The position numbers and the translations under genes were made by a program. Shown here in pieces: positions 1 to 64,000 of a DNA stretch of 64,000 nucleotides; the first letter of the stretch is position 1, and each line of letters opens with the position of its first letter. Source of the stretch: Pseudomonas chlororaphis subsp. aurantiaca (GTDB lineage Bacteria; Pseudomonadota; Gammaproteobacteria; Pseudomonadales; Pseudomonadaceae); contig NZ_CP059162.1 of NCBI RefSeq assembly GCF_013466605.1, positions 5,456,001 through 5,520,000 on the forward strand, given 5' to 3'. The notes below the pieces were generated by a model. It did no database searches. It was not told the DNA's origin and saw only the letters and a program-made list of their open reading frames with translations.

Positions 1-2291
1 TGACGGGCGGCGGCGACCATGTTGACCAGGGCGGCTTCGGTTTCCGGCCAGGCGCGGGTCTTCAGGCCGCAGTCCGGGTTGACCCACAAGCGTTCGGCGG
101 GGATGCGCCGGACCGCCTTGCTCATCAGCTTGACCATCTCGGCGGTGTCCGGCACCCGCGGCGAGTGGATGTCATACACCCCCGGGCCGATGTCGTTCGG
201 GTAGTCGAAGGCCTCGAAAGCCTCCAGCAGCTCCATGTCCGAACGCGACGTCTCGATGGTGATCACGTCGGCATCCATCGCGGCGATGGCCTGGATCACG
301 TCGTTGAACTCGCTGTAGCACATGTGGGTGTGGATCTGGGTGTCGTCGCGCACCCCAGAGGCGGTCAGGCGGAACGCTTCCACCGCCCAGTCCAGGTACG
401 GCTGCCAGTCCGCCCGGCGCAGCGGCAGGCCCTCGCGGAACGCCGCTTCGTCGATCTGCACGATCTTGATCCCGGCCCGCTCCAGGTCCACCACCTCATC
501 GCGCAGGGCCAGCGCCAGTTGCCGGGCCTGCACCTCGCGGGATACGTCCTCGCGGGGGAAGGACCACATCAGCATGGTCACGGGCCCGGTGAGCATGCCC
601 TTCATCACCTTGTCGGTCAGGCTCTGGGCATAGGTGATCCAGTCCACGGTCATGGCGTTCGGGCGGCTCAGGTCGCCGTAGATCACCGCCGGTTTCACGC
701 AGCGCGAACCGTAGCTCTGGACCCAGCCGAAGCGGGTGAACAGGTAGCCGTCCAGTTGCTCGGCGAAGTACTCGACCATGTCGTTGCGCTCGGCCTCGCC
801 GTGGACCAGCACGTCCAGCCCCAGGCGTTCCTGGACCTGCACCGCGTGACGGATTTCGCAGCGCATGGCGTCGGTGTAATCGTTGTTCGACAGCTTGCCC
901 TGCTTGAACGCCTGGCGCGCCAGGCGGATCGACGCGGTCTGCGGGAACGAACCGATGGTGGTGGTCGGGAACACCGGCAGCTTCAAGCGAGCGTGCTGCT
1001 GGGCAATGCGTTGGGCAAAGGGCGAGTGACGCTGGCTGTCGGCGGCGCTGACCGCCTTGAGCCGCGCCTGGACCTCGGCCTTGTGGATCCGCGGCGACTG
1101 CGCGCGGCTGGCCTGCACCTGGCGGCTTGCGGCCAGGGCCGCTTGCACCGCCGGGGCCTGCGGATCGTTCAGGGCGTCACGCAGCACCGAGATTTCGCCG
1201 CATTTCTGTACGGCGAAGGCCAGCCAGCTTTTCAGCTCGGCATCCAGCTGGTCTTCCCGGGACAGGTCCACCGGACTGTGCAGCAGCGAGCAGGAACTGC
1301 TGACCCACAGGTTGTCGCCAAAACGCTCCTGCGCCGCTTGCAACTGCTGCAGCGCCTGCTCCAGCTCGCAACGCCAGACATTGCGGCCGTTGACCAGGCC
1401 CACGGAAAGAATCTTGTAGGTCGGCAGGCGGTCGAGCACCTGGGTCAGTTGCTCCGGCGCCCGCACGGCGTCGATGTGCAGGCCGTCCACCGGCAGGCCG
1501 ACGGCCAGCCCGAGGTTGTCCTGCAGGCCGCTGAAGTAGGTGGCCACCAGCTTTTTCAGCGGCGAGTACTGGAGGATGTGGTAGGCCCGCTCGAAGGCGC
1601 TCTTCCATTCCTGCGGCAGGTCGAGGGTCAGGACAGGTTCGTCGATCTGCACCCACTCCACGCCCTGGGCCTTGAGGCGGTTGAGGATTTCGCCGTAGAC
1701 CGGCAGCAGGCGCTCCAGCAGCTCGAGCTTGTCGAAATCGTTGCCCTTGGCCTTGCCCAGCCACAGGTAGGTCAACGGACCGATGATCACCGGCTTGACC
1801 CGGTGGCCCAGGGCGTGGGCTTCGTCGACCTCGTCGAACAGTTGCTCCCAGCTCAGCTTGAACGACTGGTCGGCGCTGAATTCCGGGACCAGGTAGTGGT
1901 AGTTGGTGTCGAACCACTTGGTCAATTCCTGGGCGTACTGGGTCTTGGCCTGATCGCCGCCACAGCAGCCACTCGAGGCACCGCGGGCCATGGCGAACAG
2001 GGTATCGAGGGTCGGCTGGCCCTGGGCGTCCTTGCTGCTGTCGAAGCGCTCGGGAACCACGCCGAAGGTCAGCGAGTGAGTCAATACCTGGTCGTACCAG
2101 GCGAAGTCGCCCACCGGCAGCAGGTCGATGCCGGCGTCCTTTTGCAACTGCCAGTGCCTGGCCCGCAGCTGGCGTCCGACGTCTTGCAGCGCCTGCCGGT
2201 CGAGGTCGCCCTTCCAGTAGGCTTCGAGGGCTTTTTTCAGTTCGCGGTCGGCGCCGATGCGCGGAAAACCAAGGGTGTGGGCCAAGGCCAT
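1..2291 (-). CDS. metE: Cobalamin-independent methionine synthase MetE (3' end cut by window edge)
   Basis: It transfers the methyl group of 5-methyltetrahydropteroyltri-glutamate to homocysteine in the cytoplasm, the last step of methionine synthesis without B12. The protein opens [13 protein letters not shown], the typical MetE start, and 763 codons are present. The family is about 760-770 residues long, so only a few C-terminal residues are missing. Zinc ligands are visible: His and Cys in HTHMCYS near residue 655, Glu in IETSRSD near 680, and Cys in [10 protein letters not shown] near 740. A strong GGGAGGAA Shine-Dalgarno sequence lies 7 nt before the ATG. The divergent neighbour is metR, its expected activator, so regulation by homocysteine through MetR is inferred. 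Confidence 0.97.
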
Positions 2292-2344
2292 GAGCGGGTT
2301 CCTCCCGGTAAAAGATGGCGCTATTGTCGACAGCCAAGCCAACA

Positions 2345-2357
2345 TGAGACAAACTCA
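2345..2357. promoter_or_regulatory. Putative MetR binding site between metE and metR
   Basis: The palindrome TGAGACAAACTCA (TGAG-N5-CTCA) lies in the 108-bp divergent intergenic region. It resembles the TGAA-N5-TTCA half-site arrangement known for MetR. It sits 54-66 bp upstream of the metE start and 43-55 bp upstream of the metR start, suitable for activating one gene and autoregulating the other. The assignment is by resemblance and position. Confidence 0.55.
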
Positions 2358-2399
2358 ACCTTTTCGTGTTGATCACAAAATTTACTCATGGAGACCCTG

Positions 2400-3317
2400 G
2401 TGCTCGAAATCCGTCACCTGAAGACCCTGCACGCCCTGCGCGAAGCCGACAGCCTGGTCGAAGCCGCCGAACGCCTGCACCTGACCCAGTCCGCCCTGTC
2501 CCACCAGTTCAAGGAACTGGAAGAGCGCATGGGCATGCCGCTGTTCGTGCGCAAGACCAAGCCGGTGCGCTTCACCAGCGCTGGCCTGCGCCTGCTGCAA
2601 CTGGCGGACGCCACCCTGCCATTGCTGCGCGCCGCCGAACGGGACATCTCCCGCCTGGCCGGCGGCACCGCCGGGCGCCTGCACATGGCCATCGAATGCC
2701 ACAGCTGCTTCCAGTGGCTGATGCCGACCATCGACCAGTTCCGCGATGCCTGGCCGGAAGTCGAGCTGGACCTAGCCTCGGGTTTCTCCTTCGCCCCGCT
2801 GCCGGCCCTGGCCCGCGGCGACCTGGACCTGGTGGTAACCTCCGACCCGGTGGAACTGGCGGGCATCACCTACGTGCCGCTGTTCACCTACGAAGCCATG
2901 CTGGCGGTGGCCAACCAGCATCGCCTGGCCAGCAAGCCCTACATCGTTCCGGAAGACCTGCTCAGCGAAACCCTGATCACCTACCCGGTGGAGCGCGACC
3001 GCCTGGATATCTTCACCCGCTTCCTGGAACCGGCCGACATCGAGCCGGCCCAGGTCCGTACCTCGGAACTGACGGTGATGATGATGCAGCTGGTGGCCAG
3101 CGGCCGTGGCGTGTGCGGCATGCCCCACTGGGCGCTGCATGAATACAGCTCACGGGGTTATGTGAAGGCCAAGCGCCTGGGGGAAAAAGGCCTGTTCGCC
3201 ACGCTGTACGCGGCGATCCGCGCCGACATGCTGGACGCGCCCTATATGCGCGACTTCCTGCTGACCGCCAAGGACACCTCGTTCTCGACCCTGGACGGGG
3301 TCAGCGCGGTGCGTTGA
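2400..3317 (+). CDS. metR: LysR-family activator MetR
   Basis: This cytoplasmic LysR-type regulator activates metE and related methionine genes with homocysteine as co-effector. The N-terminal winged HTH is seen in LKTLHALREADSLVEAAERLHLTQSALSHQ; the rest is a periplasmic-binding-fold effector domain, and the total of 305 residues is typical. I chose the GTG at 2400 rather than the upstream ATG at 2388. GGAG at 2390-2393 gives a 6-nt spacing to the GTG, and the protein then begins LEIRHLKTLHALRE as MetR proteins usually do. The 2388 ATG has no Shine-Dalgarno sequence. The gene is divergent from metE, the classic metR-metE arrangement. Confidence 0.93.
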   Translation: MLEIRHLKTLHALREADSLVEAAERLHLTQSALSHQFKELEERMGMPLFVRKTKPVRFTSAGLRLLQLADATLPLLRAAERDISRLAGGTAGRLHMAIECHSCFQWLMPTIDQFRDAWPEVELDLASGFSFAPLPALARGDLDLVVTSDPVELAGITYVPLFTYEAMLAVANQHRLASKPYIVPEDLLSETLITYPVERDRLDIFTRFLEPADIEPAQVRTSELTVMMMQLVASGRGVCGMPHWALHEYSSRGYVKAKRLGEKGLFATLYAAIRADMLDAPYMRDFLLTAKDTSFSTLDGVSAVR

Positions 3318-3349
3318 AAAGCCGCGTCAGCCTGGAGGAACGGGGATCT

Positions 3350-3859
3350 TCAGAGGGGGGAGACGACTTCACGCCACAGGTGAAGCTTGTCGAAGTACTC
3401 GACGCCCACCCGCACCGCCAGCGGCTCCAGGCCGAACTGGACGAAACCGCAACGCTGGTACAGCGCCAGGGCTGCGTCATTGCCAGCAGTGACGGTCAGT
3501 TGCACCAGCCGCACCCCGGGGCGTTGGCGTGCCTCCTGCAGCAGCGCCTGGACCAGCCGGTAGCCCAGGCCGCCATGGCGATAAGGCTGCGCCACATACA
3601 GGCCGAACAGCGTGGCCTTGTGTCGGGCTTTGTCCCGGACCTCGAACGCCAGCCCGACGATGCCCACCAGTTCGCCGTCCTCGAAAGCCCCCAGCAACAG
3701 GTCCAGCGGACTGCTCAGCCGCGACTCCCACCAACTCAGGGGCATCGCCGCCCGTTCGGCGACGCTGGAGGTAAAAGCCTGCGGATGACGTTCATAGGCT
3801 TCGAGCATCAGCGCGCGGTAGGCCGCGGCATGACTGGCATCGAGGTGCTGGATGGACAT
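3350..3859 (-). CDS. GNAT-family N-acetyltransferase
   Basis: A 169-residue single-domain GNAT protein that should transfer an acetyl group from acetyl-CoA to an amine; the substrate is not evident. The acetyl-CoA loop is at roughly residues 90-105 (LYVAQPYRHGGLGYRLVQAL, the Q/RxxGxG/A region). It is followed by the conserved beta-strand and NDAALALYQRCGFVQFG near the C-terminus. It is convergent with metR and lies 40 nt upstream of the end of the LysE-type exporter on the same strand, followed by no clear partner. The family is secure, the function is not. Confidence 0.88.
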   Translation of the reverse strand: MSIQHLDASHAAAYRALMLEAYERHPQAFTSSVAERAAMPLSWWESRLSSPLDLLLGAFEDGELVGIVGLAFEVRDKARHKATLFGLYVAQPYRHGGLGYRLVQALLQEARQRPGVRLVQLTVTAGNDAALALYQRCGFVQFGLEPLAVRVGVEYFDKLHLWREVVSPL

Positions 3860-3899
3860 GGTTGGCCGGGGCCCCCGGGCTCGCGGGTGAATGAAAGGA

Positions 3900-4538
3900 T
3901 CAAGCCGTCTGGCGTTGTTCCAGCAGCAGACGCACCGCCAGCCCGGCCAGCACGAAGCCCATGAAATAACGTTGGGTCGCCAGCCACAGCGGGTTGTGCA
4001 CGAACCAGGCGGCGATTCCCGAAGCGAACAACGCGATCAACAGGTTGACGCTGAAGCTCACGCTGATCTGGGTCAGGCCGAGGATGATGCTCTGGGTGAA
4101 CACCGAACCGTGTTCCGGGCTGATGAACTGGGGAAAGACCGAGAGGTAGAACACCGCGATCTTCGGGTTCAAGGCGCTGGTGAGAAAGCCCATCAGGATC
4201 AGCTTGCGCGACGAGTCCGGCGGCAGCTGCTGCGCCTCGAACGGCGAACGCGCGCCCGGCTTCAGGGCCTGCCAGGCCAGCCACATCAGGTACAGGGCGC
4301 CGACCCACTTGAGCACTTCATAGGCCACCGGCACCGCCATGAAGACGGCGGTCAGGCCGATCGCCGCGGCGAACAGGTGGACAAAGAAACCGGCCACCAC
4401 GCCGACCAGCGAGGTCACGCCTGCCCGGCGGCCCTGGCAGATCGAACGGGAGATCAGGTAGATCATGTTGGGGCCGGGTGTCAGCACCATCAGCAAGGCC
4501 GCGGCGATGAAGATCAACATGTCGTGAAGGGGAATCAT
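3900..4538 (-). CDS. LysE/RhtB-family amino acid exporter
   Basis: An inner-membrane exporter of amino acids or analogues. It is 212 residues with about six hydrophobic segments, and the family signature TPGPNMIYLISRS follows the first helix (roughly residues 21-33). The longest ORF begins at a TTG at 4547. However, AAAGGA lies directly against that TTG and 9 nt before the ATG at 4538, so the ATG is preferred and the protein starts MIPLHDMLIF. It is followed at 3859 by a GNAT gene and preceded by a Nudix gene on the same strand, with short gaps (about 27-40 nt). A small operon is possible. The substrate is unknown. Confidence 0.88.
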   Translation of the reverse strand: MIPLHDMLIFIAAALLMVLTPGPNMIYLISRSICQGRRAGVTSLVGVVAGFFVHLFAAAIGLTAVFMAVPVAYEVLKWVGALYLMWLAWQALKPGARSPFEAQQLPPDSSRKLILMGFLTSALNPKIAVFYLSVFPQFISPEHGSVFTQSIILGLTQISVSFSVNLLIALFASGIAAWFVHNPLWLATQRYFMGFVLAGLAVRLLLEQRQTA

Positions 4539-4565
4539 GATGGGCAATCCTTTGTCCTTGAAAAA

Positions 4566-5000
4566 TCAGGCCGAGGCCAGTTGCGAGGCGCGATAAAACG
4601 GCAAGATCAGGTCGCGTGTCAATGGGGCCAGGGTGAGCTCGTCGCCAGCCTCCGGATCGATCCAGCAGACCTCCTCGATTTCCGCCGCGAGGCGGACCTC
4701 GTCGGTGTCCAGATCGAGGCGAAACAATTCGGCCTCGACCACAAAACCCGGCTCGTTGGCCGCCGGTGCGCAAAAACGTCCCAGGTAACGAGCGTCGGCC
4801 GGGTCGATATGCAGCCCGAGTTCCTCTTCCAGTTCACGGGCCAGGGCCTGGGCCGGCAACTCGCTCGGCTCGATCTTGCCGCCCGGCTGCATGAAAGCCT
4901 GGGTGCCGCGCTTGCGCACCAGCAGGGTACGGCCGTCGGGGCCGATCAGCAGGGCCGCGGCGATACGGATAAGGGGGGATGTGGCACTTGAAAGAGTCAT
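4566..5000 (-). CDS. NUDIX hydrolase
   Basis: A cytoplasmic 144-residue Nudix-fold pyrophosphohydrolase. The complete Nudix box is present at about residues 40-63: G-x5-E-x7-RELEEELGL, starting at GKIEPSE. This box binds the catalytic Mg2+. The rest of the chain is a bare Nudix domain with no targeting signal. Candidate substrates are oxidised or non-canonical nucleotides or other nucleoside diphosphate-X compounds, which the sequence does not decide. It lies 27 nt upstream of the LysE-type gene on the same strand. Confidence 0.9.
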   Translation of the reverse strand: MTLSSATSPLIRIAAALLIGPDGRTLLVRKRGTQAFMQPGGKIEPSELPAQALARELEEELGLHIDPADARYLGRFCAPAANEPGFVVEAELFRLDLDTDEVRLAAEIEEVCWIDPEAGDELTLAPLTRDLILPFYRASQLASA

Positions 5001-5236
5001 GAAAAACCTGGATCGGTTACGCGAGGCGGCAAGGATCCCATGACTGGCGAGGCGTCGTCACGACACAGTCGGCCGCTGTTTTTTCAATACACCCGGCGCC
5101 TCGGGCGGCGGGACGAAGCGACGCCGTTCAGGCCTTCCATGGGTGGGCCGCAATAGAAAGGGGAATGGACGAGAGGATGCCGCCCGCTCCTACAGGGAGG
5201 CAGGAACGAGCGGCTGTGCGCCAAGGACCATGGCCA

Positions 5237-5509
5237 TCAAGCATTGCCGGTCTTGCCGGACGAACCGAACGACGCGAAACGCTTGTTGAAGCCGGCGATC
5301 CGGCCTTCGGACTGGGTCTTGCGCTGCTGGCCGGTGTAGACCGGGTGCGAGGCGCTGGAGACGTCGAGGGTGACATAGGGGTAAGTGTTGCCATCGCTGT
5401 GACGCTGGGTGCGGTCGGTGTCCACGGTGGAACCGATCAGGAAGTACACATCGGCGGCGGTGTCATGGAACAGCACGGTGCGGTAGGCGGGATGGATATT
5501 GGCTTTCAT
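5237..5509 (-). CDS. rpmE2: 50S ribosomal protein L31, type B (zinc-independent)
   Basis: This is the alternative L31 that replaces the zinc-binding form in ribosomes when zinc is scarce, freeing zinc. The 90-residue protein starts [16 protein letters not shown] and carries the type-B features [20 protein letters not shown] and [10 protein letters not shown]. It lacks the CxxC zinc motif of the standard form. The ATG at 5509 gives the family length, whereas the longer ORF to 5590 does not match. A Zur-type palindrome lies 35-47 bp upstream of the start, so zinc-dependent repression by Zur is inferred, as known for rpmE2/ykgM in other bacteria. Confidence 0.94.
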
Positions 5510-5543
5510 GGGATTCTCCAGGGGATAGCTAAGGCCGAATTTC

Positions 5544-5556
5544 GTTATACAGTAAC
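5544..5556 (-). promoter_or_regulatory. Putative Zur box upstream of rpmE2
   Basis: GTTATACAGTAAC matches the Zur core GTTATANTATAAC at all but two positions and is an inverted repeat (GTTA/TAAC). It lies 35-47 bp upstream of the rpmE2 start, where a promoter would be. Family knowledge (zinc-free L31 under Zur control) supports the reading. A second similar site precedes znuD in this window. Confidence 0.65.
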
Positions 5557-5717
5557 ATTGTTTAATCCCATAAACGAGAACCAGTTGCAATAAGGAAAGC
5601 TGTCAATCGTCTATCAACCTCGGCAACGCCTGGCTCCAGGCGTTCACGCTTGCCCACGGCGGGCCCCGGCGCCACTATGCGCAACAGCAACGAACAGCCA
5701 CCGCGGGTGTTCGCCGA

Positions 5718-5966
5718 ATGCCCGGGGGCAACTGGCGCAATCGCCTGGAAGATTCGCTGCAACGGCTCAAGGGCACTCAATTGACTGCCCACGAACTGGA
5801 GGTCAGGCACCTGATGCTCAGCGGTTGCTCCAGCAAGGAGATCGCTCGTAAGCTGCAAATCTCTGCCGAAACCGTGAAAGTCCATAAGAAACACATCTAC
5901 GGCACGCTGGGCATCAAGTCCCAGCCCGAACTGTTTTCGATTTTTCTCCAGGCGCAGAATGCCTGA
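5718..5966 (+). CDS. LuxR-type helix-turn-helix protein, probably a 5'-truncated remnant
   Basis: 82 residues, almost all a GerE/LuxR-type DNA-binding domain: LTAHELEVRHLMLSGCSSKEIARKL followed by ISAETVKVHKKHIY, the recognition helix region. No sensor or receiver domain precedes it. The reading frame stays open upstream to a stop at 5571-5573 and would encode residues such as RRHYAQQQ, like the helix just before the HTH in full-length LuxR regulators. There is no ATG, GTG or TTG in that stretch. It may be the 3' remnant of a larger regulator, or a small free-standing HTH protein starting at 5718. No good Shine-Dalgarno sequence is seen. Confidence 0.6.
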   Translation: MPGGNWRNRLEDSLQRLKGTQLTAHELEVRHLMLSGCSSKEIARKLQISAETVKVHKKHIYGTLGIKSQPELFSIFLQAQNA

Positions 5967-6095
5967 CGCCTGAAGCTGCCATGTGCGCACAGCTGCTGTG
6001 CCACGGCTGTTCTCTACAACAACAAGATCGTTGGCCACACAAGAAGAATGAGTACCCAAAAACGAAATCTATAGAGTCCGAACCAAGGAAACCGT

Positions 6096-7715
6096 ATGAG
6101 CCTGTCCCTCCTGAGCCGCTACGCCTTCTTTGCTGCCTGCGTGATTTTCACCCTCGCCAGCTTGCCCTTTCTCGAACATGACTGGCTCTGGCCATTCACC
6201 CTGGTCACTTTCCTGCTCAGCCTGCTGGGCATTTTCGACCTGCTGCAAAGCCCCCACGCGGTGCGCCGCAACTACCCGATCCTGGGCAATATCCGCTACC
6301 TGGTGGAAGGCATCCGCCCGGAAATCCGCCAGTACCTGCTGGAGTCCGACAGCGACGCCCTGCCCTTCTCCCGGGCCCAGCGCTCGCTGGTCTATTCGCG
6401 GGCCAAGAACGAAAGCGCCGACAAGCCGTTCGGCACTTTGATCGACGTCTACCAGTCGGGTTTCGAATTCATCGGCCACTCCATGCGCCCAGCGCCCCTG
6501 AGCGACCCCAGCACCTTCCGCGTCACGGTCGGCGGCCCGCAGTGCAAGCAGCCCTACTCGGCCTCGGTGTTCAACATCTCGGCCATGAGCTTCGGCTCCC
6601 TCAGCGCCAACGCCATCCGCGCCCTCAACCAGGGCGCCAAGCTCGGCAACTTCGCCCATGACACCGGCGAAGGCAGCATCAGCCCCTATCACCGGGAAAA
6701 CGGTGGCGACCTGACCTGGGAACTGGGCAGCGGCTATTTCGGTTGCCGCACCAGCGACGGCCGTTTCGACCCAGAGCGCTTCGCCGTGCAGGCGCAGGAC
6801 CCACAGGTACGAATGATCGAAATCAAGATGAGCCAGGGCGCCAAGCCCGGCCACGGTGGCATCCTGCCCAAGCACAAGGTGACCCAGGAAATCGCCGACA
6901 CCCGCGGCATCCGCATGGGCGAGGACTGCATCTCGCCATCGAGCCACAGCGCCTTTTCCACGCCGATCGAAATGATGCATTTCATCCAGCAGCTGCGTGA
7001 GCTGTCCGGCGGCAAACCCGTTGGCTTCAAGTTCTGCCTCGGCCACCCGTGGGAGTTCATGGGCATCGCCAAGGCCATGCTGGAAACCGGCATCCTCCCC
7101 GACTTCATCGTGGTCGACGGCAAGGAAGGCGGCACCGGCGCGGCACCGGTGGAGTTCACCGACCACATCGGCGCGCCGATGCGCGAAGGCCTGCTGTTCG
7201 TGCACAACACCCTGGTGGGCCTGAACCTGCGCGACAAGATCAAGCTCGGCGCCAGCGGCAAGATCGTCAGCGCCTTCGACATCGCCAGCGTGCTGGCCAT
7301 CGGCGCCGACTGGGCCAACTCGGCGCGCGGCTTCATGTTCGCCATCGGCTGCATCCAGTCGCAAAGCTGCCACACCAACAAATGCCCGACCGGCGTCGCC
7401 ACCCAGGACAACCTGCGCCAGCGGGCGCTGGTGGTGCCGGACAAGGCGCAACGGGTGTTCAGTTTCCACCGCAACACCCTCAAGGCCCTGGCCGAAATGC
7501 TTGCCGCCGCGGGTTTGAATCACCCGTCGCAACTGGAAGCCAAGCATCTGGTGCGACGCATGTCGGCCACCGAGATCAAGCTGTTCTCGCAACTGCATGT
7601 GTTCCTCAAGCCCGGCGAACTGCTCACCGGCGCGGTCACGGGCGAGTTCTATTCGCGCATGTGGCAGCTGGCGCGCGCCGACAGCTTCGAGCCCAACAGC
7701 GAAGCCGCGGCCTGA
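6096..7715 (+). CDS. Membrane-anchored FMN-binding glutamate-synthase-family protein
   Basis: A 539-residue protein whose C-terminal two thirds is the FMN-binding synthase domain of glutamate synthase (GltB-like). Two N-terminal hydrophobic helices (about residues 8-50) probably anchor it in the inner membrane. The 3Fe-4S cluster motif is seen as CIQSQSCHTNKCPTGVATQ near residue 425. The FMN/substrate region includes SAMSFGSLS, GEGSISPYH and KEGGTGAAP. It lacks the glutamine amidotransferase domain, so it is not a standard GOGAT. Related stand-alone proteins are annotated as FMN-binding glutamate synthase family without a defined reaction. It is probably followed in the same transcript by the ABM gene at 7784. 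Confidence 0.88.
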   Translation: MSLSLLSRYAFFAACVIFTLASLPFLEHDWLWPFTLVTFLLSLLGIFDLLQSPHAVRRNYPILGNIRYLVEGIRPEIRQYLLESDSDALPFSRAQRSLVYSRAKNESADKPFGTLIDVYQSGFEFIGHSMRPAPLSDPSTFRVTVGGPQCKQPYSASVFNISAMSFGSLSANAIRALNQGAKLGNFAHDTGEGSISPYHRENGGDLTWELGSGYFGCRTSDGRFDPERFAVQAQDPQVRMIEIKMSQGAKPGHGGILPKHKVTQEIADTRGIRMGEDCISPSSHSAFSTPIEMMHFIQQLRELSGGKPVGFKFCLGHPWEFMGIAKAMLETGILPDFIVVDGKEGGTGAAPVEFTDHIGAPMREGLLFVHNTLVGLNLRDKIKLGASGKIVSAFDIASVLAIGADWANSARGFMFAIGCIQSQSCHTNKCPTGVATQDNLRQRALVVPDKAQRVFSFHRNTLKALAEMLAAAGLNHPSQLEAKHLVRRMSATEIKLFSQLHVFLKPGELLTGAVTGEFYSRMWQLARADSFEPNSEAAA

Positions 7716-7783
7716 CCAGCCACCCTCGACGCCCTGCCCTTGCGGCGGGGCGCTATTTATCGATAGGCAAAGGACGCAAACCC

Positions 7784-8068
7784 GTGCTCAAAGTCATCGC
7801 CGAAGACTTCATCAAACCCGAACACCTCGACACCGTGCGCCCCTGGTACGCCGAACTGGTGGAGAAAACCCGCCAGGAACCGGACTGCATCGCCTACGAC
7901 CTGTTCGTCGACCAGCAAGACCCGGGGCATTTCATCTTTATCGAGCAATGGCCAGACCGCGCGGCACTCAAGGCCCATTGCCAGACCGAGCACTTCACCC
8001 GCCTGGTGCCACAGATCAACGCCTTCCAGGCCAGGGAATGCCGTGTGCTGCTGATGGATCACTTCTGA
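7784..8068 (+). CDS. Putative quinol monooxygenase (ABM domain, YgiN-like)
   Basis: A 94-residue ferredoxin-like-fold protein of the antibiotic biosynthesis monooxygenase superfamily. Motifs are EPDCIAYDLF, FIFIEQWPDRAALKAHCQT and EHFTRLVP, the usual order for the small dimeric YgiN-type proteins. It starts with GTG at 7784, 10 nt after AAGGA. A GC-rich hairpin (7730-7752) lies between it and the glutamate-synthase-like gene 68 bp upstream. The substrate is unknown; quinols or aromatic compounds are typical of the family. Confidence 0.82.
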   Translation: MLKVIAEDFIKPEHLDTVRPWYAELVEKTRQEPDCIAYDLFVDQQDPGHFIFIEQWPDRAALKAHCQTEHFTRLVPQINAFQARECRVLLMDHF

Positions 8069-8090
8069 TCCAGCGGATAAGGCCAGTGCC

Positions 8091-9599
8091 TCACCAATGC
8101 AGCGTCTTGATCGGCGCCGGTTCCTTCATGACGATAAAACCGTAGTCCCCCAGCAGGTAGATCCGGTAGTAACGGCTGTCCACCAGCGGTAGATAGCCCT
8201 GGTAACCGACCAGAGTCGCATTGCGCCGCTCCCTTTCCGCGACCACGTTGGTAATGCCCACCTTGGGCAGGTTCTCGGCCAGCATGAAGAAGTCGATGTT
8301 CATCAGGTAGTGCAGCACCGGCATCTGCTTGAACGAGCCCGCGGCCGCCAGCAGCCAGTGATCGGAATAGGTCACCGACATATAAATGCGCTTGGCCTCG
8401 CGCAACTGTCGGTGGCTGGTAATGTCGCGCTCAAGGCTCGACAGCGCGCTGGCCGCCAGGGTTTTCTGCACCGTCAGCACCCGGCCATAGGCGAACGACA
8501 GCGACAGCATCGCCAGCAGCGGCACCATCAGTAGCAGCGGCAAGCGCTCATGGAGCGCCGCCAACGCCAGGTGGCTCAGATAGAACAGCAACACCAACAG
8601 CAGCGCGAAACCCATCAAGGTCCGGGCGCCTTCATTGAAGTCGCGGAAAAACAGCGCGATCCCTGACACCAGCAAGATCACCAGCGGCAATGCCAGCAGG
8701 CAGACCAGCGCCATCAAGACCTTTTTCAGGCCGCTGTCCGGCCGCTTGAACAGATTCAGCCCCAGCCGCACGCAACCGGCAAGGGCGCACAGCGCCAGCG
8801 CGGCGAACACCCAGGCGAACCCGCCGTGAAACAGCAGCACGACTTTTTCCAGCACCCTGCCGATGTTGACCTGCAGTTGCAGCAAGGGCTGCGCCGACCA
8901 GTTCAGCAGCAAGGTGCGGGTCTGATCCATGAAGGGGTAGGCGGTGACGCAATAGATCATCCAGCCCAGGGCCGCCTGGGCGATCTTCCAGCCGATCATT
9001 TCCCACCAGCGTGGCCAGGCAGTCTTGTCATTGGCGCCGCGGATCACCTCCAGGCAGCACAGGCCCAGGAACACGTTGATGCTGATCTGATACAGCCCGA
9101 TGGCCAGCGCGACCAGCAAGGCCGGAACCAGCCATTGCAACACGCGGTACGGGTTGCGATAGGTGATGGCGAAGATCACCGCCACCAGGCTCAAGGCCAT
9201 GGCCGGGCCGTCGTACTGATACGACAGGTTCTGCAGAAAGAACGGGTTGTACCAGAGCGGCAACAGCACCATGCAGCAGGCAGCCGTCGGCTGCGGGTAA
9301 TAATGGAAAGTCAGGCGGGTCAAGGCCGAGGCCATGGCAAGCGTGGCGATCAGCAGCGGCAAGGGAAAGATGTTCGGCGCAGCATGGCTGAAGGTCAGGG
9401 CGTTGTAGAACAGTTCGGTAAACAACCGCCCCTGCTCCGTCCAGGCGGTGCCGGCCGACAGCGAACGCCAGTTGTCATCGATATAGGGAAAGTCCGCGAG
9501 GATCAGCGGCAGCACATACAACAAGGTGGCGAACAGAAAAAACAGCCAGACCTGGCGGCGCCCGAGCTCCCCGCTGAGCAAGCTGCCCATTCTGTCCAT
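8091..9599 (-). CDS. GtrII-type glucosyltransferase, O-antigen modification (membrane)
   Basis: A 502-residue inner-membrane protein with about ten hydrophobic segments. An acidic motif in the first periplasmic loop (ADFPYIDDNWRS) and a soluble C-terminal periplasmic tail complete the architecture of GtrII-like glucosyltransferases. In phage-type serotype conversion the third gene of gtrABC transfers the sugar from the flipped lipid carrier to O-antigen. Here it follows gtrB with one base between stop and start. The gene is specific to the acceptor and varies most between strains, so the sugar and acceptor cannot be inferred. Confidence 0.82.
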   Translation of the reverse strand: MDRMGSLLSGELGRRQVWLFFLFATLLYVLPLILADFPYIDDNWRSLSAGTAWTEQGRLFTELFYNALTFSHAAPNIFPLPLLIATLAMASALTRLTFHYYPQPTAACCMVLLPLWYNPFFLQNLSYQYDGPAMALSLVAVIFAITYRNPYRVLQWLVPALLVALAIGLYQISINVFLGLCCLEVIRGANDKTAWPRWWEMIGWKIAQAALGWMIYCVTAYPFMDQTRTLLLNWSAQPLLQLQVNIGRVLEKVVLLFHGGFAWVFAALALCALAGCVRLGLNLFKRPDSGLKKVLMALVCLLALPLVILLVSGIALFFRDFNEGARTLMGFALLLVLLFYLSHLALAALHERLPLLLMVPLLAMLSLSFAYGRVLTVQKTLAASALSSLERDITSHRQLREAKRIYMSVTYSDHWLLAAAGSFKQMPVLHYLMNIDFFMLAENLPKVGITNVVAERERRNATLVGYQGYLPLVDSRYYRIYLLGDYGFIVMKEPAPIKTLHW

Positions 9600-9600
9600 G

Positions 9601-10542
9601 CTAGAGCCCCAGGCGGTCTTTGCCGCCGATGACGTCCTTGATCACATAGCGCGGCCGATGCTTGGCCTCGATATAGATACGGCCGACGTACTCGCCGAGG
9701 ATGCCGATGCCGATCAACTGCACGCCGCCGAGAAACAGAATGGCGGTCATCAACGAAGGGTAGCCGGGCACGCTGTTGCCGAAGAAGATCTTGTCCAGGA
9801 CCATGTACACCGCGTAGAGCACCGCGAAAATCGAGATGCTGCCACCGACATAAGTCCACAATCGCAACGGCACGGTGCTGAACGAGGTGATGCCCTCCAG
9901 CGCCAGGTTCCACAGTTTCCAGCCATTGAACTTGCTGTTGCCCGCCACCCGCCCGGCGCGCTCGTATTCCACCACCACCGTGGTGAAGCCGGCCCACGAC
10001 AGCACACCCTTCATGAACAACTGATGCTCGGGCAGGGTACGGATCACATCGACTACCTTGCGATCCATCAGCCGGAAGTCGCCGACGTTTTCCTCGATCC
10101 GGGTGTAGGCGATACGGTTCAACAGGTGGTAGAACAGCGCCGCGCTACAACGCCTCAAGTAACTGTCGGCAGTACGCCTGCGGCGTTTGGCGAGGACCAC
10201 ATCGGCGCCCATCTGCCATTCCTCGATCAGCCGCGGGATGACACTGATCGGGTCCTGCAGGTCGACGTCCATGGGAATCACCGCATCGCCACTGGCGTGT
10301 TCCAGCCCGGCGAACAACGCCGGCTCCTTGCCGAAATTGCGCGAAAAGTTGATCAACAGCACCTGCTCGTCCACCTGCGCCAGGGCCTTGACCTCATCGG
10401 CCGTGCGGTCGGAACTGCCATCGTTGATAAACACGATCTCGACTTCGCCCTGCTCGAAGCGCAACTCGCGACGCACCGCCTGGTAGAACAGGCCGATGGC
10501 CTGCTCTTCATTGAGGACCGGAACGATCAACGAGATCTTCAT
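9601..10542 (-). CDS. gtrB: GtrB-like bactoprenol glucosyltransferase (GT2)
   Basis: A 313-residue GT2 enzyme that should move a sugar from a UDP-sugar onto undecaprenyl phosphate at the inner face of the membrane. The N-terminal GT-A domain shows [24 protein letters not shown], and PMDVDLQDP as the DxD-like metal site. [18 protein letters not shown] is the QxxRW-type region. Two C-terminal helices anchor it. Its start overlaps the gtrA stop by ATGA and the GtrII gene follows directly, so the three genes form one operon. Confidence 0.92.
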
Positions 10543-10913
10543 GGCTCACACTCGCGGAACACCAGGTACTTGGCGAACAGGAAACCCGCCACCAGGCTCA
10601 GGGCGGAAAACACCAGCACCGTCAGCAAGCCGGGCAGCCGCCACACATCCCCGGCATGCCCGACACCCAGGCTCAGCGCGCCCATGCCGCCCAGGAACAG
10701 CAGATAACCGCCGACCGACCTCCTGGCGGTGAAGGTGAAACGCGCGTTCATATAGAAAGAAAACGACGCTGCGACGCAAAAGGCCGCCAGGTTGCTGAGC
10801 GCCTGGCTGAGGCCCGCCACCAGGCTCAGCAAAAAGAACACCAGCCAGTGGATAAAGGTGTTGGCGATGCCGATCACCGTGTATCTGGAGATTCCCTTCC
10901 ATAAGAGTCTCAT
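10539..10913 (-). CDS. gtrA: GtrA-like lipid-linked sugar flippase
   Basis: A 124-residue protein with four hydrophobic helices, typical of GtrA proteins thought to flip the undecaprenyl-phosphate sugar to the periplasmic face. Family hallmarks are [20 protein letters not shown] at the N-terminus and [21 protein letters not shown]. It is the first gene of the gtrA-gtrB-GtrII operon and overlaps gtrB by 4 nt. No integrase or att site was seen nearby, so if the cluster came from a phage the rest has gone. Confidence 0.9.
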
Positions 10914-11276
10914 TGGTGACTCTCCCGCGTTGAATATCGCTCAACTTGTATGGCAGGTTTTTCTGCCCATCGATTGGCGAAATCGCTGATCCAGCGCTCT
11001 TTCAGACGTGCGGCATCCAAGCCGGCCCGCATGGGCCGTTGTCGTGCAACCCCCTCCCTGGCCTCTCCTCGCTTGACTGCTTGCCCACAGAAAATTGCAT
11101 AAATGCATAATTTTATTTGCACAAATGCATATCGCAACTAAGGTTACCCCTGAGCCCGACCGGAGCAGGCCATCGAGGATGGCGAACCCCCCAGGCCGGT
11201 CACGGGCCTCAGAAAACCGCTTCATCGCAATACGCAACAACGACACAAGCTGGACGCTTGTTTTCACTCATGGAGG
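10914..11276. other. Divergent intergenic region between gtrA and the papain-like protease
   Basis: A 363-nt gene-free stretch. The part around 11090-11150 is clearly AT-richer than the surroundings and holds two direct repeats, listed separately. No convincing ORF is seen. It must hold the promoters of both the gtr operon and the protease operon. Confidence 0.6.
11095..11131. repeat. Two 15-bp direct repeats with 22-bp period
   Basis: TTGCATAAATGCATA (11095-11109) and TTGCACAAATGCATA (11117-11131) differ at one base and start exactly 22 bp apart, two turns of the helix. Each also contains the palindrome ATGCAT. The setting, about 150 bp upstream of the protease gene in an AT-rich patch, suggests tandem binding sites for a regulator. 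The regulator is unknown. Confidence 0.6.
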
Positions 11277-11282
11277 ATGAAA

Positions 11283-11879
11283 ATGTTAACCCTTGAAGAC
11301 ACACCCTTTACCCGCACAGGCCCTGCGCAAGCACTGCCACAGTGCCTGGTCGGCACCCTGCTCAATGCCGGACTGAGCGAAGTCGACGACAGCGCGGAAC
11401 ACGCCGCCCTGGCCGCCAGCCTCAACTTCAGCATTCAGCAGCAAACCCAGACCAACTGGTGCTGGGCCGCACTGTCGGCCTCGGTCGGCAACTATTACCG
11501 CACCGGTTCCTGGACTCAATGCGGGGTCGCCAACGCGGAACTGGGGCGCAATACCTGTTGCAACCAACCGGGGCCATGCAACGTGTATGGCTACCTGGAC
11601 TCGGCCCTGCAAACCACCCGCAGCTTTGGCGGCATGAGCCAGGGTTCGATCCAACTGTCGGCCATCGAAAACCAGATCAACATGGGGCGCCCCGTCGGCC
11701 TGCGCTGCGCCTGGTTTGGCGGCGGCGCGCACTTTCTGGCGATCTATGGCACCAACGGCAGCTACCTGCTGATTGCGGACTCCATCTACGGTTATTCGAC
11801 CCGCGCCCTGAACACCTTCCCGCGCTCGTACAACGGCGGCGGCAACTGGACCACCACCTACTTCACCCGGAAAAACTAA
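11283..11879 (+). CDS. Papain-like cysteine protease (AvrRpt2/C70-type)
   Basis: A 198-residue protein with a papain-like catalytic triad pattern: Cys60 in QTNWCWAALSAS, His150 in GGGAHFLAIYG and Asp166 in LIADSIYG. The Q-x-x-x-x-W-C-W segment is the hallmark of the Papain_C70 family, whose founder AvrRpt2 is a bacterial effector. No signal peptide is seen in the N-terminal 30 residues, so secretion would need a dedicated system. The ATG at 11283 is chosen because GGAGG at 11272-11276 is 6 nt away; the ATG at 11277 abuts it. The next gene starts 10 nt downstream with its own GGAGG, so the two form an operon. The role (effector, self-processing factor or other) is unknown. Confidence 0.8.
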   Translation: MLTLEDTPFTRTGPAQALPQCLVGTLLNAGLSEVDDSAEHAALAASLNFSIQQQTQTNWCWAALSASVGNYYRTGSWTQCGVANAELGRNTCCNQPGPCNVYGYLDSALQTTRSFGGMSQGSIQLSAIENQINMGRPVGLRCAWFGGGAHFLAIYGTNGSYLLIADSIYGYSTRALNTFPRSYNGGGNWTTTYFTRKN

Positions 11880-11889
11880 GGAGGGCAGC

Positions 11890-12489
11890 ATGCAACTGAC
11901 TTATCCCAAGGCACCCGCCAACGGCGCTCAGGTACTGCGCCCGGCTCTCCAGGCGGCCCTGCAGAGCAAAGGTTTCGGCGTCAACCGCCAGTTCGCCCAG
12001 GCCACGGCCAGTAAAGTGAGCCTGTCCGAGCCCTACCGCGGCTACTCGCTGAGCCTGGACGACCTGGCCCAAGGCAAAGGCCTGCAACAGGCCACGCTGG
12101 GGAACTGGCATTACCTGGTGTTCAGCGACGGGGTGTCGATTGCCGACGCCCAACTGGCGGAGGTCGCTGGCCAGGTCGAGTTCTCGTCCCTGAACCACGG
12201 CGCCCTGGCGTCGGCCACGGTCAATGCGCTGAACCTGGCGGAAAAAGCGCCGCACCTCAAAGGCCGGACCTTCGAGCTGCGTGTGTTGTTTGTCTCGGCG
12301 CTGCATGTCGCGGCGATCTGGCTGCACGCCAGCGATGAAGACGTGCTGATCCCGATCCAGCCGACACCCAAGCACCTGGCGAGCACCAAGCTGTACAGCG
12401 AGGCCGCGCTGCTGGCCCTGCTGGCGCCCGCCGCGCAGCGAGCGAAAGCGGCGTTCGACGCGGACACCACGGGGCTGTTGGGGAGCTGA
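11890..12489 (+). CDS. Unrecognised partner protein of the papain-like protease
   Basis: A 199-residue protein with no domain I recognise. It begins MQLTYPKAPANGAQVLRPAL and has no signal peptide or clear membrane segment. The middle (HLKGRTFELRVLFVSALHVAAIWLHA) reads as alternating beta strands. PIQPTPKHLASTKLYSEAAL and a helical, alanine-rich tail follow. GGAGG lies 6 nt before its ATG, and it begins 10 nt after the protease stop. A bidirectional terminator follows at 12571. Such tight pairing suggests it is a substrate, chaperone or immunity/inhibitor protein for the protease. This is inference from position only. Confidence 0.75.
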   Translation: MQLTYPKAPANGAQVLRPALQAALQSKGFGVNRQFAQATASKVSLSEPYRGYSLSLDDLAQGKGLQQATLGNWHYLVFSDGVSIADAQLAEVAGQVEFSSLNHGALASATVNALNLAEKAPHLKGRTFELRVLFVSALHVAAIWLHASDEDVLIPIQPTPKHLASTKLYSEAALLALLAPAAQRAKAAFDADTTGLLGS

Positions 12490-12564
12490 CCGCGCACCGG
12501 CGATCGGGCTGCGGTGAACAGGGGTTGCAACACTAAAACCCGGAACCGCAGAAAGATCGCCGCA

Positions 12565-12600
12565 TAAAAAAGCCCCGGTCACTGACTGGGGCTTTTTGTT
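12565..12600. terminator. Bidirectional terminator between protease operon and permease
   Basis: The GC-rich stem AGCCCC...GGGGCT (12571-12593) is flanked by A6 on the left and a T-rich run (TTTTTGTTTT) on the right. It can therefore end transcription of the protease pair from the left and of the permease from the right. Confidence 0.85.
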
Positions 12601-12616
12601 TTATTGCCTGATGGGG

Positions 12617-14038
12617 TTACGACGCCGAACGCACCGCGCCCTGCTGGGCATTGTTCGGTTGCAGCTTGAACAGGTAGAACAGCACCGTCAGCAGCACCAG
12701 GAACGCCGGGCCCACATACAGCGCCACGCGGGTGTCCGGGAAGTAGGCCATCAGCCCCACCACCAGCACCAGGAATGCCAGGGCCAGATAGGAACTGACC
12801 GGGTACAGCCACATGCGGTACTTCAGGCCGGCCTGCTGCGAGGCGCTCAGGCCTTTGCGGAACTTGAGCTGGGCCAGGAGGATCATCACCCAGGTCCAGA
12901 TCGCGCCGAAGGTGGCGATGGAGGTCACCCAGACGAACACTTTCTCCGGCACCAGGTAGTTGAGCAGCACGCCCAGCAGCAAGGCGAAGATCGACAGCAG
13001 CAGCGCGCGACGCGGTACGCCGTTGTTCGAGGTCTTGGCGAAACCGGCCGGGGCCTGGCCATTCTGTGCCAGGCTGTAGAGCATGCGCCCGGTGCTGAAG
13101 ATGCCGCCGTTGCAGGACGACAGCGCAGCGGTGATCACCACGAAGTTGATGATGCCGGCGGCGGTCTTGATGCCCAGGCGCTCGAAGGTCATCACGAACG
13201 GGCTGCCCTGGGTGCCGATTTCGTTCCAGGGGTAGATCGACAGGATCACGAACAGCGCGCCCACATAGAACAGCAGGATGCGCCAGAACACCGAGCCGAT
13301 GGCGTTGGGAATGGTCTTCTGCGGGTTCTTCGCTTCACCGGCGGTGAGGCCGATCATCTCCACGCCCAGGTAGGCGAACATCACCATCTGCAGCGACATC
13401 AGCACGCCGGTCACGCCGTTGGGCATGAAACCGCCGTGGGTCCACAGGTTGGAAATACCCAGTGCCACACCGTCATTGCCGAAACCGAAGGCGATGATGC
13501 CGACGCCACCGATGACCATGGCGATGATGGTGACGATCTTGATCAGGGCGAACCAGAACTCGAACTCACCGAAGGCCTTGACCGCGATCAGGTTGATCGA
13601 GCCCATGCTCACCAGGGCCGCCAGGGCCCAGATCCAGCGCGGCACGTCGGGGAACCAGATGCCCATGTACACCGCCACCGCGGTGATTTCCGCGACGCAG
13701 GTCACCAGCCACAGGAACCAGTAGTTCCAGCCGGTGAGGAAGCCCGCCAGCGGGCCGAGGTAGTCTTGCGCGTAACGACTGAAGGAACCCGCGACCGGGT
13801 TATGCACGGCCATCTCGCCGAGGGCGCGCATGATCACCAGAATCGCCAGGCCGCCGAGGATGTAGGACAGCATGATGGCCGGACCGGCCATTTCAATGGC
13901 CTTGGCCGAACCGAGGAACAGGCCGACACCGATACAGGCGCCAAGCGCCATCAAGCGAATATGCCGTTCGCCTAGTTCGCGTTTCAGCGGGCCGCCTTGA
14001 GCGGTCCCGCCTTGGGGCAGGTGGTTGCCAACTGGCAT
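12617..14038 (-). CDS. APC-superfamily amino acid permease (AAT family, ProY/CycA-like)
   Basis: A 473-residue inner-membrane proton symporter with about 12 transmembrane helices. The AAT family signature near the N-terminus is LKRELGERHIRLMALGACIG followed by GLFLGSAKAI. PAIMLSYILGG and RALGEMAV are further conserved helices. I chose the ATG at 14038 (MPVGNHLPQ) because it has a GAGG sequence 9 nt upstream and gives the usual length; the frame remains open 42 codons further. The substrate cannot be fixed from sequence; proline, D-amino acids and aromatic residues are used by close relatives. It is transcribed towards the shared terminator at 12565. Confidence 0.87.
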   Translation of the reverse strand: MPVGNHLPQGGTAQGGPLKRELGERHIRLMALGACIGVGLFLGSAKAIEMAGPAIMLSYILGGLAILVIMRALGEMAVHNPVAGSFSRYAQDYLGPLAGFLTGWNYWFLWLVTCVAEITAVAVYMGIWFPDVPRWIWALAALVSMGSINLIAVKAFGEFEFWFALIKIVTIIAMVIGGVGIIAFGFGNDGVALGISNLWTHGGFMPNGVTGVLMSLQMVMFAYLGVEMIGLTAGEAKNPQKTIPNAIGSVFWRILLFYVGALFVILSIYPWNEIGTQGSPFVMTFERLGIKTAAGIINFVVITAALSSCNGGIFSTGRMLYSLAQNGQAPAGFAKTSNNGVPRRALLLSIFALLLGVLLNYLVPEKVFVWVTSIATFGAIWTWVMILLAQLKFRKGLSASQQAGLKYRMWLYPVSSYLALAFLVLVVGLMAYFPDTRVALYVGPAFLVLLTVLFYLFKLQPNNAQQGAVRSAS

Positions 14039-14602
14039 AGGGTACAACCTCATCTTGTTATTGGATGTGAGCCACCGAGTCTGTAAGGCACGGACGGATA
14101 ACCCGTACCCGCCAGATCGGATCGACCTTATGGGCCGACACGTCTTGTAGGACAAATCCTGCAAGATCAGTGGGGCGAGCAGTATAAAAAGCTGACGGCA
14201 GGCTTTTTCACTCTATAAACAGCTAAATTCAGAGAGAAATCTCGGTATCTTCGGGTTTTGCGGAGTGGCATTACCTGAAATTTTCGCCGTTTGTCATTTT
14301 TGAACGGCGCCGAGTATTGCACAGCCATGGTGCAGCGTCATGCCCCTACCTAGGACCTATTTACCGGCTGCGATGGCTCTATCTCACCCCTTTCCCGCCC
14401 CCGTCGAATACTCCCGGACCCGCGCCTGCCCGCGCGGGTCGTCAAGGATGATGCGGTGTTTCCGTTATACCGCGGCGCTCGCGGGTCTATCGCCAACACC
14501 TGCGTTCCTACAAAAGAGGTGATTGCTTTCAGGTCGATCACAAATTTTTCACCATTGCCCACCACCGTCTAAGCTTCAGACAAGTCCGATCAATTTGCGT
14601 GA
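14039..14602. other. Gene-free region between permease and penicillin-binding protein
   Basis: 564 nt between two divergent genes, with no supported ORF. It contains a perfect 9-bp GC hairpin at 14417-14440 (GACCCGCGC / GCGCGGGTC, 6-nt loop) without a T run. I see no recognisable operator. The hairpin could be part of the untranslated leader of the PBP gene. Confidence 0.5.
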
Positions 14603-17600
14603 ATGGATCAGTCGACTATGGGTGCTTTGCGACAGACCGATTCGAGTAAAAATGTAGTGCCAACTGATCGCGTGGAAGAAGCGCCTATCCCTGAAAAGTC
14701 CCATTCAAGCCGGCTTTGGTGGCGGCTGTTCTGGCTATTGCTGCTGATGGCGCTGGTCGCCCTCGGCTTTGCCGCGTCCAAGGAAATGCGCACCTCGAAA
14801 CTGCAGGCGCGCGAGCTCAGCAAGTTCGCCGCGGACCTGAACTACTCCATGGCGCCCGGGCCCAGCGATGCCATCGTCTACCCCGGCGCCGGCCCCTTCG
14901 ACAAACGCCTGGGCTACAGCGTCCTCGATGATTTCATCGCGCGCCTGCTCAAGCGCGGTTACGTGGTGGAGGCCCAGACCCGCTTCTCCCCCGCGTTGAT
15001 GAACTACAGCGAAAACGGCTTCTTCGTACCCTATACCGAGAAGATTCAGGCCGGGCTGTCGATCACCGATTGCCGCGCGGCGCCGCTCTATCAATTCAAG
15101 TACCCGCAACAGCTCTATTCGAACTTTGCCGCCATCCCGCCGGTGATAGTGCGCAGCCTGTTGTTCATCGAGAACCGCGAGTTGCTCGATCCCGAGCAGC
15201 CCCTGGCCAACCCGGCGGTGGACTGGCCGCGCTTCGCCAAGGCCGCCTGGTCGCAAGTGGCCAAGCTCCTGCACCTGCCCGGGCAGACGGCGGGCGGCAG
15301 CACCCTGGCGACCCAACTGGAAAAGTACCGGCACTCGCCGGACGGCCTGACCGTGTCCGGCGCGGAAAAGCTCCGCCAGATGATTTCCGCCAGCGTGCGC
15401 GCCTACCAGGGCGGCCAGCAGACCCTCGAGGCCCGGCGACGCATCATCCGCGACTACCTCAACAGCGTGCCGCTGTCGGCGGTGCCCGGCCACGGTGAAG
15501 TGCACGGCATGGCCGAAGGACTGCGGGTCTGGTACGGCGCCGACTTCGCCCAGGTCAATGAGCAGTTGGCGAGCACCGCCAGCGATCCGCAGAGCCTGGC
15601 GCAACGCGGCCTGGCCCTGCGCCAGGTGCTGTCGCTGATGATCGCCCAGCGCCGCCCTTCGCATTACCTGTCCAAGGGCCGCCGAGAGCTGGCCGAACTC
15701 ACCGACAGCCATATCCGCCTGCTGACCCAGAATGGCGTGATCGATACGCCGCTGTCCGAAGCCGCCCTGGCCAGCAAGGCCACCTTCCGCGACTGGGTGC
15801 AGCAACCGACGATCCAGCCGATCGAAACCAACAAGGGCATCAGCGTCGCCCGCAGCCGCCTGGCCGGCCTGCTCAACCGGCCGCTGTACGACCTCGACCG
15901 CCTCGACCTGTCGGCCACCAGCACCCTGCAAAGCGACCTGCAACGCCAGGCCACCGAGTACCTCAAGCACCTGGCCGACCCGGTGTTCGCCGGCGAGATC
16001 GGCCTGCTCGGCGAACGCCTGCTGACGCCGACCAGCACCACCCAGGTGCGCTACAGCTTCACCCTGCTCGAGTTGACGCCGGACGGTTCGCGGGTGCGGG
16101 TCCAGACCGACAGCACCGACCAGCCCTTCGACATCAACGAAGGCAGCAAGCTGGAGCTGGGCTCCACCGCCAAGCTGCGAGTCCTGACCACCTACCTGCA
16201 GATCATTGCCGAACTGTACGAGCAGTACGGCGCCGAAACCCCGGCGGTGCTGAAGAAAGTCGAAATCGCCGAACAGGACCGCCTGAGCCGCTGGGCCGTG
16301 GACTACCTGATCCAGAACAGCGACCGCAGCCTGCCGAAAATGCTCGAGGCGGCCCTGGACCGCAAATACTCGGCCAGCCCCGGCGAGAGCTTTTTCACCG
16401 GCGGCGGGCTGCACACCTTTCATAACTTCCGCAAGGAAGACAACGGCCGCATGCCGACCCTGCGCGACGCCCTGCGCGAGTCCATCAACCTGCCCTTCAT
16501 CCGCCTGATGCGCGACCTGGTGCGCTACAGCACCTATGCCGGCCCGAGCAACAGCGCCAACCTGCTCAAGGATGACGGCGACCCGCGGCGCCAGGAATAC
16601 CTGGCCAAGTTCGCCGACCGCGAGGGAACCTCCTTCCTCCTGCGGTTCTGGAAGAAATACCGCAACAAGGACACCCAGGCGCGCCTGGACACCTTCCTCG
16701 ACAGCATGCACCCGACGCCGATCCGCCTGGCGGCCGTGCACCGCTACCTGCTGCCGGAAGCCAGCCAGGAGAGTTTCAACAGTTTCATTCGCTCGCACCT
16801 CAAGGGCGCCAAACTCACCGAAAAGCTCACCGACGAACGCCTGGACAAGCTCTATTACAGCTACGGCCCCGGCTCCTACGACCTGCCCGACCAGGGCTAT
16901 ATCGCCAAGGTGCACCCGCTGGACCTGTGGCTGCTCGGCTACCTGCTGAACAACCCCGACGCCAAGTTCAGCGAGATCGTCAAAGCCAGTGAATTCGAGC
17001 GCCAGGAGGTCTACAGCTGGTTGTTCAAGAGCCGGCACAAGAGCGCGCGCGACAGCCGCATCCGCACCATGCTGGAGATCGAGGCGTTCCTCGACATTCA
17101 CCAGCGCTGGCAGAAAGTCGGCTACCCCTTCGACCACCTGGTGCCCTCGCTGGCGACCGCCATCGGCAGCTCCGGCGACCGCCCCGCGGCGCTGGCCGAA
17201 CTGGTCGGCACCATCCTCAACGACGGCGTGCGCATGCCAACCCTGCGCATCGACAGCCTGCATTTCGCCGCCGATACGCCTTATGAAACCAAGCTGGTCA
17301 ACGACCCGGCCGAGGGCAAGCGGGTGATGCCTTCGGAAGTGGCCACCGCGCTACGTGGCGCCTTGTCGCAAGTGGTGGATGCCGGTACCGCCAGGCGCCT
17401 CTCCGGCAGCTTCAAGCTCGCTGACGGCACCCCGCTGGCCATGGGCGGCAAGACCGGCACCGGCGACAACCGCATCGAGGCCGTCGGCTCCGGCGGACGG
17501 ATTCTCAGTTCGAAATCCATCAACCGCACCGCCACCTTCGTGTTCTATATCGGCGAACACCACTTCGGCACCCTGACCGCCTATGTACCGGGCGCCTCGG

Positions 17601-17725
17601 CCCAAGGCTTCAAGTTCACCTCGGCCTTGCCGGTCCAGGTGCTCAAGGGTATGGCGCCGATCCTCACGCCGTACCTGCAACCGGGCAGCAATACCCAATG
17701 CCTGGGCAGCCTGGCCCAACGCTGA
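14603..17725 (+). CDS. Bifunctional class A penicillin-binding protein with divergent transglycosylase motif
   Basis: 1040 residues. One N-terminal membrane helix (about residues 40-58) is followed by a GT51-like peptidoglycan transglycosylase domain and a transpeptidase domain with SxxK at Ser521-Lys524 (GSTAKLR) and KTGT from Lys950. The transpeptidase is therefore likely active on periplasmic peptidoglycan. The GT51 region is unusual: the normal EDxxFxxHxG motif is represented by ENRELLDPEQP at residue 190, while GGSTLATQLEKYRHSP nearby keeps the second motif. There is a long insert between the two transpeptidase motifs. Its size and motif set set it apart from PBP1a, 1b and 1c. The start at 14603 lacks a clear Shine-Dalgarno sequence. 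Confidence 0.85.
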   Translation: MDQSTMGALRQTDSSKNVVPTDRVEEAPIPEKSHSSRLWWRLFWLLLLMALVALGFAASKEMRTSKLQARELSKFAADLNYSMAPGPSDAIVYPGAGPFDKRLGYSVLDDFIARLLKRGYVVEAQTRFSPALMNYSENGFFVPYTEKIQAGLSITDCRAAPLYQFKYPQQLYSNFAAIPPVIVRSLLFIENRELLDPEQPLANPAVDWPRFAKAAWSQVAKLLHLPGQTAGGSTLATQLEKYRHSPDGLTVSGAEKLRQMISASVRAYQGGQQTLEARRRIIRDYLNSVPLSAVPGHGEVHGMAEGLRVWYGADFAQVNEQLASTASDPQSLAQRGLALRQVLSLMIAQRRPSHYLSKGRRELAELTDSHIRLLTQNGVIDTPLSEAALASKATFRDWVQQPTIQPIETNKGISVARSRLAGLLNRPLYDLDRLDLSATSTLQSDLQRQATEYLKHLADPVFAGEIGLLGERLLTPTSTTQVRYSFTLLELTPDGSRVRVQTDSTDQPFDINEGSKLELGSTAKLRVLTTYLQIIAELYEQYGAETPAVLKKVEIAEQDRLSRWAVDYLIQNSDRSLPKMLEAALDRKYSASPGESFFTGGGLHTFHNFRKEDNGRMPTLRDALRESINLPFIRLMRDLVRYSTYAGPSNSANLLKDDGDPRRQEYLAKFADREGTSFLLRFWKKYRNKDTQARLDTFLDSMHPTPIRLAAVHRYLLPEASQESFNSFIRSHLKGAKLTEKLTDERLDKLYYSYGPGSYDLPDQGYIAKVHPLDLWLLGYLLNNPDAKFSEIVKASEFERQEVYSWLFKSRHKSARDSRIRTMLEIEAFLDIHQRWQKVGYPFDHLVPSLATAIGSSGDRPAALAELVGTILNDGVRMPTLRIDSLHFAADTPYETKLVNDPAEGKRVMPSEVATALRGALSQVVDAGTARRLSGSFKLADGTPLAMGGKTGTGDNRIEAVGSGGRILSSKSINRTATFVFYIGEHHFGTLTAYVPGASAQGFKFTSALPVQVLKGMAPILTPYLQPGSNTQCLGSLAQR

Positions 17726-17752
17726 CGCCTCCCGTAGTCCAATAACCGCTGC

Positions 17753-17856
17753 CTGTAGCCGCTGCCACAGGCTGCGATCGACTCCGCAGGAGGCGTGCTC
17801 TTGAGGCCCTCAAAAGGTCCTCCGGACCTTATCGCAGCCTTCGGCAGCGGCTACAG
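17753..17856. repeat. Inverted REP pair (class A)
   Basis: CTGTAGCCGCTGCC at 17753-17766 is mirrored by GGCAGCGGCTACAG at 17843-17856, each continuing into a REP body (GGCTGCGATCG / ATCGCAGCC). It lies just after the PBP gene. This is the Pseudomonas REP family I call class A, found again at 20400, 28450, 36252 and 36486. Confidence 0.85.
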
Positions 17857-17926
17857 CCATGCCCCCCTCGAATTCATTCTCCGACCAACGGCTGGCCTGG
17901 CAGGCGCAGAAATGCTTGCGCAATTT

Positions 17927-17942
17927 TTAAGATATATCTTAA
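17927..17942. promoter_or_regulatory. Perfect palindrome upstream of PadR gene, operator 1
   Basis: TTAAGATATATCTTAA is a perfect 16-bp palindrome 33-48 bp upstream of the PadR start. YqjI, the PadR regulator of ferric reductase YqjH in E. coli, binds AT-rich inverted repeats in its own promoter region. This fits by type and position. Confidence 0.75.
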
Positions 17943-17954
17943 GTTATGTCTTAA
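17939..17954. promoter_or_regulatory. Second palindrome overlapping the first, operator 2
   Basis: TTAAGTTATGTCTTAA (arms TTAAG / CTTAA) shares its first four bases with operator 1, so the centres are 12 bp apart. Two adjacent sites suggest cooperative binding of PadR dimers over the promoter of the PadR-SIP operon. Confidence 0.65.
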
Positions 17955-17974
17955 CCGAACAGGAGAAAGAGAAA

Positions 17975-18550
17975 ATGAGAGAACACCAGCATCCCCACCG
18001 CGAGTACGGCAACGGCCACGACGGTTTCGAAAAACGCCCCGGGCGCGAACGCGGCGGCCGCGGCCCGCGGGTCTTCGCCCCCGGCGACCTGAAGCTGCTG
18101 CTGCTGGCGCTGATCGCCGAGCAGCCATGCCACGGCTATGACCTGATCCGCCAGATCGAAGGCATGTTCGATGGCGCCTACAGCCCGAGCCCGGGCGTGA
18201 TCTACCCGACCCTGACCTTCCTCGAAGAGAGCGAATTGATCAGCGGCGACGCCGAAGGCGGGAAAAAACGCTACAGCGTGACCGAGGCCGGTCGTCAGTC
18301 ATTACAGGACCAGGCGATTGCCCTGGACGGCGTGCGCATGCGTATAGACGTCAGCAAGCGCTCGCTGCGCGGCCACGATCGCCCGGCGGAAATCCACGAG
18401 GCGGTGCACAACCTGCGCCACGCCCTGCAGATGCACCACGGCCGCTGGAACCCGCAAGAGATCGTGCGGGTCCGCGACCTGCTGAACAATACCGCCCGCG
18501 CCATCGTCGACGGCCCGGCCACCCCTTCTACCCAGGAGTCAGCTGAATGA
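17975..18550 (+). CDS. PadR-family metal-responsive repressor (YqjI-like)
   Basis: A 191-residue DNA-binding repressor. After a histidine- and glycine-rich N-terminus (REHQHPHREYGNGH, probably metal binding) comes the PadR winged HTH: DLKLLLLALIAEQPCHGYDL, GAYSPSPGVIYPTLTFLEE, KKRYSVTEAG. A C-terminal helical dimerisation region follows. E. coli YqjI has the same plan (metal-binding N-terminus plus PadR domain) and represses the ferric-chelate reductase gene yqjH in response to iron and nickel. Here the SIP/YqjH-like gene overlaps the stop by ATGA, and paired palindromes precede the start. The ATG at 17975 is favoured by AGGAGAAAGAGAAA upstream. Confidence 0.88.
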   Translation: MREHQHPHREYGNGHDGFEKRPGRERGGRGPRVFAPGDLKLLLLALIAEQPCHGYDLIRQIEGMFDGAYSPSPGVIYPTLTFLEESELISGDAEGGKKRYSVTEAGRQSLQDQAIALDGVRMRIDVSKRSLRGHDRPAEIHEAVHNLRHALQMHHGRWNPQEIVRVRDLLNNTARAIVDGPATPSTQESAE

Positions 18551-19332
18551 GCGCAGACAATTCACCAACGATTCATCGGGTCAGCCACGAGATCAAACGC
18601 CGCCGCCTGGAAGTGCTGCGGGTGCTCGACCTGACCCCACGCATGCGCCGCATCACCCTGGGCGGGCCGGAACTCGCCGGCTTCATCAGCCTGGGCAGCG
18701 ACGATCATGTGAAGTTGCTGTTCCCGCAGAACGCTGAGCAGCAGGCCGCCCTGGAAACCCTGGTGCTGGGCCCGGGCAAGGACAACGGTGTAATGCCGGC
18801 CATGCGCGACTACACGCCACGGCGCTACGACCTGGACATCGGTGAGCTGGATATCGATTTTGTCCTGCACGGCGACGGCCCCGCCTCGACCTGGGCCGAA
18901 CAGGCCAAGCCCGGCCAGTTCCTGCATATCGGCGGGCCCCGCGGCTCGATGATCGTGCCGGACATGTTCGACAGCTACCTGCTGATCGGTGATGAAACCG
19001 CGCTGCCGGCCATTGCCCGGCGCCTGGAAGAACTGCCGGCCGGGCGCCAGGTGCTGGCGGTGATCGAGATCCAGGACGCCGCCGAGCGGCAGGTGCTGCA
19101 GAGCGCAGCGCAGGTCGAGATGATCTGGGTCGAACGCGACGGCGGCCAGCAGGACCTGATCAGCACCGTGCGCGGGCTACAGATACCCAGCGGCAAGCTG
19201 TACGCCTGGGTGGCCACGGAAAGCAAAGTCTCGCGGCAGATTCGCCGGGTGCTGCTGGACGAGCACCGACTCGACGACGCGTTCGTGAAGGCCGCCGGTT
19301 ATTGGCGCCTGGACAGTAGCGAGGAAGAGTGA
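18547..19332 (+). CDS. Siderophore-interacting protein, FAD-dependent ferric reductase (YqjH/ViuB-like)
   Basis: A cytoplasmic flavoprotein of 261 residues expected to reduce ferric siderophores and release iron using NAD(P)H. The N-terminal FAD barrel has PRMRRITLGGPELAGF and MRDYTPRRYD (the RxYT/S flavin motif). GPASTWAEQAKPGQFLHIGG leads into the nucleotide-binding domain with LLIGDETALPAIARRLEEL. The C-terminus is short and ends VKAAGYWR, as in the family. It overlaps the upstream PadR gene by 4 nt, the same pair as yqjI-yqjH. Iron or nickel control through the PadR repressor is inferred. Confidence 0.92.
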   Translation: MSADNSPTIHRVSHEIKRRRLEVLRVLDLTPRMRRITLGGPELAGFISLGSDDHVKLLFPQNAEQQAALETLVLGPGKDNGVMPAMRDYTPRRYDLDIGELDIDFVLHGDGPASTWAEQAKPGQFLHIGGPRGSMIVPDMFDSYLLIGDETALPAIARRLEELPAGRQVLAVIEIQDAAERQVLQSAAQVEMIWVERDGGQQDLISTVRGLQIPSGKLYAWVATESKVSRQIRRVLLDEHRLDDAFVKAAGYWRLDSSEEE

Positions 19333-19339
19333 CGAACTG

Positions 19340-19385
19340 CCAAGCCTCGTTCCTACAGACCTGCCTCTGTAGGAGCGAGGCTTGG
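19340..19385. repeat. Perfect-arm REP hairpin (class B)
   Basis: CCAAGCCTCG...TCCTACAGA is mirrored by TCTGTAGGAGCGAGGCTTGG, separated by 6 nt. It belongs to the second REP family of the window (core TGTAGGAGCGAGGCTTG, class B). It lies between convergent genes and could also slow or terminate transcription of the SIP operon. Confidence 0.8.
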
Positions 19386-19416
19386 CCGCGATGACACCTT
19401 CCAGTTCACCGCACAA

Positions 19417-20076
19417 TCAAGCCTGGCGACGCCCCAGCCAACGATCCAGCCCGACAATCCCCAGCGCCACCAGCACAAACCCCGCCAGGATCCCCAGCGC
19501 ATTCACGAACGCCTGTGCGTAGCCCAGCTTGTCCACGTCGACAAAAGGATAGGGATACAACCCCAGCACATGCCCGCGCAGCAGCACATAAGCGAAGTAC
19601 AGCAGCGGGTAGAGCATCCACCCGGCGACATGCCGCAACCCCAGGCTGCCCTTGGGCACGCAGCACCACCAGTAGACGAGAAACAGCAACGGCATCACGT
19701 CGTGCAGCAACTCGTCCGCCACCAACTGCCAACCCTGGGGATGCCACAAATGACGCAGCAACAGGCTGTACGCCAGCCCCGCCACCAGAATGCTGACCGC
19801 GATACCGCTGCTGACCCAGGGTTGCAGAAAAAACCGCTGCCCCCGTGAGCTGCGCAGGTTCAGGGCACAGGTCAGCACTACCGCCACCAGGGTGTTGGTG
19901 AGCACGGTGAAGAAACTGAAAAAATTGATCAGCCCGCCCAGCAGGCTGGCGTCCACCGTCCAGCGCAGATGGAGGATCAGGTACAGCTGGATCGTCAGAC
20001 CCGCCCAGCCGAGCAATGCGGCCAGCACGGTGAACAGCCGTTTGCCGCCTGAAGGAAAAACCGGCTCGACAGCCAT
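19417..20076 (-). CDS. Pr6Pr-family membrane protein
   Basis: A 219-residue inner-membrane protein with about six helices. Family features are INFFSFFTVLTNTLVAVVL in the second helix pair, HDVMPLLFLVYWW in the fourth (conserved His), and YPLLYFAYVLLRGHVLGLYPY with FVDVDKLGY near the end. Pr6Pr proteins are distantly related to the FAR-17a/AIG1 group; no function is established in bacteria. It is followed downstream by a REP and preceded by the VF530 gene on the same strand, 9 nt away, so the two may be cotranscribed. Confidence 0.85.
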   Translation of the reverse strand: MAVEPVFPSGGKRLFTVLAALLGWAGLTIQLYLILHLRWTVDASLLGGLINFFSFFTVLTNTLVAVVLTCALNLRSSRGQRFFLQPWVSSGIAVSILVAGLAYSLLLRHLWHPQGWQLVADELLHDVMPLLFLVYWWCCVPKGSLGLRHVAGWMLYPLLYFAYVLLRGHVLGLYPYPFVDVDKLGYAQAFVNALGILAGFVLVALGIVGLDRWLGRRQA

Positions 20077-20085
20077 CGAAGGTCC

Positions 20086-20316
20086 TTAGAGCGGGCGTTT
20101 GGTGCGCTGCAATTTCACGTACAGCTGCTCGACTTTCTCCCGCGCCCAAGGCGTCTTGCGCAGAAAGGTCAGGCTCGACTTGATGCTCGGGTCGCTCTTG
20201 AAGCAACGGATATCGATGCGCTCGGCCAACCCCTGCCATTCGTAATGTTCCACCAGCGCCTTGAGGATCTGTTCCAGGGTGACGCCGTGCAGCGGGTCGT
20301 TGTTCGTTGCAGTCAT
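20086..20316 (-). CDS. VF530 family DNA-binding protein (DUF2132)
   Basis: A 76-residue small helical protein with the VF530 pattern: [21 protein letters not shown], the [23 protein letters not shown] core, and a basic tail. Structures of the family show a four-helix fold suggested to bind DNA; the biological role is not known. The ATG at 20316 is the only sensible start. It is followed by the Pr6Pr gene with a 9-nt gap. Confidence 0.9.
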
Positions 20317-20399
20317 GCCGGACCTTTGAGCAAGAGAAAAAGGAAGTCGCGCACCTTAGCCGAGGGTTCGATCCGGTGGAAGGGCGAACACTCATCAAC

Positions 20400-20498
20400 T
20401 GTAGCCGCTGCCGCAGGCTGCGATAGCGCCGAAGGCGCTCATGCACCTGAGATCGCCGCGAGCGTTCCGCTCGATCGCAGCCTGCGGCAGCGGCTACA
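20400..20498. repeat. Inverted REP pair (class A)
   Basis: TGTAGCCGCTGCCGCAGG at 20400 onward and its reverse complement ending at 20498 form a long inverted repeat enclosing about 50 nt, which includes a shorter imperfect repeat. Same class as 17753. Confidence 0.87.
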
Positions 20499-20555
20499 TC
20501 GAAACGAATGTCCCCTCTCCTGAAAAAGTTCCTTCCTTTTCGCGCCAAAAGAGAT

Positions 20556-20575
20556 GTTATATTGTATCAATACAA
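20556..20575 (+). promoter_or_regulatory. Putative Zur box plus overlapping inverted repeat upstream of znuD
   Basis: GTTATATTGTATC (20556-20568) matches the Zur core GTTATANTATAAC with two mismatches. It overlaps TTGTATCAATACAA (20562-20575), whose arms TTGTAT/ATACAA are exact. The pair lies about 90-110 bp before the znuD ATG. Zur control of ZnuD is well known in other bacteria; the fit here is by resemblance. Confidence 0.55.
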
Positions 20576-20665
20576 GGCAACCCCCTGATCCAGACACCTC
20601 GCCGTGTCACGCCTGTTCTCTTTTGACTCAAAGCGCACAGCCCTGCGCTTGCCAAGGAATGACCG

Positions 20666-22705
20666 ATGTCCCTCTCTGCCCACCGCCCTTCTCGCTCTCT
20701 ACTCTGGCGCCTGACGCCACTGTCCGCTGCCTTGCTGATCGCCTCCCAGGCCCACGCTCTGGAACTGCAACCGCAGGTCATCACCGCCAACCCGCTGGGC
20801 AACCAGCAAACGGCAGCGCCGAGCACGGTGCTGGAAGGCGACGAGCTGACCCTGCAACAGCAAGGCAGCCTCGGCGAAACCCTGAATAAACAGCCGGGCG
20901 TGTCTTCGTCCTACTTTGGTCCGGGCGCCAGCCGGCCGATCATTCGCGGCCTGGACGGCGATCGCATCCGCCTGCTGCGCAACGGCGTCGGCGCCCTGGA
21001 TGCGTCGTCGCTGTCCTACGACCACGCGGTGCCGCTGGACCCGGTCAACGTCGAGCGCATCGAGATCGTCCGTGGCCCGGCCGCCCTGCTGTATGGCGGC
21101 AGCGCCATCGGCGGCGTGGTCAACACCTTCGACAACCGCATCCCCACCGAGGCCATCGAAGGCATCCACGGTGCCGGTGAATTGCGCTATGGCGGTGCCG
21201 ACACTACCCGCAGCAGCGCGGGCAAGCTGGAAGCCGGCAACGGCACCTTCGCCCTGCACCTGGACGCCAACTCGCGGCAGTTCAACGATCTGAAAATCCC
21301 CGGCTACGCCCGCAGCCGCCACGCCCCGCCGAGTGAAGACGGCGACGGCAAGAAAGGCCGCCTGGGCAACAGCGACGGCCGTCAGGACGGCGGCGCCATC
21401 GGCGGTTCCTACACCTGGGACGACGGTTACGCCGGGCTGTCCTACAGCAACTACGACTCCAACTACGGCTCGCCCGCCGAAGAGGACGTGCGCATCCGCA
21501 TGAAGCAGGACCACTACGCCTTCGCCTCGGAACTGCGCAATCTCGACGGTCCATTCAGCTCGCTGAAATTCGATGCTGGCTACACCGATTACGAACACCG
21601 CGAAATCGAAGGCGGCGAGACCGGCACTATCTTCAAGAACAAGGGTTACGAAGCCCGTGTCGAAGCCCGTCACCGGCCCCTCGGCCCGCTCAATGGGGTG
21701 ATCGGCACCCAGGTCAGCCGCAGCGAGTTTTCCGCGCTCGGCGAAGAAGCCTTCGTGCCCCAGACCGATACCGACAGCGCCGCACTGTTCATCCTCGAAG
21801 AACTGCAGGCCACCGAGCGCCTGAAACTCAGCCTCGGCGGGCGCCTGGAACACACCCGCGTCGACCCGGACAGCAAAGGCAACGAGCGCTTCAGCCAGGC
21901 CGACAGCTCCAACAGCTTCACCGCCGGCAGCCTGTCGTCCGGCGCGGTCTATACCCTGACGCCGATCTGGTCCGTGGCCGCCACCCTGGGCTACACCGAA
22001 CGCGCCCCGACCTTCTACGAGCTGTATGCCAACGGCGCCCACGTGGCCACCGGCACCTATGAAGTCGGCGACGCCAACCTGTCGAAGGAAAAAGCCGTGT
22101 CCAGCGACCTGGCCCTGCGCTTCGACAATGGCACCCACAAAGGCAGCGTCGGGGTGTTCTACAGCCACTTCTCCAACTACATCGGGCAGCTCGGCAGCGG
22201 TCGAACCCTCAACGATGAAGGCGAGGAAGACGCCGGCGGCATGCCGGAATACACCTACTCCGGGGTCCGCGCGCGGTTTGCCGGTATCGAAGCGCAGGAT
22301 CATTGGAAACTCGGCGAAAGCGCCTACGGCAAGTTCGCCCTGGAACTGTCCGGCGACTACACCCGCGCCAAGAACCTGGACAACGGCGAAGCCCTGCCGC
22401 GCATCGCCCCGCTACGCCTGAACAGCGGCCTGCTGTGGGAACTGGATCGCTGGCAGGCGCGCATCGATGTCGAACACGCCGCCAGCCAACGTCGCGTGCC
22501 GGACAACGAAAGCGGCACCGCCGGCTACACCACCCTGGGCGCCAGCGCCGGTTACCACTTCGACATCGGCAGCAGCCAGTGGCTGGCCTTCGTCAAGGGC
22601 GAGAACCTGACCAACCAGACCGTGCGTTACGCCAGTTCGATCCTGCGCGACATCGCCCCAGCCCAGGGGCGCAGCATCGAGGTCGGCTTGCGCACCACCT
22701 TCTGA
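20666..22705 (+). CDS. znuD: TonB-dependent zinc receptor, ZnuD-like
   Basis: A 679-residue outer-membrane receptor. The signal peptide ends near ASQAHALE (about residue 31). A plug domain follows with QPGVSSSYFGPGASRPIIRG and the conserved IEIVRGPAALLYGGSAIGG, then a 22-strand barrel ending in the terminal Phe (GLRTTF). An extracellular loop rich in His, Asp and Gly (around residues 210-235) fits zinc capture, as in ZnuD. An upstream Zur-type site supports uptake of zinc under starvation. Copper or haem receptors of similar size are the main alternatives. A terminator follows directly. Confidence 0.87.
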   Translation: MSLSAHRPSRSLLWRLTPLSAALLIASQAHALELQPQVITANPLGNQQTAAPSTVLEGDELTLQQQGSLGETLNKQPGVSSSYFGPGASRPIIRGLDGDRIRLLRNGVGALDASSLSYDHAVPLDPVNVERIEIVRGPAALLYGGSAIGGVVNTFDNRIPTEAIEGIHGAGELRYGGADTTRSSAGKLEAGNGTFALHLDANSRQFNDLKIPGYARSRHAPPSEDGDGKKGRLGNSDGRQDGGAIGGSYTWDDGYAGLSYSNYDSNYGSPAEEDVRIRMKQDHYAFASELRNLDGPFSSLKFDAGYTDYEHREIEGGETGTIFKNKGYEARVEARHRPLGPLNGVIGTQVSRSEFSALGEEAFVPQTDTDSAALFILEELQATERLKLSLGGRLEHTRVDPDSKGNERFSQADSSNSFTAGSLSSGAVYTLTPIWSVAATLGYTERAPTFYELYANGAHVATGTYEVGDANLSKEKAVSSDLALRFDNGTHKGSVGVFYSHFSNYIGQLGSGRTLNDEGEEDAGGMPEYTYSGVRARFAGIEAQDHWKLGESAYGKFALELSGDYTRAKNLDNGEALPRIAPLRLNSGLLWELDRWQARIDVEHAASQRRVPDNESGTAGYTTLGASAGYHFDIGSSQWLAFVKGENLTNQTVRYASSILRDIAPAQGRSIEVGLRTTF

Positions 22706-22714
22706 GGCCCCCAC

Positions 22715-22740
22715 AATCGCAGCCTTCGGGCTGCGATTTT
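22715..22740 (+). terminator. Intrinsic terminator of znuD
   Basis: A perfect 10-bp stem AATCGCAGCC / GGCTGCGATT with a TTCG tetraloop is followed by TTTTCC, starting 10 nt after the stop codon. The stem sequence is REP-like (class A core GCAGCC), so it may derive from a REP. Confidence 0.8.
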
Positions 22741-22936
22741 CCTCTCCCCCCTCCCCTCAGAACCTGACTCCCACGGCATTCCGGAATCCCCAGCCTGTAC
22801 CGCCAGGCCGTGACCGGGCAAAATGCGCCGCTTTATCTTTCCAAGGTTGCGTACCTGTCATGACGGCCTGAAGCAGTGCCATCAACCCGTGACCTCCCGC
22901 AGAAACCGGATTTCCATCCAACAAAGGACTGACCCC

Positions 22937-23959
22937 TTGTTCAACCTCACACGCCCGTTCGCCGTGCTTTTGGCTCTCACCCTCTCGCTTGACGCCGTCG
23001 CACTGTCACTTCAATCGGAAAAACGTGCAGATGGCACAACCGTGCTACTGCTCACCGATGCCCCCGCCCCGGCACGACCGCCACAGCTCAATGAAGATCC
23101 AGCAGTTCGCGCGGCCCTGATTGACTTCATCGGCTACGCCACTGGCAGCTTCACCAGCGACGGCTCCATGATCGTGACGCAAGTATTGGACTCCCTCGAT
23201 TCAGAGTTCTCGACGTTCGAGGAAGGTGTGCCTGCCGGGCGCAAAATGTTCACTGCCATGGATCACGATCATGGCGATGAACGCGCCGCATTGCTGTTGA
23301 ACGACAAGGGGCAGTTGATCGCCGTAGGCTTGGTGAATGGACACTGCACCGTCAAATCAAGGACAGAGTCGTTGTCCTGCAATCCAGGCCCCGAAACCGT
23401 GCTGACCATCTTCCAGGCCAAAGATGCGCAGAAGAGTGACGCCGAGCCAATCATTGCCTGGAGCAAACAGTTGCCGCCAATGGTCGCGTTCTGGGCCGAA
23501 AGTGAAGATCCCGAAACTCGTGCTCGCGCGCAAAAGATTGCCACGGTTGAATACATCACCACCGACCCGAAAAAGGACTCTTGGAGCGCCGCGCAACTGC
23601 CCGCCGATTTCCCCAAGGCAATGCTTGCGTTGTTGCCCAAAAACTCCCACTTAGTGGGCGCGGGCGTTGATGGTTTTTTCACCACCCCGGGCCTGAAAGG
23701 CGCGCCGATTTATGGAGACTACGACGAACTGGCCGGCCGGCCGCGGCATGATTTCGAGGTGCTGTTGCAAACCTATGCGCCGTTCTCCGAGGTCGTGAAG
23801 TTCTACCAGGAGCAAGCCAAAGGCGCCGAGCTACGCGCAAACGATGAAAAAGCCCTGATTGACGGTGTAGCTGGCGGCGGTACTTACAAGATCGAGATCA
23901 AGGACAAAGAGGAAGAAGGAACGTCCATCACGTTCTCCGGCTGGAGAAAAGAAGTCTGA
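22937..23959 (+). CDS. Secreted protein of unknown function (TTG start)
   Basis: A 340-residue protein I do not recognise. The TTG at 22937 is preferred to upstream starts because AAGGA sits 8 nt before it. Translation then gives a clean signal peptide, FNLTRPFAVLLALTLSLDAV, with cleavage likely before LSLQ. The mature part has two cysteines (in GHCTV and LSCNPG), which could form a disulphide, and no membrane segment. Base composition and codon choice look less GC-rich than the neighbours, hinting at later acquisition. No operon partner: two hairpins follow, and oprB has its own promoter region. Confidence 0.72.
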   Translation: MFNLTRPFAVLLALTLSLDAVALSLQSEKRADGTTVLLLTDAPAPARPPQLNEDPAVRAALIDFIGYATGSFTSDGSMIVTQVLDSLDSEFSTFEEGVPAGRKMFTAMDHDHGDERAALLLNDKGQLIAVGLVNGHCTVKSRTESLSCNPGPETVLTIFQAKDAQKSDAEPIIAWSKQLPPMVAFWAESEDPETRARAQKIATVEYITTDPKKDSWSAAQLPADFPKAMLALLPKNSHLVGAGVDGFFTTPGLKGAPIYGDYDELAGRPRHDFEVLLQTYAPFSEVVKFYQEQAKGAELRANDEKALIDGVAGGGTYKIEIKDKEEEGTSITFSGWRKEV

Positions 23960-24282
23960 AGCGCTCTCTTAGTTGAATCAGCCCGACACAAGAGCAAGTT
24001 GTTCAAAATAGAACGACTTGCCCCCTGTTTGACTGGAAGAAGATTGACGGTAGTTTCGTGCCGAATACAAACGGCAGAAAAAAGCACACTGTTACCAAAT
24101 CCGAAATGATTCATGTCACTAAAAGCGCTTTCTCTCCAAGAGGAGGCGCTTTATCCTTACGCCCCCAACGCTGAATCGTTTTTTTTCCTTAAAACAGTGG
24201 CTACCGCTTGCGATCCCAAGGTTCGCAAGGCGCGATATCCCCTGTTTCTGACCACTTATAAAAAGCCCTTACCTGACAACTT
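23960..24282. other. AT-richer intergenic region before oprB with two hairpins
   Basis: 323 nt. A 10-bp stem at 23995-24020 (CAAGTTGTTC / GAACGACTTG, loop AAAATA) and another at 24122-24152 (AAAGCGC / GCGCTTT with an inner CTCT/AGAG stem) could terminate the upstream gene. No ORF is supported. The oprB promoter must lie after 24152. Confidence 0.5.
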
Positions 24283-25656
24283 ATGCCTAATTTCAAGCCT
24301 CTCAAAGACAGCGCTGTCTTTCACCCTACCGCCAGCCAGAAAGCCATGACCCTGCTCAGCGCCTTCGGCCTGGCCACTTGCGCCCAGGCCGCGCCGGCCT
24401 TCGACAGCGAGTCCCCCTGGATGCTCGGCGACTGGAATGGCAACCGTACCGAGCTGGCGAAAAAAGGCTACGACTTCAAGATCGACTTCGTCGGCGAAAT
24501 GGGCGCCAACCTGCATGGCGGTTACGACCATGACCGCACCGCACGCTTCAGCGACCAGTTCGCCTTCGGCAGCCACCTGGACCTGGGCAAGATCCTCGGC
24601 TGGAACGATGCCGAGTTCCAACTGACCATCACCAAGCGCGACGGTGACAACATCAGCAACGACCGCATCAACGATCCGCGGGTCGGCGGCTTCACCTCGG
24701 CCCAGGAAGTCTGGGGCCGCGGCCAGACCTGGCGCCTGACGCAGATGTGGTACCAGCAGAAATTCTTCGACCAGAAGCTCGATATCAAGGTCGGCCGGTT
24801 CGGCCAGGGCGAAGACTTCAATAGCTTCCCCTGCGACTTCCAGAACCTGGCGTTCTGTGGCTCCCAGGTCGGCAACTGGGCTGGCAGCGTCTGGTACAAC
24901 TGGCCGGTCAGCCAATGGGCGCTGCGAGTCAAATATCACCTGACCCCTGAGCTCTACGCGCAGATCGGCGCCTATGAGCAGAACCCGTCCAACCTCGAGC
25001 GCGGCAACGGCTTCAAGCTCAGCGGCAGCGGCACCCAGGGCACCCTGCTGCCGGTGGAGCTGGTGTGGACGCCAAAGCTCAACGGCCTGCCGGGTGAATA
25101 CCGCGCCGGTTACTACTACAGCAGCGCCAAGGCCAGCGACGTGTACAAGGACAGCAACGGCCAGCCGACGGCCTTGAGCGGCGAGGCCTATCGCAGCAGT
25201 TCGAGCAAGCACGGCCTGTGGCTGGGCGCGCAACAGCAAATCACCAGCCTGGCCAGCGACCACTCTCGCGGTTTGAGCCTGTTCGCCAACGCGACCCTGC
25301 ACGACAAGAAGACCAACGCTATCGATAACTACGTCCAGGCCGGTCTGGTCTACAAGGGCCTGTTCGATGCGCGCGCCAAGGACGACATCGGCTTCGCCAT
25401 GGCCCGGGTCCACGTCAACCCGGCCTACCGCAAGAACGCCGAAGCGACCAACCAGGCCAACCTCATCCAGGACTACGACAACCCGGCCTACCTGCCGCCC
25501 CAGGACACCGAATACAGCGCCGAGCTGTACTACGGCGTGCACCTCACCAACTGGCTGACCGTGCGCCCGAACCTGCAATACATCCGCCACCCGGGTGGCG
25601 TGGACAAGGTCGACGACGCGCTGATCGGCGGGATCAAGATCCAGAGTTCGTTCTGA
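24283..25656 (+). CDS. oprB: Carbohydrate-selective porin OprB
   Basis: A 457-residue outer-membrane porin that lets glucose and other sugars into the periplasm. It has a long N-terminus with a signal region ending near GLATCAQAAPAFDS. The mature start SPWMLGDWNGNRTELAKKGY is the typical OprB motif. The chain is rich in aromatic-flanked beta strands and ends with Phe (KIQSSF). The gcd glucose dehydrogenase follows 130 nt downstream. The pairing implies that glucose entering through OprB is oxidised to gluconate in the periplasm. Control by the glucose regulators is plausible but not visible here. Confidence 0.92.
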   Translation: MPNFKPLKDSAVFHPTASQKAMTLLSAFGLATCAQAAPAFDSESPWMLGDWNGNRTELAKKGYDFKIDFVGEMGANLHGGYDHDRTARFSDQFAFGSHLDLGKILGWNDAEFQLTITKRDGDNISNDRINDPRVGGFTSAQEVWGRGQTWRLTQMWYQQKFFDQKLDIKVGRFGQGEDFNSFPCDFQNLAFCGSQVGNWAGSVWYNWPVSQWALRVKYHLTPELYAQIGAYEQNPSNLERGNGFKLSGSGTQGTLLPVELVWTPKLNGLPGEYRAGYYYSSAKASDVYKDSNGQPTALSGEAYRSSSSKHGLWLGAQQQITSLASDHSRGLSLFANATLHDKKTNAIDNYVQAGLVYKGLFDARAKDDIGFAMARVHVNPAYRKNAEATNQANLIQDYDNPAYLPPQDTEYSAELYYGVHLTNWLTVRPNLQYIRHPGGVDKVDDALIGGIKIQSSF

Positions 25657-25785
25657 TAAGCCCTGGGGCTCACCCAATCTGAATAAAACTGTTTTTCCCA
25701 AACACTGCTGAACCATGCCCGCGCCTGATCGTCATCTACAGTGAACAAGCGCGGGACTACCTTAAACGTCACGGAGAACCACACT

Positions 25786-28206
25786 ATGAGCACTGATGGT
25801 GCTTCAAGTCCGAGCCGCCTGCTGCCGAGCCTGCTCGGTATCTTGCTGCTGCTAATGGGCCTGGCCATGCTGGCCGGGGGGATCAAGCTGAGCATGCTCG
25901 GCGGCTCGCTGTACTACCTGTTGGCCGGTATCGGCCTGATCGTCAGCGGCGTGCTGCTGCTGGCGGGGCGTAGTTCCGCGCTGCTCGTCTACGGGGTGGT
26001 GCTGTTCGCCAGTTCCGTCTGGGCACTGTGGGAAGTCGGCCTGGACTGGTGGCAACTGGTACCACGCCTGTCGCTGTTCTTTGCCCTGGGTGTGGTTCTG
26101 CTGCTGCCATGGTTCCGTCGTCCGCTGCTGCGCAACGGCCCGGCGCCGCTGGGTACCGCGGTACTGGGCGTGGCCGTGGTCCTGGCCGGCGGTGCCGCGA
26201 TCAACAGCCAGTTCACCAACCCGGGCGAGATCTCGGGCGAACTGGGCCGTGAAAGCGCCGACACCACCAGCGCCGCGCCGACCATGCCCGAAGGCGACTG
26301 GCAGGCGTATGGCCGTACCGAGTTCGGCGACCGCTACTCGCCGCTGACCCAGATCACTCCGGCCAACATCGGCAAGCTGCAGGAAGCCTGGCGCATCCGC
26401 ACCGGCGACATGCCGACCGCCAAGGACCCGGTGGAAATCACCAACCAGAACACCCCGCTGAAGGTCAACGGCATGCTCTATGCCTGCACCGCCCACAGCC
26501 AGGTGCTGGCGCTGGACCCGGACACCGGCAAGGAAATCTGGCGTTTCGACCCGAAAATCCAGGGTCCGAACGGCGATGACTTCCGTGGCTGGGCGCACAT
26601 GACCTGCCGCGGCGTGTCGTACTACGACGAAGCCAGCTTCAACAAGTCCGACGCCATCAGCACCCCGGCCAGCCTCTCGGCCGCCGGCCAGGCCATCGCC
26701 GCCAGCTGCCCGCGTCGCCTGTTCCTGCCGACCGCCGACGCACGCCTGATCGCGATCAACGCCGACACCGGCAAGGTCTGCGAAGACTTCGGCAACAAAG
26801 GCGCGGTGGACCTGAAGGCCGGTATCGGCCCGTTCACTCCAGGCGGCTACTACTCGACGTCGCCAGCCGCCATCACCCGTAACCTGGTGATCATCGGCGG
26901 CCACGTGACCGACAACGAGTCGACCAACGAGCCGTCCGGCGTGATCCGCGCCTTCGACGTGCACGACGGTCACCTGGTGTGGAACTGGGACGCCGGCAAC
27001 CCCGACGTAACCACTCCGCTGCCGGAAGGCCAGACCTACACCCGCAACTCGCCAAACATGTGGTCCCTGGCCAGCGTCGACGAGAAACTGGGCCTGGTCT
27101 ACCTGCCGCTGGGCAACCAGATGCCTGACCAGTGGGGAGGCAACCGCACCGCGGGCGCCGAGAAATTCAGCGCCGGCACCGTGGCCCTGGACATCGACAC
27201 CGGCAAGCTGCGCTGGAACTACCAGTTCACCCACCATGACCTGTGGGACATGGACGTGGGCAGCCAGCCGACCCTGGTGGACATGAAGACCGCGGAGGGC
27301 ATCAAGCCGGCGCTGATCCAGCCGACCAAGCAAGGCAGCCTGTACGTGCTGGACCGCCGCGACGGCACCCCGATCGTGCCGATCCAGGAAGTACCGGCGC
27401 CGGCCGGTGCGGTCGAAGGCGACCACACCGCGCCAACCCAGGCCCGTTCGGACCTGAACCTGCTGCCACCGCCGCTGGAAGAAAAAGGCATGTGGGGCGC
27501 CACGCCGTTCGACCAGATGCTGTGCCGCATCCAGTTCAAGGAACTGCGCTACGAAGGCCAGTACACCCCGCCATCGATCCAGGGCAGCCTGGTCTACCCG
27601 GGTAACGTCGGTGTGTTCAACTGGGGCAGCGTGTCGATCGACCCGGTCCGTCACCTGCTGTTCACCAGCCCGAACTACATGGCCTTCGTTTCCAAGCTGG
27701 TGCCGCGCGCCGAAGTCGCCGCCGACAGCAAGCGCGAAAGCGAAACCTCCGGTGTGCAACCCAACACCGGCGCGCCTTACGCGGTGATCATGCATCCGTT
27801 CATGTCGCCGTTCGGAGTACCTTGCCAGGCCCCGGCCTGGGGCTACGTGGCCGGTATCGACCTGACCACCAACAAAGTGGTGTGGAAGCACAAGAACGGC
27901 ACCAGCCGCGACAGCTCGCCAGTACCGATCGGCCTGCCCATCGGCGTGCCGAGCATGGGCGGCTCGATGGTCACCGCCGGCGGCGTGGGCTTCCTCAGCG
28001 GTACCCTGGACCAGTACATCCGCGGTTATGACGTGAACAACGGCAAGGAACTGTGGAAATCCCGCCTGCCAGCGGGCGGCCAGGCCACGCCGATGAGCTA
28101 CACCGGCAAGGATGGCAAGCAGTACGTGCTGGTGGTCGTGGGTGGCCACGGCTCGCTGGGCACCAAAATGGGCGACTACATCATCGCCTACAAACTGTCG
28201 GAATAA
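25786..28206 (+). CDS. gcd: PQQ-dependent quinoprotein glucose dehydrogenase
   Basis: An 806-residue inner-membrane enzyme that oxidises glucose to gluconolactone in the periplasm and passes electrons to ubiquinone. Five N-terminal membrane helices (about residues 10-145) are followed by an eight-bladed PQQ propeller. Motifs are GDWQAYGRTEFGDRYSPLTQ, the tryptophan-docking repeats (ALDPDTGKEIWRFD), and TGHNDLWD-type FTHHDLWDMDVGSQP. The ATG at 25786 has GGAG 8 nt upstream; the open frame extends to 25741 without an RBS. PQQ synthesis genes are not in the window. A terminator follows at 28226. Confidence 0.95.
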   Translation: MSTDGASSPSRLLPSLLGILLLLMGLAMLAGGIKLSMLGGSLYYLLAGIGLIVSGVLLLAGRSSALLVYGVVLFASSVWALWEVGLDWWQLVPRLSLFFALGVVLLLPWFRRPLLRNGPAPLGTAVLGVAVVLAGGAAINSQFTNPGEISGELGRESADTTSAAPTMPEGDWQAYGRTEFGDRYSPLTQITPANIGKLQEAWRIRTGDMPTAKDPVEITNQNTPLKVNGMLYACTAHSQVLALDPDTGKEIWRFDPKIQGPNGDDFRGWAHMTCRGVSYYDEASFNKSDAISTPASLSAAGQAIAASCPRRLFLPTADARLIAINADTGKVCEDFGNKGAVDLKAGIGPFTPGGYYSTSPAAITRNLVIIGGHVTDNESTNEPSGVIRAFDVHDGHLVWNWDAGNPDVTTPLPEGQTYTRNSPNMWSLASVDEKLGLVYLPLGNQMPDQWGGNRTAGAEKFSAGTVALDIDTGKLRWNYQFTHHDLWDMDVGSQPTLVDMKTAEGIKPALIQPTKQGSLYVLDRRDGTPIVPIQEVPAPAGAVEGDHTAPTQARSDLNLLPPPLEEKGMWGATPFDQMLCRIQFKELRYEGQYTPPSIQGSLVYPGNVGVFNWGSVSIDPVRHLLFTSPNYMAFVSKLVPRAEVAADSKRESETSGVQPNTGAPYAVIMHPFMSPFGVPCQAPAWGYVAGIDLTTNKVVWKHKNGTSRDSSPVPIGLPIGVPSMGGSMVTAGGVGFLSGTLDQYIRGYDVNNGKELWKSRLPAGGQATPMSYTGKDGKQYVLVVVGGHGSLGTKMGDYIIAYKLSE

Positions 28207-28225
28207 GCGTTACCGGCGGTGAATG

Positions 28226-28260
28226 AAAAGGCGGCTACCTGCGGGTAGCCGCCTTTTTTT
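28226..28260 (+). terminator. Intrinsic terminator of gcd
   Basis: A 14-bp stem AAGGCGGCTACC / GGGTAGCCGCCTT (with flanking A/T) is followed by seven T residues, about 20 nt after the gcd stop. Confidence 0.92.
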
Positions 28261-28320
28261 GTGGGTGGCGTTTGGGGAGTCTCTTCGGCCTTTCATTTTT
28301 GTGTTGCCTGGCCTGACGTC

Positions 28321-28404
28321 ATCGCGAGCAAGCTTCGCTCCTACAGAAGCAGGATCGCTGCGTTCCCGCTGTGCGCTTCTGTAGGAGCGAGGCTTGCCCG
28401 CGAT
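28321..28404. repeat. Inverted REP pair (class B)
   Basis: ATCGCGAGCAAGCTTCGCTC at 28321 onward is mirrored by GAGCGAGGCTTGCCCGCGAT ending at 28404, with CCTACAG/CTGTAGG completing the arms. Same class as 19340, 35046 and 38257. Confidence 0.87.
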
Positions 28405-28449
28405 AAGGTCCACCCAACCACCATAAGGCTCCCGGACGATACCGACTCG

Positions 28450-28596
28450 TGTAGCCGCTGCCGAGCCTGCGAGGCTGCGATCGGCCGCAAAGCGGACGCC
28501 AAACCAGACAACGCGGTGTATCAGGCCGACGGGGGATACCGCCCTTGCGTCTGCTACGCAGACGATCGCAGCCTCGCAGGCTCGGCAGCGGCTACA
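28450..28596. repeat. Long inverted REP pair (class A)
   Basis: TGTAGCCGCTGCCGAGCCTG at 28450 onward matches the reverse complement ending at 28596 over about 34 bp. The body enclosed carries its own smaller repeats (CGTCTGCTACGCAGACG). It is the longest arm seen among the REP pairs here. Confidence 0.87.
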
Positions 28597-28706
28597 GGGC
28601 CAATGTCGATCCGAGATTGGTGTGGCAGTGGCTACAGCGAAAATTCCTACAACACGCGTCGACTCCCATCACCTTGTCCCGCCGGGCCCCGGACTCTATG
28701 GTTTGG

Positions 28707-28928
28707 CCTGTCACTGCAAACTCAGTGACAGGGTGTGGAAGCCCTTATATCGTTAGGCGCGCAAAGCAACGTGAGTCAGGCGTTTTTTCGCCTGCACTTT
28801 ATGGCGGCTGTGCGTGGGGCACTCTCGAGTGCGCCGGGTGCCTAACGTCCCGGTCTTCCACACCTGCGTACAGCCGCCACCTGATTACGTGGAAGTGATT
28901 TCTGGCGACTCCGACTCATACGTTAGGA
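28707..28928 (+). ncRNA. Candidate structured RNA / bistable cis-regulatory leader with pseudoknot
   Basis: Perfect helices can be drawn by eye. P1: 28707-28716/28723-28732 (10 bp). P2: 28733-28741/28855-28863 (9 bp). P3: 28751-28758/28840-28847 (8 bp). P4: 28777-28782/28789-28794 with a T6 loop. P5: 28819-28823/28828-28832. P6: 28802-28811/28870-28879 (10 bp), which crosses P2 and P3 and so forms a pseudoknot. The 5' strands of P2 and P3 recur downstream: GTGGAAG at 28889-28895 and CGTTAGG at 28921-28927. The shared middle strands can therefore pair either upstream or downstream, and downstream pairing covers the AGGA before the ATG at 28937. No known RNA class is recognised. Confidence 0.65.
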
Positions 28929-28936
28929 ACAGACCA

Positions 28937-29257
28937 ATGAAAAAACTCACTCCCGATCCACCCGCGATCTTCGACGACACCAAACCCCACCGCTACATGG
29001 CCCTCACCAGCAACGACTGCACCATCCCCGCCTTGCTGATCGACACCGAGGCCCCCCTGGATGTGCTGCACGAAGCCGCCGCTCACCGCATCCGCGCCGC
29101 GATCCAGTTGCTGGAAAACATCGCCAGCGACGCCAACCTGCACAGCAACCCGGCGCTGCTCCAGGATTTCGCCCAACTCTGCGTCATCCCCCTGCGCGAT
29201 GGCTGCGACCTGCTGGACGTACTCGGCCGGCGCCTGCAGGAACAACTGCTGACCTGA
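28937..29257 (+). CDS. Small DUF3077/DUF6124-like protein behind structured leader
   Basis: A 106-residue soluble protein beginning MKKLTPDPPAIFDD. The pattern resembles the small Pseudomonas proteins annotated DUF3077 or DUF6124: a proline-rich start, then the helical LDVLHEAAAHRIRAAIQLLENIA. No function is known and no catalytic motif is visible. AGGA at 28925-28928 precedes the ATG by 8 nt and lies at the end of the structured leader, which may gate translation. The longer ORF from 28814 would read through that leader and is not favoured. It has no operon partner. Confidence 0.72.
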   Translation: MKKLTPDPPAIFDDTKPHRYMALTSNDCTIPALLIDTEAPLDVLHEAAAHRIRAAIQLLENIASDANLHSNPALLQDFAQLCVIPLRDGCDLLDVLGRRLQEQLLT

Positions 29258-29474
29258 ACCCCGATCCGGGGCCGACGACGCCAGCCGGCCCTGCGCCGAC
29301 GCCGCCCTCAACCCGGTCATTGCATAGGGACATTAGCCCATCTGTGCTAATCGACCCTCCCCCACCCCGGCGATATAGTGCCGACCACTCACTCGCTCTT
29401 CTCAACACCGCCGCTGCGCGGTGTCGGGGTCGGCTGCGCCGTAGAAAACACAACAATGCCAAGGAAGAATCACC

Positions 29475-29768
29475 ATGAACCCCCACCCCACTGCTCGTCC
29501 CCTCGCCCTGCTCAGCATCCTGGCTCTCGCCCTGGGCGGTTGCGCCATTGCAAAACCCAGCAACGACGACCTCAAGAACCGCGCCCAGACCACCCTCGGC
29601 AAGCCCGTGACCACGGTCTCCAATGTGCGTAGCGACGCGTCCCAGACCTACTTCACCGCCAGCACCAGCAACGGCGAATACAATTGCGTATTGCCCAGTG
29701 GCGGCATGGTCGCCTTCGCCTCCATGGGCGGCGTCGTAGCGCTCCCCGCGGAGTGCACCAAGCAGTAA
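29475..29768 (+). CDS. Small lipoprotein of unknown function
   Basis: A 97-residue protein with a clear lipoprotein signal: PLALLSILALALGGC, lipobox LGGC with Cys23. The mature part is about 74 residues and includes NRAQTTLGKPVTTVSNVRSD and SNGEYNCVLPSGGMV. It has two cysteines that could pair (in YNCVL and AECTK). AAGGAAGAATCACC precedes the ATG, a good Shine-Dalgarno arrangement. I do not recognise the family. It probably sits in the outer membrane, facing the periplasm. Transcribed alone; convergent with the EAL gene. Confidence 0.75.
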   Translation: MNPHPTARPLALLSILALALGGCAIAKPSNDDLKNRAQTTLGKPVTTVSNVRSDASQTYFTASTSNGEYNCVLPSGGMVAFASMGGVVALPAECTKQ

Positions 29769-29870
29769 GCCGCGGCCCATCGTCGATGGTTCATGGCGAC
29801 AGACTTCAGACCGTGAAACAGGTCCTGCGGATACTTGGCCGCAGCGCCCGGAGCGGCCACGCAGCGCTGC

Positions 29871-32213
29871 TCAGCTGGAAATCCGCGACTTCAACAGCCA
29901 GGTCTCGAAGGCCGCGGCGCTGAGCGGCCGGCTGATCAGGTAGCCCTGGGCCGTGTCGCAGTGCCAGCGCTCCAGCAGGCGCAGGCTGCGCTCCTGCTCC
30001 ACCCCTTCGGCCACCACCTTGAGCCCCAGGTTGTGGCTCATCTCGATGGTGGAACGCACGATCACCGCGTCGCCGCTGGTTTCGTCGAGGTTGCGGATAA
30101 ACGACTGGTCGATCTTCAACTCCTGCACCGGCAGCCGCTGCAATTGCGCCAGCGACGAATAGCCGGTGCCGAAGTCGTCCACCGACAGGCTGATGCCGCA
30201 GTCGCGCAGGCTCTGCAACACCTCCAGCGCCTGCTCCGGGTGGCGCATGATGGCGCTTTCGGTGATCTCGAAAATCAACTGCTCGGCAGACAATCGATAA
30301 CGCTGCAGCAACACGCTCACCCGCGCCGCCAGGTCGTGGCCATGCAGATCGTCCGCCGAGATGTTCAGCGACAACTGCAGATGCAACCCGCGCATGTTCC
30401 ATTCGGCCAGTTGCCGCATGCCCTCCTCGATCACCCACAGGGTCAGGCTGTTCATGCTGCCGGTGCGCTCGGCCAGGGGGATGAACTCCGCCGGCGAGAC
30501 CATGCCGAACTCCGGATGCTGCCAGCGCAGCAAGGCTTCGGCCTGATGCACATGGCCATGGCGCAGGTCGAGCTTGGGCTGGTACAGCAAGAACAGCTCG
30601 CCTTCCGCCGCGGCCCGGCGCAGGTCGCGGATCAGCCCGATCTGGCGCTGATGGGCCAGGTCGCGGTCCTGCTGGTAGATCTGCAGGTAACCGGGCTGGG
30701 CGGCCGCGTCGTGACGGGCGATGGCGGCGCGGCTGATCAGCTCTTCCGCAGATTGCCCGTCGGAGGGGTAGACCGCCACGCCGATGCACACCTGGCGCTG
30801 CACTTCATCGCCATGGATGGTCTGCGGCCGGCTCAATAACGCGTGGAGACGATCAGCCATGGCCACCGCGCCATCGATCTCGGTGTTTTCCAGCAGCAAC
30901 AGGAACTCATTGGCGGTGATGCGCGCGGCGGTGTCCCCGGTGGACACCGTCTCCGACAGCCGCCGGCTGACTTCGCGCATCATCTGCTCCACCCCTTCCG
31001 GGCCCAGGCCTTCGTTGATCGCCTGATAGTCCTCGATGCCCAGGTACAGCAGCACCACCTTGCGCCCGGAGCTGATGGCATTGCTCAAGCGCTCCATGGC
31101 CAGCGCCCGGTTGGGCAGGCCGGTCAAGGGATCGTGCAGGGCGTTGTGGGCCAGTTGCAGCTCGCGGCTGGCAATCCCGCTCTGCATGGCGTTGATCGCC
31201 TCGGCCAGCAAGCCGAACTCGTCGGTGCGCTTGAGCACCACCGGCACCTGGTAGTTGCCGGCGCCGATGCGTTGGGCGGCGTCGGCCAGCACATTCAACG
31301 GCCGCGACACCCGCCGCGCCATGAACAAGGCCCCGGCCAGCGACACCACCAGCGCCGCCAGGGCAATCGCCAGGAACTCCCGGTCCAGCGGCGCGAAAGC
31401 CTGCAAGGCGTGATCCAGCGGGCTTTGCAGCAACGCCAGAACCTGGGGGTCGTCGGGATCGTCGGTGTTGGCCAGTTGCAAGGCCTGATTGAGGAAGCGC
31501 TTGCCGTGGGCATCGCTCAACTGGGGTCGCGCGCGCCAGGACGAGCTGCGCAGGGTGGTGATGATGGTCGCCCAGAAAATATCCGGCTGAGTGCTGAACA
31601 GCTCCCCGGCGCGCCCGTCCTGCAGGGTGAGGAAAGACACTTCCAGGTTGCTCATGGAGCGCAGTTCGCTGGCGAACAGGTCGTCCATGCGAAACGCCAT
31701 GACCACCCGGTTCATGTGCATCGGCGTCAGCACCTGCCCCTGGACCAGCAGATAAGGCTGGCCCTTGAGCGCGACGATCAACATGCTTTTGTTCTGCCGC
31801 AGGGCCGTGCGCAGCGCGCGGTCGTAGGGGAAATGCTCGTGCTCGGCGATCGCCCCCAGGGTGCTGGCGATCACCGCGCCTTCGGCGCCGAGCACGAACA
31901 GCTCGCTGCCACGGGTGCCGGTGCCGTGCTGGCGCAGCGCCTTGAGAATCTGCTGCGAGTCGCCGCTGATCACCGCCTGGCGAAACTGCGCATCCACCAC
32001 CAGCCAGTCCACGCCATAACGCAAGCGCCGGCCGCGCAGTTCGAGCAGGCGTTCGAAGACCCGGGTGCCGGTTTGCAGCTGCACTTGCGCCTGGTTTTCC
32101 ACCGCATGGTTGGTCGCGGCCTTGACGGCGAAGTACACCACCCCGATCACGATCAACAGCAACAACGCCAATACCCCGGTGATCCTTACCTGGAACGTAT
32201 GGCGCCACTTCAT
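29871..32213 (-). CDS. Membrane c-di-GMP phosphodiesterase with degenerate GGDEF and intact EAL domain
   Basis: 780 residues. A membrane helix at about 10-32, a periplasmic sensor domain of about 240 residues, a second helix near 280-300, and a HAMP-like linker (RRVSRPLNVLADAAQRIGAG) come first. A GGDEF domain then starts at DPLTGLPNRALAMERL. Its signature is degenerate: ARITANEFLLLLE occupies the GGDEF position, so cyclase activity is unlikely. The EAL domain is complete: QAEALLRWQHPE, NISADDL, FEITESAIM, DDFGTGYSSL, KIDQSFI, VAEGVE. It should hydrolyse c-di-GMP in response to a periplasmic signal, favouring motility over biofilm. No cotranscribed gene is seen. Confidence 0.9.
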   Translation of the reverse strand: MKWRHTFQVRITGVLALLLLIVIGVVYFAVKAATNHAVENQAQVQLQTGTRVFERLLELRGRRLRYGVDWLVVDAQFRQAVISGDSQQILKALRQHGTGTRGSELFVLGAEGAVIASTLGAIAEHEHFPYDRALRTALRQNKSMLIVALKGQPYLLVQGQVLTPMHMNRVVMAFRMDDLFASELRSMSNLEVSFLTLQDGRAGELFSTQPDIFWATIITTLRSSSWRARPQLSDAHGKRFLNQALQLANTDDPDDPQVLALLQSPLDHALQAFAPLDREFLAIALAALVVSLAGALFMARRVSRPLNVLADAAQRIGAGNYQVPVVLKRTDEFGLLAEAINAMQSGIASRELQLAHNALHDPLTGLPNRALAMERLSNAISSGRKVVLLYLGIEDYQAINEGLGPEGVEQMMREVSRRLSETVSTGDTAARITANEFLLLLENTEIDGAVAMADRLHALLSRPQTIHGDEVQRQVCIGVAVYPSDGQSAEELISRAAIARHDAAAQPGYLQIYQQDRDLAHQRQIGLIRDLRRAAAEGELFLLYQPKLDLRHGHVHQAEALLRWQHPEFGMVSPAEFIPLAERTGSMNSLTLWVIEEGMRQLAEWNMRGLHLQLSLNISADDLHGHDLAARVSVLLQRYRLSAEQLIFEITESAIMRHPEQALEVLQSLRDCGISLSVDDFGTGYSSLAQLQRLPVQELKIDQSFIRNLDETSGDAVIVRSTIEMSHNLGLKVVAEGVEQERSLRLLERWHCDTAQGYLISRPLSAAAFETWLLKSRISS

Positions 32214-32617
32214 GAGCCGGTTCTCGTCGCCGCGACCTCACTGTTGTCGACTCTGCACACCCACGGCGACACCCGCCGCTCCCCGCTGAAAAGTCCCTTG
32301 ATCATTACGCGTCCCTCTGGGCAGCTAAAGATGCGTCAAATAAATGCCATTTCCCTGACAGCATTTAATCGGTCCAGATTAGACCGCCAAGACAAGAAGA
32401 TCACGCAATAAAATCAGGGGGTTTACAATGTCATTTTTTTGTCGCCGCCAATTTACCAGCGTTCCTGCGCAGAAATGACAGCCTCGCCATCGCCGTTTTG
32501 GAGGATCCACCGCGTCCCGGCGACAAGGACTGAAATAATTGATCCGGCCCGCGCACCATTGAAACCGCTCGTCACCTGCCCCATCTAACCTGGCATACCC
32601 CATTGCGCAGGTGCCCC
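32214..32617. other. Divergent region between EAL gene and asrA
   Basis: 404 nt with no ORF. It holds the sigma32-type promoter of asrA (32559-32587, listed separately). The 32310-32460 part is AT-richer and presumably contains the EAL gene promoter. No other motif recognised. Confidence 0.5.
32559..32587 (+). promoter_or_regulatory. Sigma32 (heat-shock) promoter of asrA
   Basis: TTGAAA (32559-32564), a 14-nt spacer and CCCCATCTA (32579-32587) match the heat-shock consensus TTGAAA-N13/14-CCCCATNT closely, 31 bp before the ATG. Heat-shock control of this Lon-type protease is known for the P. aeruginosa homologue. Confidence 0.8.
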
Positions 32618-35038
32618 ATGAGCGACCAGCAAGAACTTCCTGAAACCATGAGTGAATACACCGACCCGGAAAACGCCGAACTCCATACATCCTCCGGCAA
32701 GGGGCTGGCCCTGCCCGGGCAGAATCTGCCGGGCAAGGTCTACATCATCCCGATCCACAATCGGCCGTTCTTCCCCGCGCAAGTCTTGCCGGTGATCGTC
32801 AACGAAGAACCCTGGGCCGAGACCCTGGAATTGGTGAGCAAGTCCGAACACCATTCGCTGGCGCTGTTCTTCATGGACACCCCACCGGAAGACCCACGGC
32901 ATTTCGACACCTCGGCCCTGCCGCTGTACGGCACCCTGGTCAAGGTGCACCACGCCAGCCGCGAGAGCGGCAAGTTGCAATTCGTGGCCCAGGGCCTGAC
33001 CCGCGTGCGCATCCGCACCTGGCTCAAGCACCATCGCCCGCCGTACCTGGTGGAGGTCGAATACCCGCACCAGCCGAGCGAGCCGACCGACGAGGTCAAG
33101 GCCTACGGCATGGCGCTGATCAACGCGATCAAGGAGCTGCTGCCGCTCAACCCGCTGTACAGCGAAGAGCTGAAGAACTACCTCAACCGCTTCAGCCCCA
33201 ACGACCCGTCGCCGCTGACCGACTTCGCCGCCGCGCTGACCTCGGCCACCGGCAACGAACTGCAGGAAGTGCTCGACTGCGTGCCGATGCTCAAGCGCAT
33301 GGAAAAAGTCCTGCCGATGCTGCGCAAGGAAGTCGAGGTCGCGCGCCTGCAGAAAGAGATTTCCGCCGAGGTCAATCGCAAGATCGGCGAGCATCAGCGC
33401 GAGTTCTTCCTCAAGGAACAGCTCAAGGTCATCCAGCAGGAGCTGGGCCTGACCAAGGACGATCGCAGCGCCGACATCGAGCAGTTCGAGCAGCGCCTGG
33501 CAGGCAAGGTCCTGCCGCCCCAGGCACAGAAGCGCATCATGGAGGAGATGAACAAACTGTCGATCCTCGAGACCGGCTCGCCGGAGTACGCGGTCACCCG
33601 CAACTACCTGGAATGGGCCACCGCGGTGCCCTGGGGCGTGTACGGCGAGGACAAGCTCGACCTCAAGCACGCGCGCAAGGTGCTGGACCAGCACCACGCC
33701 GGGCTCGACGACATCAAGAGCCGGATCCTCGAGTTCCTCGCGGTCGGCGCCTACAAGGGCGAGATCAGCGGTTCCATCGTGCTGCTGGTGGGCCCGCCCG
33801 GTGTGGGCAAGACCAGCGTCGGCAAGTCCATCGCCGAGTCCCTGGGCCGGCCGTTCTACCGCTTCAGCGTCGGCGGCATGCGTGACGAGGCCGAGATCAA
33901 GGGCCATCGCCGCACCTACATCGGCGCCCTGCCGGGCAAGCTGGTGCAGGCGTTGAAAGACGTCGAAGTGATGAACCCGGTGATCATGCTCGACGAGATC
34001 GACAAGATGGGCCAGAGCTACCAGGGCGACCCGGCCTCGGCGTTGCTGGAAACCCTCGACCCGGAACAGAACGTGGAATTCCTCGACCACTATCTGGACC
34101 TGCGCCTGGACCTGTCGAAAGTGCTGTTCGTGTGCACCGCCAACACCCTGGATTCGATTCCCGGCCCATTGCTGGACCGCATGGAAGTGATTCGCCTGTC
34201 GGGCTACATCACCGAGGAAAAACTGGCCATCGCCAAGCGCCACCTGTGGCCCAAGCAGCTGGAAAAGGCCGGTGTGTCCAAGGCCCACCTGAGCATCAGC
34301 GACGCCGCCCTGCGCGCGGTGATCGATGGCTACGCCCGCGAGGCCGGCGTGCGCCAGCTGGAAAAACAGCTGGGCAAACTGGTGCGCAAGGCCGTGGTGC
34401 GGCTGCTGGAAGATCCGGATGCGGTGATCAAGCTCGGCACCAAGGACCTGGAAGCCTCCCTGGGCATGCCGGTGTTCCGCAACGAGCAGGTACTCAGCGG
34501 CACCGGGGTGATCACCGGCCTGGCCTGGACCAGCATGGGCGGCGCCACGCTGCCGATCGAAGCCACGCGGATTCATACCCTCAACCGTGGTTTCAAGCTC
34601 ACCGGGCAACTGGGCGACGTAATGAAGGAGTCGGCGGAAATCGCCTACAGCTACGTCACCTCGCACCTCAAGCAGTTCGGTGGCGATGCGAAGTTCTTCG
34701 ACGAGGCGTTCGTCCACCTGCACGTGCCGGAAGGCGCCACACCGAAGGATGGCCCGAGCGCCGGGGTGACCATGGCCAGCGCCCTGCTGTCCCTGGCACG
34801 CAACCAGCCGCCGAAAAAGGGCGTGGCCATGACCGGCGAGCTGACCCTGACCGGGCATGTCCTGCCCATCGGCGGGGTGCGCGAGAAAGTCATCGCGGCG
34901 CGCCGGCAGAAGCTCTTCGAGCTGATCCTGCCGGAAGCCAACCGCGGCCACTTCGAAGAGCTGCCGGACTACCTCAAGGAAGGCATCACCGTGCACTTCG
35001 CCAAGCGTTTCGCCGATGTGGCGAAAGTGCTGTTCTAA
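32618..35038 (+). CDS. asrA: ATP-dependent Lon-type protease AsrA
   Basis: An 806-residue cytoplasmic Lon-family protease. The N-terminal substrate domain (VYIIPIHNRPFFPAQVLPVI) is followed by AAA+ with Walker A GPPGVGKTS near 391 and Walker B MLDEIDK. The proteolytic domain has the Ser-Lys dyad in PKDGPSAGVTM (Ser near 714) and GGVREKVIAA (Lys near 756). The N-terminal region differs from housekeeping Lon. The downstream order, I42 inhibitor then lysoplasmalogenase, matches the PA0779-PA0778-PA0777 region of P. aeruginosa as I remember it, pointing to AsrA. The ATG at 32618 is preferred over the TTG at 32603. Heat-shock transcription is inferred from the promoter. Confidence 0.88.
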   Translation: MSDQQELPETMSEYTDPENAELHTSSGKGLALPGQNLPGKVYIIPIHNRPFFPAQVLPVIVNEEPWAETLELVSKSEHHSLALFFMDTPPEDPRHFDTSALPLYGTLVKVHHASRESGKLQFVAQGLTRVRIRTWLKHHRPPYLVEVEYPHQPSEPTDEVKAYGMALINAIKELLPLNPLYSEELKNYLNRFSPNDPSPLTDFAAALTSATGNELQEVLDCVPMLKRMEKVLPMLRKEVEVARLQKEISAEVNRKIGEHQREFFLKEQLKVIQQELGLTKDDRSADIEQFEQRLAGKVLPPQAQKRIMEEMNKLSILETGSPEYAVTRNYLEWATAVPWGVYGEDKLDLKHARKVLDQHHAGLDDIKSRILEFLAVGAYKGEISGSIVLLVGPPGVGKTSVGKSIAESLGRPFYRFSVGGMRDEAEIKGHRRTYIGALPGKLVQALKDVEVMNPVIMLDEIDKMGQSYQGDPASALLETLDPEQNVEFLDHYLDLRLDLSKVLFVCTANTLDSIPGPLLDRMEVIRLSGYITEEKLAIAKRHLWPKQLEKAGVSKAHLSISDAALRAVIDGYAREAGVRQLEKQLGKLVRKAVVRLLEDPDAVIKLGTKDLEASLGMPVFRNEQVLSGTGVITGLAWTSMGGATLPIEATRIHTLNRGFKLTGQLGDVMKESAEIAYSYVTSHLKQFGGDAKFFDEAFVHLHVPEGATPKDGPSAGVTMASALLSLARNQPPKKGVAMTGELTLTGHVLPIGGVREKVIAARRQKLFELILPEANRGHFEELPDYLKEGITVHFAKRFADVAKVLF

Positions 35039-35045
35039 ACCTGTC

Positions 35046-35137
35046 CTGTAGGAGCGAGGCTTGCCCACGATGAATGATGACGCGGTGCGTCAGGCGCTAC
35101 GCGTTGTCTTCATCGCGGGCAAGCTCCGCTCCTACAG
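35046..35137. repeat. Inverted REP pair (class B)
   Basis: CTGTAGGAGCGAGGCTTGCC at 35046 onward and GGGCAAGCTCCGCTCCTACAG ending at 35137 form the arms. It follows asrA directly and may stabilise its 3' end. Confidence 0.85.
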
Positions 35138-35211
35138 AATCGCTACCCCACCACAGATTCCCCCATCTTCGGTTATGCTCGCCCTTTGTCATGACCGGAG
35201 CTTTCTGACCC

Positions 35212-35604
35212 ATGTCACCGATTCGTCTGTTGCTACCCCTCAGCCTTGCCCTGCTCGCCGCCTGCGCCAGTCAACCCAAGCAAAACGTCACAGTCGAGAA
35301 CCAGAGCGAATGCCCAGTGCAACTGAGCAACGGGCAAAACCTGATCCTGACCCTGCCGAGCAACCCGACCACAGGTTATCGCTGGGCAATCCAGGACTCG
35401 GCCGGCGGCGTGCTGCGCAAAGTCAGCCCCGAGGTCTACAGCAACCCCGAAGACAGCGGCCTGGTGGGCAGCGCCGGCCAGTCCACCTGGCGCTTCCAGG
35501 CCTTCGCCGCCGGCACCGGGCGCCTGCTGCTGACCTACCAGCAACCCTGGGCCCCGGAAGTCGCGCCAGTGAAAGCCTTCGACTGCGCCATTTCGGTCAA
35601 GTGA
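35212..35604 (+). CDS. icp: Chagasin-type inhibitor of cysteine peptidases (I42), lipoprotein
   Basis: A 130-residue lipoprotein with signal peptide and lipobox LAAC (Cys18). The mature part is a chagasin fold with the inhibitory loops NPTTGYRW (51-58), GSAGQSTWRF, and the FAAGTGRLLLTYQQPW segment, in the family order. Such proteins block papain-like cysteine proteases in the periplasm or outside the cell. In P. aeruginosa the same gene lies next to asrA. The window also encodes a papain-like protease 24 kb away, but nothing in the sequence links them. Its stop is 1 nt before the start of the lysoplasmalogenase gene. Confidence 0.88.
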   Translation: MSPIRLLLPLSLALLAACASQPKQNVTVENQSECPVQLSNGQNLILTLPSNPTTGYRWAIQDSAGGVLRKVSPEVYSNPEDSGLVGSAGQSTWRFQAFAAGTGRLLLTYQQPWAPEVAPVKAFDCAISVK

Positions 35605-35605
35605 C

Positions 35606-36241
35606 ATGGGCTGGCTGATCCTGGCGCTGATGGGCGCGGCGACCTTCCTCTACGGCCTGAGCATCCACGCCACCCTGCTGTGCCTGCTGGTCAAGCCGCT
35701 GCCGGTGCTGGCCCTGCTCGGCTGGCTGCACGATGCGCCTCCCAGCGACTATCGCCGCTGGATCAGCCTCGGCCTGTTGTTCTCCCTGCTCGGCGACGTG
35801 CTGCTGGCCTGGCCCGCGGACCTGTTCGTGTTCGGCCTCGGCGCCTTCCTGGTCGCGCACCTGGCCTATCTCAAGGCCTATACCAGCGATTGCCGGCGCC
35901 TGGCGCCCTTGCCCCTGCTGCTGGCCCTGGTCGCCGGCGCGGCGTTGCTGGGCCTTTTGATCAGCCATGGCCTGGGCCCGTTGCTGGTGCCGGTGATCGT
36001 CTACGGCCTGGCCATCAGTGCCATGCTCTGGCGCGCCCTGGCCCGCCTGGGCAGCGACGTGCCCAAGCGCTCGGCGCAACTGGCCGCCGCCGGCGCCGTG
36101 GCCTTCGTGTTCTCCGACAGCGTGATCGGCATCAGCCGTTTTGTGGTGGCCTTCGATGCCGCGCCCTACCTGATCATCCTCAGTTACTGGCTGGGGCAAT
36201 GGGGGATTGCGGCGTCGGCCTTCCGCCAGAAGCCCCGCTGA
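35606..36241 (+). CDS. Lysoplasmalogenase (YhhN/TMEM86 family)
   Basis: A 211-residue inner-membrane protein with about eight helices, the YhhN family. These hydrolyse the vinyl-ether bond of lysoplasmenyl lipids in the characterised eukaryotic members; the bacterial substrate is less sure. Family residues include KPLPVLALLGWL, SLLGDVLLAWP (conserved GDxxL) and SDSVIGISRFVVAF near the end. The ATG starts one base after the stop of the icp gene, so translation is coupled in one operon. A REP pair follows. Confidence 0.85.
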   Translation: MGWLILALMGAATFLYGLSIHATLLCLLVKPLPVLALLGWLHDAPPSDYRRWISLGLLFSLLGDVLLAWPADLFVFGLGAFLVAHLAYLKAYTSDCRRLAPLPLLLALVAGAALLGLLISHGLGPLLVPVIVYGLAISAMLWRALARLGSDVPKRSAQLAAAGAVAFVFSDSVIGISRFVVAFDAAPYLIILSYWLGQWGIAASAFRQKPR

Positions 36242-36251
36242 GCCTGTAGCC

Positions 36252-36415
36252 CTGTAGCCGCTGCCGAGCCCCCCGAGGCTGCGATCGGTTTGGGCGGCAT
36301 TCCGACGAAGCGGCCGTAAAACCGGCCACCGCGGTCCTTCAGATAAACTCCATGCCCAGGCCTTGCGAGGACTACGTCCTCGTGCGCAGCCTCGCAAGCT
36401 CGGCAGCGGCTACAG
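36252..36415. repeat. Widely spaced inverted REP pair (class A)
   Basis: CTGTAGCCGCTGCCGAGC at 36252 onward and GCTCGGCAGCGGCTACAG ending at 36415, with GAGGCTGCG / CGCAGCCTC continuing the arms, enclose about 100 nt. Confidence 0.82.
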
Positions 36416-36485
36416 TCCACAGGCGGGGCATCCCGCAGGCGGCGCCTTGTGTCGCCCTCGTGGCCCCGAAGGCCCTTCGGGCCTT

Positions 36486-36510
36486 ATCGCAGCCTGCGGC
36501 AGCGGCTACA
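36486..36510. repeat. Single REP (class A) next to cmoA start
   Basis: ATCGCAGCCTGCGGCAGCGG followed by CTACA, one unpaired REP copy ending 38 nt before the cmoA GTG. An unpaired copy this close to a start is unusual in this window. Confidence 0.78.
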
Positions 36511-36548
36511 ATGCCGGCCCTCTTTCTATCTCCACCGCTGGAACCGCC

Positions 36549-37292
36549 GTGAGCAAAGAACCCGACCGCCTTTTCGCCCAGCCCCTGGCCCAGGTGCCCG
36601 ACTTCGCCTTCAACGAGGACGTGGTGCGGGTGTTCCCGGACATGATCAAGCGCTCGGTGCCGGGTTACCCGACCATTGTCGAGAACCTCGGCGTGCTCGC
36701 CGCCCAGTTCGCCCAACCCAACAGCGTGCTCTACGACCTGGGTTCGTCCCTCGGCGCCGTGACCCAGGCCCTGCGCCGCCATGTGCGCACCGACGGCTGC
36801 CGGGTGATTGCGGTGGACAACTCGGCAGCCATGGTCGAGCGCTGCCGCGAGTACCTCAACGGCCAGGACTCGATGTTCCAGGAGCTGTTGCCGGTCGAAG
36901 TGATCGAAGGCGACATCCTTGCCCTGGAGTTCCAGCCGGCCTCGGTGGTGGCGCTGAACTTCACCCTGCAATTCATCGCCCCCGAACAGCGCTTGGCCCT
37001 GCTCGGGCGCATTCGCCAGGCGCTGCTGCCCGGCGGCGCGCTGATCCTCTCAGAGAAGCTGCGCTTCAATGATCCCGAGGAGCATGCACTGCTCACCGAC
37101 CTGCACGTCGCCTTCAAGCGCGCCAACGGCTACAGCGAACTGGAAATCGCCCAGAAACGCAGCGCCATCGAAAACGTCATGAAGCCCGACAGCCTCGAAG
37201 AACACCGCGAACGCCTGCTGGCCGCCGGGTTCTCGAAAGTCGTGCCGTGGTTCCAGTGTCTTAACTTTGCCTCGTTGATTGCCTTGCCATGA
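36549..37292 (+). CDS. cmoA: Carboxy-SAM synthase CmoA
   Basis: A 247-residue cytoplasmic enzyme that makes carboxy-S-adenosylmethionine from SAM and prephenate for the cmo5U34 modification of tRNA wobble bases. Rossmann methyltransferase motif I is [43 protein letters not shown] and the C-terminal [17 protein letters not shown] match CmoA. The GTG start at 36549 gives the family length; the longer frame runs into REP repeats. It overlaps cmoB by ATGA, so both steps are made together. Confidence 0.94.
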
Positions 37293-38245
37293 TCGATCTG
37301 TCCCCCCTCGCTCGCCGGCTGGCCGGTACGCCGCTGGCCGACTGGGCCAACACCCTGCAAGCGCAACTCGACACCAAGATGGAAAAGGGCCACGGCGACC
37401 TGGAGCGCTGGCAGAGCGCGCTGGACGCGCTGCCGAAGATCCAGCCAAGTACGGTCGACCTGCTCAACGGCTTGACCCTGGACACCGACTGCGACGATGC
37501 CACCCGCGCCCAGATGCGCACCGCGCTGATGGGCCTGTCGCCCTGGCGCAAGGGCCCGTTCGACCTGTTCGGCGTGCACGTGGACACCGAATGGCGTTCG
37601 GACTGGAAATGGTCGCGGGTCGCGCCGCACCTGAACCTGCAAGGCAAACGCATCCTCGATGTCGGCTGCGGCAACGGCTACTACATGTGGCGCATGCTCG
37701 GCGCCGGCGCCCACAGCGTGATCGGCGTCGACCCGAACTGGCTGTTCTTCTGCCAGTTCCAGGCGGTGCAGCGCTACCTGTCGGAGCCCGCGGTGTGGCA
37801 CCTGCCGTTCCCGTTCGAGGACCTGCCGCCCAACCTGGAAGGCTTCGACACGGTGTTTTCCATGGGCGTGTTCTACCACCGTCGCTCGCCGATCGAGCAT
37901 CTGCTGGCGCTCAAGGACTGCCTGGTCAAGGGCGGCGAACTGGTGCTGGAAACCCTGGTGGTGGAAGGCGACCAGCATCAGGTGCTGGTGCCGGAAGACC
38001 GCTACGCGCAGATGCGCAACGTATGGTTCCTGCCGTCGGTGCCGGCCCTGGAACTGTGGCTGCGCCGTGCCGGCTTCAGCAATGTGCGTTGCGTGGATGT
38101 GAGCGTGACCAGCGTCGAGGAACAGCGCGGCACCGAGTGGATGAAGTACCAGTCGCTGAGCGACTTCCTCGACCCCAACGACCACAGCAAGACCATCGAA
38201 GGCCTGCCGGCGCCGATGCGCGCCGTTATCGTCGCCAGGAAGTGA
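37289..38245 (+). CDS. cmoB: tRNA U34 carboxymethyltransferase CmoB
   Basis: A 318-residue cytoplasmic enzyme that transfers the carboxymethyl group of Cx-SAM to 5-hydroxyuridine at tRNA position 34, widening wobble decoding. Motifs: [24 protein letters not shown]-site [33 protein letters not shown], and [12 protein letters not shown], all standard for CmoB. It overlaps cmoA by 4 nt and is the second gene of that operon. A class B REP pair follows. Together with tadA, the next gene, the stretch holds three tRNA wobble-base enzymes. Confidence 0.95.
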
Positions 38246-38256
38246 GTGAGCGGCTT

Positions 38257-38362
38257 CTGTAGGAGCGAGGCTTGCCCGCGATAGCGATCTCGAACGTCAC
38301 GTCAGGTTCGAGGCATGCATGGCCCGGGCTGACGTCATCGCGAGCAAACTTCGCTCCTACGG
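38257..38362. repeat. Inverted REP pair (class B) between cmoB and tadA
   Basis: CTGTAGGAGCGAGGCTTGCC at 38257 onward is mirrored, with a few mismatches, by GAGCAAACTTCGCTCCTACGG ending at 38362, between convergent genes. Confidence 0.82.
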
Positions 38363-38375
38363 AAGAGGAAGGTCC

Positions 38376-38870
38376 TCAGTTGCGACTGGCCCGGCGCGCC
38401 TTGAAAAACTCGCTCAACACCGCGCCGCACTCTTCGGCCAGCACCCCGCCTTCGACCAGCACCCGATGGTTGAGAAAACCCTGGCTGAAGAACTGCCCCT
38501 GGCTCTGCACGATGCCCGCCTTGGGCTCCAGCGCGCCGTACACCACCCGGGCGATACGCGAATGCACGATCAGCCCGGCGCACATGCTGCACGGCTCCAG
38601 GGTCACGTAGAGGGTGCTGCCGGGCAGGCGATAGTTGTCGACCGCCTGGGCCGCGGCGCGGATCGCGACCATTTCCGCGTGGGCGCTGGGATCGCTGCCG
38701 CTGATCGGGCAGTTGTAGCCGCGACCGATGATTTCCCCGTCCTGCACCAGCACCGCGCCCACCGGCACCTCGCCCAGGGCCGCGCCCTGGGCGGCCAGGG
38801 CCAGGGCTTCACGCATGAACTCCTGGTCGCGGCTGCGATCGATGATCCGGGCGGGGCGAATCTGCCGCAT
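38376..38870 (-). CDS. tadA: tRNA-specific adenosine deaminase TadA
   Basis: A 164-residue zinc deaminase that converts A34 to inosine in tRNA-Arg(ACG). The zinc and catalytic motifs are HAEMVAI (His and proton-shuttling Glu) and PCSMCAG. The chain starts MRQIRPARIIDR and has the usual FMREALALAAQGAALGEVPVGAV. The ATG at 38870 shares its A with the TGA of the upstream multicopper oxidase gene (TGATG), so translation is probably coupled to an unrelated function; the alternative of a longer N-terminus to 38939 is unlikely. It converges with cmoB across a REP pair. Confidence 0.93.
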   Translation of the reverse strand: MRQIRPARIIDRSRDQEFMREALALAAQGAALGEVPVGAVLVQDGEIIGRGYNCPISGSDPSAHAEMVAIRAAAQAVDNYRLPGSTLYVTLEPCSMCAGLIVHSRIARVVYGALEPKAGIVQSQGQFFSQGFLNHRVLVEGGVLAEECGAVLSEFFKARRASRN

Positions 38871-40246
38871 CAGGCCACCTCGATGGCGGCCATCAGGCCG
38901 GTTTCCATGTGGTCGATCACATGGCAATGGAACATCCACACCCCCGGGTTATCCGCCACCAGCGCCACCCGGGCTCGCTCGTTCTTGCCCAGCAGGTAGG
39001 TGTCGGTGAAGTAAGGGGTGATCTTCTTGCGGTTCGAGGCGATGACCTTGAAGCTCATGCCGTGCAAGTGGATCGGGTGCTGGTACTGAGTCATGTTCTT
39101 CAATTCGAAAATGTAGCTCTGGCCCTTCTTGAGCGTGGCGATCGGGCGGTCGGCGCAGGTCTTGTCGGTGATGTCCCAGGCCTTGCCGTTGATCTGCCAG
39201 AGGCTCGGTGGTTTGCCATTGTCCACGTTCACCGAGACCGAGCCAACCCACTCGAAGTTGAAGTTGAGCTTCTCGGCGTTATCCAGGTCCGGCTCGGCGA
39301 TCGGGTTGGCCGGCAACGCGGGCGGCCACTCGGTCGGCGCGTCGGTGTTGGCCACCGAGCGCAAGGTGCCCAGGCGCACCGGGCCGTTGCGCAGCGCCAG
39401 CTCTTCGCCGGCCGGCGGTGCCTTGATCGCCAGGCAGATGCGCATGCCCGGCCCCAGCCAGTATTCCTTGCCCAGCGGCCGCGGCTCGATGGGGTTGCCG
39501 TCCAGGGCGTAGATCTGCGCTTCGACACCGGGGATGTTGATGCGGTAGGTCAGGGTGTTGTCGAGGTTGAGCAGGCGCACGCGGGTGATCTGCCCGGCCG
39601 GGATCTCCACCACCGCCTGGGACAAGCCGTTGATGGTCGACAGGCGCCCCGCCGTACCGCCACGCGCCGCCTCGCGGGGAATGCTGAACGGCACGAAGGC
39701 GCCGGCTTCATCCACATGCCAGCTTTTCAGGCTCAGGGTGCGTTCGTACCTGAAGCCGGTGGGCTCGCGCTCTTCGATGATCAGCGGGCCGACCAGGCCG
39801 CGGCCCAGTTCTTCGCTGCTGTTGACGTGGGGGTGGTACCAGTAGCTGCCGGCATCCGGCACGCGGAACTTGTAGTCGAAGTACTCGCCCGGCATGACTG
39901 GCAATTGCGAGACGTAAGGCACGCCGTCCATCTCCAGTGGCAGGCGGATGCCGTGCCAGTGGATGGTGGTAGCCACCGGCAGGTGGTTGATGAAGCGCAC
40001 CCGCAGCCACTCGCCCTGGCGCACCCGCAGCTCGGTGCCCGGCGCGGAAGGGCCGAAGGCCCAGGCTTCGGTCTTGTGGCCCGGCACCAGCTCGACGTCC
40101 AGCGGTGCGGCGATCAGTTGATAATCGTGGCCCGCCTCGGCGTCGGCCATCTTGCCCAGCCAGTAACGCGACGCGCCACCGGCGCCCACGCCGACCACTG
40201 CAAGACCGGCCAGACCACCGAGTATCTGTCGACGGGTAAAGGACAT
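38870..40246 (-). CDS. Tat-exported multicopper oxidase
   Basis: A 458-residue periplasmic multicopper oxidase. The N-terminus has a twin-arginine signal (MSFTRRQILGGLAGLAVVGV). Copper ligands appear in the four family motifs: TTIHWHGIRLP, YWYHPHVNS, HPIHLHGMSF and FHCHVIDHMETG, giving one type 1 and one trinuclear site. It may oxidise Cu(I), phenols or similar compounds; CueO/CopA-like roles cannot be separated because no methionine-rich insert is seen. Its stop overlaps the tadA start by one base. No copper regulator lies nearby. Confidence 0.92.
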   Translation of the reverse strand: MSFTRRQILGGLAGLAVVGVGAGGASRYWLGKMADAEAGHDYQLIAAPLDVELVPGHKTEAWAFGPSAPGTELRVRQGEWLRVRFINHLPVATTIHWHGIRLPLEMDGVPYVSQLPVMPGEYFDYKFRVPDAGSYWYHPHVNSSEELGRGLVGPLIIEEREPTGFRYERTLSLKSWHVDEAGAFVPFSIPREAARGGTAGRLSTINGLSQAVVEIPAGQITRVRLLNLDNTLTYRINIPGVEAQIYALDGNPIEPRPLGKEYWLGPGMRICLAIKAPPAGEELALRNGPVRLGTLRSVANTDAPTEWPPALPANPIAEPDLDNAEKLNFNFEWVGSVSVNVDNGKPPSLWQINGKAWDITDKTCADRPIATLKKGQSYIFELKNMTQYQHPIHLHGMSFKVIASNRKKITPYFTDTYLLGKNERARVALVADNPGVWMFHCHVIDHMETGLMAAIEVA

Positions 40247-40366
40247 GGACTCAACTACCTCACGTATCCGCGGCGGGCCGGAGCCCGCAAAAGGCGAATA
40301 CGATACACCCGCAGTTGAGAAACAGTAAGGCCGGCGCGGCGACCGGCCGCAGGCGTAATCTTCCCC

Positions 40367-40666
40367 CTACGTCGGAGATAACCCGACAAGCAGATGCACC
40401 ACGCCGCCGAGCAGCACCATCGCCCCGGGCACCCCGGCATGAGCCAAAGCCGTGGCATCGAGCAAAGTCGGATCATGCAACTCCACCCGCACCCGGGTCA
40501 GGGCCACGCGCTGTCGGGTCTTGAGGTTGTTCGCACCGCCCAGCGCCGCAATGACGGCCTCCCCCAGGGCTGCCTCATTCTTGGTTTGGATTGTGGCTTT
40601 CGGCTGGTCAGGCACCAGGTCCGGGGTCAGGGCCTTCCAGAACGCCCGCTGCAATTTCTCGAACAT
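40367..40666 (-). CDS. PTS EIIB-like domain protein lacking the phospho-cysteine
   Basis: A 99-residue stand-alone protein with the fold pattern of glucose-family EIIB domains: ALGGANNLKTRQRVALTRVRVELHD, then ALAHAGVPGAMVLLGGVVHLLVG. In an active EIIB the position before xTR is Cys (as in the AHCVTRLRL of TreB in this locus); here it is Ala in RVALTRVRV, so it cannot be phosphorylated in the usual way. It starts 2 nt after the stop of the FPr gene, with GGAG 8 nt upstream inside it, and is the last gene of the trehalose operon. It may be a regulatory or structural partner of TreB. Confidence 0.8.
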   Translation of the reverse strand: MFEKLQRAFWKALTPDLVPDQPKATIQTKNEAALGEAVIAALGGANNLKTRQRVALTRVRVELHDPTLLDATALAHAGVPGAMVLLGGVVHLLVGLSPT

Positions 40667-40668
40667 GT

Positions 40669-43206
40669 TCAGTTCTCCAGGACCAGTGAAGGGGCCAGCG
40701 TCGATTGCTGATGCTGGTGCAAGGCGTCGCGTACCTGCTCGGCGCTTTCCAGGCCGAGAATGCGCCCGGCGAGGGCCTGGCACTGGCTCAGCTCGACCTC
40801 GCGCACGCGGGCCTTGATCGCCGGAATCAGCGGCACGCTGACCGACAGCTCATCCACCCCCAGCCCCAGCAGCAGCGGCACCGCCAGGGTTTCCGAAGCC
40901 AGCGCCCCGCAGACTCCAACCCACTTGCCGTGGGCATGGGCGGCCTTGACCGTGGAGGCGATCAGGCGCAACACCGCCGGGTGGAAACTGTCGGCCTGGC
41001 TGGCCAGGCGTGGGTGATCGCGGTCCATGGCCAGGGTGTACTGGGTCAGGTCGTTGGTGCCGATGGAGAAGAAGTCCACCTCCGGCGCGAACAGGTCGGC
41101 CAGCAGCGCCGCCGACGGCACTTCGATCATGATCCCCAGCTTCGGCAACTCCTTGAGCCCCAGGGCCAGGGCTTCGTCCTCCAGCATCTGCCGCGCCTGC
41201 CGCAACTCCGCCAGTTGGGTGACCATCGGCAGCATGATGTGCAGGCGGGCCAGGCCGGCGCTGGCGAGGATCGCCCGGAACTGTTCGCGCAACAGCTGTG
41301 GACGCTCCAGGCACAGGCGGATCCCGCGCATGCCGAGGAAGGGGTTGGCTTCAGGTTCCATCGGCACATAGGCCAGCGGTTTGTCGCCACCGACATCCAG
41401 GGTCCGCACCACCAGGTTGCGCTCCGGCCCCAGGACCCGGGCGATGGCGCTGTAGGTCGCGGCCTGTTCCTCATGGCTCGGGGCGACGCCGCGGTCCTGG
41501 TACAGGAACTCCGAGCGCAACAGACCGACGCCCTCCCCGCCCAGGTCCATGGCCTGCTCGGCCTCGGCCAGCGAGGCGACGTTGGCCGTCACCTCGACGT
41601 GATGGCCGTCGCGGGTCACCGCGGCCTGGGCGGCCTTCTCCAGCTCCTGGCGCTGGCGCTGCTGTTGCTGCTGACGCCGCGCCTGCAACTGCTCGATCAC
41701 CACCAGCTGCGGGTCCAGGTGCAACTCGCCCTGGTCGGCATCCAGCAGCACCGGCGTGCCGCTGGCCAGCGCCAGTACCTGTACCGGCAGGCCGCAGACC
41801 GCCGGCAAGCCCAGGGCCCGGGCCAGAATCGCCACATGGCTGGTAGCGCCGCCGCCGACCGTGGCAAACCCCAGCACCTTACGGGTATCCAGGCCGGCGG
41901 TCTGGGACGGAGTGAGCTGCTCGGCAATCAGGATCGCCTGCTCCGGCAGGGCCCAGGCGCTGTCCTGCACGCCCAGCAGCAACTTGAGCACCCGCTGCCC
42001 GACATCCATCAGGTCCAGGGCGCGCTCGGCCAGCAACGGATTGCCCAGGCCCTTGAACAGCTCGGCGGTGGCCTCGGTGGCGCTGTTCCAGGCGAATGCC
42101 GCGCTTTTGCCGTCGGCGATCAGGGCATGGGCCTGCTCCAACAGGCTCGGGTCTTCCAGCAGTTCCTGATGGGCCTTGAAAATCTCGCCCTGGGCTGTGC
42201 TGGCGGCTTTATCCCGCAGGACTTGCAGGGCCTCGGTGGCCTGCGCCAGCGCCCGTTCCAGCCGCTCGCGTTGCGCCGCCTGATCGCTGGCGAGTTCGAT
42301 AATCTCGAGCTTCTGCTCGGCCACCTGCACCACCTGCCCGAAGGCCGACCCCGTCGAGGCGCAGACGCCGCGCAGCAACTTGCCCGATGGCGTGGCAACC
42401 GGCGCCACAGGCTCGGCGGCACTCACCGTCGTCACCGCTTCGCCACAACCACTCGCCAGCAACTCGGCCAGGGCCTTGATCGCCGCCTCGGCATCCGCGC
42501 CCGCCGCGCTGACCTGCAAGGCATCGCCCTGCGCGGTCTGCAACGCCATGATCGCCACCAGGGACTTGGCGTTGGCGCTGGCCTGCTGCTTGTGCAGGCA
42601 GATGTTCGCCTTGAAGCCCTTGGCCGCCTGGGCGAATACCGCCGCCGGGCGCGCATGCAGGCCATTGGGATTGGGCAGCGTCACGGGTTTGGAGAACAGC
42701 GCCTCGCCCTCTTCCTCGGACTCCGCGGTTGGCAGCGTCTCGCCCAGGCTCAACTGCAACAGCGGCTGACCGCTGTCCACCAGCGCGCTGCCCCCTGTCA
42801 GCCAAGTGAACGGCTCGCCACTGACCACCAGCATCAGCGTCAACAGGCTGCGGGCATGCACGACGATGTAGTCGGCATCGAACTCGATCAGCGGCTGCCC
42901 GGCCTCGACCCGCTGGCCCTCCTGCACCAGGCGGCTAAAGCCCTTGCCCGCCAGATTCACCGTGTCCAGGCCAATGTGCATCAGCACCTGCACGCCGTTG
43001 TCGTCAGTGATGCTCACCGCATGGCCACTGTCCTGCACGTTGCTGACCACACCGGCTAGCGGCGCGCGCAAGGTCTGCGAGGTCGGGTCGATGCACAGGC
43101 CGTCACCGATGACCCGGCTTGAGAACACCGGGTCCGGCACTTGTTCCAGGGGTATCAGCAGCCCCGACAGCGGCGCGAGCAGTTGCAATTGTTGGGTTGT
43201 AGCCAT
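40669..43206 (-). CDS. PTS EIIA-HPr-EI fusion phosphotransferase
   Basis: An 845-residue cytoplasmic protein carrying three PTS domains. EIIA-Glc-like domain: residues 1-160, His77 in VLMHIGLD. HPr: about 170-255, His184 in NGLHARPAA. Enzyme I: about 290-845, phospho-His near 457 in GGGATSHVAIL, PEP-binding end with SIGTNDLTQYTLAMDR and VCGALAS. A glutamine-rich linker near 505 (RRQQQQQRQRQ) lies within EI. It should pass phosphate from PEP to TreB, giving the locus its own PTS chain. Similar fusions serve N-acetylglucosamine PTS (NagF). The start at 43206 has AGGTGA upstream. Confidence 0.9.
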   Translation of the reverse strand: MATTQQLQLLAPLSGLLIPLEQVPDPVFSSRVIGDGLCIDPTSQTLRAPLAGVVSNVQDSGHAVSITDDNGVQVLMHIGLDTVNLAGKGFSRLVQEGQRVEAGQPLIEFDADYIVVHARSLLTLMLVVSGEPFTWLTGGSALVDSGQPLLQLSLGETLPTAESEEEGEALFSKPVTLPNPNGLHARPAAVFAQAAKGFKANICLHKQQASANAKSLVAIMALQTAQGDALQVSAAGADAEAAIKALAELLASGCGEAVTTVSAAEPVAPVATPSGKLLRGVCASTGSAFGQVVQVAEQKLEIIELASDQAAQRERLERALAQATEALQVLRDKAASTAQGEIFKAHQELLEDPSLLEQAHALIADGKSAAFAWNSATEATAELFKGLGNPLLAERALDLMDVGQRVLKLLLGVQDSAWALPEQAILIAEQLTPSQTAGLDTRKVLGFATVGGGATSHVAILARALGLPAVCGLPVQVLALASGTPVLLDADQGELHLDPQLVVIEQLQARRQQQQQRQRQELEKAAQAAVTRDGHHVEVTANVASLAEAEQAMDLGGEGVGLLRSEFLYQDRGVAPSHEEQAATYSAIARVLGPERNLVVRTLDVGGDKPLAYVPMEPEANPFLGMRGIRLCLERPQLLREQFRAILASAGLARLHIMLPMVTQLAELRQARQMLEDEALALGLKELPKLGIMIEVPSAALLADLFAPEVDFFSIGTNDLTQYTLAMDRDHPRLASQADSFHPAVLRLIASTVKAAHAHGKWVGVCGALASETLAVPLLLGLGVDELSVSVPLIPAIKARVREVELSQCQALAGRILGLESAEQVRDALHQHQQSTLAPSLVLEN

Positions 43207-43266
43207 GACTTCACCTGCTGTTTGTTCTTGTAAGTGCCGATGGAGCGCGAGCCCCGACAGCATCGC

Positions 43267-46249
<2,983 letters not shown>

Positions 46250-46303
46250 GACGGGCTCCTTCAATGGGTTGGGTACTGGCCGTGGGGGCCTTATCGCGAT
46301 CTG

Positions 46304-47746
46304 TCAGGCGACGCGATACCCCGGCCGGATGATCTTCATGCTCAAGCCGCAGGTCAGTACGAACGGCACCACCAGGGCGACGACCATGCCGACCACGAAC
46401 ATCGGGATGTACTGGGGAATGATCGAGATGAACCCCGGCAGCCCGCCGACACCGATGGCCGAGGCCTGGACCTTGTTCAGCGAGAGGAAAATGCAGCCCA
46501 GCGCCGAGCCGATCAGCGCGGCGTAGAACGGGAACTTGTAGCGCAGGTTGACGCCGAACATGGCCGGCTCGGTGATACCGAAATAGGCGGAGATCGCCGA
46601 GGTCGAGGCCATGCTGCGGTCCCGTGCGTTGCGGCTCATGCTGAACACCGCCAGCGCCGCGCTGCCCTGGGCCAGGTTGGACATGACGATCATCGGCCAG
46701 ATGAAGGTGCCGCCCTGGGTCGAGATCAGTTGCAGGTCCACGGCGAGGAACATGTGGTGCATGCCGGTGATCACCAGCGGCGCGTAGAGTAGGCCGAAAA
46801 TCGCCCCGCCGACCATCGGCGCCAGCTCGAACAGGGTGACCACGCCTTCGGTGATCAGGATCCCCAGGTGCCGGGTCACCGGGCCGATCACCGCCAGCGC
46901 CAGCACGCCGGTGACCACTATGGTGGTGATAGGCACGACCAGCAGGGTGATCGCGTTCGGCACCCGCGCCCGCAGCCATTTTTCGATGACGCTCATGACA
47001 TAGGCCGCCAGCAGGATCGGCAGGATCTGCCCCTGGTAGCCGACCTTCTCGATCTGGAACAGGCCGAAGATGTCGAAGTACGGCAGGCTCTGGCCCTCCA
47101 GCCCGGCCACGGCCTTGCCGTAGTTCCAGGCATTGAGCAGGTCGGGATGCACCAGCATCAGGCCCAGCACGATGCCGAGGATCTCGCTGCCGCCAAAACG
47201 CTTGGCCGCCGACCAGCCCACCAAGGCTGGCAGGAATACGAAGGAGGTGTTGGCCATCAGGTTGATCAGGCTCCACACGCCATCCAGGGTCGGGTAGGCC
47301 TCGAGCAGGGTGCGGCCCTCGATGAACATGCCCTTGGCGCCGATCAGGTTGTTCACCCCCATCAGCAGGCCGGCAATGATCAGCGCCGGCAGGATCGGCA
47401 TGAAGACATCGGAAAACACCCGCACCAGGCGCTGCATGGCGTTGGTCTTGTCGGCGCCCTTCTGCTTGACGTCGGCGATGGTGGACGCCGCCAGCCCGGT
47501 GAGCTGGCGCAACGCGGCATAGACCTTTTCGACTTCACCGGGGCCAATGACCACCTGGAACAGGCCACCGGTGAAAAACGAGCCCTTGACCAGATCGATC
47601 TGGTTCAGCGTCGCGCTGTCCACCAGGCTCGGGTCCTTGAGCGCCAGGCGCAGGCGGGTGACGCAATGCGCGGCTTGTTCGAGGTTGTCGGCGCCACCGA
47701 GGCTGTGCAGCAACTCGCTGGCGATCGTGGAGTAATCGTGGCTCAT
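46304..47746 (-). CDS. treB: Trehalose-specific PTS EIIBC transporter
   Basis: A 480-residue inner-membrane transporter that imports and phosphorylates trehalose. EIIB domain at the N-terminus has the phosphorylated Cys in EQAAHCVTRLRLALKD (near residue 28). EIIC has about ten helices with FMPILPALIIAGLLMGVNN, TGMHHMFLAVDLQ and GITEPAMFGVNLR, typical of the glucose-superfamily. It has no EIIA; that is supplied by the FPr fusion gene downstream. First gene of treB-treC-porin-FPr-EIIB-like, divergent from treR. Two TreR-type palindromes lie 55-96 bp upstream of the start. Confidence 0.94.
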   Translation of the reverse strand: MSHDYSTIASELLHSLGGADNLEQAAHCVTRLRLALKDPSLVDSATLNQIDLVKGSFFTGGLFQVVIGPGEVEKVYAALRQLTGLAASTIADVKQKGADKTNAMQRLVRVFSDVFMPILPALIIAGLLMGVNNLIGAKGMFIEGRTLLEAYPTLDGVWSLINLMANTSFVFLPALVGWSAAKRFGGSEILGIVLGLMLVHPDLLNAWNYGKAVAGLEGQSLPYFDIFGLFQIEKVGYQGQILPILLAAYVMSVIEKWLRARVPNAITLLVVPITTIVVTGVLALAVIGPVTRHLGILITEGVVTLFELAPMVGGAIFGLLYAPLVITGMHHMFLAVDLQLISTQGGTFIWPMIVMSNLAQGSAALAVFSMSRNARDRSMASTSAISAYFGITEPAMFGVNLRYKFPFYAALIGSALGCIFLSLNKVQASAIGVGGLPGFISIIPQYIPMFVVGMVVALVVPFVLTCGLSMKIIRPGYRVA

Positions 47747-47800
47747 GCTTGTTCTTCCGCTTTGGTTTTTTGTTATTGGCAGCACGCCGAAGCGAAAAAT

Positions 47801-47816
47801 ACTCGTCTGTACGAGT
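47801..47816. promoter_or_regulatory. TreR-type operator 1
   Basis: ACTCGTCTGTACGAGT: perfect arms ACTCGT / ACGAGT separated by 4 nt, the size of a GntR-family operator, next to the treB promoter region. Confidence 0.78.
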
Positions 47817-47826
47817 TAAAGCAACA

Positions 47827-47842
47827 ACTCGTATAGACGAGT
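47827..47842. promoter_or_regulatory. TreR-type operator 2
   Basis: ACTCGTATAGACGAGT: the same arms as operator 1, centre 26 bp away, about two and a half helical turns. Identical arms in both copies strongly suggest the same regulator, TreR. Confidence 0.78.
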
Positions 47843-48083
47843 TTACCGATGCCGCTCCGAAATCCAGGTCGCAGTGAATCTCTTCTGCGCGAGAACGGCT
47901 CTAGACCCGTGTTTTCCGGCAGAGCACGCCATGCGCGACAGAAAATTCTTAAACTGCTGTAAGGTGTTTCATCGCCAGTTCGACACTCGCAGCCAGGCGC
48001 TCGACCCCAGCGCCTCAAATAGACAAATCCGCTCACGGCCCTTAAGGTTCCCGCCTTGAGCGCAGACGGCACAGAGCCATCCC

Positions 48084-48788
48084 ATGAGTAAATACAACCA
48101 GATCTACAGCGATCTGCTTGCCAGCATCACCACCGAGCGCCTGGAACGCGGTGCTCGCCTGCCTTCCGAAACCGAGTTGATGGACAGCTACCAGGCCAGC
48201 CGCGGCACCGTGCGCAAGGCCATCGAGCAGCTGCAAGAGCGTGGCTTCGCCCAGAAGATCCACGGCAAGGGCACTTTTGTGCTGTCGCCGCACCCGATCG
48301 AGTTCCAACTGGGCGGTATCGTCAGCTTCCAGGAAACCTATCCGCGCCTGGGCAACGACGTCAGCACCGAGGTGGTGGAGTTCACCCAGTTTCCTCTCGA
48401 AGGCGCGTTGCGCGAACACCTGCAGGCCGAGGAAGGTAGCCTGATTACCCGCATCAAGCGGGTGCGGCGTATCGATGGCAAACGGGTGATTCTCGACATC
48501 AACCACTTCGTCGCCGAGTTGATCCCGGGGCTGGACCGGCAGATTGCCGAGCACTCGATCTACGCCTACATCGAGCAGACCCTGCAATTGCAGATCAGCT
48601 ACGCCCAGCGGACCATCGAAGCGATTCCACGCACCCGGGATGACCAGCAGCACCTGGACCTGGAGGGCCAGAGCCACGTGATAGTGGTCAGCAACCAGAC
48701 CTTCCTGCAGGACGGCCGGCAGTTCGAGTACACCGAGTCACGCCACACCCTGGACAAGTTCTACTTCTCGGACGTCGCCCGACGCTGA
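48084..48788 (+). CDS. treR: GntR-family trehalose repressor TreR (UTRA domain)
   Basis: A 234-residue cytoplasmic regulator. The GntR winged HTH is residues 1-70 (LERGARLPSETELMDSYQAS, RGTVRKAIEQLQERGFAQKI). A UTRA ligand domain follows (FTQFPLEGALREHLQAEEGS, IKRVRRIDGKRVILDINHF, ISYAQRTIEAIP). It lies divergent from treB and would bind the paired ACTCGT/ACGAGT operators, with trehalose 6-phosphate as the inducer in known relatives. It is of the GntR type seen in Bacillus and Pseudomonas, not the LacI type of E. coli. Confidence 0.9.
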   Translation: MSKYNQIYSDLLASITTERLERGARLPSETELMDSYQASRGTVRKAIEQLQERGFAQKIHGKGTFVLSPHPIEFQLGGIVSFQETYPRLGNDVSTEVVEFTQFPLEGALREHLQAEEGSLITRIKRVRRIDGKRVILDINHFVAELIPGLDRQIAEHSIYAYIEQTLQLQISYAQRTIEAIPRTRDDQQHLDLEGQSHVIVVSNQTFLQDGRQFEYTESRHTLDKFYFSDVARR

Positions 48789-48806
48789 CCACCGCGGCAG
48801 GCCCGC

Positions 48807-49328
48807 TCAGCCCAGCAGCGCCATCAGTTCGGCGCTCGGGGTGCCGATCCGCCGGGCCTCCTTGGCGATGTTCACGGATTGCGCGACCCGCGCTACCTCT
48901 ATCACCGGGTGCTGCAACTCGTAACCGCCCCGGGCATCCAGCCAGCTCAGCACTTCCGCCAGATGCCAGAGCGAGGCACTACCCTCGTGGATCGCCAGGG
49001 GGAAACTGCCGGCATGGTTGAGCATCAGCTTGCGCATGTTCTGCCGGGAGACCCCGACGATATCGGCAATCTCGCTCAGGCCGACGAAATCCGGGCTGGC
49101 TTCTACCAGCCGTGCGTCCGGAATGATCCGCTTGATATCGCCCAGGGCACTGAGCAGCGCCGCCTCACCGCTTTCAGCCTCACGACTGAACTCCAGCGCC
49201 AGGCGCCCCGCCAGCCCGGTACCGACCAGCGCGTCGGTGCAGCCCCCCGCGCCGAGGCGCTCCACCAGCACGTCCGGGTCGCAGTCGTGGGCAGGCAGCA
49301 GGTAGTTGAGGGTAAACAGGTATTCCAT
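48807..49328 (-). CDS. HTH antitoxin-like protein paired with HicA-like toxin
   Basis: A 173-residue protein. N-terminal half (FTLNYLLPAHDCDPDVLVERL, TDALVGTGLAGRLALEFSREA) resembles the non-DNA-binding domain of HTH proteins in Pseudomonas annotated only as DNA-binding. The C-terminal half has an HTH (LSEIADIVGVSRQNMRKLM), then EGSASLWHLAEVLSWLDARGG. ATG at 49328 has GGGAG 8 nt upstream; the ATG at 49334 overlaps the toxin stop (ATGA) but is only 2 nt from that sequence. Following a HicA-like gene on the same strand, it fits an antitoxin and autorepressor. The assignment is inferred from arrangement. Confidence 0.72.
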   Translation of the reverse strand: MEYLFTLNYLLPAHDCDPDVLVERLGAGGCTDALVGTGLAGRLALEFSREAESGEAALLSALGDIKRIIPDARLVEASPDFVGLSEIADIVGVSRQNMRKLMLNHAGSFPLAIHEGSASLWHLAEVLSWLDARGGYELQHPVIEVARVAQSVNIAKEARRIGTPSAELMALLG

Positions 49329-49330
49329 GG

Positions 49331-49612
49331 TCATGACTCCCGACGAGGTTGCGGGACTTTCCCGCCGCGCAGCTGATTCAGCGTGCAGTTGTCGACTACC
49401 CGGCACAGCGCCCGGGCATGCTGGAGGGGATTTTTCGGCGTGCTCCACACACTGGTGATGCAGAACTCGCCGCACCGGCACACCTCGCTGTTGTAAGGGC
49501 AGTAGATTTTGCCCCAGGCATGGCTACCGCCGACTTCGACGCGCCAGCCCTGCCACTCGGCGTAACGCAGCGCCATTTCAATGTCTTTCTTGGGATGAGG
49601 TGTGCGAGCCAT
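49331..49612 (-). CDS. HicA-like toxin candidate
   Basis: A 93-residue basic protein. MARTPHPKKDIEMALRYAEW then QGWRVEVGGSHAWGKIYCP is the alpha-beta-beta pattern of HicA/YcfA double-stranded-RNA-binding mRNA interferases, including the G-S-H motif with the catalytic His. After that it carries an unusual cysteine set (CP..C.CGEFC) that might bind a metal and is absent from normal short HicA. GGAGG lies 6 nt upstream of the ATG at 49612. It is followed by the HTH gene with overlapping or near-touching reading frames, toxin first, as in hicAB. Confidence 0.72.
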   Translation of the reverse strand: MARTPHPKKDIEMALRYAEWQGWRVEVGGSHAWGKIYCPYNSEVCRCGEFCITSVWSTPKNPLQHARALCRVVDNCTLNQLRGGKVPQPRRES

Positions 49613-49643
49613 CCATGGCCTCCAGTCTCGTCAACAATGAAAA

Positions 49644-49661
49644 GGTTGTCAACTGACAACC
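49644..49661. promoter_or_regulatory. Palindromic operator of the toxin-antitoxin operon
   Basis: GGTTGTCAACTGACAACC has perfect 8-bp arms (GGTTGTCA / TGACAACC) around an AC centre, 32-49 bp upstream of the toxin start. It would suit autorepression by the HTH partner. Confidence 0.75.
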
Positions 49662-49825
49662 ATGAATTATTTCAACGCCTGCGTCGGCATCGCCAAAGGC
49701 CGCCGGGGGGAGTTCGATGAATATCTGCCGAGGGTACACAGGCCAGGCGGGCGATGATGGGCCCATGTCTTTCCTGGTATTGCGGAAAGGCTGGGAACCG
49801 GGCTCTTTAAAGACCCTGAAACACA

Positions 49826-49861
49826 AATGGCGATCGACACCCGAAGGTCTCGATCGCCATT
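49826..49861 (-). terminator. Hairpin after guaA
   Basis: AATGGCGATCGA (49826-49837) pairs perfectly with TCGATCGCCATT (49850-49861); loop 12 nt. It begins 41 nt after the guaA stop. On the minus strand the T run is short (TTTGTGTTT), so it is a probable, not certain, terminator. Confidence 0.65.
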
Positions 49862-49902
49862 GCTGTTGCCTGAACGATCAGCAGCCGATCACTCGGCCGG
49901 GA

Positions 49903-51480
49903 TCATTCCCACTCGATGGTGGCTGGCGGCTTGCTCGACACGTCGTAGGTGACGCGGGAGATGCCTTCGATTTCGTTGATGATCCGGCCGCTGACGGTTT
50001 CCAGCAGCTCGTAAGGCAGGTGCGCCCAACGCGCGGTCATGAAGTCGATGGTTTCCACGGCACGCAGGGCCACGACCCAGGCGTAACGACGGCCGTCACC
50101 GACCACGCCCACCGATTTCACCGGCTGGAACACCACGAACGCCTGGCTGACCTTGTGATACCAGTCGGCCTTGCGCAGCTCTTCGATGAAGATGTGGTCG
50201 GCGCGACGCAGCAGGTCGGCGTATTCCTTCTTCACTTCGCCGAGGATGCGCACGCCCAGGCCCGGGCCCGGGAACGGGTGACGGTAGACCATGTCGTACG
50301 GCAGTCCCAGCTCCAGGCCCAGACGACGGACTTCGTCCTTGAACAGCTCGCGCAAGGGCTCGACCAGCTTGAGGTTCATTTCTTCCGGCAGGCCGCCCAC
50401 GTTGTGGTGCGACTTGATCACGTGGGCCTTGCCACTCTTGGCGCCAGCCGACTCGATCACGTCCGGGTAGATGGTGCCCTGGGCCAGGAACTTGATGTTG
50501 TCCAGCTTGCAGGATTCGGCATCGAACACGTCGATGAAGGTACGGCCGATGATCTTGCGCTTCTTCTCCGGGTCGGCTTCGCCGGCCAGGTTGTTGAGGA
50601 ACTGCTCCTCGGCGTTGGCGCGGATCACCTTGACGCCCATGTTCTCGGCGAACATGGCCATCACTTGCTCACCTTCGTGCAGGCGCAGCAGGCCGTTGTC
50701 GACGAAGACGCAGGTCAGCTGATCGCCGATGGCCTTGTGCAGCAGGGCCGCGACCACCGAGGAGTCGACGCCGCCGGACAGGCCGAGCAGGACGTTGTCG
50801 GTGCCCACTTGGGCACGCACCTGGGCGATAGCGTCTTCTGCGATCTTCGACGGCGTCCACAGGGCTTCGCAGCCGCAGATGTCGAGGATGAAGCGCGACA
50901 GGATGCGACCGCCCTGCTTGGTGTGGGTCACTTCCGGGTGGAACTGCACGCCGTAGTAGCGCAGGTCGTCGTTGAACATGCCGGCGATCGGGCAGCTCGG
51001 AGTGCTGGCCAGGATGTGGAAGTCTTCCGGCATCTTGGTGACCTTGTCACCGTGGCTCATCCACACATCGAGGCCGAACAGGCCGTCGGCGTCGACGTGG
51101 TCTTCGATGCCGTCCAGCAAGCGGCTCTTGCCAACCACATCGACGCGGGCGTAACCGAATTCACGCAGCTCGGAACCCTCGACCTTGCCGCCCATTTGCT
51201 CGGCCATGGTCTGCATGCCGTAGCAGATACCGAAGACCGGCACGCCCAGGTCGAACACCGCTTGCGGGCAGCGCGGGCTGTCGGCTTCGTGCACGGACTC
51301 GGGGCCGCCGGCGAGAATGACGCCTTTTGGAGCGAATTCGCGAATCGCTTCATCATCCATGTCGAACGGATGCAGTTCACAGTACACGCCGATTTCACGC
51401 ACGCGACGGGCGATCAATTGGGTGTACTGAGAACCGAAATCGAGGATCAGGATGCGGTGGGCATGAATGTCGAGGGCCAT
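49903..51480 (-). CDS. guaA: GMP synthase (glutamine-hydrolysing)
   Basis: A 525-residue cytoplasmic enzyme converting XMP to GMP with glutamine and ATP. N-terminal amidotransferase: Cys in [16 protein letters not shown], His/Glu in [14 protein letters not shown]-pyrophosphatase domain: [19 protein letters not shown]; the C-terminal dimerisation domain ends [20 protein letters not shown]. Length and start ([19 protein letters not shown]) are standard. It lies 99 nt downstream of guaB, usually an operon. A short hairpin (51532-51554) between them has no T run. Confidence 0.98.
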
Positions 51481-51531
51481 GATTCAGTCTCGTCTAGGTA
51501 ATTCGAAAACAGTCGTGATTCAGAAACGACT

Positions 51532-51554
51532 CGGGGCTGAATAAAACAGCCCCG
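51532..51554 (-). other. Hairpin between guaB and guaA
   Basis: CGGGGCTG / CAGCCCCG, loop AATAAAA. No T run follows on the minus strand. It could be an attenuating or processing hairpin rather than a full terminator between the two genes. Confidence 0.5.
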
Positions 51555-51579
51555 GTCATTTAACGTTTTGCTTGAAGCA

Positions 51580-53114
<1,535 letters not shown>

Positions 53115-53244
53115 TGTAAAACTCTGTCTATTATCAACGGGGTGATGGATGGGGAATTTGCCGAAACGCAGCGTCTGTTTCGCGGACCAGCATTGCACCT
53201 GCCGGCGATGATTTCACCACCCGGGCCCGGCTGCCGAAATCCCC

Positions 53245-53793
53245 TTACAACTCCACCTTCACCCAGCTCACCGGCTGATCCAGCCATTCGGCGAACTCGT
53301 CGAGAAAGCTCTGCTTGAACCCGGCCTCGGCCCAGTTGTTGAAGATGAAACCGAGGTTGGAAAACCCGCACTCCTGCAAGAACAGAAAACCGTTGATGTC
53401 ATCTTCATGCCCGCACTCGGGGCAGGTGAAGTTATCGGTGCGCCCGGGCATCCAGTCTTCCAGGCTCTCGAACAGCGCCTCCCCCACTTCCTGGCGGCAC
53501 TCGGCGCAACCCGCTTCCTCGAGAAACCCCTTGGCCGGGGTATAGATGCAGCGCTTGGTAATGATCTCCAGGCCGTTGACCGGCTCGCCGAAGGGCAAGG
53601 CTTCCGGGTGCAGCACGACTTCGCGCGCGCCAGGGGCAATGGCGTGCGCCATTCGATTGCCGGTACGGCCACAGGTGCTCAAGGCTTCCTCGACGATGTT
53701 CTTGCGCACCAGCCAGCGCACGATCGCCCGGGCGCGGGGTTCGTGAACCGGCAAGGTGGAGATTTTCGGAACGATGATGCTTTGCGAGTTCAT
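53245..53793 (-). CDS. Zinc-ribbon protein of unknown function
   Basis: A 182-residue soluble protein conserved-looking but not functionally assigned. Two CxxC pairs are visible: CAEC (EEAGCAECRQ) and CPEC (NFTCPECGHEDD), which likely bind one zinc in a ribbon. The rest is mixed alpha/beta and aromatic-rich at the C-terminus (FLFLQECGFSNLGFIFNNWAE). Similar Pseudomonas proteins carry the misleading name sugar ABC transporter ATPase; no ATP-binding motif is present here. Start at 53793 because the upstream frame overlaps the TSUP gene. Transcribed alone. Confidence 0.75.
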   Translation of the reverse strand: MNSQSIIVPKISTLPVHEPRARAIVRWLVRKNIVEEALSTCGRTGNRMAHAIAPGAREVVLHPEALPFGEPVNGLEIITKRCIYTPAKGFLEEAGCAECRQEVGEALFESLEDWMPGRTDNFTCPECGHEDDINGFLFLQECGFSNLGFIFNNWAEAGFKQSFLDEFAEWLDQPVSWVKVEL

Positions 53794-53936
53794 GGGTGAG
53801 GCCTGAAGCGTCTGAAGGGAAGTCTGCGTCGCCTGCTCGGACGGTACGCCTGCGAGCCGATACCTACCAATAAGTGTAGAAGTCGACATGCCGGGTAGAT
53901 CCGAGGGCCCGCAGCTTAATCCCTGAACCCCACAGG

Positions 53937-54704
53937 TCAAGTGCTCAGGTAACGACCGATCAGGGCAATGCCGCTGGCCAGCACCAGCCAGGTCACCAGC
54001 CGGACGAACGCCTCGCGGGACAACTTCAGGGTCAGCCGCCGCCCCATCCACAAGCCCAGCGCCATCACCGGCAACAAGCACAGCGCCAGCAGCAATAAAG
54101 GCAGCTGCGCATAAACTCCGGCAATGGCGAACAGGCTCAGGCGCACCACCGTGCTGCAACTGATCAACGCACTCTGGGTGGCCCGCGCCGCATCCTTGGG
54201 CAGGCGACCGTTCAGATAGATCGCATATAAAAAGCCGCCACTGCCAAACAGCGCCCCGAATGCCCCGCCCACGGTCCCCATGGGAATCGCCCAGCCCGCC
54301 GCCAGCGCCTTGGGCCTTGCCTTGACCCACAGGCTGTATACCGCATAAGCGCTGATAAACAGCCCCATCAACAGCAGCAACAGGTCGGACTTGAGGTTGA
54401 GCAGGAAGATCACCCCCAGGGTGCAGCCCAGCGCCATGCACGGTAGCAGGCGTACCAGCTCGGAGCGATCGACCTCCCGCCGCGACGGCAAGAGATTGCC
54501 GAAGGCCGCGACAAAATCCAGCAGCACCAGCAGCGGGATTATTTTCGACAGCGGCATGAACAGGATCAGCACCGGTCCGGCCACCAGCGCCGTACCGAAC
54601 CCGGCAATGCCAAACACGATATAAGCCAGGGCGATCCCCAGGCCGATCGCCAACCAGCCACTCGCTCCCCACGACCACTGCCCCAACAACTCGACCATGC
54701 TCAT
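53937..54704 (-). CDS. TSUP-family transporter (TauE/SafE-like)
   Basis: A 255-residue inner-membrane protein with about eight helices in two repeats, typical of TauE/SafE sulfite or organosulfur exporters. Family features: AYIVFGIAGFGTALVAGP, with the conserved GxGxG-type turn, and the repeat counterpart GTVGGAFGALFGSGGFLYAIYL. The cargo is not defined. The divergent LysR gene 102 bp away is the likely regulator. Starts at 54704 (MSMVELL); the M at 54698 is an equal choice. Confidence 0.86.
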   Translation of the reverse strand: MSMVELLGQWSWGASGWLAIGLGIALAYIVFGIAGFGTALVAGPVLILFMPLSKIIPLLVLLDFVAAFGNLLPSRREVDRSELVRLLPCMALGCTLGVIFLLNLKSDLLLLLMGLFISAYAVYSLWVKARPKALAAGWAIPMGTVGGAFGALFGSGGFLYAIYLNGRLPKDAARATQSALISCSTVVRLSLFAIAGVYAQLPLLLLALCLLPVMALGLWMGRRLTLKLSREAFVRLVTWLVLASGIALIGRYLST

Positions 54705-54806
54705 CGATTCGCCATCCTCCTTTAATCAAGGAATGACTTTAGCCAGCCACAAGCCTTGCGACTAATATCATCAAAGCCAGCAACCCATCTCAAAAAGGCA
54801 TGACGA

Positions 54807-55709
54807 GTGATTTCAACCCGCCAACTGCGCTACTTCGTGGAAATCGCCGACAGCGGCAGTTTCAGCGCCGCCGCCGAACGCCTGTTCATTGCCCAGTCCG
54901 CCCTCAGCCGACAGATCAAGGAACTGGAGACCCTGTTAAAGACACCACTGTTCGAGCGCACCGCGCGCCTGCCCAGGCTGACGGCGGCGGGCGAAGCCTT
55001 CTACCCGCGCGCCCGCAACCTGCTCGATGAGCTGAACAAGGCCAGCGAACTGGCGACCCGGGTCGGCCATGGGCAACTGGGGACATTGCGCCTGAGCCAT
55101 TCCAGCACGGTGTCCATGAGCGGCCGTTTGCTGCGGGCCATCAGCGGTTATCTGGAGCAGTGCCCGGGCGCCTCGATGGACATCGCCACCCTGTCTTCCG
55201 AAGCGCAGCTGGAGGAAGTCGCCGAAGGCCGGCTGGATATCGGCCTGCTACGGCTGCCGGTACTGCGCCAGCGCGAGGGTGTGCAGATCACGCCGCTGTT
55301 CAACGAGCGCCTGCTGCTGGCCGTGCCGCCGAGCCATCCTCTTGCATTAAGTCCTCCTGAACGGGGCGTGGATCTGGCGCAACTGCGCGACGAAGCCTTT
55401 ATCTCCATTCCCCATCCACAACGCGGCGGCCTGAGTTACCTGTCGGCCGAGTTGTGCATGCGCCAGGGCTTTTTCCCCAAGGCGGCGCGGGTGCTGTCGC
55501 GCAAGACCACGCAGCTGCAACTGATCCAGGCCGGATTCGGCATCGCCCTGCTGCCCGAATCGATGCAAGACATCGCACCCACCAGCCTGCACTTCCTGCC
55601 CTTGGCGGACCCGGAGTGCCAGAGCACAGTCGCCCTCGCCTGTCGGCAGGACCCGACACCGCTGGTCAAGCAGTTCATCGAACACTTCCATGGTGCCCTC
55701 ACACCCTAA
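54807..55709 (+). CDS. LysR-family regulator, divergent from TSUP transporter
   Basis: A 300-residue regulator with N-terminal HTH in LRYFVEIADSGSFSAAAERLF and IAQSALSRQIKELETLL, then a LysR effector domain (FNERLLLAVPPSHPLALS, FGIALLPESMQDI). It starts with GTG at 54807, 8 nt after AAGG. The adjacent divergent TSUP transporter is the probable target, as LysR regulators usually act on their divergent neighbour. The inducer is unknown. It is followed 92 bp later by xseA. Confidence 0.88.
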   Translation: MISTRQLRYFVEIADSGSFSAAAERLFIAQSALSRQIKELETLLKTPLFERTARLPRLTAAGEAFYPRARNLLDELNKASELATRVGHGQLGTLRLSHSSTVSMSGRLLRAISGYLEQCPGASMDIATLSSEAQLEEVAEGRLDIGLLRLPVLRQREGVQITPLFNERLLLAVPPSHPLALSPPERGVDLAQLRDEAFISIPHPQRGGLSYLSAELCMRQGFFPKAARVLSRKTTQLQLIQAGFGIALLPESMQDIAPTSLHFLPLADPECQSTVALACRQDPTPLVKQFIEHFHGALTP

Positions 55710-55801
55710 CCGCCGAAGGAGTATTCGAGGCCGGCAAGGCATCGTCTCCTTTTGTTTCGAGCCATGGAGATTGTTCGCCGAATGCCTTTAAACTGCGCCC
55801 C

Positions 55802-57181
55802 ATGATTAAAGATCCCTTTGCAAGACTCGGCCTGGACCGCGAAGTCCTGACCGTCAGCCAGCTCAACGGCCGTGCGCGGGTGTTGCTGGAAGACGTGTTC
55901 AGCAACATCTGGGTCGAAGGCGAAATCTCCAACCTCGCCCGCCCGGCGTCCGGCCATGTGTATTTCACCCTCAAGGACAGCAATGCCCAGGTGCGTTGCG
56001 CGCTGTTTCGGCAAAATGCCGCACGGGTGCGCCAGGCGCTGAAGGACGGCCTGGCGGTCAAGGTGCGCGGCAAGGTCTCGCTGTTCGAGGGCCGCGGCGA
56101 CTACCAGCTGATCCTCGATACGGTCGAACCGGCCGGCGACGGCGCCCTGCGCCTGGCCTTCGATGCCTTGAAGGAAAAGCTCAGCGCCGAAGGCCTGTTC
56201 AGCACCGAACGCAAGGTGCCGCTGCCCGCCCATCCCCAGCGTATCGGCATTATCAGTTCGCCGACCGGGGCGGTGATTCGCGACATCATCAGCGTGTTCC
56301 GGCGCCGCGCACCGCACGTGGCCCTGACCCTGATCCCGACCGCCGTGCAAGGCCGCGAGGCGACCGCGCAGATCGTCCGCGCCCTGAAAATGGCCGATGC
56401 CCAGGGCTTCGACACGCTGATCCTGGCCCGTGGCGGCGGCTCCCTGGAAGACCTCTGGTGCTTCAACGAAGAAGCCGTGGCCCGGGCGGTAGATGCCTGC
56501 GTCACGCCGATCGTCAGCGCCGTGGGTCATGAAACCGACGTATCGATCAGCGACTTCGTCGCCGACGTGCGCGCACCGACGCCCTCGGCGGCGGCCGAAT
56601 TGCTCGCGCCGGACTCCAGCGACCTGCAACACCGGGTCGAAAGCCTGCATCGACGCCTGGTGATGCGCATGCGCGATCGGCTGCTGCGCGACCGCCTGCG
56701 CCTGGAGGGCATGGCCCGGCGCCTGCGTCACCCCGGCGAACGCCTGCGCCAGCAAGCACAACGCCTGGACGACCTGGACATGCGTATGCGCCGGGCGTTC
56801 GAGCGCAGCCTCAATACTCGTCGCGAGCGCCTGATCCGCCTGGAAACCCGGCTCGCCGGCCAGCACCCCGGGCGGCAACTGGCGCTGCTGCGGCAACGCC
56901 TCGACAGCCTGGCCGAACGCCTGCCACGCGCCATGCGCGAAGGCCTGAAGTCCCGTCGCCTGCAGTTGCAAAGCCAGATGCAGACCCTGCATGTGGTCAG
57001 CCCGCTGGCTACCCTGGGTCGTGGCTACAGCATCCTGTTGGACGAACGCGGCCAGGCCATTCGCAGTGCCGCACAGACCCAGCCGGGCCAGCGCCTCAAG
57101 GCCCGCCTTGGTGAAGGCGAACTGCAGGTCCGGGTCGAGGACAATCACCTGACGCCTGTCACCCTTTCTTTACTGGATTGA
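55802..57181 (+). CDS. xseA: Exodeoxyribonuclease VII large subunit
   Basis: A 459-residue cytoplasmic subunit of ExoVII, which degrades single-stranded DNA and acts with the small XseB subunit in repair. N-terminal OB-fold: LTVSQLNGRARVLLEDVF, WVEGEISNLARPASGHVYF. Catalytic domain: RIGIISSPTGAVIRDI, ILARGGGSLEDLWCFN, VSAVGHETDVSISDFVAD. A long coiled-coil follows (about 300-410) and the C-terminal ATLGRGYSIL. ATG at 55802 gives the family length; the frame is open far upstream without an RBS. The M23 peptidase follows after 3 nt. Confidence 0.96.
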   Translation: MIKDPFARLGLDREVLTVSQLNGRARVLLEDVFSNIWVEGEISNLARPASGHVYFTLKDSNAQVRCALFRQNAARVRQALKDGLAVKVRGKVSLFEGRGDYQLILDTVEPAGDGALRLAFDALKEKLSAEGLFSTERKVPLPAHPQRIGIISSPTGAVIRDIISVFRRRAPHVALTLIPTAVQGREATAQIVRALKMADAQGFDTLILARGGGSLEDLWCFNEEAVARAVDACVTPIVSAVGHETDVSISDFVADVRAPTPSAAAELLAPDSSDLQHRVESLHRRLVMRMRDRLLRDRLRLEGMARRLRHPGERLRQQAQRLDDLDMRMRRAFERSLNTRRERLIRLETRLAGQHPGRQLALLRQRLDSLAERLPRAMREGLKSRRLQLQSQMQTLHVVSPLATLGRGYSILLDERGQAIRSAAQTQPGQRLKARLGEGELQVRVEDNHLTPVTLSLLD

Positions 57182-57184
57182 TCC

Positions 57185-58006
57185 ATGCCGCGTTTTCTGA
57201 GCTCCCTGCTGTTGCTGTGCCTGACCTTCAACGCCCACGCCGATAGCTACATCACGCGCCTGCTGAACAAACCGGTGCCCGGCGGCGTGGCGGTGATCGA
57301 CCTGGGCAGCGCCGCCCAGGCGCCCAAGGCAAGCTACCAGGGAAAACCGCTGCTGGTGGTCAAGGAACAGAACAACTGGCTGGCGATTGTCGGCATCCCG
57401 CTGACCGTCAAGCCCGGCACCCAGCAGATCAGCGCTGGCGGTCGCAATCTGGACTTCAGTGTGGGCAGCAAGAAATACCCGGAACAGCACATCACGCTAA
57501 AGAACAAGCGCCAGGTCAATCCCGACCCGGCCGACCTCAAGCGCATTGACGCCGAGTTGGCCGAGCAGGTCCGCGCCTACCGCAGTTTCAGCCCCAACAC
57601 CCCGAGCAACCTGCTGCTGGACAAACCGGTGAACGGGCCGCTGTCGAGCAAGTTCGGCGTACGCCGCTTCTTCAATGGTGAGGAACGCAACCCACACGCC
57701 GGGCTGGACTTCGCGGTGCCCGCCGGCACGCCGATCAAGACGCCCGCGGCCGGCAAGGTGATCCTGATCGGCAATTACTTTTTCAACGGCAACACCGTAT
57801 TCGTCGACCACGGCCAGGGCTTTATCAGCATGTTCTGCCATATGTCGAAGATCGACGTGAAGGTTGGCCAGCAACTGGCCCGCGGCGGCGTGGTCGGGAA
57901 AGTCGGCTCCACCGGGCGCGCCACCGGGCCGCACATGCACTGGAACGTCAGCCTGAACGATGCCCGGGTCGATCCGGCGATCTTTATCGGGGCCTTCCAG
58001 CCCTGA
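57185..58006 (+). CDS. M23 peptidoglycan endopeptidase
   Basis: A 273-residue periplasmic protein. Signal peptide at the N-terminus (FLSSLLLLCLTFNAHADS), a beta-rich middle region, then the M23 (LytM) domain with zinc ligands His and Asp in NPHAGLDFAVPAG (HxxxD) and HMHW (HxH near 257). All four zinc-site residues are present, so it should cleave peptidoglycan crosslinks rather than be a non-catalytic regulator. It starts 3 nt after the xseA stop and is presumably cotranscribed. The order xseA-M23 recurs in pseudomonads in my recollection. Confidence 0.9.
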   Translation: MPRFLSSLLLLCLTFNAHADSYITRLLNKPVPGGVAVIDLGSAAQAPKASYQGKPLLVVKEQNNWLAIVGIPLTVKPGTQQISAGGRNLDFSVGSKKYPEQHITLKNKRQVNPDPADLKRIDAELAEQVRAYRSFSPNTPSNLLLDKPVNGPLSSKFGVRRFFNGEERNPHAGLDFAVPAGTPIKTPAAGKVILIGNYFFNGNTVFVDHGQGFISMFCHMSKIDVKVGQQLARGGVVGKVGSTGRATGPHMHWNVSLNDARVDPAIFIGAFQP

Positions 58007-58339
58007 GTCAGGCTCCCGCAGGGATTGCGCAGGTTCAAAAGTCTGCGCAATAAGATCGAACCAGCCGCCAACCTCGCAGAATAAAATCTCGAAAATCTTC
58101 AACTTTAAGAGATTTATCTCAATTTTTTTCGACTGCTTGCCATCTTTCACCCCAGTGGTTAGGGTTGAGGGCATGAAAACCTCTCACACCCTCATTCAGC
58201 GCCGCCAACACCGAAGCCTCTGCCTCGTCAGCGCACGACTGCCAGGTTGAGTCGCGGTACCTCGTCCCCTGCTTCAAACAACACCCATTGATTCACCGGC
58301 AGGCCGCCTCTTTTCGGCCCGGACAATAAGGATTTCCCC
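58007..58339. other. Intergenic region upstream of leuA
   Basis: 333 nt holding a 25-codon upstream ORF (58173-58250) and, between it and leuA, a short hairpin GGCCG / CGGCC (near 58304-58321) without a T run. The 58080-58140 part is AT-rich, fitting a promoter. No other gene is seen. Confidence 0.55.
58173..58250 (+). CDS. Short ORF upstream of leuA, possible leader peptide
   Basis: 25 codons starting MKTSHTLIQRRQHR and ending CLVSARLPG. An AGGG sequence lies 8 nt and GAGG 2 nt before its ATG. It contains four leucine codons, scattered, with an Arg-Arg pair, and no Leu run, so it is not a classical attenuator. It ends 89 nt before leuA. It may be a regulatory upstream ORF or a spurious frame. 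Confidence 0.45.
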   Translation: MKTSHTLIQRRQHRSLCLVSARLPG

Positions 58340-60019
58340 ATGAGCATGCTCAAAGACCCTTCCTCTAAGTACCGCGCGTTCCCGACCATCAACTTGCCGG
58401 ACCGCACCTGGCCATCGAAGACCATCACCCGCGCGCCGATCTGGTGCAGCTCCGACCTGCGTGATGGCAACCAGTCGTTGATCGAGCCGATGGATGCGGT
58501 GAAGAAGCTGCGCTTCTGGAAAACCCTGGTCGCCGTCGGTGTGAAAGAAATCGAGGCCTCCTTCCCGGCCGCTTCGCAGACCGACTTCGACTTCGTCCGC
58601 ACCCTGATCGAAGGCGGCCACATCCCGGACGACACCACCATCCAGGTGCTGACCCAGGCCCGTGAAGACCTGATCGCCCGTACCTTCGAATCGTTGCGCG
58701 GGGCGAAGAAAGCCATTGTCCACCTGTACAACGCCACCAGCCCATCGTTCCGCCGCATTGTCTTCAACCAGGACAAGGAAGGCGTGAAAGAGATCGCAGT
58801 GAACGCTGCCAAGCTGTTCGTAAAATACGCCGCCCAGCAGCCGGAAACCCAATGGCAGTTCGAATACTCGCCAGAGACCTTCAGCGCCACTGAGCTGGAG
58901 TTCGCCAAGGAAGTCTGCGACGCGGTGATCGAGGTCTGGAACCCGACGCCAGCCAACAAGGTGATCCTCAACCTGCCGGCCACCGTCGAAGTCGCCACGC
59001 CGAACATCTATGCCGACCAGATCGAATGGTTCGGCCGCCACATCAACCGTCGTGACAGCGTGATCATCAGCCTGCACACCCACAACGACCGGGGTACTGG
59101 CGTAGCCGCTACCGAGCTGGGCCTGATGGCCGGCGCCGACCGCGTCGAAGGTTGCCTGTTCGGCAACGGCGAACGTACCGGCAACGTCGACCTGGTCACC
59201 GTGGCCCTGAACCTCTATACCCAGGGCATCGATCCGGAGCTGGACTTCTCCGATATCGACGGCGTGCGCAAAGTGGTCGAAGAGTGCAACCAGATCCCGG
59301 TGCACCCTCGTCATCCGTATGTCGGCGACCTGGTTCACACCGCCTTCTCCGGCTCGCACCAGGATGCGATCCGCAAGGGCTTCGCCCAGCAGAAATCCGA
59401 TGCGCTGTGGGAAGTACCGTACTTGCCGATCGACCCAGCCGACATCGGTCGCAGCTACGAGGCGGTGATTCGCGTCAACAGCCAGTCGGGCAAAGGCGGT
59501 ATCGCCTACCTGCTGGAGCAGGAATACGGCATCAGCTTGCCGCGTCGCATGCAGATCGAGTTCAGCCAGGTGGTACAGCGTGAAACCGATCGCCTGGGCC
59601 TGGAGATGACCGCCCAGCAGATCCACGCGCTGCTCCACAGCGAATACTTGCAGGCCAACACCCCGTACGCGCTGGTCAGCCATCGCCTGCAGGAAGAAAA
59701 CGGCCACAGCGCCGTGGAAGTGGAAGTGTCCAGCAAGGGCCAGGGCGAGACCAACCTGCACTGGCGCGGCAAGGGCAATGGCGCCCTGGAAGCCCTGGTG
59801 GCCGGCTTGCCGGTTCCGGTGGAAATCATGGACTACAACGAGCACGCCATCGGCGCGGGCACCAACGCCAAGGCCGCGGCCTATATCGAACTGCGTGTGA
59901 ACGGCGAACGTGCGGTGCACGGTGTGGGTATCGATGAAAACATCACTACCGCCAGCTTCAAGGCCCTGTTCAGCGCGCTGAACCGCTCCCTGAGCCAGCT
60001 GGACGCCAAAGCCGCCTGA
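58340..60019 (+). CDS. leuA: 2-Isopropylmalate synthase
   Basis: A 559-residue cytoplasmic enzyme condensing acetyl-CoA and 2-oxoisovalerate, the first step of leucine synthesis. Catalytic barrel: [18 protein letters not shown], the metal ligands in [32 protein letters not shown], then the C-terminal LeuA regulatory domain (residues about 430-559), where leucine feedback acts. It is the long LeuA type 2 form (550-570 residues). AAGGA lies 8 nt upstream of the ATG. A terminator follows at 60035. It stands apart from other leu genes. Confidence 0.97.
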
Positions 60020-60034
60020 CGGTTTTACGGCCAC

Positions 60035-60065
60035 AAAAAAGCCCCGGATGATCCGGGGCTTTTTT
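60035..60065. terminator. Bidirectional terminator after leuA
   Basis: Perfect 9-bp stem GCCCCGGAT / ATCCGGGGC with a 1-nt centre G (60041-60059) flanked by A6 and T6. It serves leuA from the left and the coiled-coil gene from the right. Confidence 0.93.
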
Positions 60066-60086
60066 ATTGTGTATTTATTGCCTCAC

Positions 60087-60500
60087 TCAGGCAGTGGTAT
60101 TGATCCGCGCCGTCAGCGCCTGGAGCAAGGCCGCCTGCAACACCTGCAGGTTGTTGGCGGTGATCGTGATCTGCGCCTGCACCTCCAGGGCCTGTTGCGC
60201 TTTCTGCTCCTCACTCGCCTGGCCCTTCTGCACCCCGGACAATTGCGACTGCTGCTCGGACAGGGTCTTTTCGGTCTGGTCGATCTGCTTCTGCAACTGC
60301 GCGACGATATCGGCGGTGGACGCGTTGAGATCGGCCTTGGCGCCGTATTCCTGCATGTCGACACTCACCGAGTCGCTGTCTTCGGCAACGCGCTTGTCCT
60401 GCACCTCGAGCGGGCTGGCCTGCTGCTCGGCGATGTTGAGCTTTTGCGGCGCGGCCCCCAGCGGGAATGGATTGATACTCGCTGCACCGATAGTGGTCAT
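60087..60500 (-). CDS. Coiled-coil protein of unknown function
   Basis: 137 residues with no recognised domain. Start MTTIGAASINPFPLGAAPQKL, then a long heptad-rich helix (IVAQLQKQIDQTEKTLSEQQ, SQLSGVQKGQASEEQKAQQ), ending in QITITANNLQVLQAALLQAL. No signal peptide or membrane segment. The high Gln and Ala content is compatible with a structural or scaffold protein. Transcribed alone towards the shared terminator. Unknown role. Confidence 0.7.
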   Translation of the reverse strand: MTTIGAASINPFPLGAAPQKLNIAEQQASPLEVQDKRVAEDSDSVSVDMQEYGAKADLNASTADIVAQLQKQIDQTEKTLSEQQSQLSGVQKGQASEEQKAQQALEVQAQITITANNLQVLQAALLQALTARINTTA

Positions 60501-60554
60501 GATGAATCTCCCTGAAAATCCTCTTACCCCTTAACGGCCCACCCCGACAGATCT

Positions 60555-61352
60555 TTAAGCCTGGGTGAACTCGAAGGTGTCGGCATCGAGGTAGGCTGGA
60601 AAGCGCGCGCGATAGGCCGCCAGGTCCGCGGCATTCAGGCAGACCTGGAATACCCCGTCGGCCTCACCGGCGCTGAGCAGGGTCTCGCCCTGGAAATCCA
60701 GCACCTGGCTATCCCCGGTGTAGGCAAACCCCTTGCCGTCGGTGCCGACCCGATTGACCGCCGCCACATAACACAGGTTTTCGATGGCCCTGGCCGGCAA
60801 CAAGCGATTCCAGTGCTGACGCCGCGCCCCCGGCCAGTTGGCCGTGTACAGCAGCAAGTCGGTATCCCGTGCATCGCGGCTCCATACCGGAAAACGCAGG
60901 TCGTAGCAGATCAGCGGCCTGACCCGCCAACCCTTGAGTTCGAACTGCACCTGGCGCTCGCCCGGTGTGTAGTGATCGTGCTCGCCCGCCATGCGGAACA
61001 AATGGCGCTTGTCGTAATGCCAGACCTCACCGTCGGGACGCGCCCACAGCAGGCGGTTGCGGTGACTGCCGTCGGTGGCCTGGATAATCACGCTGCCGGT
61101 GACCACCGCATCGAGCCTGGCAGCCTGGCTGCGCAGCCACTTGCTGGTCGGACCGTTTTCCGCCTCGGCAAGGGCTTCGGACTCCATGGAAAATCCGGTG
61201 GTGAACATTTCCGGCAGGATAATCAGGTCGGCGCCCCGGGCCTGTTCGAGTAACAGCTCGAAGTGCTCGAGATTGGCCTGGCGGTCGTGCCAGACCAGGG
61301 AGGTCTGGATCAGCGCCACATTCAGATTGGGTAAAGCACTCAGATCACGCAT
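60555..61352 (-). CDS. Omega-amidase, nitrilase family (YafV-like)
   Basis: A 265-residue cytoplasmic carbon-nitrogen hydrolase. Catalytic triad: Glu in DLIILPEMFTTGF, Lys in WHYDKRHLF, Cys in PLICYDLRFPVWSR. Length and these motifs match YafV, an omega-amidase that hydrolyses 2-oxoglutaramate or 2-oxosuccinamate to ammonia and the keto-diacid. Its start overlaps the end of the upstream aminotransferase by 13 nt, so a transaminase plus omega-amidase (glutaminase II type) pathway is likely: the transaminase makes the keto-amide and this enzyme removes it. Confidence 0.88.
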   Translation of the reverse strand: MRDLSALPNLNVALIQTSLVWHDRQANLEHFELLLEQARGADLIILPEMFTTGFSMESEALAEAENGPTSKWLRSQAARLDAVVTGSVIIQATDGSHRNRLLWARPDGEVWHYDKRHLFRMAGEHDHYTPGERQVQFELKGWRVRPLICYDLRFPVWSRDARDTDLLLYTANWPGARRQHWNRLLPARAIENLCYVAAVNRVGTDGKGFAYTGDSQVLDFQGETLLSAGEADGVFQVCLNAADLAAYRARFPAYLDADTFEFTQA

Positions 61353-62488
61353 AGCTTCTCCGCTGCCTGACGCAGCGTCTCCTCACGTTTGGCAAAGCAT
61401 AGCCTTACCAGACGCTGTCCTTGCGGTGGCTCGCGGTAGAACACCGACACCGGAATGGTCGCGACGCCGTGCTCGCGGGTCATCCAGATCGCCATCTCGA
61501 CATCATTCAGGTCCGGGCGGATCCGCGAGTAGTCCACCAGCTGGAAGTAAGTACCGGCCACCCGGGTAAAGCTGAACCGCGAAGGCCCCAGCAGGTCGCA
61601 GAACAGATCGCGCTTGGCCTGATAGAAACCGGGAAGCTCTTCGACATGTTCCGGGTGTTCGGCCATGTAGTCCGCCAGAGCGTACTGCAAAGGGGTCACC
61701 CCGCAGAAGCTGACATATTGATGCACCTTGCGCAGCTCGGTACTCAGGGCCGGTGGAGCGACCACGTAGCCGGTTTTCCAGCCGGTCACGTGATAGGTCT
61801 TGCCGAAGGAACTGACCACGAATGCCCGCTGGTACAGCTCTTCATGGGCCAGCACGCTGACGTGGGGGATGCCGTCGAATACCAGGTGCTCGTACACCTC
61901 GTCGCTGACCAGATAGATGTCCCGATCACGAATCAGCGCCGCCAACTGATCCAGTTCCGCACGGCTGATCAGGGCCCCGCTGGGGTTGTGCGGCGCGTTG
62001 AGAATGATCATCCGCGTACGCGGGCTCAGCGCCTCGCCGAGCTTCTGCCAGTCGATGGCGAAATCGTTCAGGCCCAACTGCACATGCACACAACGCCCGC
62101 CGGCCAGTTCCACCGAAGGCTCATAGCTGTCATAGCAAGGATCGAAGACGATTACTTCATCACCGGGCTGGATCACTGCATGGATGGCACAGAAGATCGC
62201 CTGGGTGGCGCCCGGAGTGATGGTTACCTCGGTGTCGGCATTCACCTGCACGCCATAACTGCGGGCGATCTTGGCCGCCACTTGCTGGCGCAAGGCTGGC
62301 AGGCCGGTCATCGGTGCGTATTGGTTGTGGCCGCTGGCGATATGCCGGGCGACCGCATCGCGCAGGGCCTGCGGACCATCGAAATCGGGAAAACCCTGGG
62401 ACAGGTTCAGCGCGCCGGTTTCCACGGCGAGCTGCGACATTTGCGTGAAGATGGTGGTGCCGACATTCGGCAGCTTACTGGTGATCAT
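61340..62488 (-). CDS. PLP-dependent aminotransferase (methionine/glutamine transaminase, YbdL-like)
   Basis: A 382-residue fold-type I aminotransferase. The PLP lysine is in SFGKTYHVTGWKTGYV (near residue 233). Other motifs: NLSQGFPDFDGPQ at the N-terminus, NAPHNPSGA, and the C-terminal LVRLCFAKREETL. YbdL uses aromatic amino acids and methionine with keto acids, often glutamine as donor. ATG at 62488 is the family start. It overlaps the omega-amidase gene downstream, which suits glutamine transamination made irreversible by amidase action. Regenerating methionine from its keto acid is plausible. Confidence 0.88.
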   Translation of the reverse strand: MITSKLPNVGTTIFTQMSQLAVETGALNLSQGFPDFDGPQALRDAVARHIASGHNQYAPMTGLPALRQQVAAKIARSYGVQVNADTEVTITPGATQAIFCAIHAVIQPGDEVIVFDPCYDSYEPSVELAGGRCVHVQLGLNDFAIDWQKLGEALSPRTRMIILNAPHNPSGALISRAELDQLAALIRDRDIYLVSDEVYEHLVFDGIPHVSVLAHEELYQRAFVVSSFGKTYHVTGWKTGYVVAPPALSTELRKVHQYVSFCGVTPLQYALADYMAEHPEHVEELPGFYQAKRDLFCDLLGPSRFSFTRVAGTYFQLVDYSRIRPDLNDVEMAIWMTREHGVATIPVSVFYREPPQGQRLVRLCFAKREETLRQAAEKLCVI

Positions 62489-62563
62489 GGGTGATTCCCT
62501 GCTGAACACCCGGCTCTACGGCGGCACGGGGAGGTCCCGAGAATAGCCCAAACCACAGGCATG

Positions 62564-62590
62564 AAAAAGGGCGCCAAAGGCGCCCTTTTT
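62564..62590. terminator. Bidirectional terminator between der and the transaminase
   Basis: Perfect stem AAAAAGGGCGCC / GGCGCCCTTTTT with an AAA loop (62564-62590). Intrinsic on either strand; it ends der (minus strand). Confidence 0.93.
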
Positions 62591-62679
62591 CCAAGGCAAG
62601 TCCTATAGGAAGTAGCTTATCGGCGAAGCGTTGAACCAGGTCCAGGGCTTCGCCGGCAAACCGGCTCCCGCAGCGAGTC

Positions 62680-64000
62680 TCAGCGCTTGTCCTTGCGCTT
62701 CTTCTCGGCCTTCTTGTGGTGTGTCATCAAGCGACGCTTCTTGTTGACCTGACGGTCGGTGAGCGTGTTCTTGTTGCCTTCGTACGGGTTTTCACCACCT
62801 TTGAATTCGATGCGGATCGGCGTGCCGACCAGCTTCAGAACACGCCGGTAGGTGTTTTCCAGGTAGCGCACATAAGACTTCGGCACCTTCTCCACCTGGT
62901 TGCCGTGGATCACGATCAGCGGCGGGTTGGCACCACCCAGGTGGGCATAACGCAGCTTGATGCGACGGTTGTTGACCATCGGTGGCGCGTGCTCGCTCAC
63001 GGCGTCTTCGAGAATCTGCGTCAGGCGGCTGGTCGGCCAGCGGGTTACCGCGGACTTGAAGGAGTTCTGCACCGACTGGTAGAGGTTGCCCACGCCAGTA
63101 CCGTGCAACGCCGAGATGAAGTGGATGTCGGCAAAGTCGACGAAGAACAGCCGGCGCTCCAGCTCGGTCTTCACATAGTCACGCTCGCGCGGGTCCATGC
63201 CATCCCATTTGTTCAGGGCGATGACCAGGGCCCGACCTGCTTCCAGGGCGAAGCCCAGCAGGTTCAGGTCGTGGTCCACCACACCTTCGCGGGCGTCCAT
63301 GACGAAGATCACCACGTTGGCGTCCTTGATCGCCTGCAGGGTTTTGACCACCGAGAACTTTTCGACTTCCTCATGGATCTTGCCGCGCTTGCGCACACCG
63401 GCGGTGTCGATCAGCGTGTACTTCTCTTCGTTACGCTCGAAGGGAATGTAGATACTGTCGCGGGTGGTACCGGGCTGGTCGTAGACGATGACCCGGTCCT
63501 CGCCGAGCATGCGGTTGACCAGGGTGGACTTGCCCACGTTCGGCCGGCCGATGATGGCGATCTTGATCCCGTCTTTTTCGCTCGGGCCCGGAATGCGCTT
63601 GGCTTCCTCGCCTTCGGCAACGACTTCTTCCTCACCCTCTTCCGGCTCATCCGCGTCGTCTTTCGGGAACTCGCGCAAGGCGATTTCCAGCATCTGCGTG
63701 ATACCGCGGCCGTGAGCACCGGCGATCGGGATCGCGTCGCCCATGCCCAGCGGGGCGAACTCGGCACGCGCCATGTCAGGGTCGATATTGTCGACCTTGT
63801 TGGCAATCACGTAAGAGGTCTTGTTCCGTTTGCGCAGGTGCTCGCCGATCATCTGGTCGGCCGCGGTGAAACCGGCCTTGGCGTCTACCAGGAACAGGAC
63901 GACATCAGCTTCTTCGATGGCCAGCAGCGACTGCTCGGCCATCTTTTCGTCCATGCCATGCTCGTCACCGGAGATACCGCCGGTGTCGATCAGAATGTAG
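62680..64000 (-). CDS. der: Ribosome assembly GTPase Der (EngA), 5' end off the window
   Basis: At least 440 residues of the cytoplasmic double-GTPase that acts in 50S subunit assembly. Visible: switch II of the first G domain and [12 protein letters not shown] (NKxD). An acidic linker ([20 protein letters not shown]) follows. The second G domain has [28 protein letters not shown] and NKWDGMD. The KH-like C-terminal domain ends with a basic tail ([16 protein letters not shown]). The N-terminal roughly 50 residues lie beyond the right edge. A perfect terminator lies 90 bp after the stop. Confidence 0.97.

Follow-up and report, generated by a model that had tools for sequence, protein, structure and literature searches.

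A C4 antisense RNA of the phage type, flanked by matching target sites, forms the leader of a small gene in Pseudomonas. It lies in a 64,000-nucleotide stretch of Pseudomonas chlororaphis subsp. aurantiaca DNA (the window), where the C4 antisense RNA model of Rfam (RF01695) matched positions 28797 to 28884 of the forward strand with 75.4 bits against a cut-off of 45. RF01695 was the sole Rfam family above its cut-off within the 64-kb window, and the RNA itself thus belongs to an established family. C4 is a textbook phage immunity RNA. The region from 28696 to 28936 very probably constitutes a C4 antisense-RNA cassette placed in cis with its own targets, which would switch the gene through its Shine-Dalgarno sequence.

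All parts of the cassette are on the forward strand. The C4 RNA, which is predicted to fold alone at -49.4 kcal/mol, has an outer stem formed by positions 28802 to 28811 and 28870 to 28879, an antisense loop b' (28840 to 28848), and an antisense strand a' (28855 to 28864). As in the two-armed C4 RNAs, both arms have partners on either side. Upstream, a1 (28732 to 28741) is complementary to the whole of a' over 10 bp, and b1 (28751 to 28758) is complementary to 28840 to 28847 of b' over 8 bp; downstream, a2 (28889 to 28895) pairs with 28855 to 28861 of a' over 7 bp, and b2 (28920 to 28927) pairs with 28841 to 28848 of b' over 8 bp. As at C4 target sites, b2 overlaps the Shine-Dalgarno sequence (AGGA, 28925 to 28928) ahead of the start codon at 28937. 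The target gene (28937 to 29257) encodes a protein of 106 amino acids that is in no Pfam or NCBIfam family. An in-frame GTG at 28889, inside a2, would lengthen the product to 122 amino acids; the ATG at 28937 with its AGGA is the preferred start.

In a permissive search, the a1b1 side of the cassette (28696 to 28749) matched the c4-a1b1 family (RF03163) with 44.9 bits (E value of 2.6e-10; cut-off, 46.7), and the same family was above its cut-off in two relatives, L134 (51.2 bits) and L135 (48.6 bits). This target module comprises a hairpin at 28710 to 28729 followed by a second hairpin with a1 in the loop region. The isrK model (RF01394) matched 28710 to 28788 in the permissive search with 39.9 bits, below its cut-off of 50. 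A run of six T residues (28783 to 28788), which could act as a weak terminator for a short IsrK-like RNA, passed a loose terminator test and was absent from the standard terminator scan. By eye, the likely promoter consists of TTGTCC (28674 to 28679) and TATGGT (28697 to 28702) with a spacing of 17 nucleotides, and transcription is expected to start near 28709. Similar boxes with equal spacing were seen by eye in relatives with and without C4; the pair was not listed by a scan for consensus promoters. Two large imperfect inverted repeats at 28450 to 28596 (50 nucleotides, 90%) and 28299 to 28426 (52 nucleotides, 79%), which we take to resemble REP/REPIN-type repeats, are located between gcd and the C4 cassette.

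The first-pass annotation had described this region as a structured leader in which two sets of pairings exclude each other and the 3' option masks the ribosome binding site, and this description holds, as b2 covers the AGG ahead of the start at 28937. Its helix P6 is the C4 stem, its "central strands" are the arms a' and b', and its duplicated partners are a1/b1 and a2/b2. The five pairings for which it gave coordinates are exact, and they extend to the lengths given above, with 10 bp for P6. The view that such duplicated strands are unlikely to arise by chance is likewise borne out: two doubly partnered words were seen in 2 of 20,000 dinucleotide shuffles of 28707 to 28939, and one word with its reverse complement on both sides was seen in 142 of the 20,000. 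The nested minimum-energy fold of 28708 to 28960 (-103.6 kcal/mol) takes the 5' partners. As isolated duplexes, the 5' pairings were calculated at -19.1 (a1) and -17.8 (b1) kcal/mol and the 3' pairings were weaker, at -11.1 (a2) and -13.0 (b2) kcal/mol.

The arms covary with all four targets. The arms of each C4 were compared with the flanks of its own locus and with the flanks of all other loci in the same genome, using 16 loci above the cut-off in the host genome (a 17th, below it, was dropped) and 47 loci in a related genome, G062, all oriented by the strand of the hit. The search stretches, chosen after the loci had been viewed, were identical for own and cross comparisons. For each of the four pairings, the observed sum was reached by 0 of 20,000 permutations in the host as well as in G062 (relatedness ignored). 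Covariation, which the first-pass annotation had proposed as the check on its pairings, is present in both the 5' and the 3' sets. Both arms matched their own a2b2 over at least 7 contiguous bp at 12 of 16 host and 30 of 47 G062 loci, and there were no matches of both arms to the a2b2 of another locus of the same genome at this length among 240 host and 2,162 G062 pairs. To judge from these comparisons, the codes do differ between the loci of one genome; selection against cross-talk is unsupported, because the absence of double matches compares with ~0.6 (host) and ~2.9 (G062) expected from the marginals. Cross-matches did occur (27 of 812 pairs) in a third set, made up of 29 loci from a range of genomes, as is expected where one code is present in several genomes.

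In a test with a near-fixed register (a shift of one allowed), the a' 7-mer had a perfect reverse complement in the upstream as well as the downstream flank at 55 of 63 loci in the two genomes (kinship ignored), compared to 27 of 3,774 when the flanks came from loci with a different a' 7-mer. There were 30 distinct a' 7-mers among the 63 loci, and the b' arms were all different within each genome (16 in the host and 47 in G062). The b' pairings were often short: pairings of at least 7 bp with the locus's own target were seen for b1 at 11 of 16 host and 12 of 47 G062 loci (the weakest pairing in G062) and for b2 at 12 of 16 and 31 of 47 loci, respectively. The window and 51 homologous loci with C4 contain 25 distinct arm pairs, and for each of the four targets, 0 of 20,000 permutations reached the sum of the own pairings (relatedness ignored). 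At a length of at least 6 bp, a1, a2, b1, and b2 were matched for 25, 24, 20, and 18 of these arm pairs. Outside the genus, the four-target layout was seen at the same length in 22, 24, 22, and 23 of 26 loci, so the layout seems to be general to C4. Terminator-like sites upstream of C4 were found at 17 of the 63 loci, the window included (mononucleotide shuffles: mean, 3.35; maximum, 8). A short IsrK-like RNA is not supported as a general feature of these loci, since such sites are above chance yet in the minority. One locus, L007, has a C4 with a good a1b1 and without a b2 (a2b2) match or a recognizable gene and is a decayed or reused copy.

Of 293 loci homologous to that in the window, 80 were kept, and 51 of them had a C4 above the cut-off. 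The C4 ended at most 70 nucleotides upstream of the tblastn gene match in 50 of the 51; in L186, the match overlaps the last 14 nucleotides of C4. Twelve of the 80 loci adjoin the same neighbors as in the window (gcd, the small gene at 29475, or both), and P. chlororaphis and Pseudomonas protegens both keep the cassette at this site. Among these syntenic loci, L121 to L123 keep the code of the window, and L124 to L126 differ from it in the arms and, to match, in the targets, with b' and b2 pairing over only 5 contiguous bp. The remaining six (L120 and L127 to L131) retain the gene and have no C4 above the cut-off, so C4 is not indispensable for the gene. By eye, promoter-like boxes, a1, and b1 are present and C4 and a2 are absent in L127 and L128; in L129 to L131, the first residues of the gene product differ.

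The exact arms of the window C4 were found at 30 places (the window included) in 29 of 398 genomes of the genus, and the 7-mers of a1, b1, a2, and b2 were all present at each of the 30. By eye, the gene that follows is related to the window gene at 25 places (apparently frame-shifted in L212) and is a Bro-N-like ORF with the same LTPDPP start at 5 (L203, L205, L222, L223, and L228; Pfam was run on L222). The same leader and start on different gene bodies suggest that the leader and the first codons form a mobile unit. A TPDPP- or TPNPP-like start was present in C4-led ORFs of the host (5 of 16), G062 (33 of 45), and other loci of the genus (5 of 28) and in none of 24 outside the genus.

C4 is widespread in the genus. 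Of 119 sampled genomes, the host included, 110 had a C4 match and 109 had one above the cut-off; at most 33 candidates were scored per genome in this run, so that high counts are lower bounds. When the 15 genomes besides G062 that had 33 candidates were rescored, each gave 35 to 55 matches. At the family level, a C4 match was obtained for 52 of the 79 genomes sampled. In the class sample, in which at most 15 candidates were scored per genome, 18 of 274 genomes matched, the host included, and the other 17 had 1 to 6 copies. None of the 14 control genomes in the genus, family, and class runs had a C4 match. One 1.5-Mb genome of the class (G379) has six C4 matches, four of which are on contig C9 within 1.4 kb.

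The genes led by C4 in the host and G062 mostly appear to encode DUF6124 proteins or relatives of the window gene product, not phage antirepressors. A gene of one of these two kinds was located within 450 nucleotides downstream of C4 at 13 of 16 host and 41 of 47 G062 loci. Among the 57 C4-led proteins of the two genomes that were scanned (6 of the 63 loci, with missing or doubtful ORFs, were left out), Pfam identified DUF6124 in 39, DUF3077 in 6, and Bro-N in 1. Conversely, C4 was found upstream of 4 of 5 host and 36 of 43 G062 matches to DUF6124 and of 10 of 15 host and 6 of 7 G062 matches to the profile of the window family, some of the matches in both searches being fragments. The 24 C4-led proteins from the 26 loci outside the genus have Bro-N (2), Rha (2), AntA (1), P22_AR_N (1), CsrA (2), SymE (1), and other domains, with one or two members per domain family. 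Genes of the window family are also found immediately after a DUF6124 gene, in second position, both in relatives including L168 to L170 (by eye) and in the host at L001, G000:C1:901781-902286, and this direct adjacency suggests that the two act jointly. At five loci (L002, L050, L019, L031, and L038), C4 is followed by a conserved ORF of 52 to 53 amino acids whose stop codon shares an ATGA with the start codon of a second ORF, of 94 to 96 amino acids, an overlap reminiscent of the icd-ant and orf45-anrP coupling.

The small gene had been described as DUF3077/DUF6124-like, which applies to most of the C4-led proteins scanned from the host and G062 and not to the window protein. The latter matched no Pfam family up to an E value of 10 and no NCBIfam family, and a profile comparison between the alignment of its relatives and DUF6124 proteins (probability, 1.3%; E value, 0.039) left kinship unsupported. 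It has 479 homologues, of which the best 120 were listed, and one PHROG match with an E value of 0.32. Its predicted structure is a helical hairpin behind two short strands (pLDDT, 87.8). No solved relative was found (best E value, 0.53), and at E values of 0.001 or less there were no structural matches to the window protein in the PDB or among viral structures and none to a DUF6124 protein (model pLDDT, 75) in the PDB. Members of the window family of 103 to 106 amino acids, including P0003, P0014, and P0019 among the matches listed, are labeled "short-chain dehydrogenase" in UniRef; for a family of this size, mostly helical according to the model of the window protein, this looks like a spread misannotation.

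Related leaders were also identified in mobile elements, with matches in 10 phage records, all of Pseudomonas, and 9 plasmid records. In vB_Pae_U10 (10.2 kb), C4, c4-a1b1, and isrK are all above their cut-offs, and the element has the arm cores of the window, CCTAACG and CTTCCACACC, together with the 7-mers of all four targets. PAJU2 has a different code, ahead of a Bro-N gene. Since these two leaders were the ones read and both were found by their similarity to the window, the code sharing of vB_Pae_U10 is a lead and not a statistic. No IMG/VR contig had the exact arms of the window. The window protein had no match in 50,697 phage records, so that control of a phage antirepressor, as in P1 and P7, is not seen at this locus; a DUF6124 protein had one match in phage records, at the edge of a Pseudomonas fluorescens prophage record. 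In L201 (PP003922.1), an ORF annotated as an excisionase extends right through the C4 cassette and is probably spurious at this position.

The P1/P7 C4 RNAs share with the window the RNA model (RF01695), two arms, target sites flanking C4, a b2 that lies on the ribosome binding site, and the same strand and order. In these phages, b' of C4 covers the ribosome binding site of the target, and C4 is processed by RNase P (PMC5320573). In contrast, the window C4 is located on the chromosome next to gcd, has an unclassified small gene as its target instead of icd and ant, and is one of 16 separately coded loci. IsrK of the Salmonella Gifsy-1 prophage (RF01394) also has an upstream module complementary to the middle RNA and alternative leader structures, and there the arrangement frees downstream translation; it has been likened to SeqA/CI/SeqC of phage P4 (PMC4825925). 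The two alternative structures of the IsrK leader were mapped and tested with compensatory mutations, structure A (the upstream module paired within the leader) was the inactive form, and IsrK supplied in trans raised anrP translation ~140-fold from a low basal level (PMC4825925). Unlike IsrK, the window leader scores below the isrK cut-off, no small coupled ORF was seen ahead of its gene, and its terminator is weak. Acinetobacter baumannii AB5075 resembles the Pseudomonas genomes in having many C4-like RNAs with variable arms, 21 Group 1 small RNAs on one chromosome, which are apparently processed as in phage (PMC5320573); however, cis targets and downstream families are not named in the available text of that report, and C4 of the window type is upstream of its own a2b2. 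C4 was listed for Proteobacteria and phages by Weinberg et al. 2010 (PMC2864571), whose prediction included Pseudomonadales according to PMC5320573. No report of C4 arrays in Pseudomonas was found in the full-text literature on C4 RNA, DUF6124, and DUF3077, a body mostly without subscription papers. In the same literature, no mention of DUF6124 was found, and DUF3077 was mentioned in one paper, a study of furfural tolerance in Pseudomonas putida.

By analogy with P1/P7, Salmonella IsrK, and the Acinetobacter C4 RNAs, from which we infer the processing, the direction of regulation, and the competition by a1b1, the cassette may work as follows. A single transcript starting near 28709 would comprise a1b1, C4, a2b2, and the gene, and C4 would fold as a stem with two exposed antisense arms. 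With the arms on a2 and b2, the Shine-Dalgarno sequence would be covered and the gene turned off in cis, and a C4 excised from the transcript could exert the same repression in trans on later transcripts. The a1b1 module, either within the leader or on a short RNA terminated at the T run, would compete for the arms and relieve repression, because it is the stronger partner for them. As its duplexes are stronger, a fresh transcript may begin with a1b1 bound to C4 and with an open ribosome binding site; silencing would then presumably follow once free C4 accumulates. Structure A of IsrK is inactive, however, so the sign of the in-cis pairing may differ from that assumed here.

The leader was earlier suggested to be a riboswitch controlled by a metabolite, temperature, or a protein, which would flip between two folds with no trans-acting RNA. 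The two mutually exclusive pairings, with the 5' set more stable, agree with such a device. However, the conserved part of the leader is the C4 RNA, the only Rfam family above its cut-off here, and the switching strands differ from locus to locus together with their targets. The riboswitch and thermosensor readings were dropped for these reasons, and we consider a ligand, heat, or protein sensor highly improbable. An origin of the cassette as a leftover of a prophage immunity region, without present function, would account for the related leaders in Pseudomonas phages, one of them in an element with the same code, and for the geneless C4 at L007, yet arms and targets covary across 63 loci, the cassette has stayed at one site in two species, and nearly all sampled genomes of the genus (109 of 119) have C4 above the cut-off, which makes this explanation very unlikely.

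The numerous self-matching paralogues, each with an antisense RNA directed at the ribosome binding site of a small gene, would also fit a type I toxin-antitoxin system, with C4 as the antitoxin RNA and the small protein as the toxin; in P1, cell division is blocked by icd, which is encoded in the C4 region (PMC8201110). However, C4 is on the same strand as its target, upstream within the target's transcript, and the protein is also encoded as a second gene behind DUF6124 genes. The six syntenic loci without C4 above the cut-off (three of which, L129 to L131, differ in the first residues of the product) weaken this interpretation further, and persistence of the gene without C4 disfavors a strong toxin. 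We regard a toxin-antitoxin pair as very unlikely.

For the C4 cassette with its own cis targets, a wider history can be drawn up tentatively, as one that we consider rather unlikely: Pseudomonas may have converted a phage immunity switch into dozens of RNA switches arrayed on the chromosome, each with a private address, which could tie the control of host genes to phage or satellite immunity. As part of this same tentative picture, the promoter, a1b1, C4, a2b2, and the first codons (often TPDPP or TPNPP) would be a module that moves between unrelated gene bodies (DUF6124, window family, and Bro-N antirepressor-like). Because codes are shared with mobile elements, as seen for vB_Pae_U10, a chromosomal C4 could silence an incoming element with the same code, or the RNAs of such an element could switch the chromosomal gene.

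In these genomes, C4 forms a large family of antisense cassettes on the chromosome, each paired in cis, with up to dozens per genome. Their codes, with no full cross-match inside the two genomes tested, would make them natural, separately coded RNA switches. DUF6124 and its neighbors gain a candidate regulator, and cross-talk between chromosomal and phage-borne C4 systems becomes testable.
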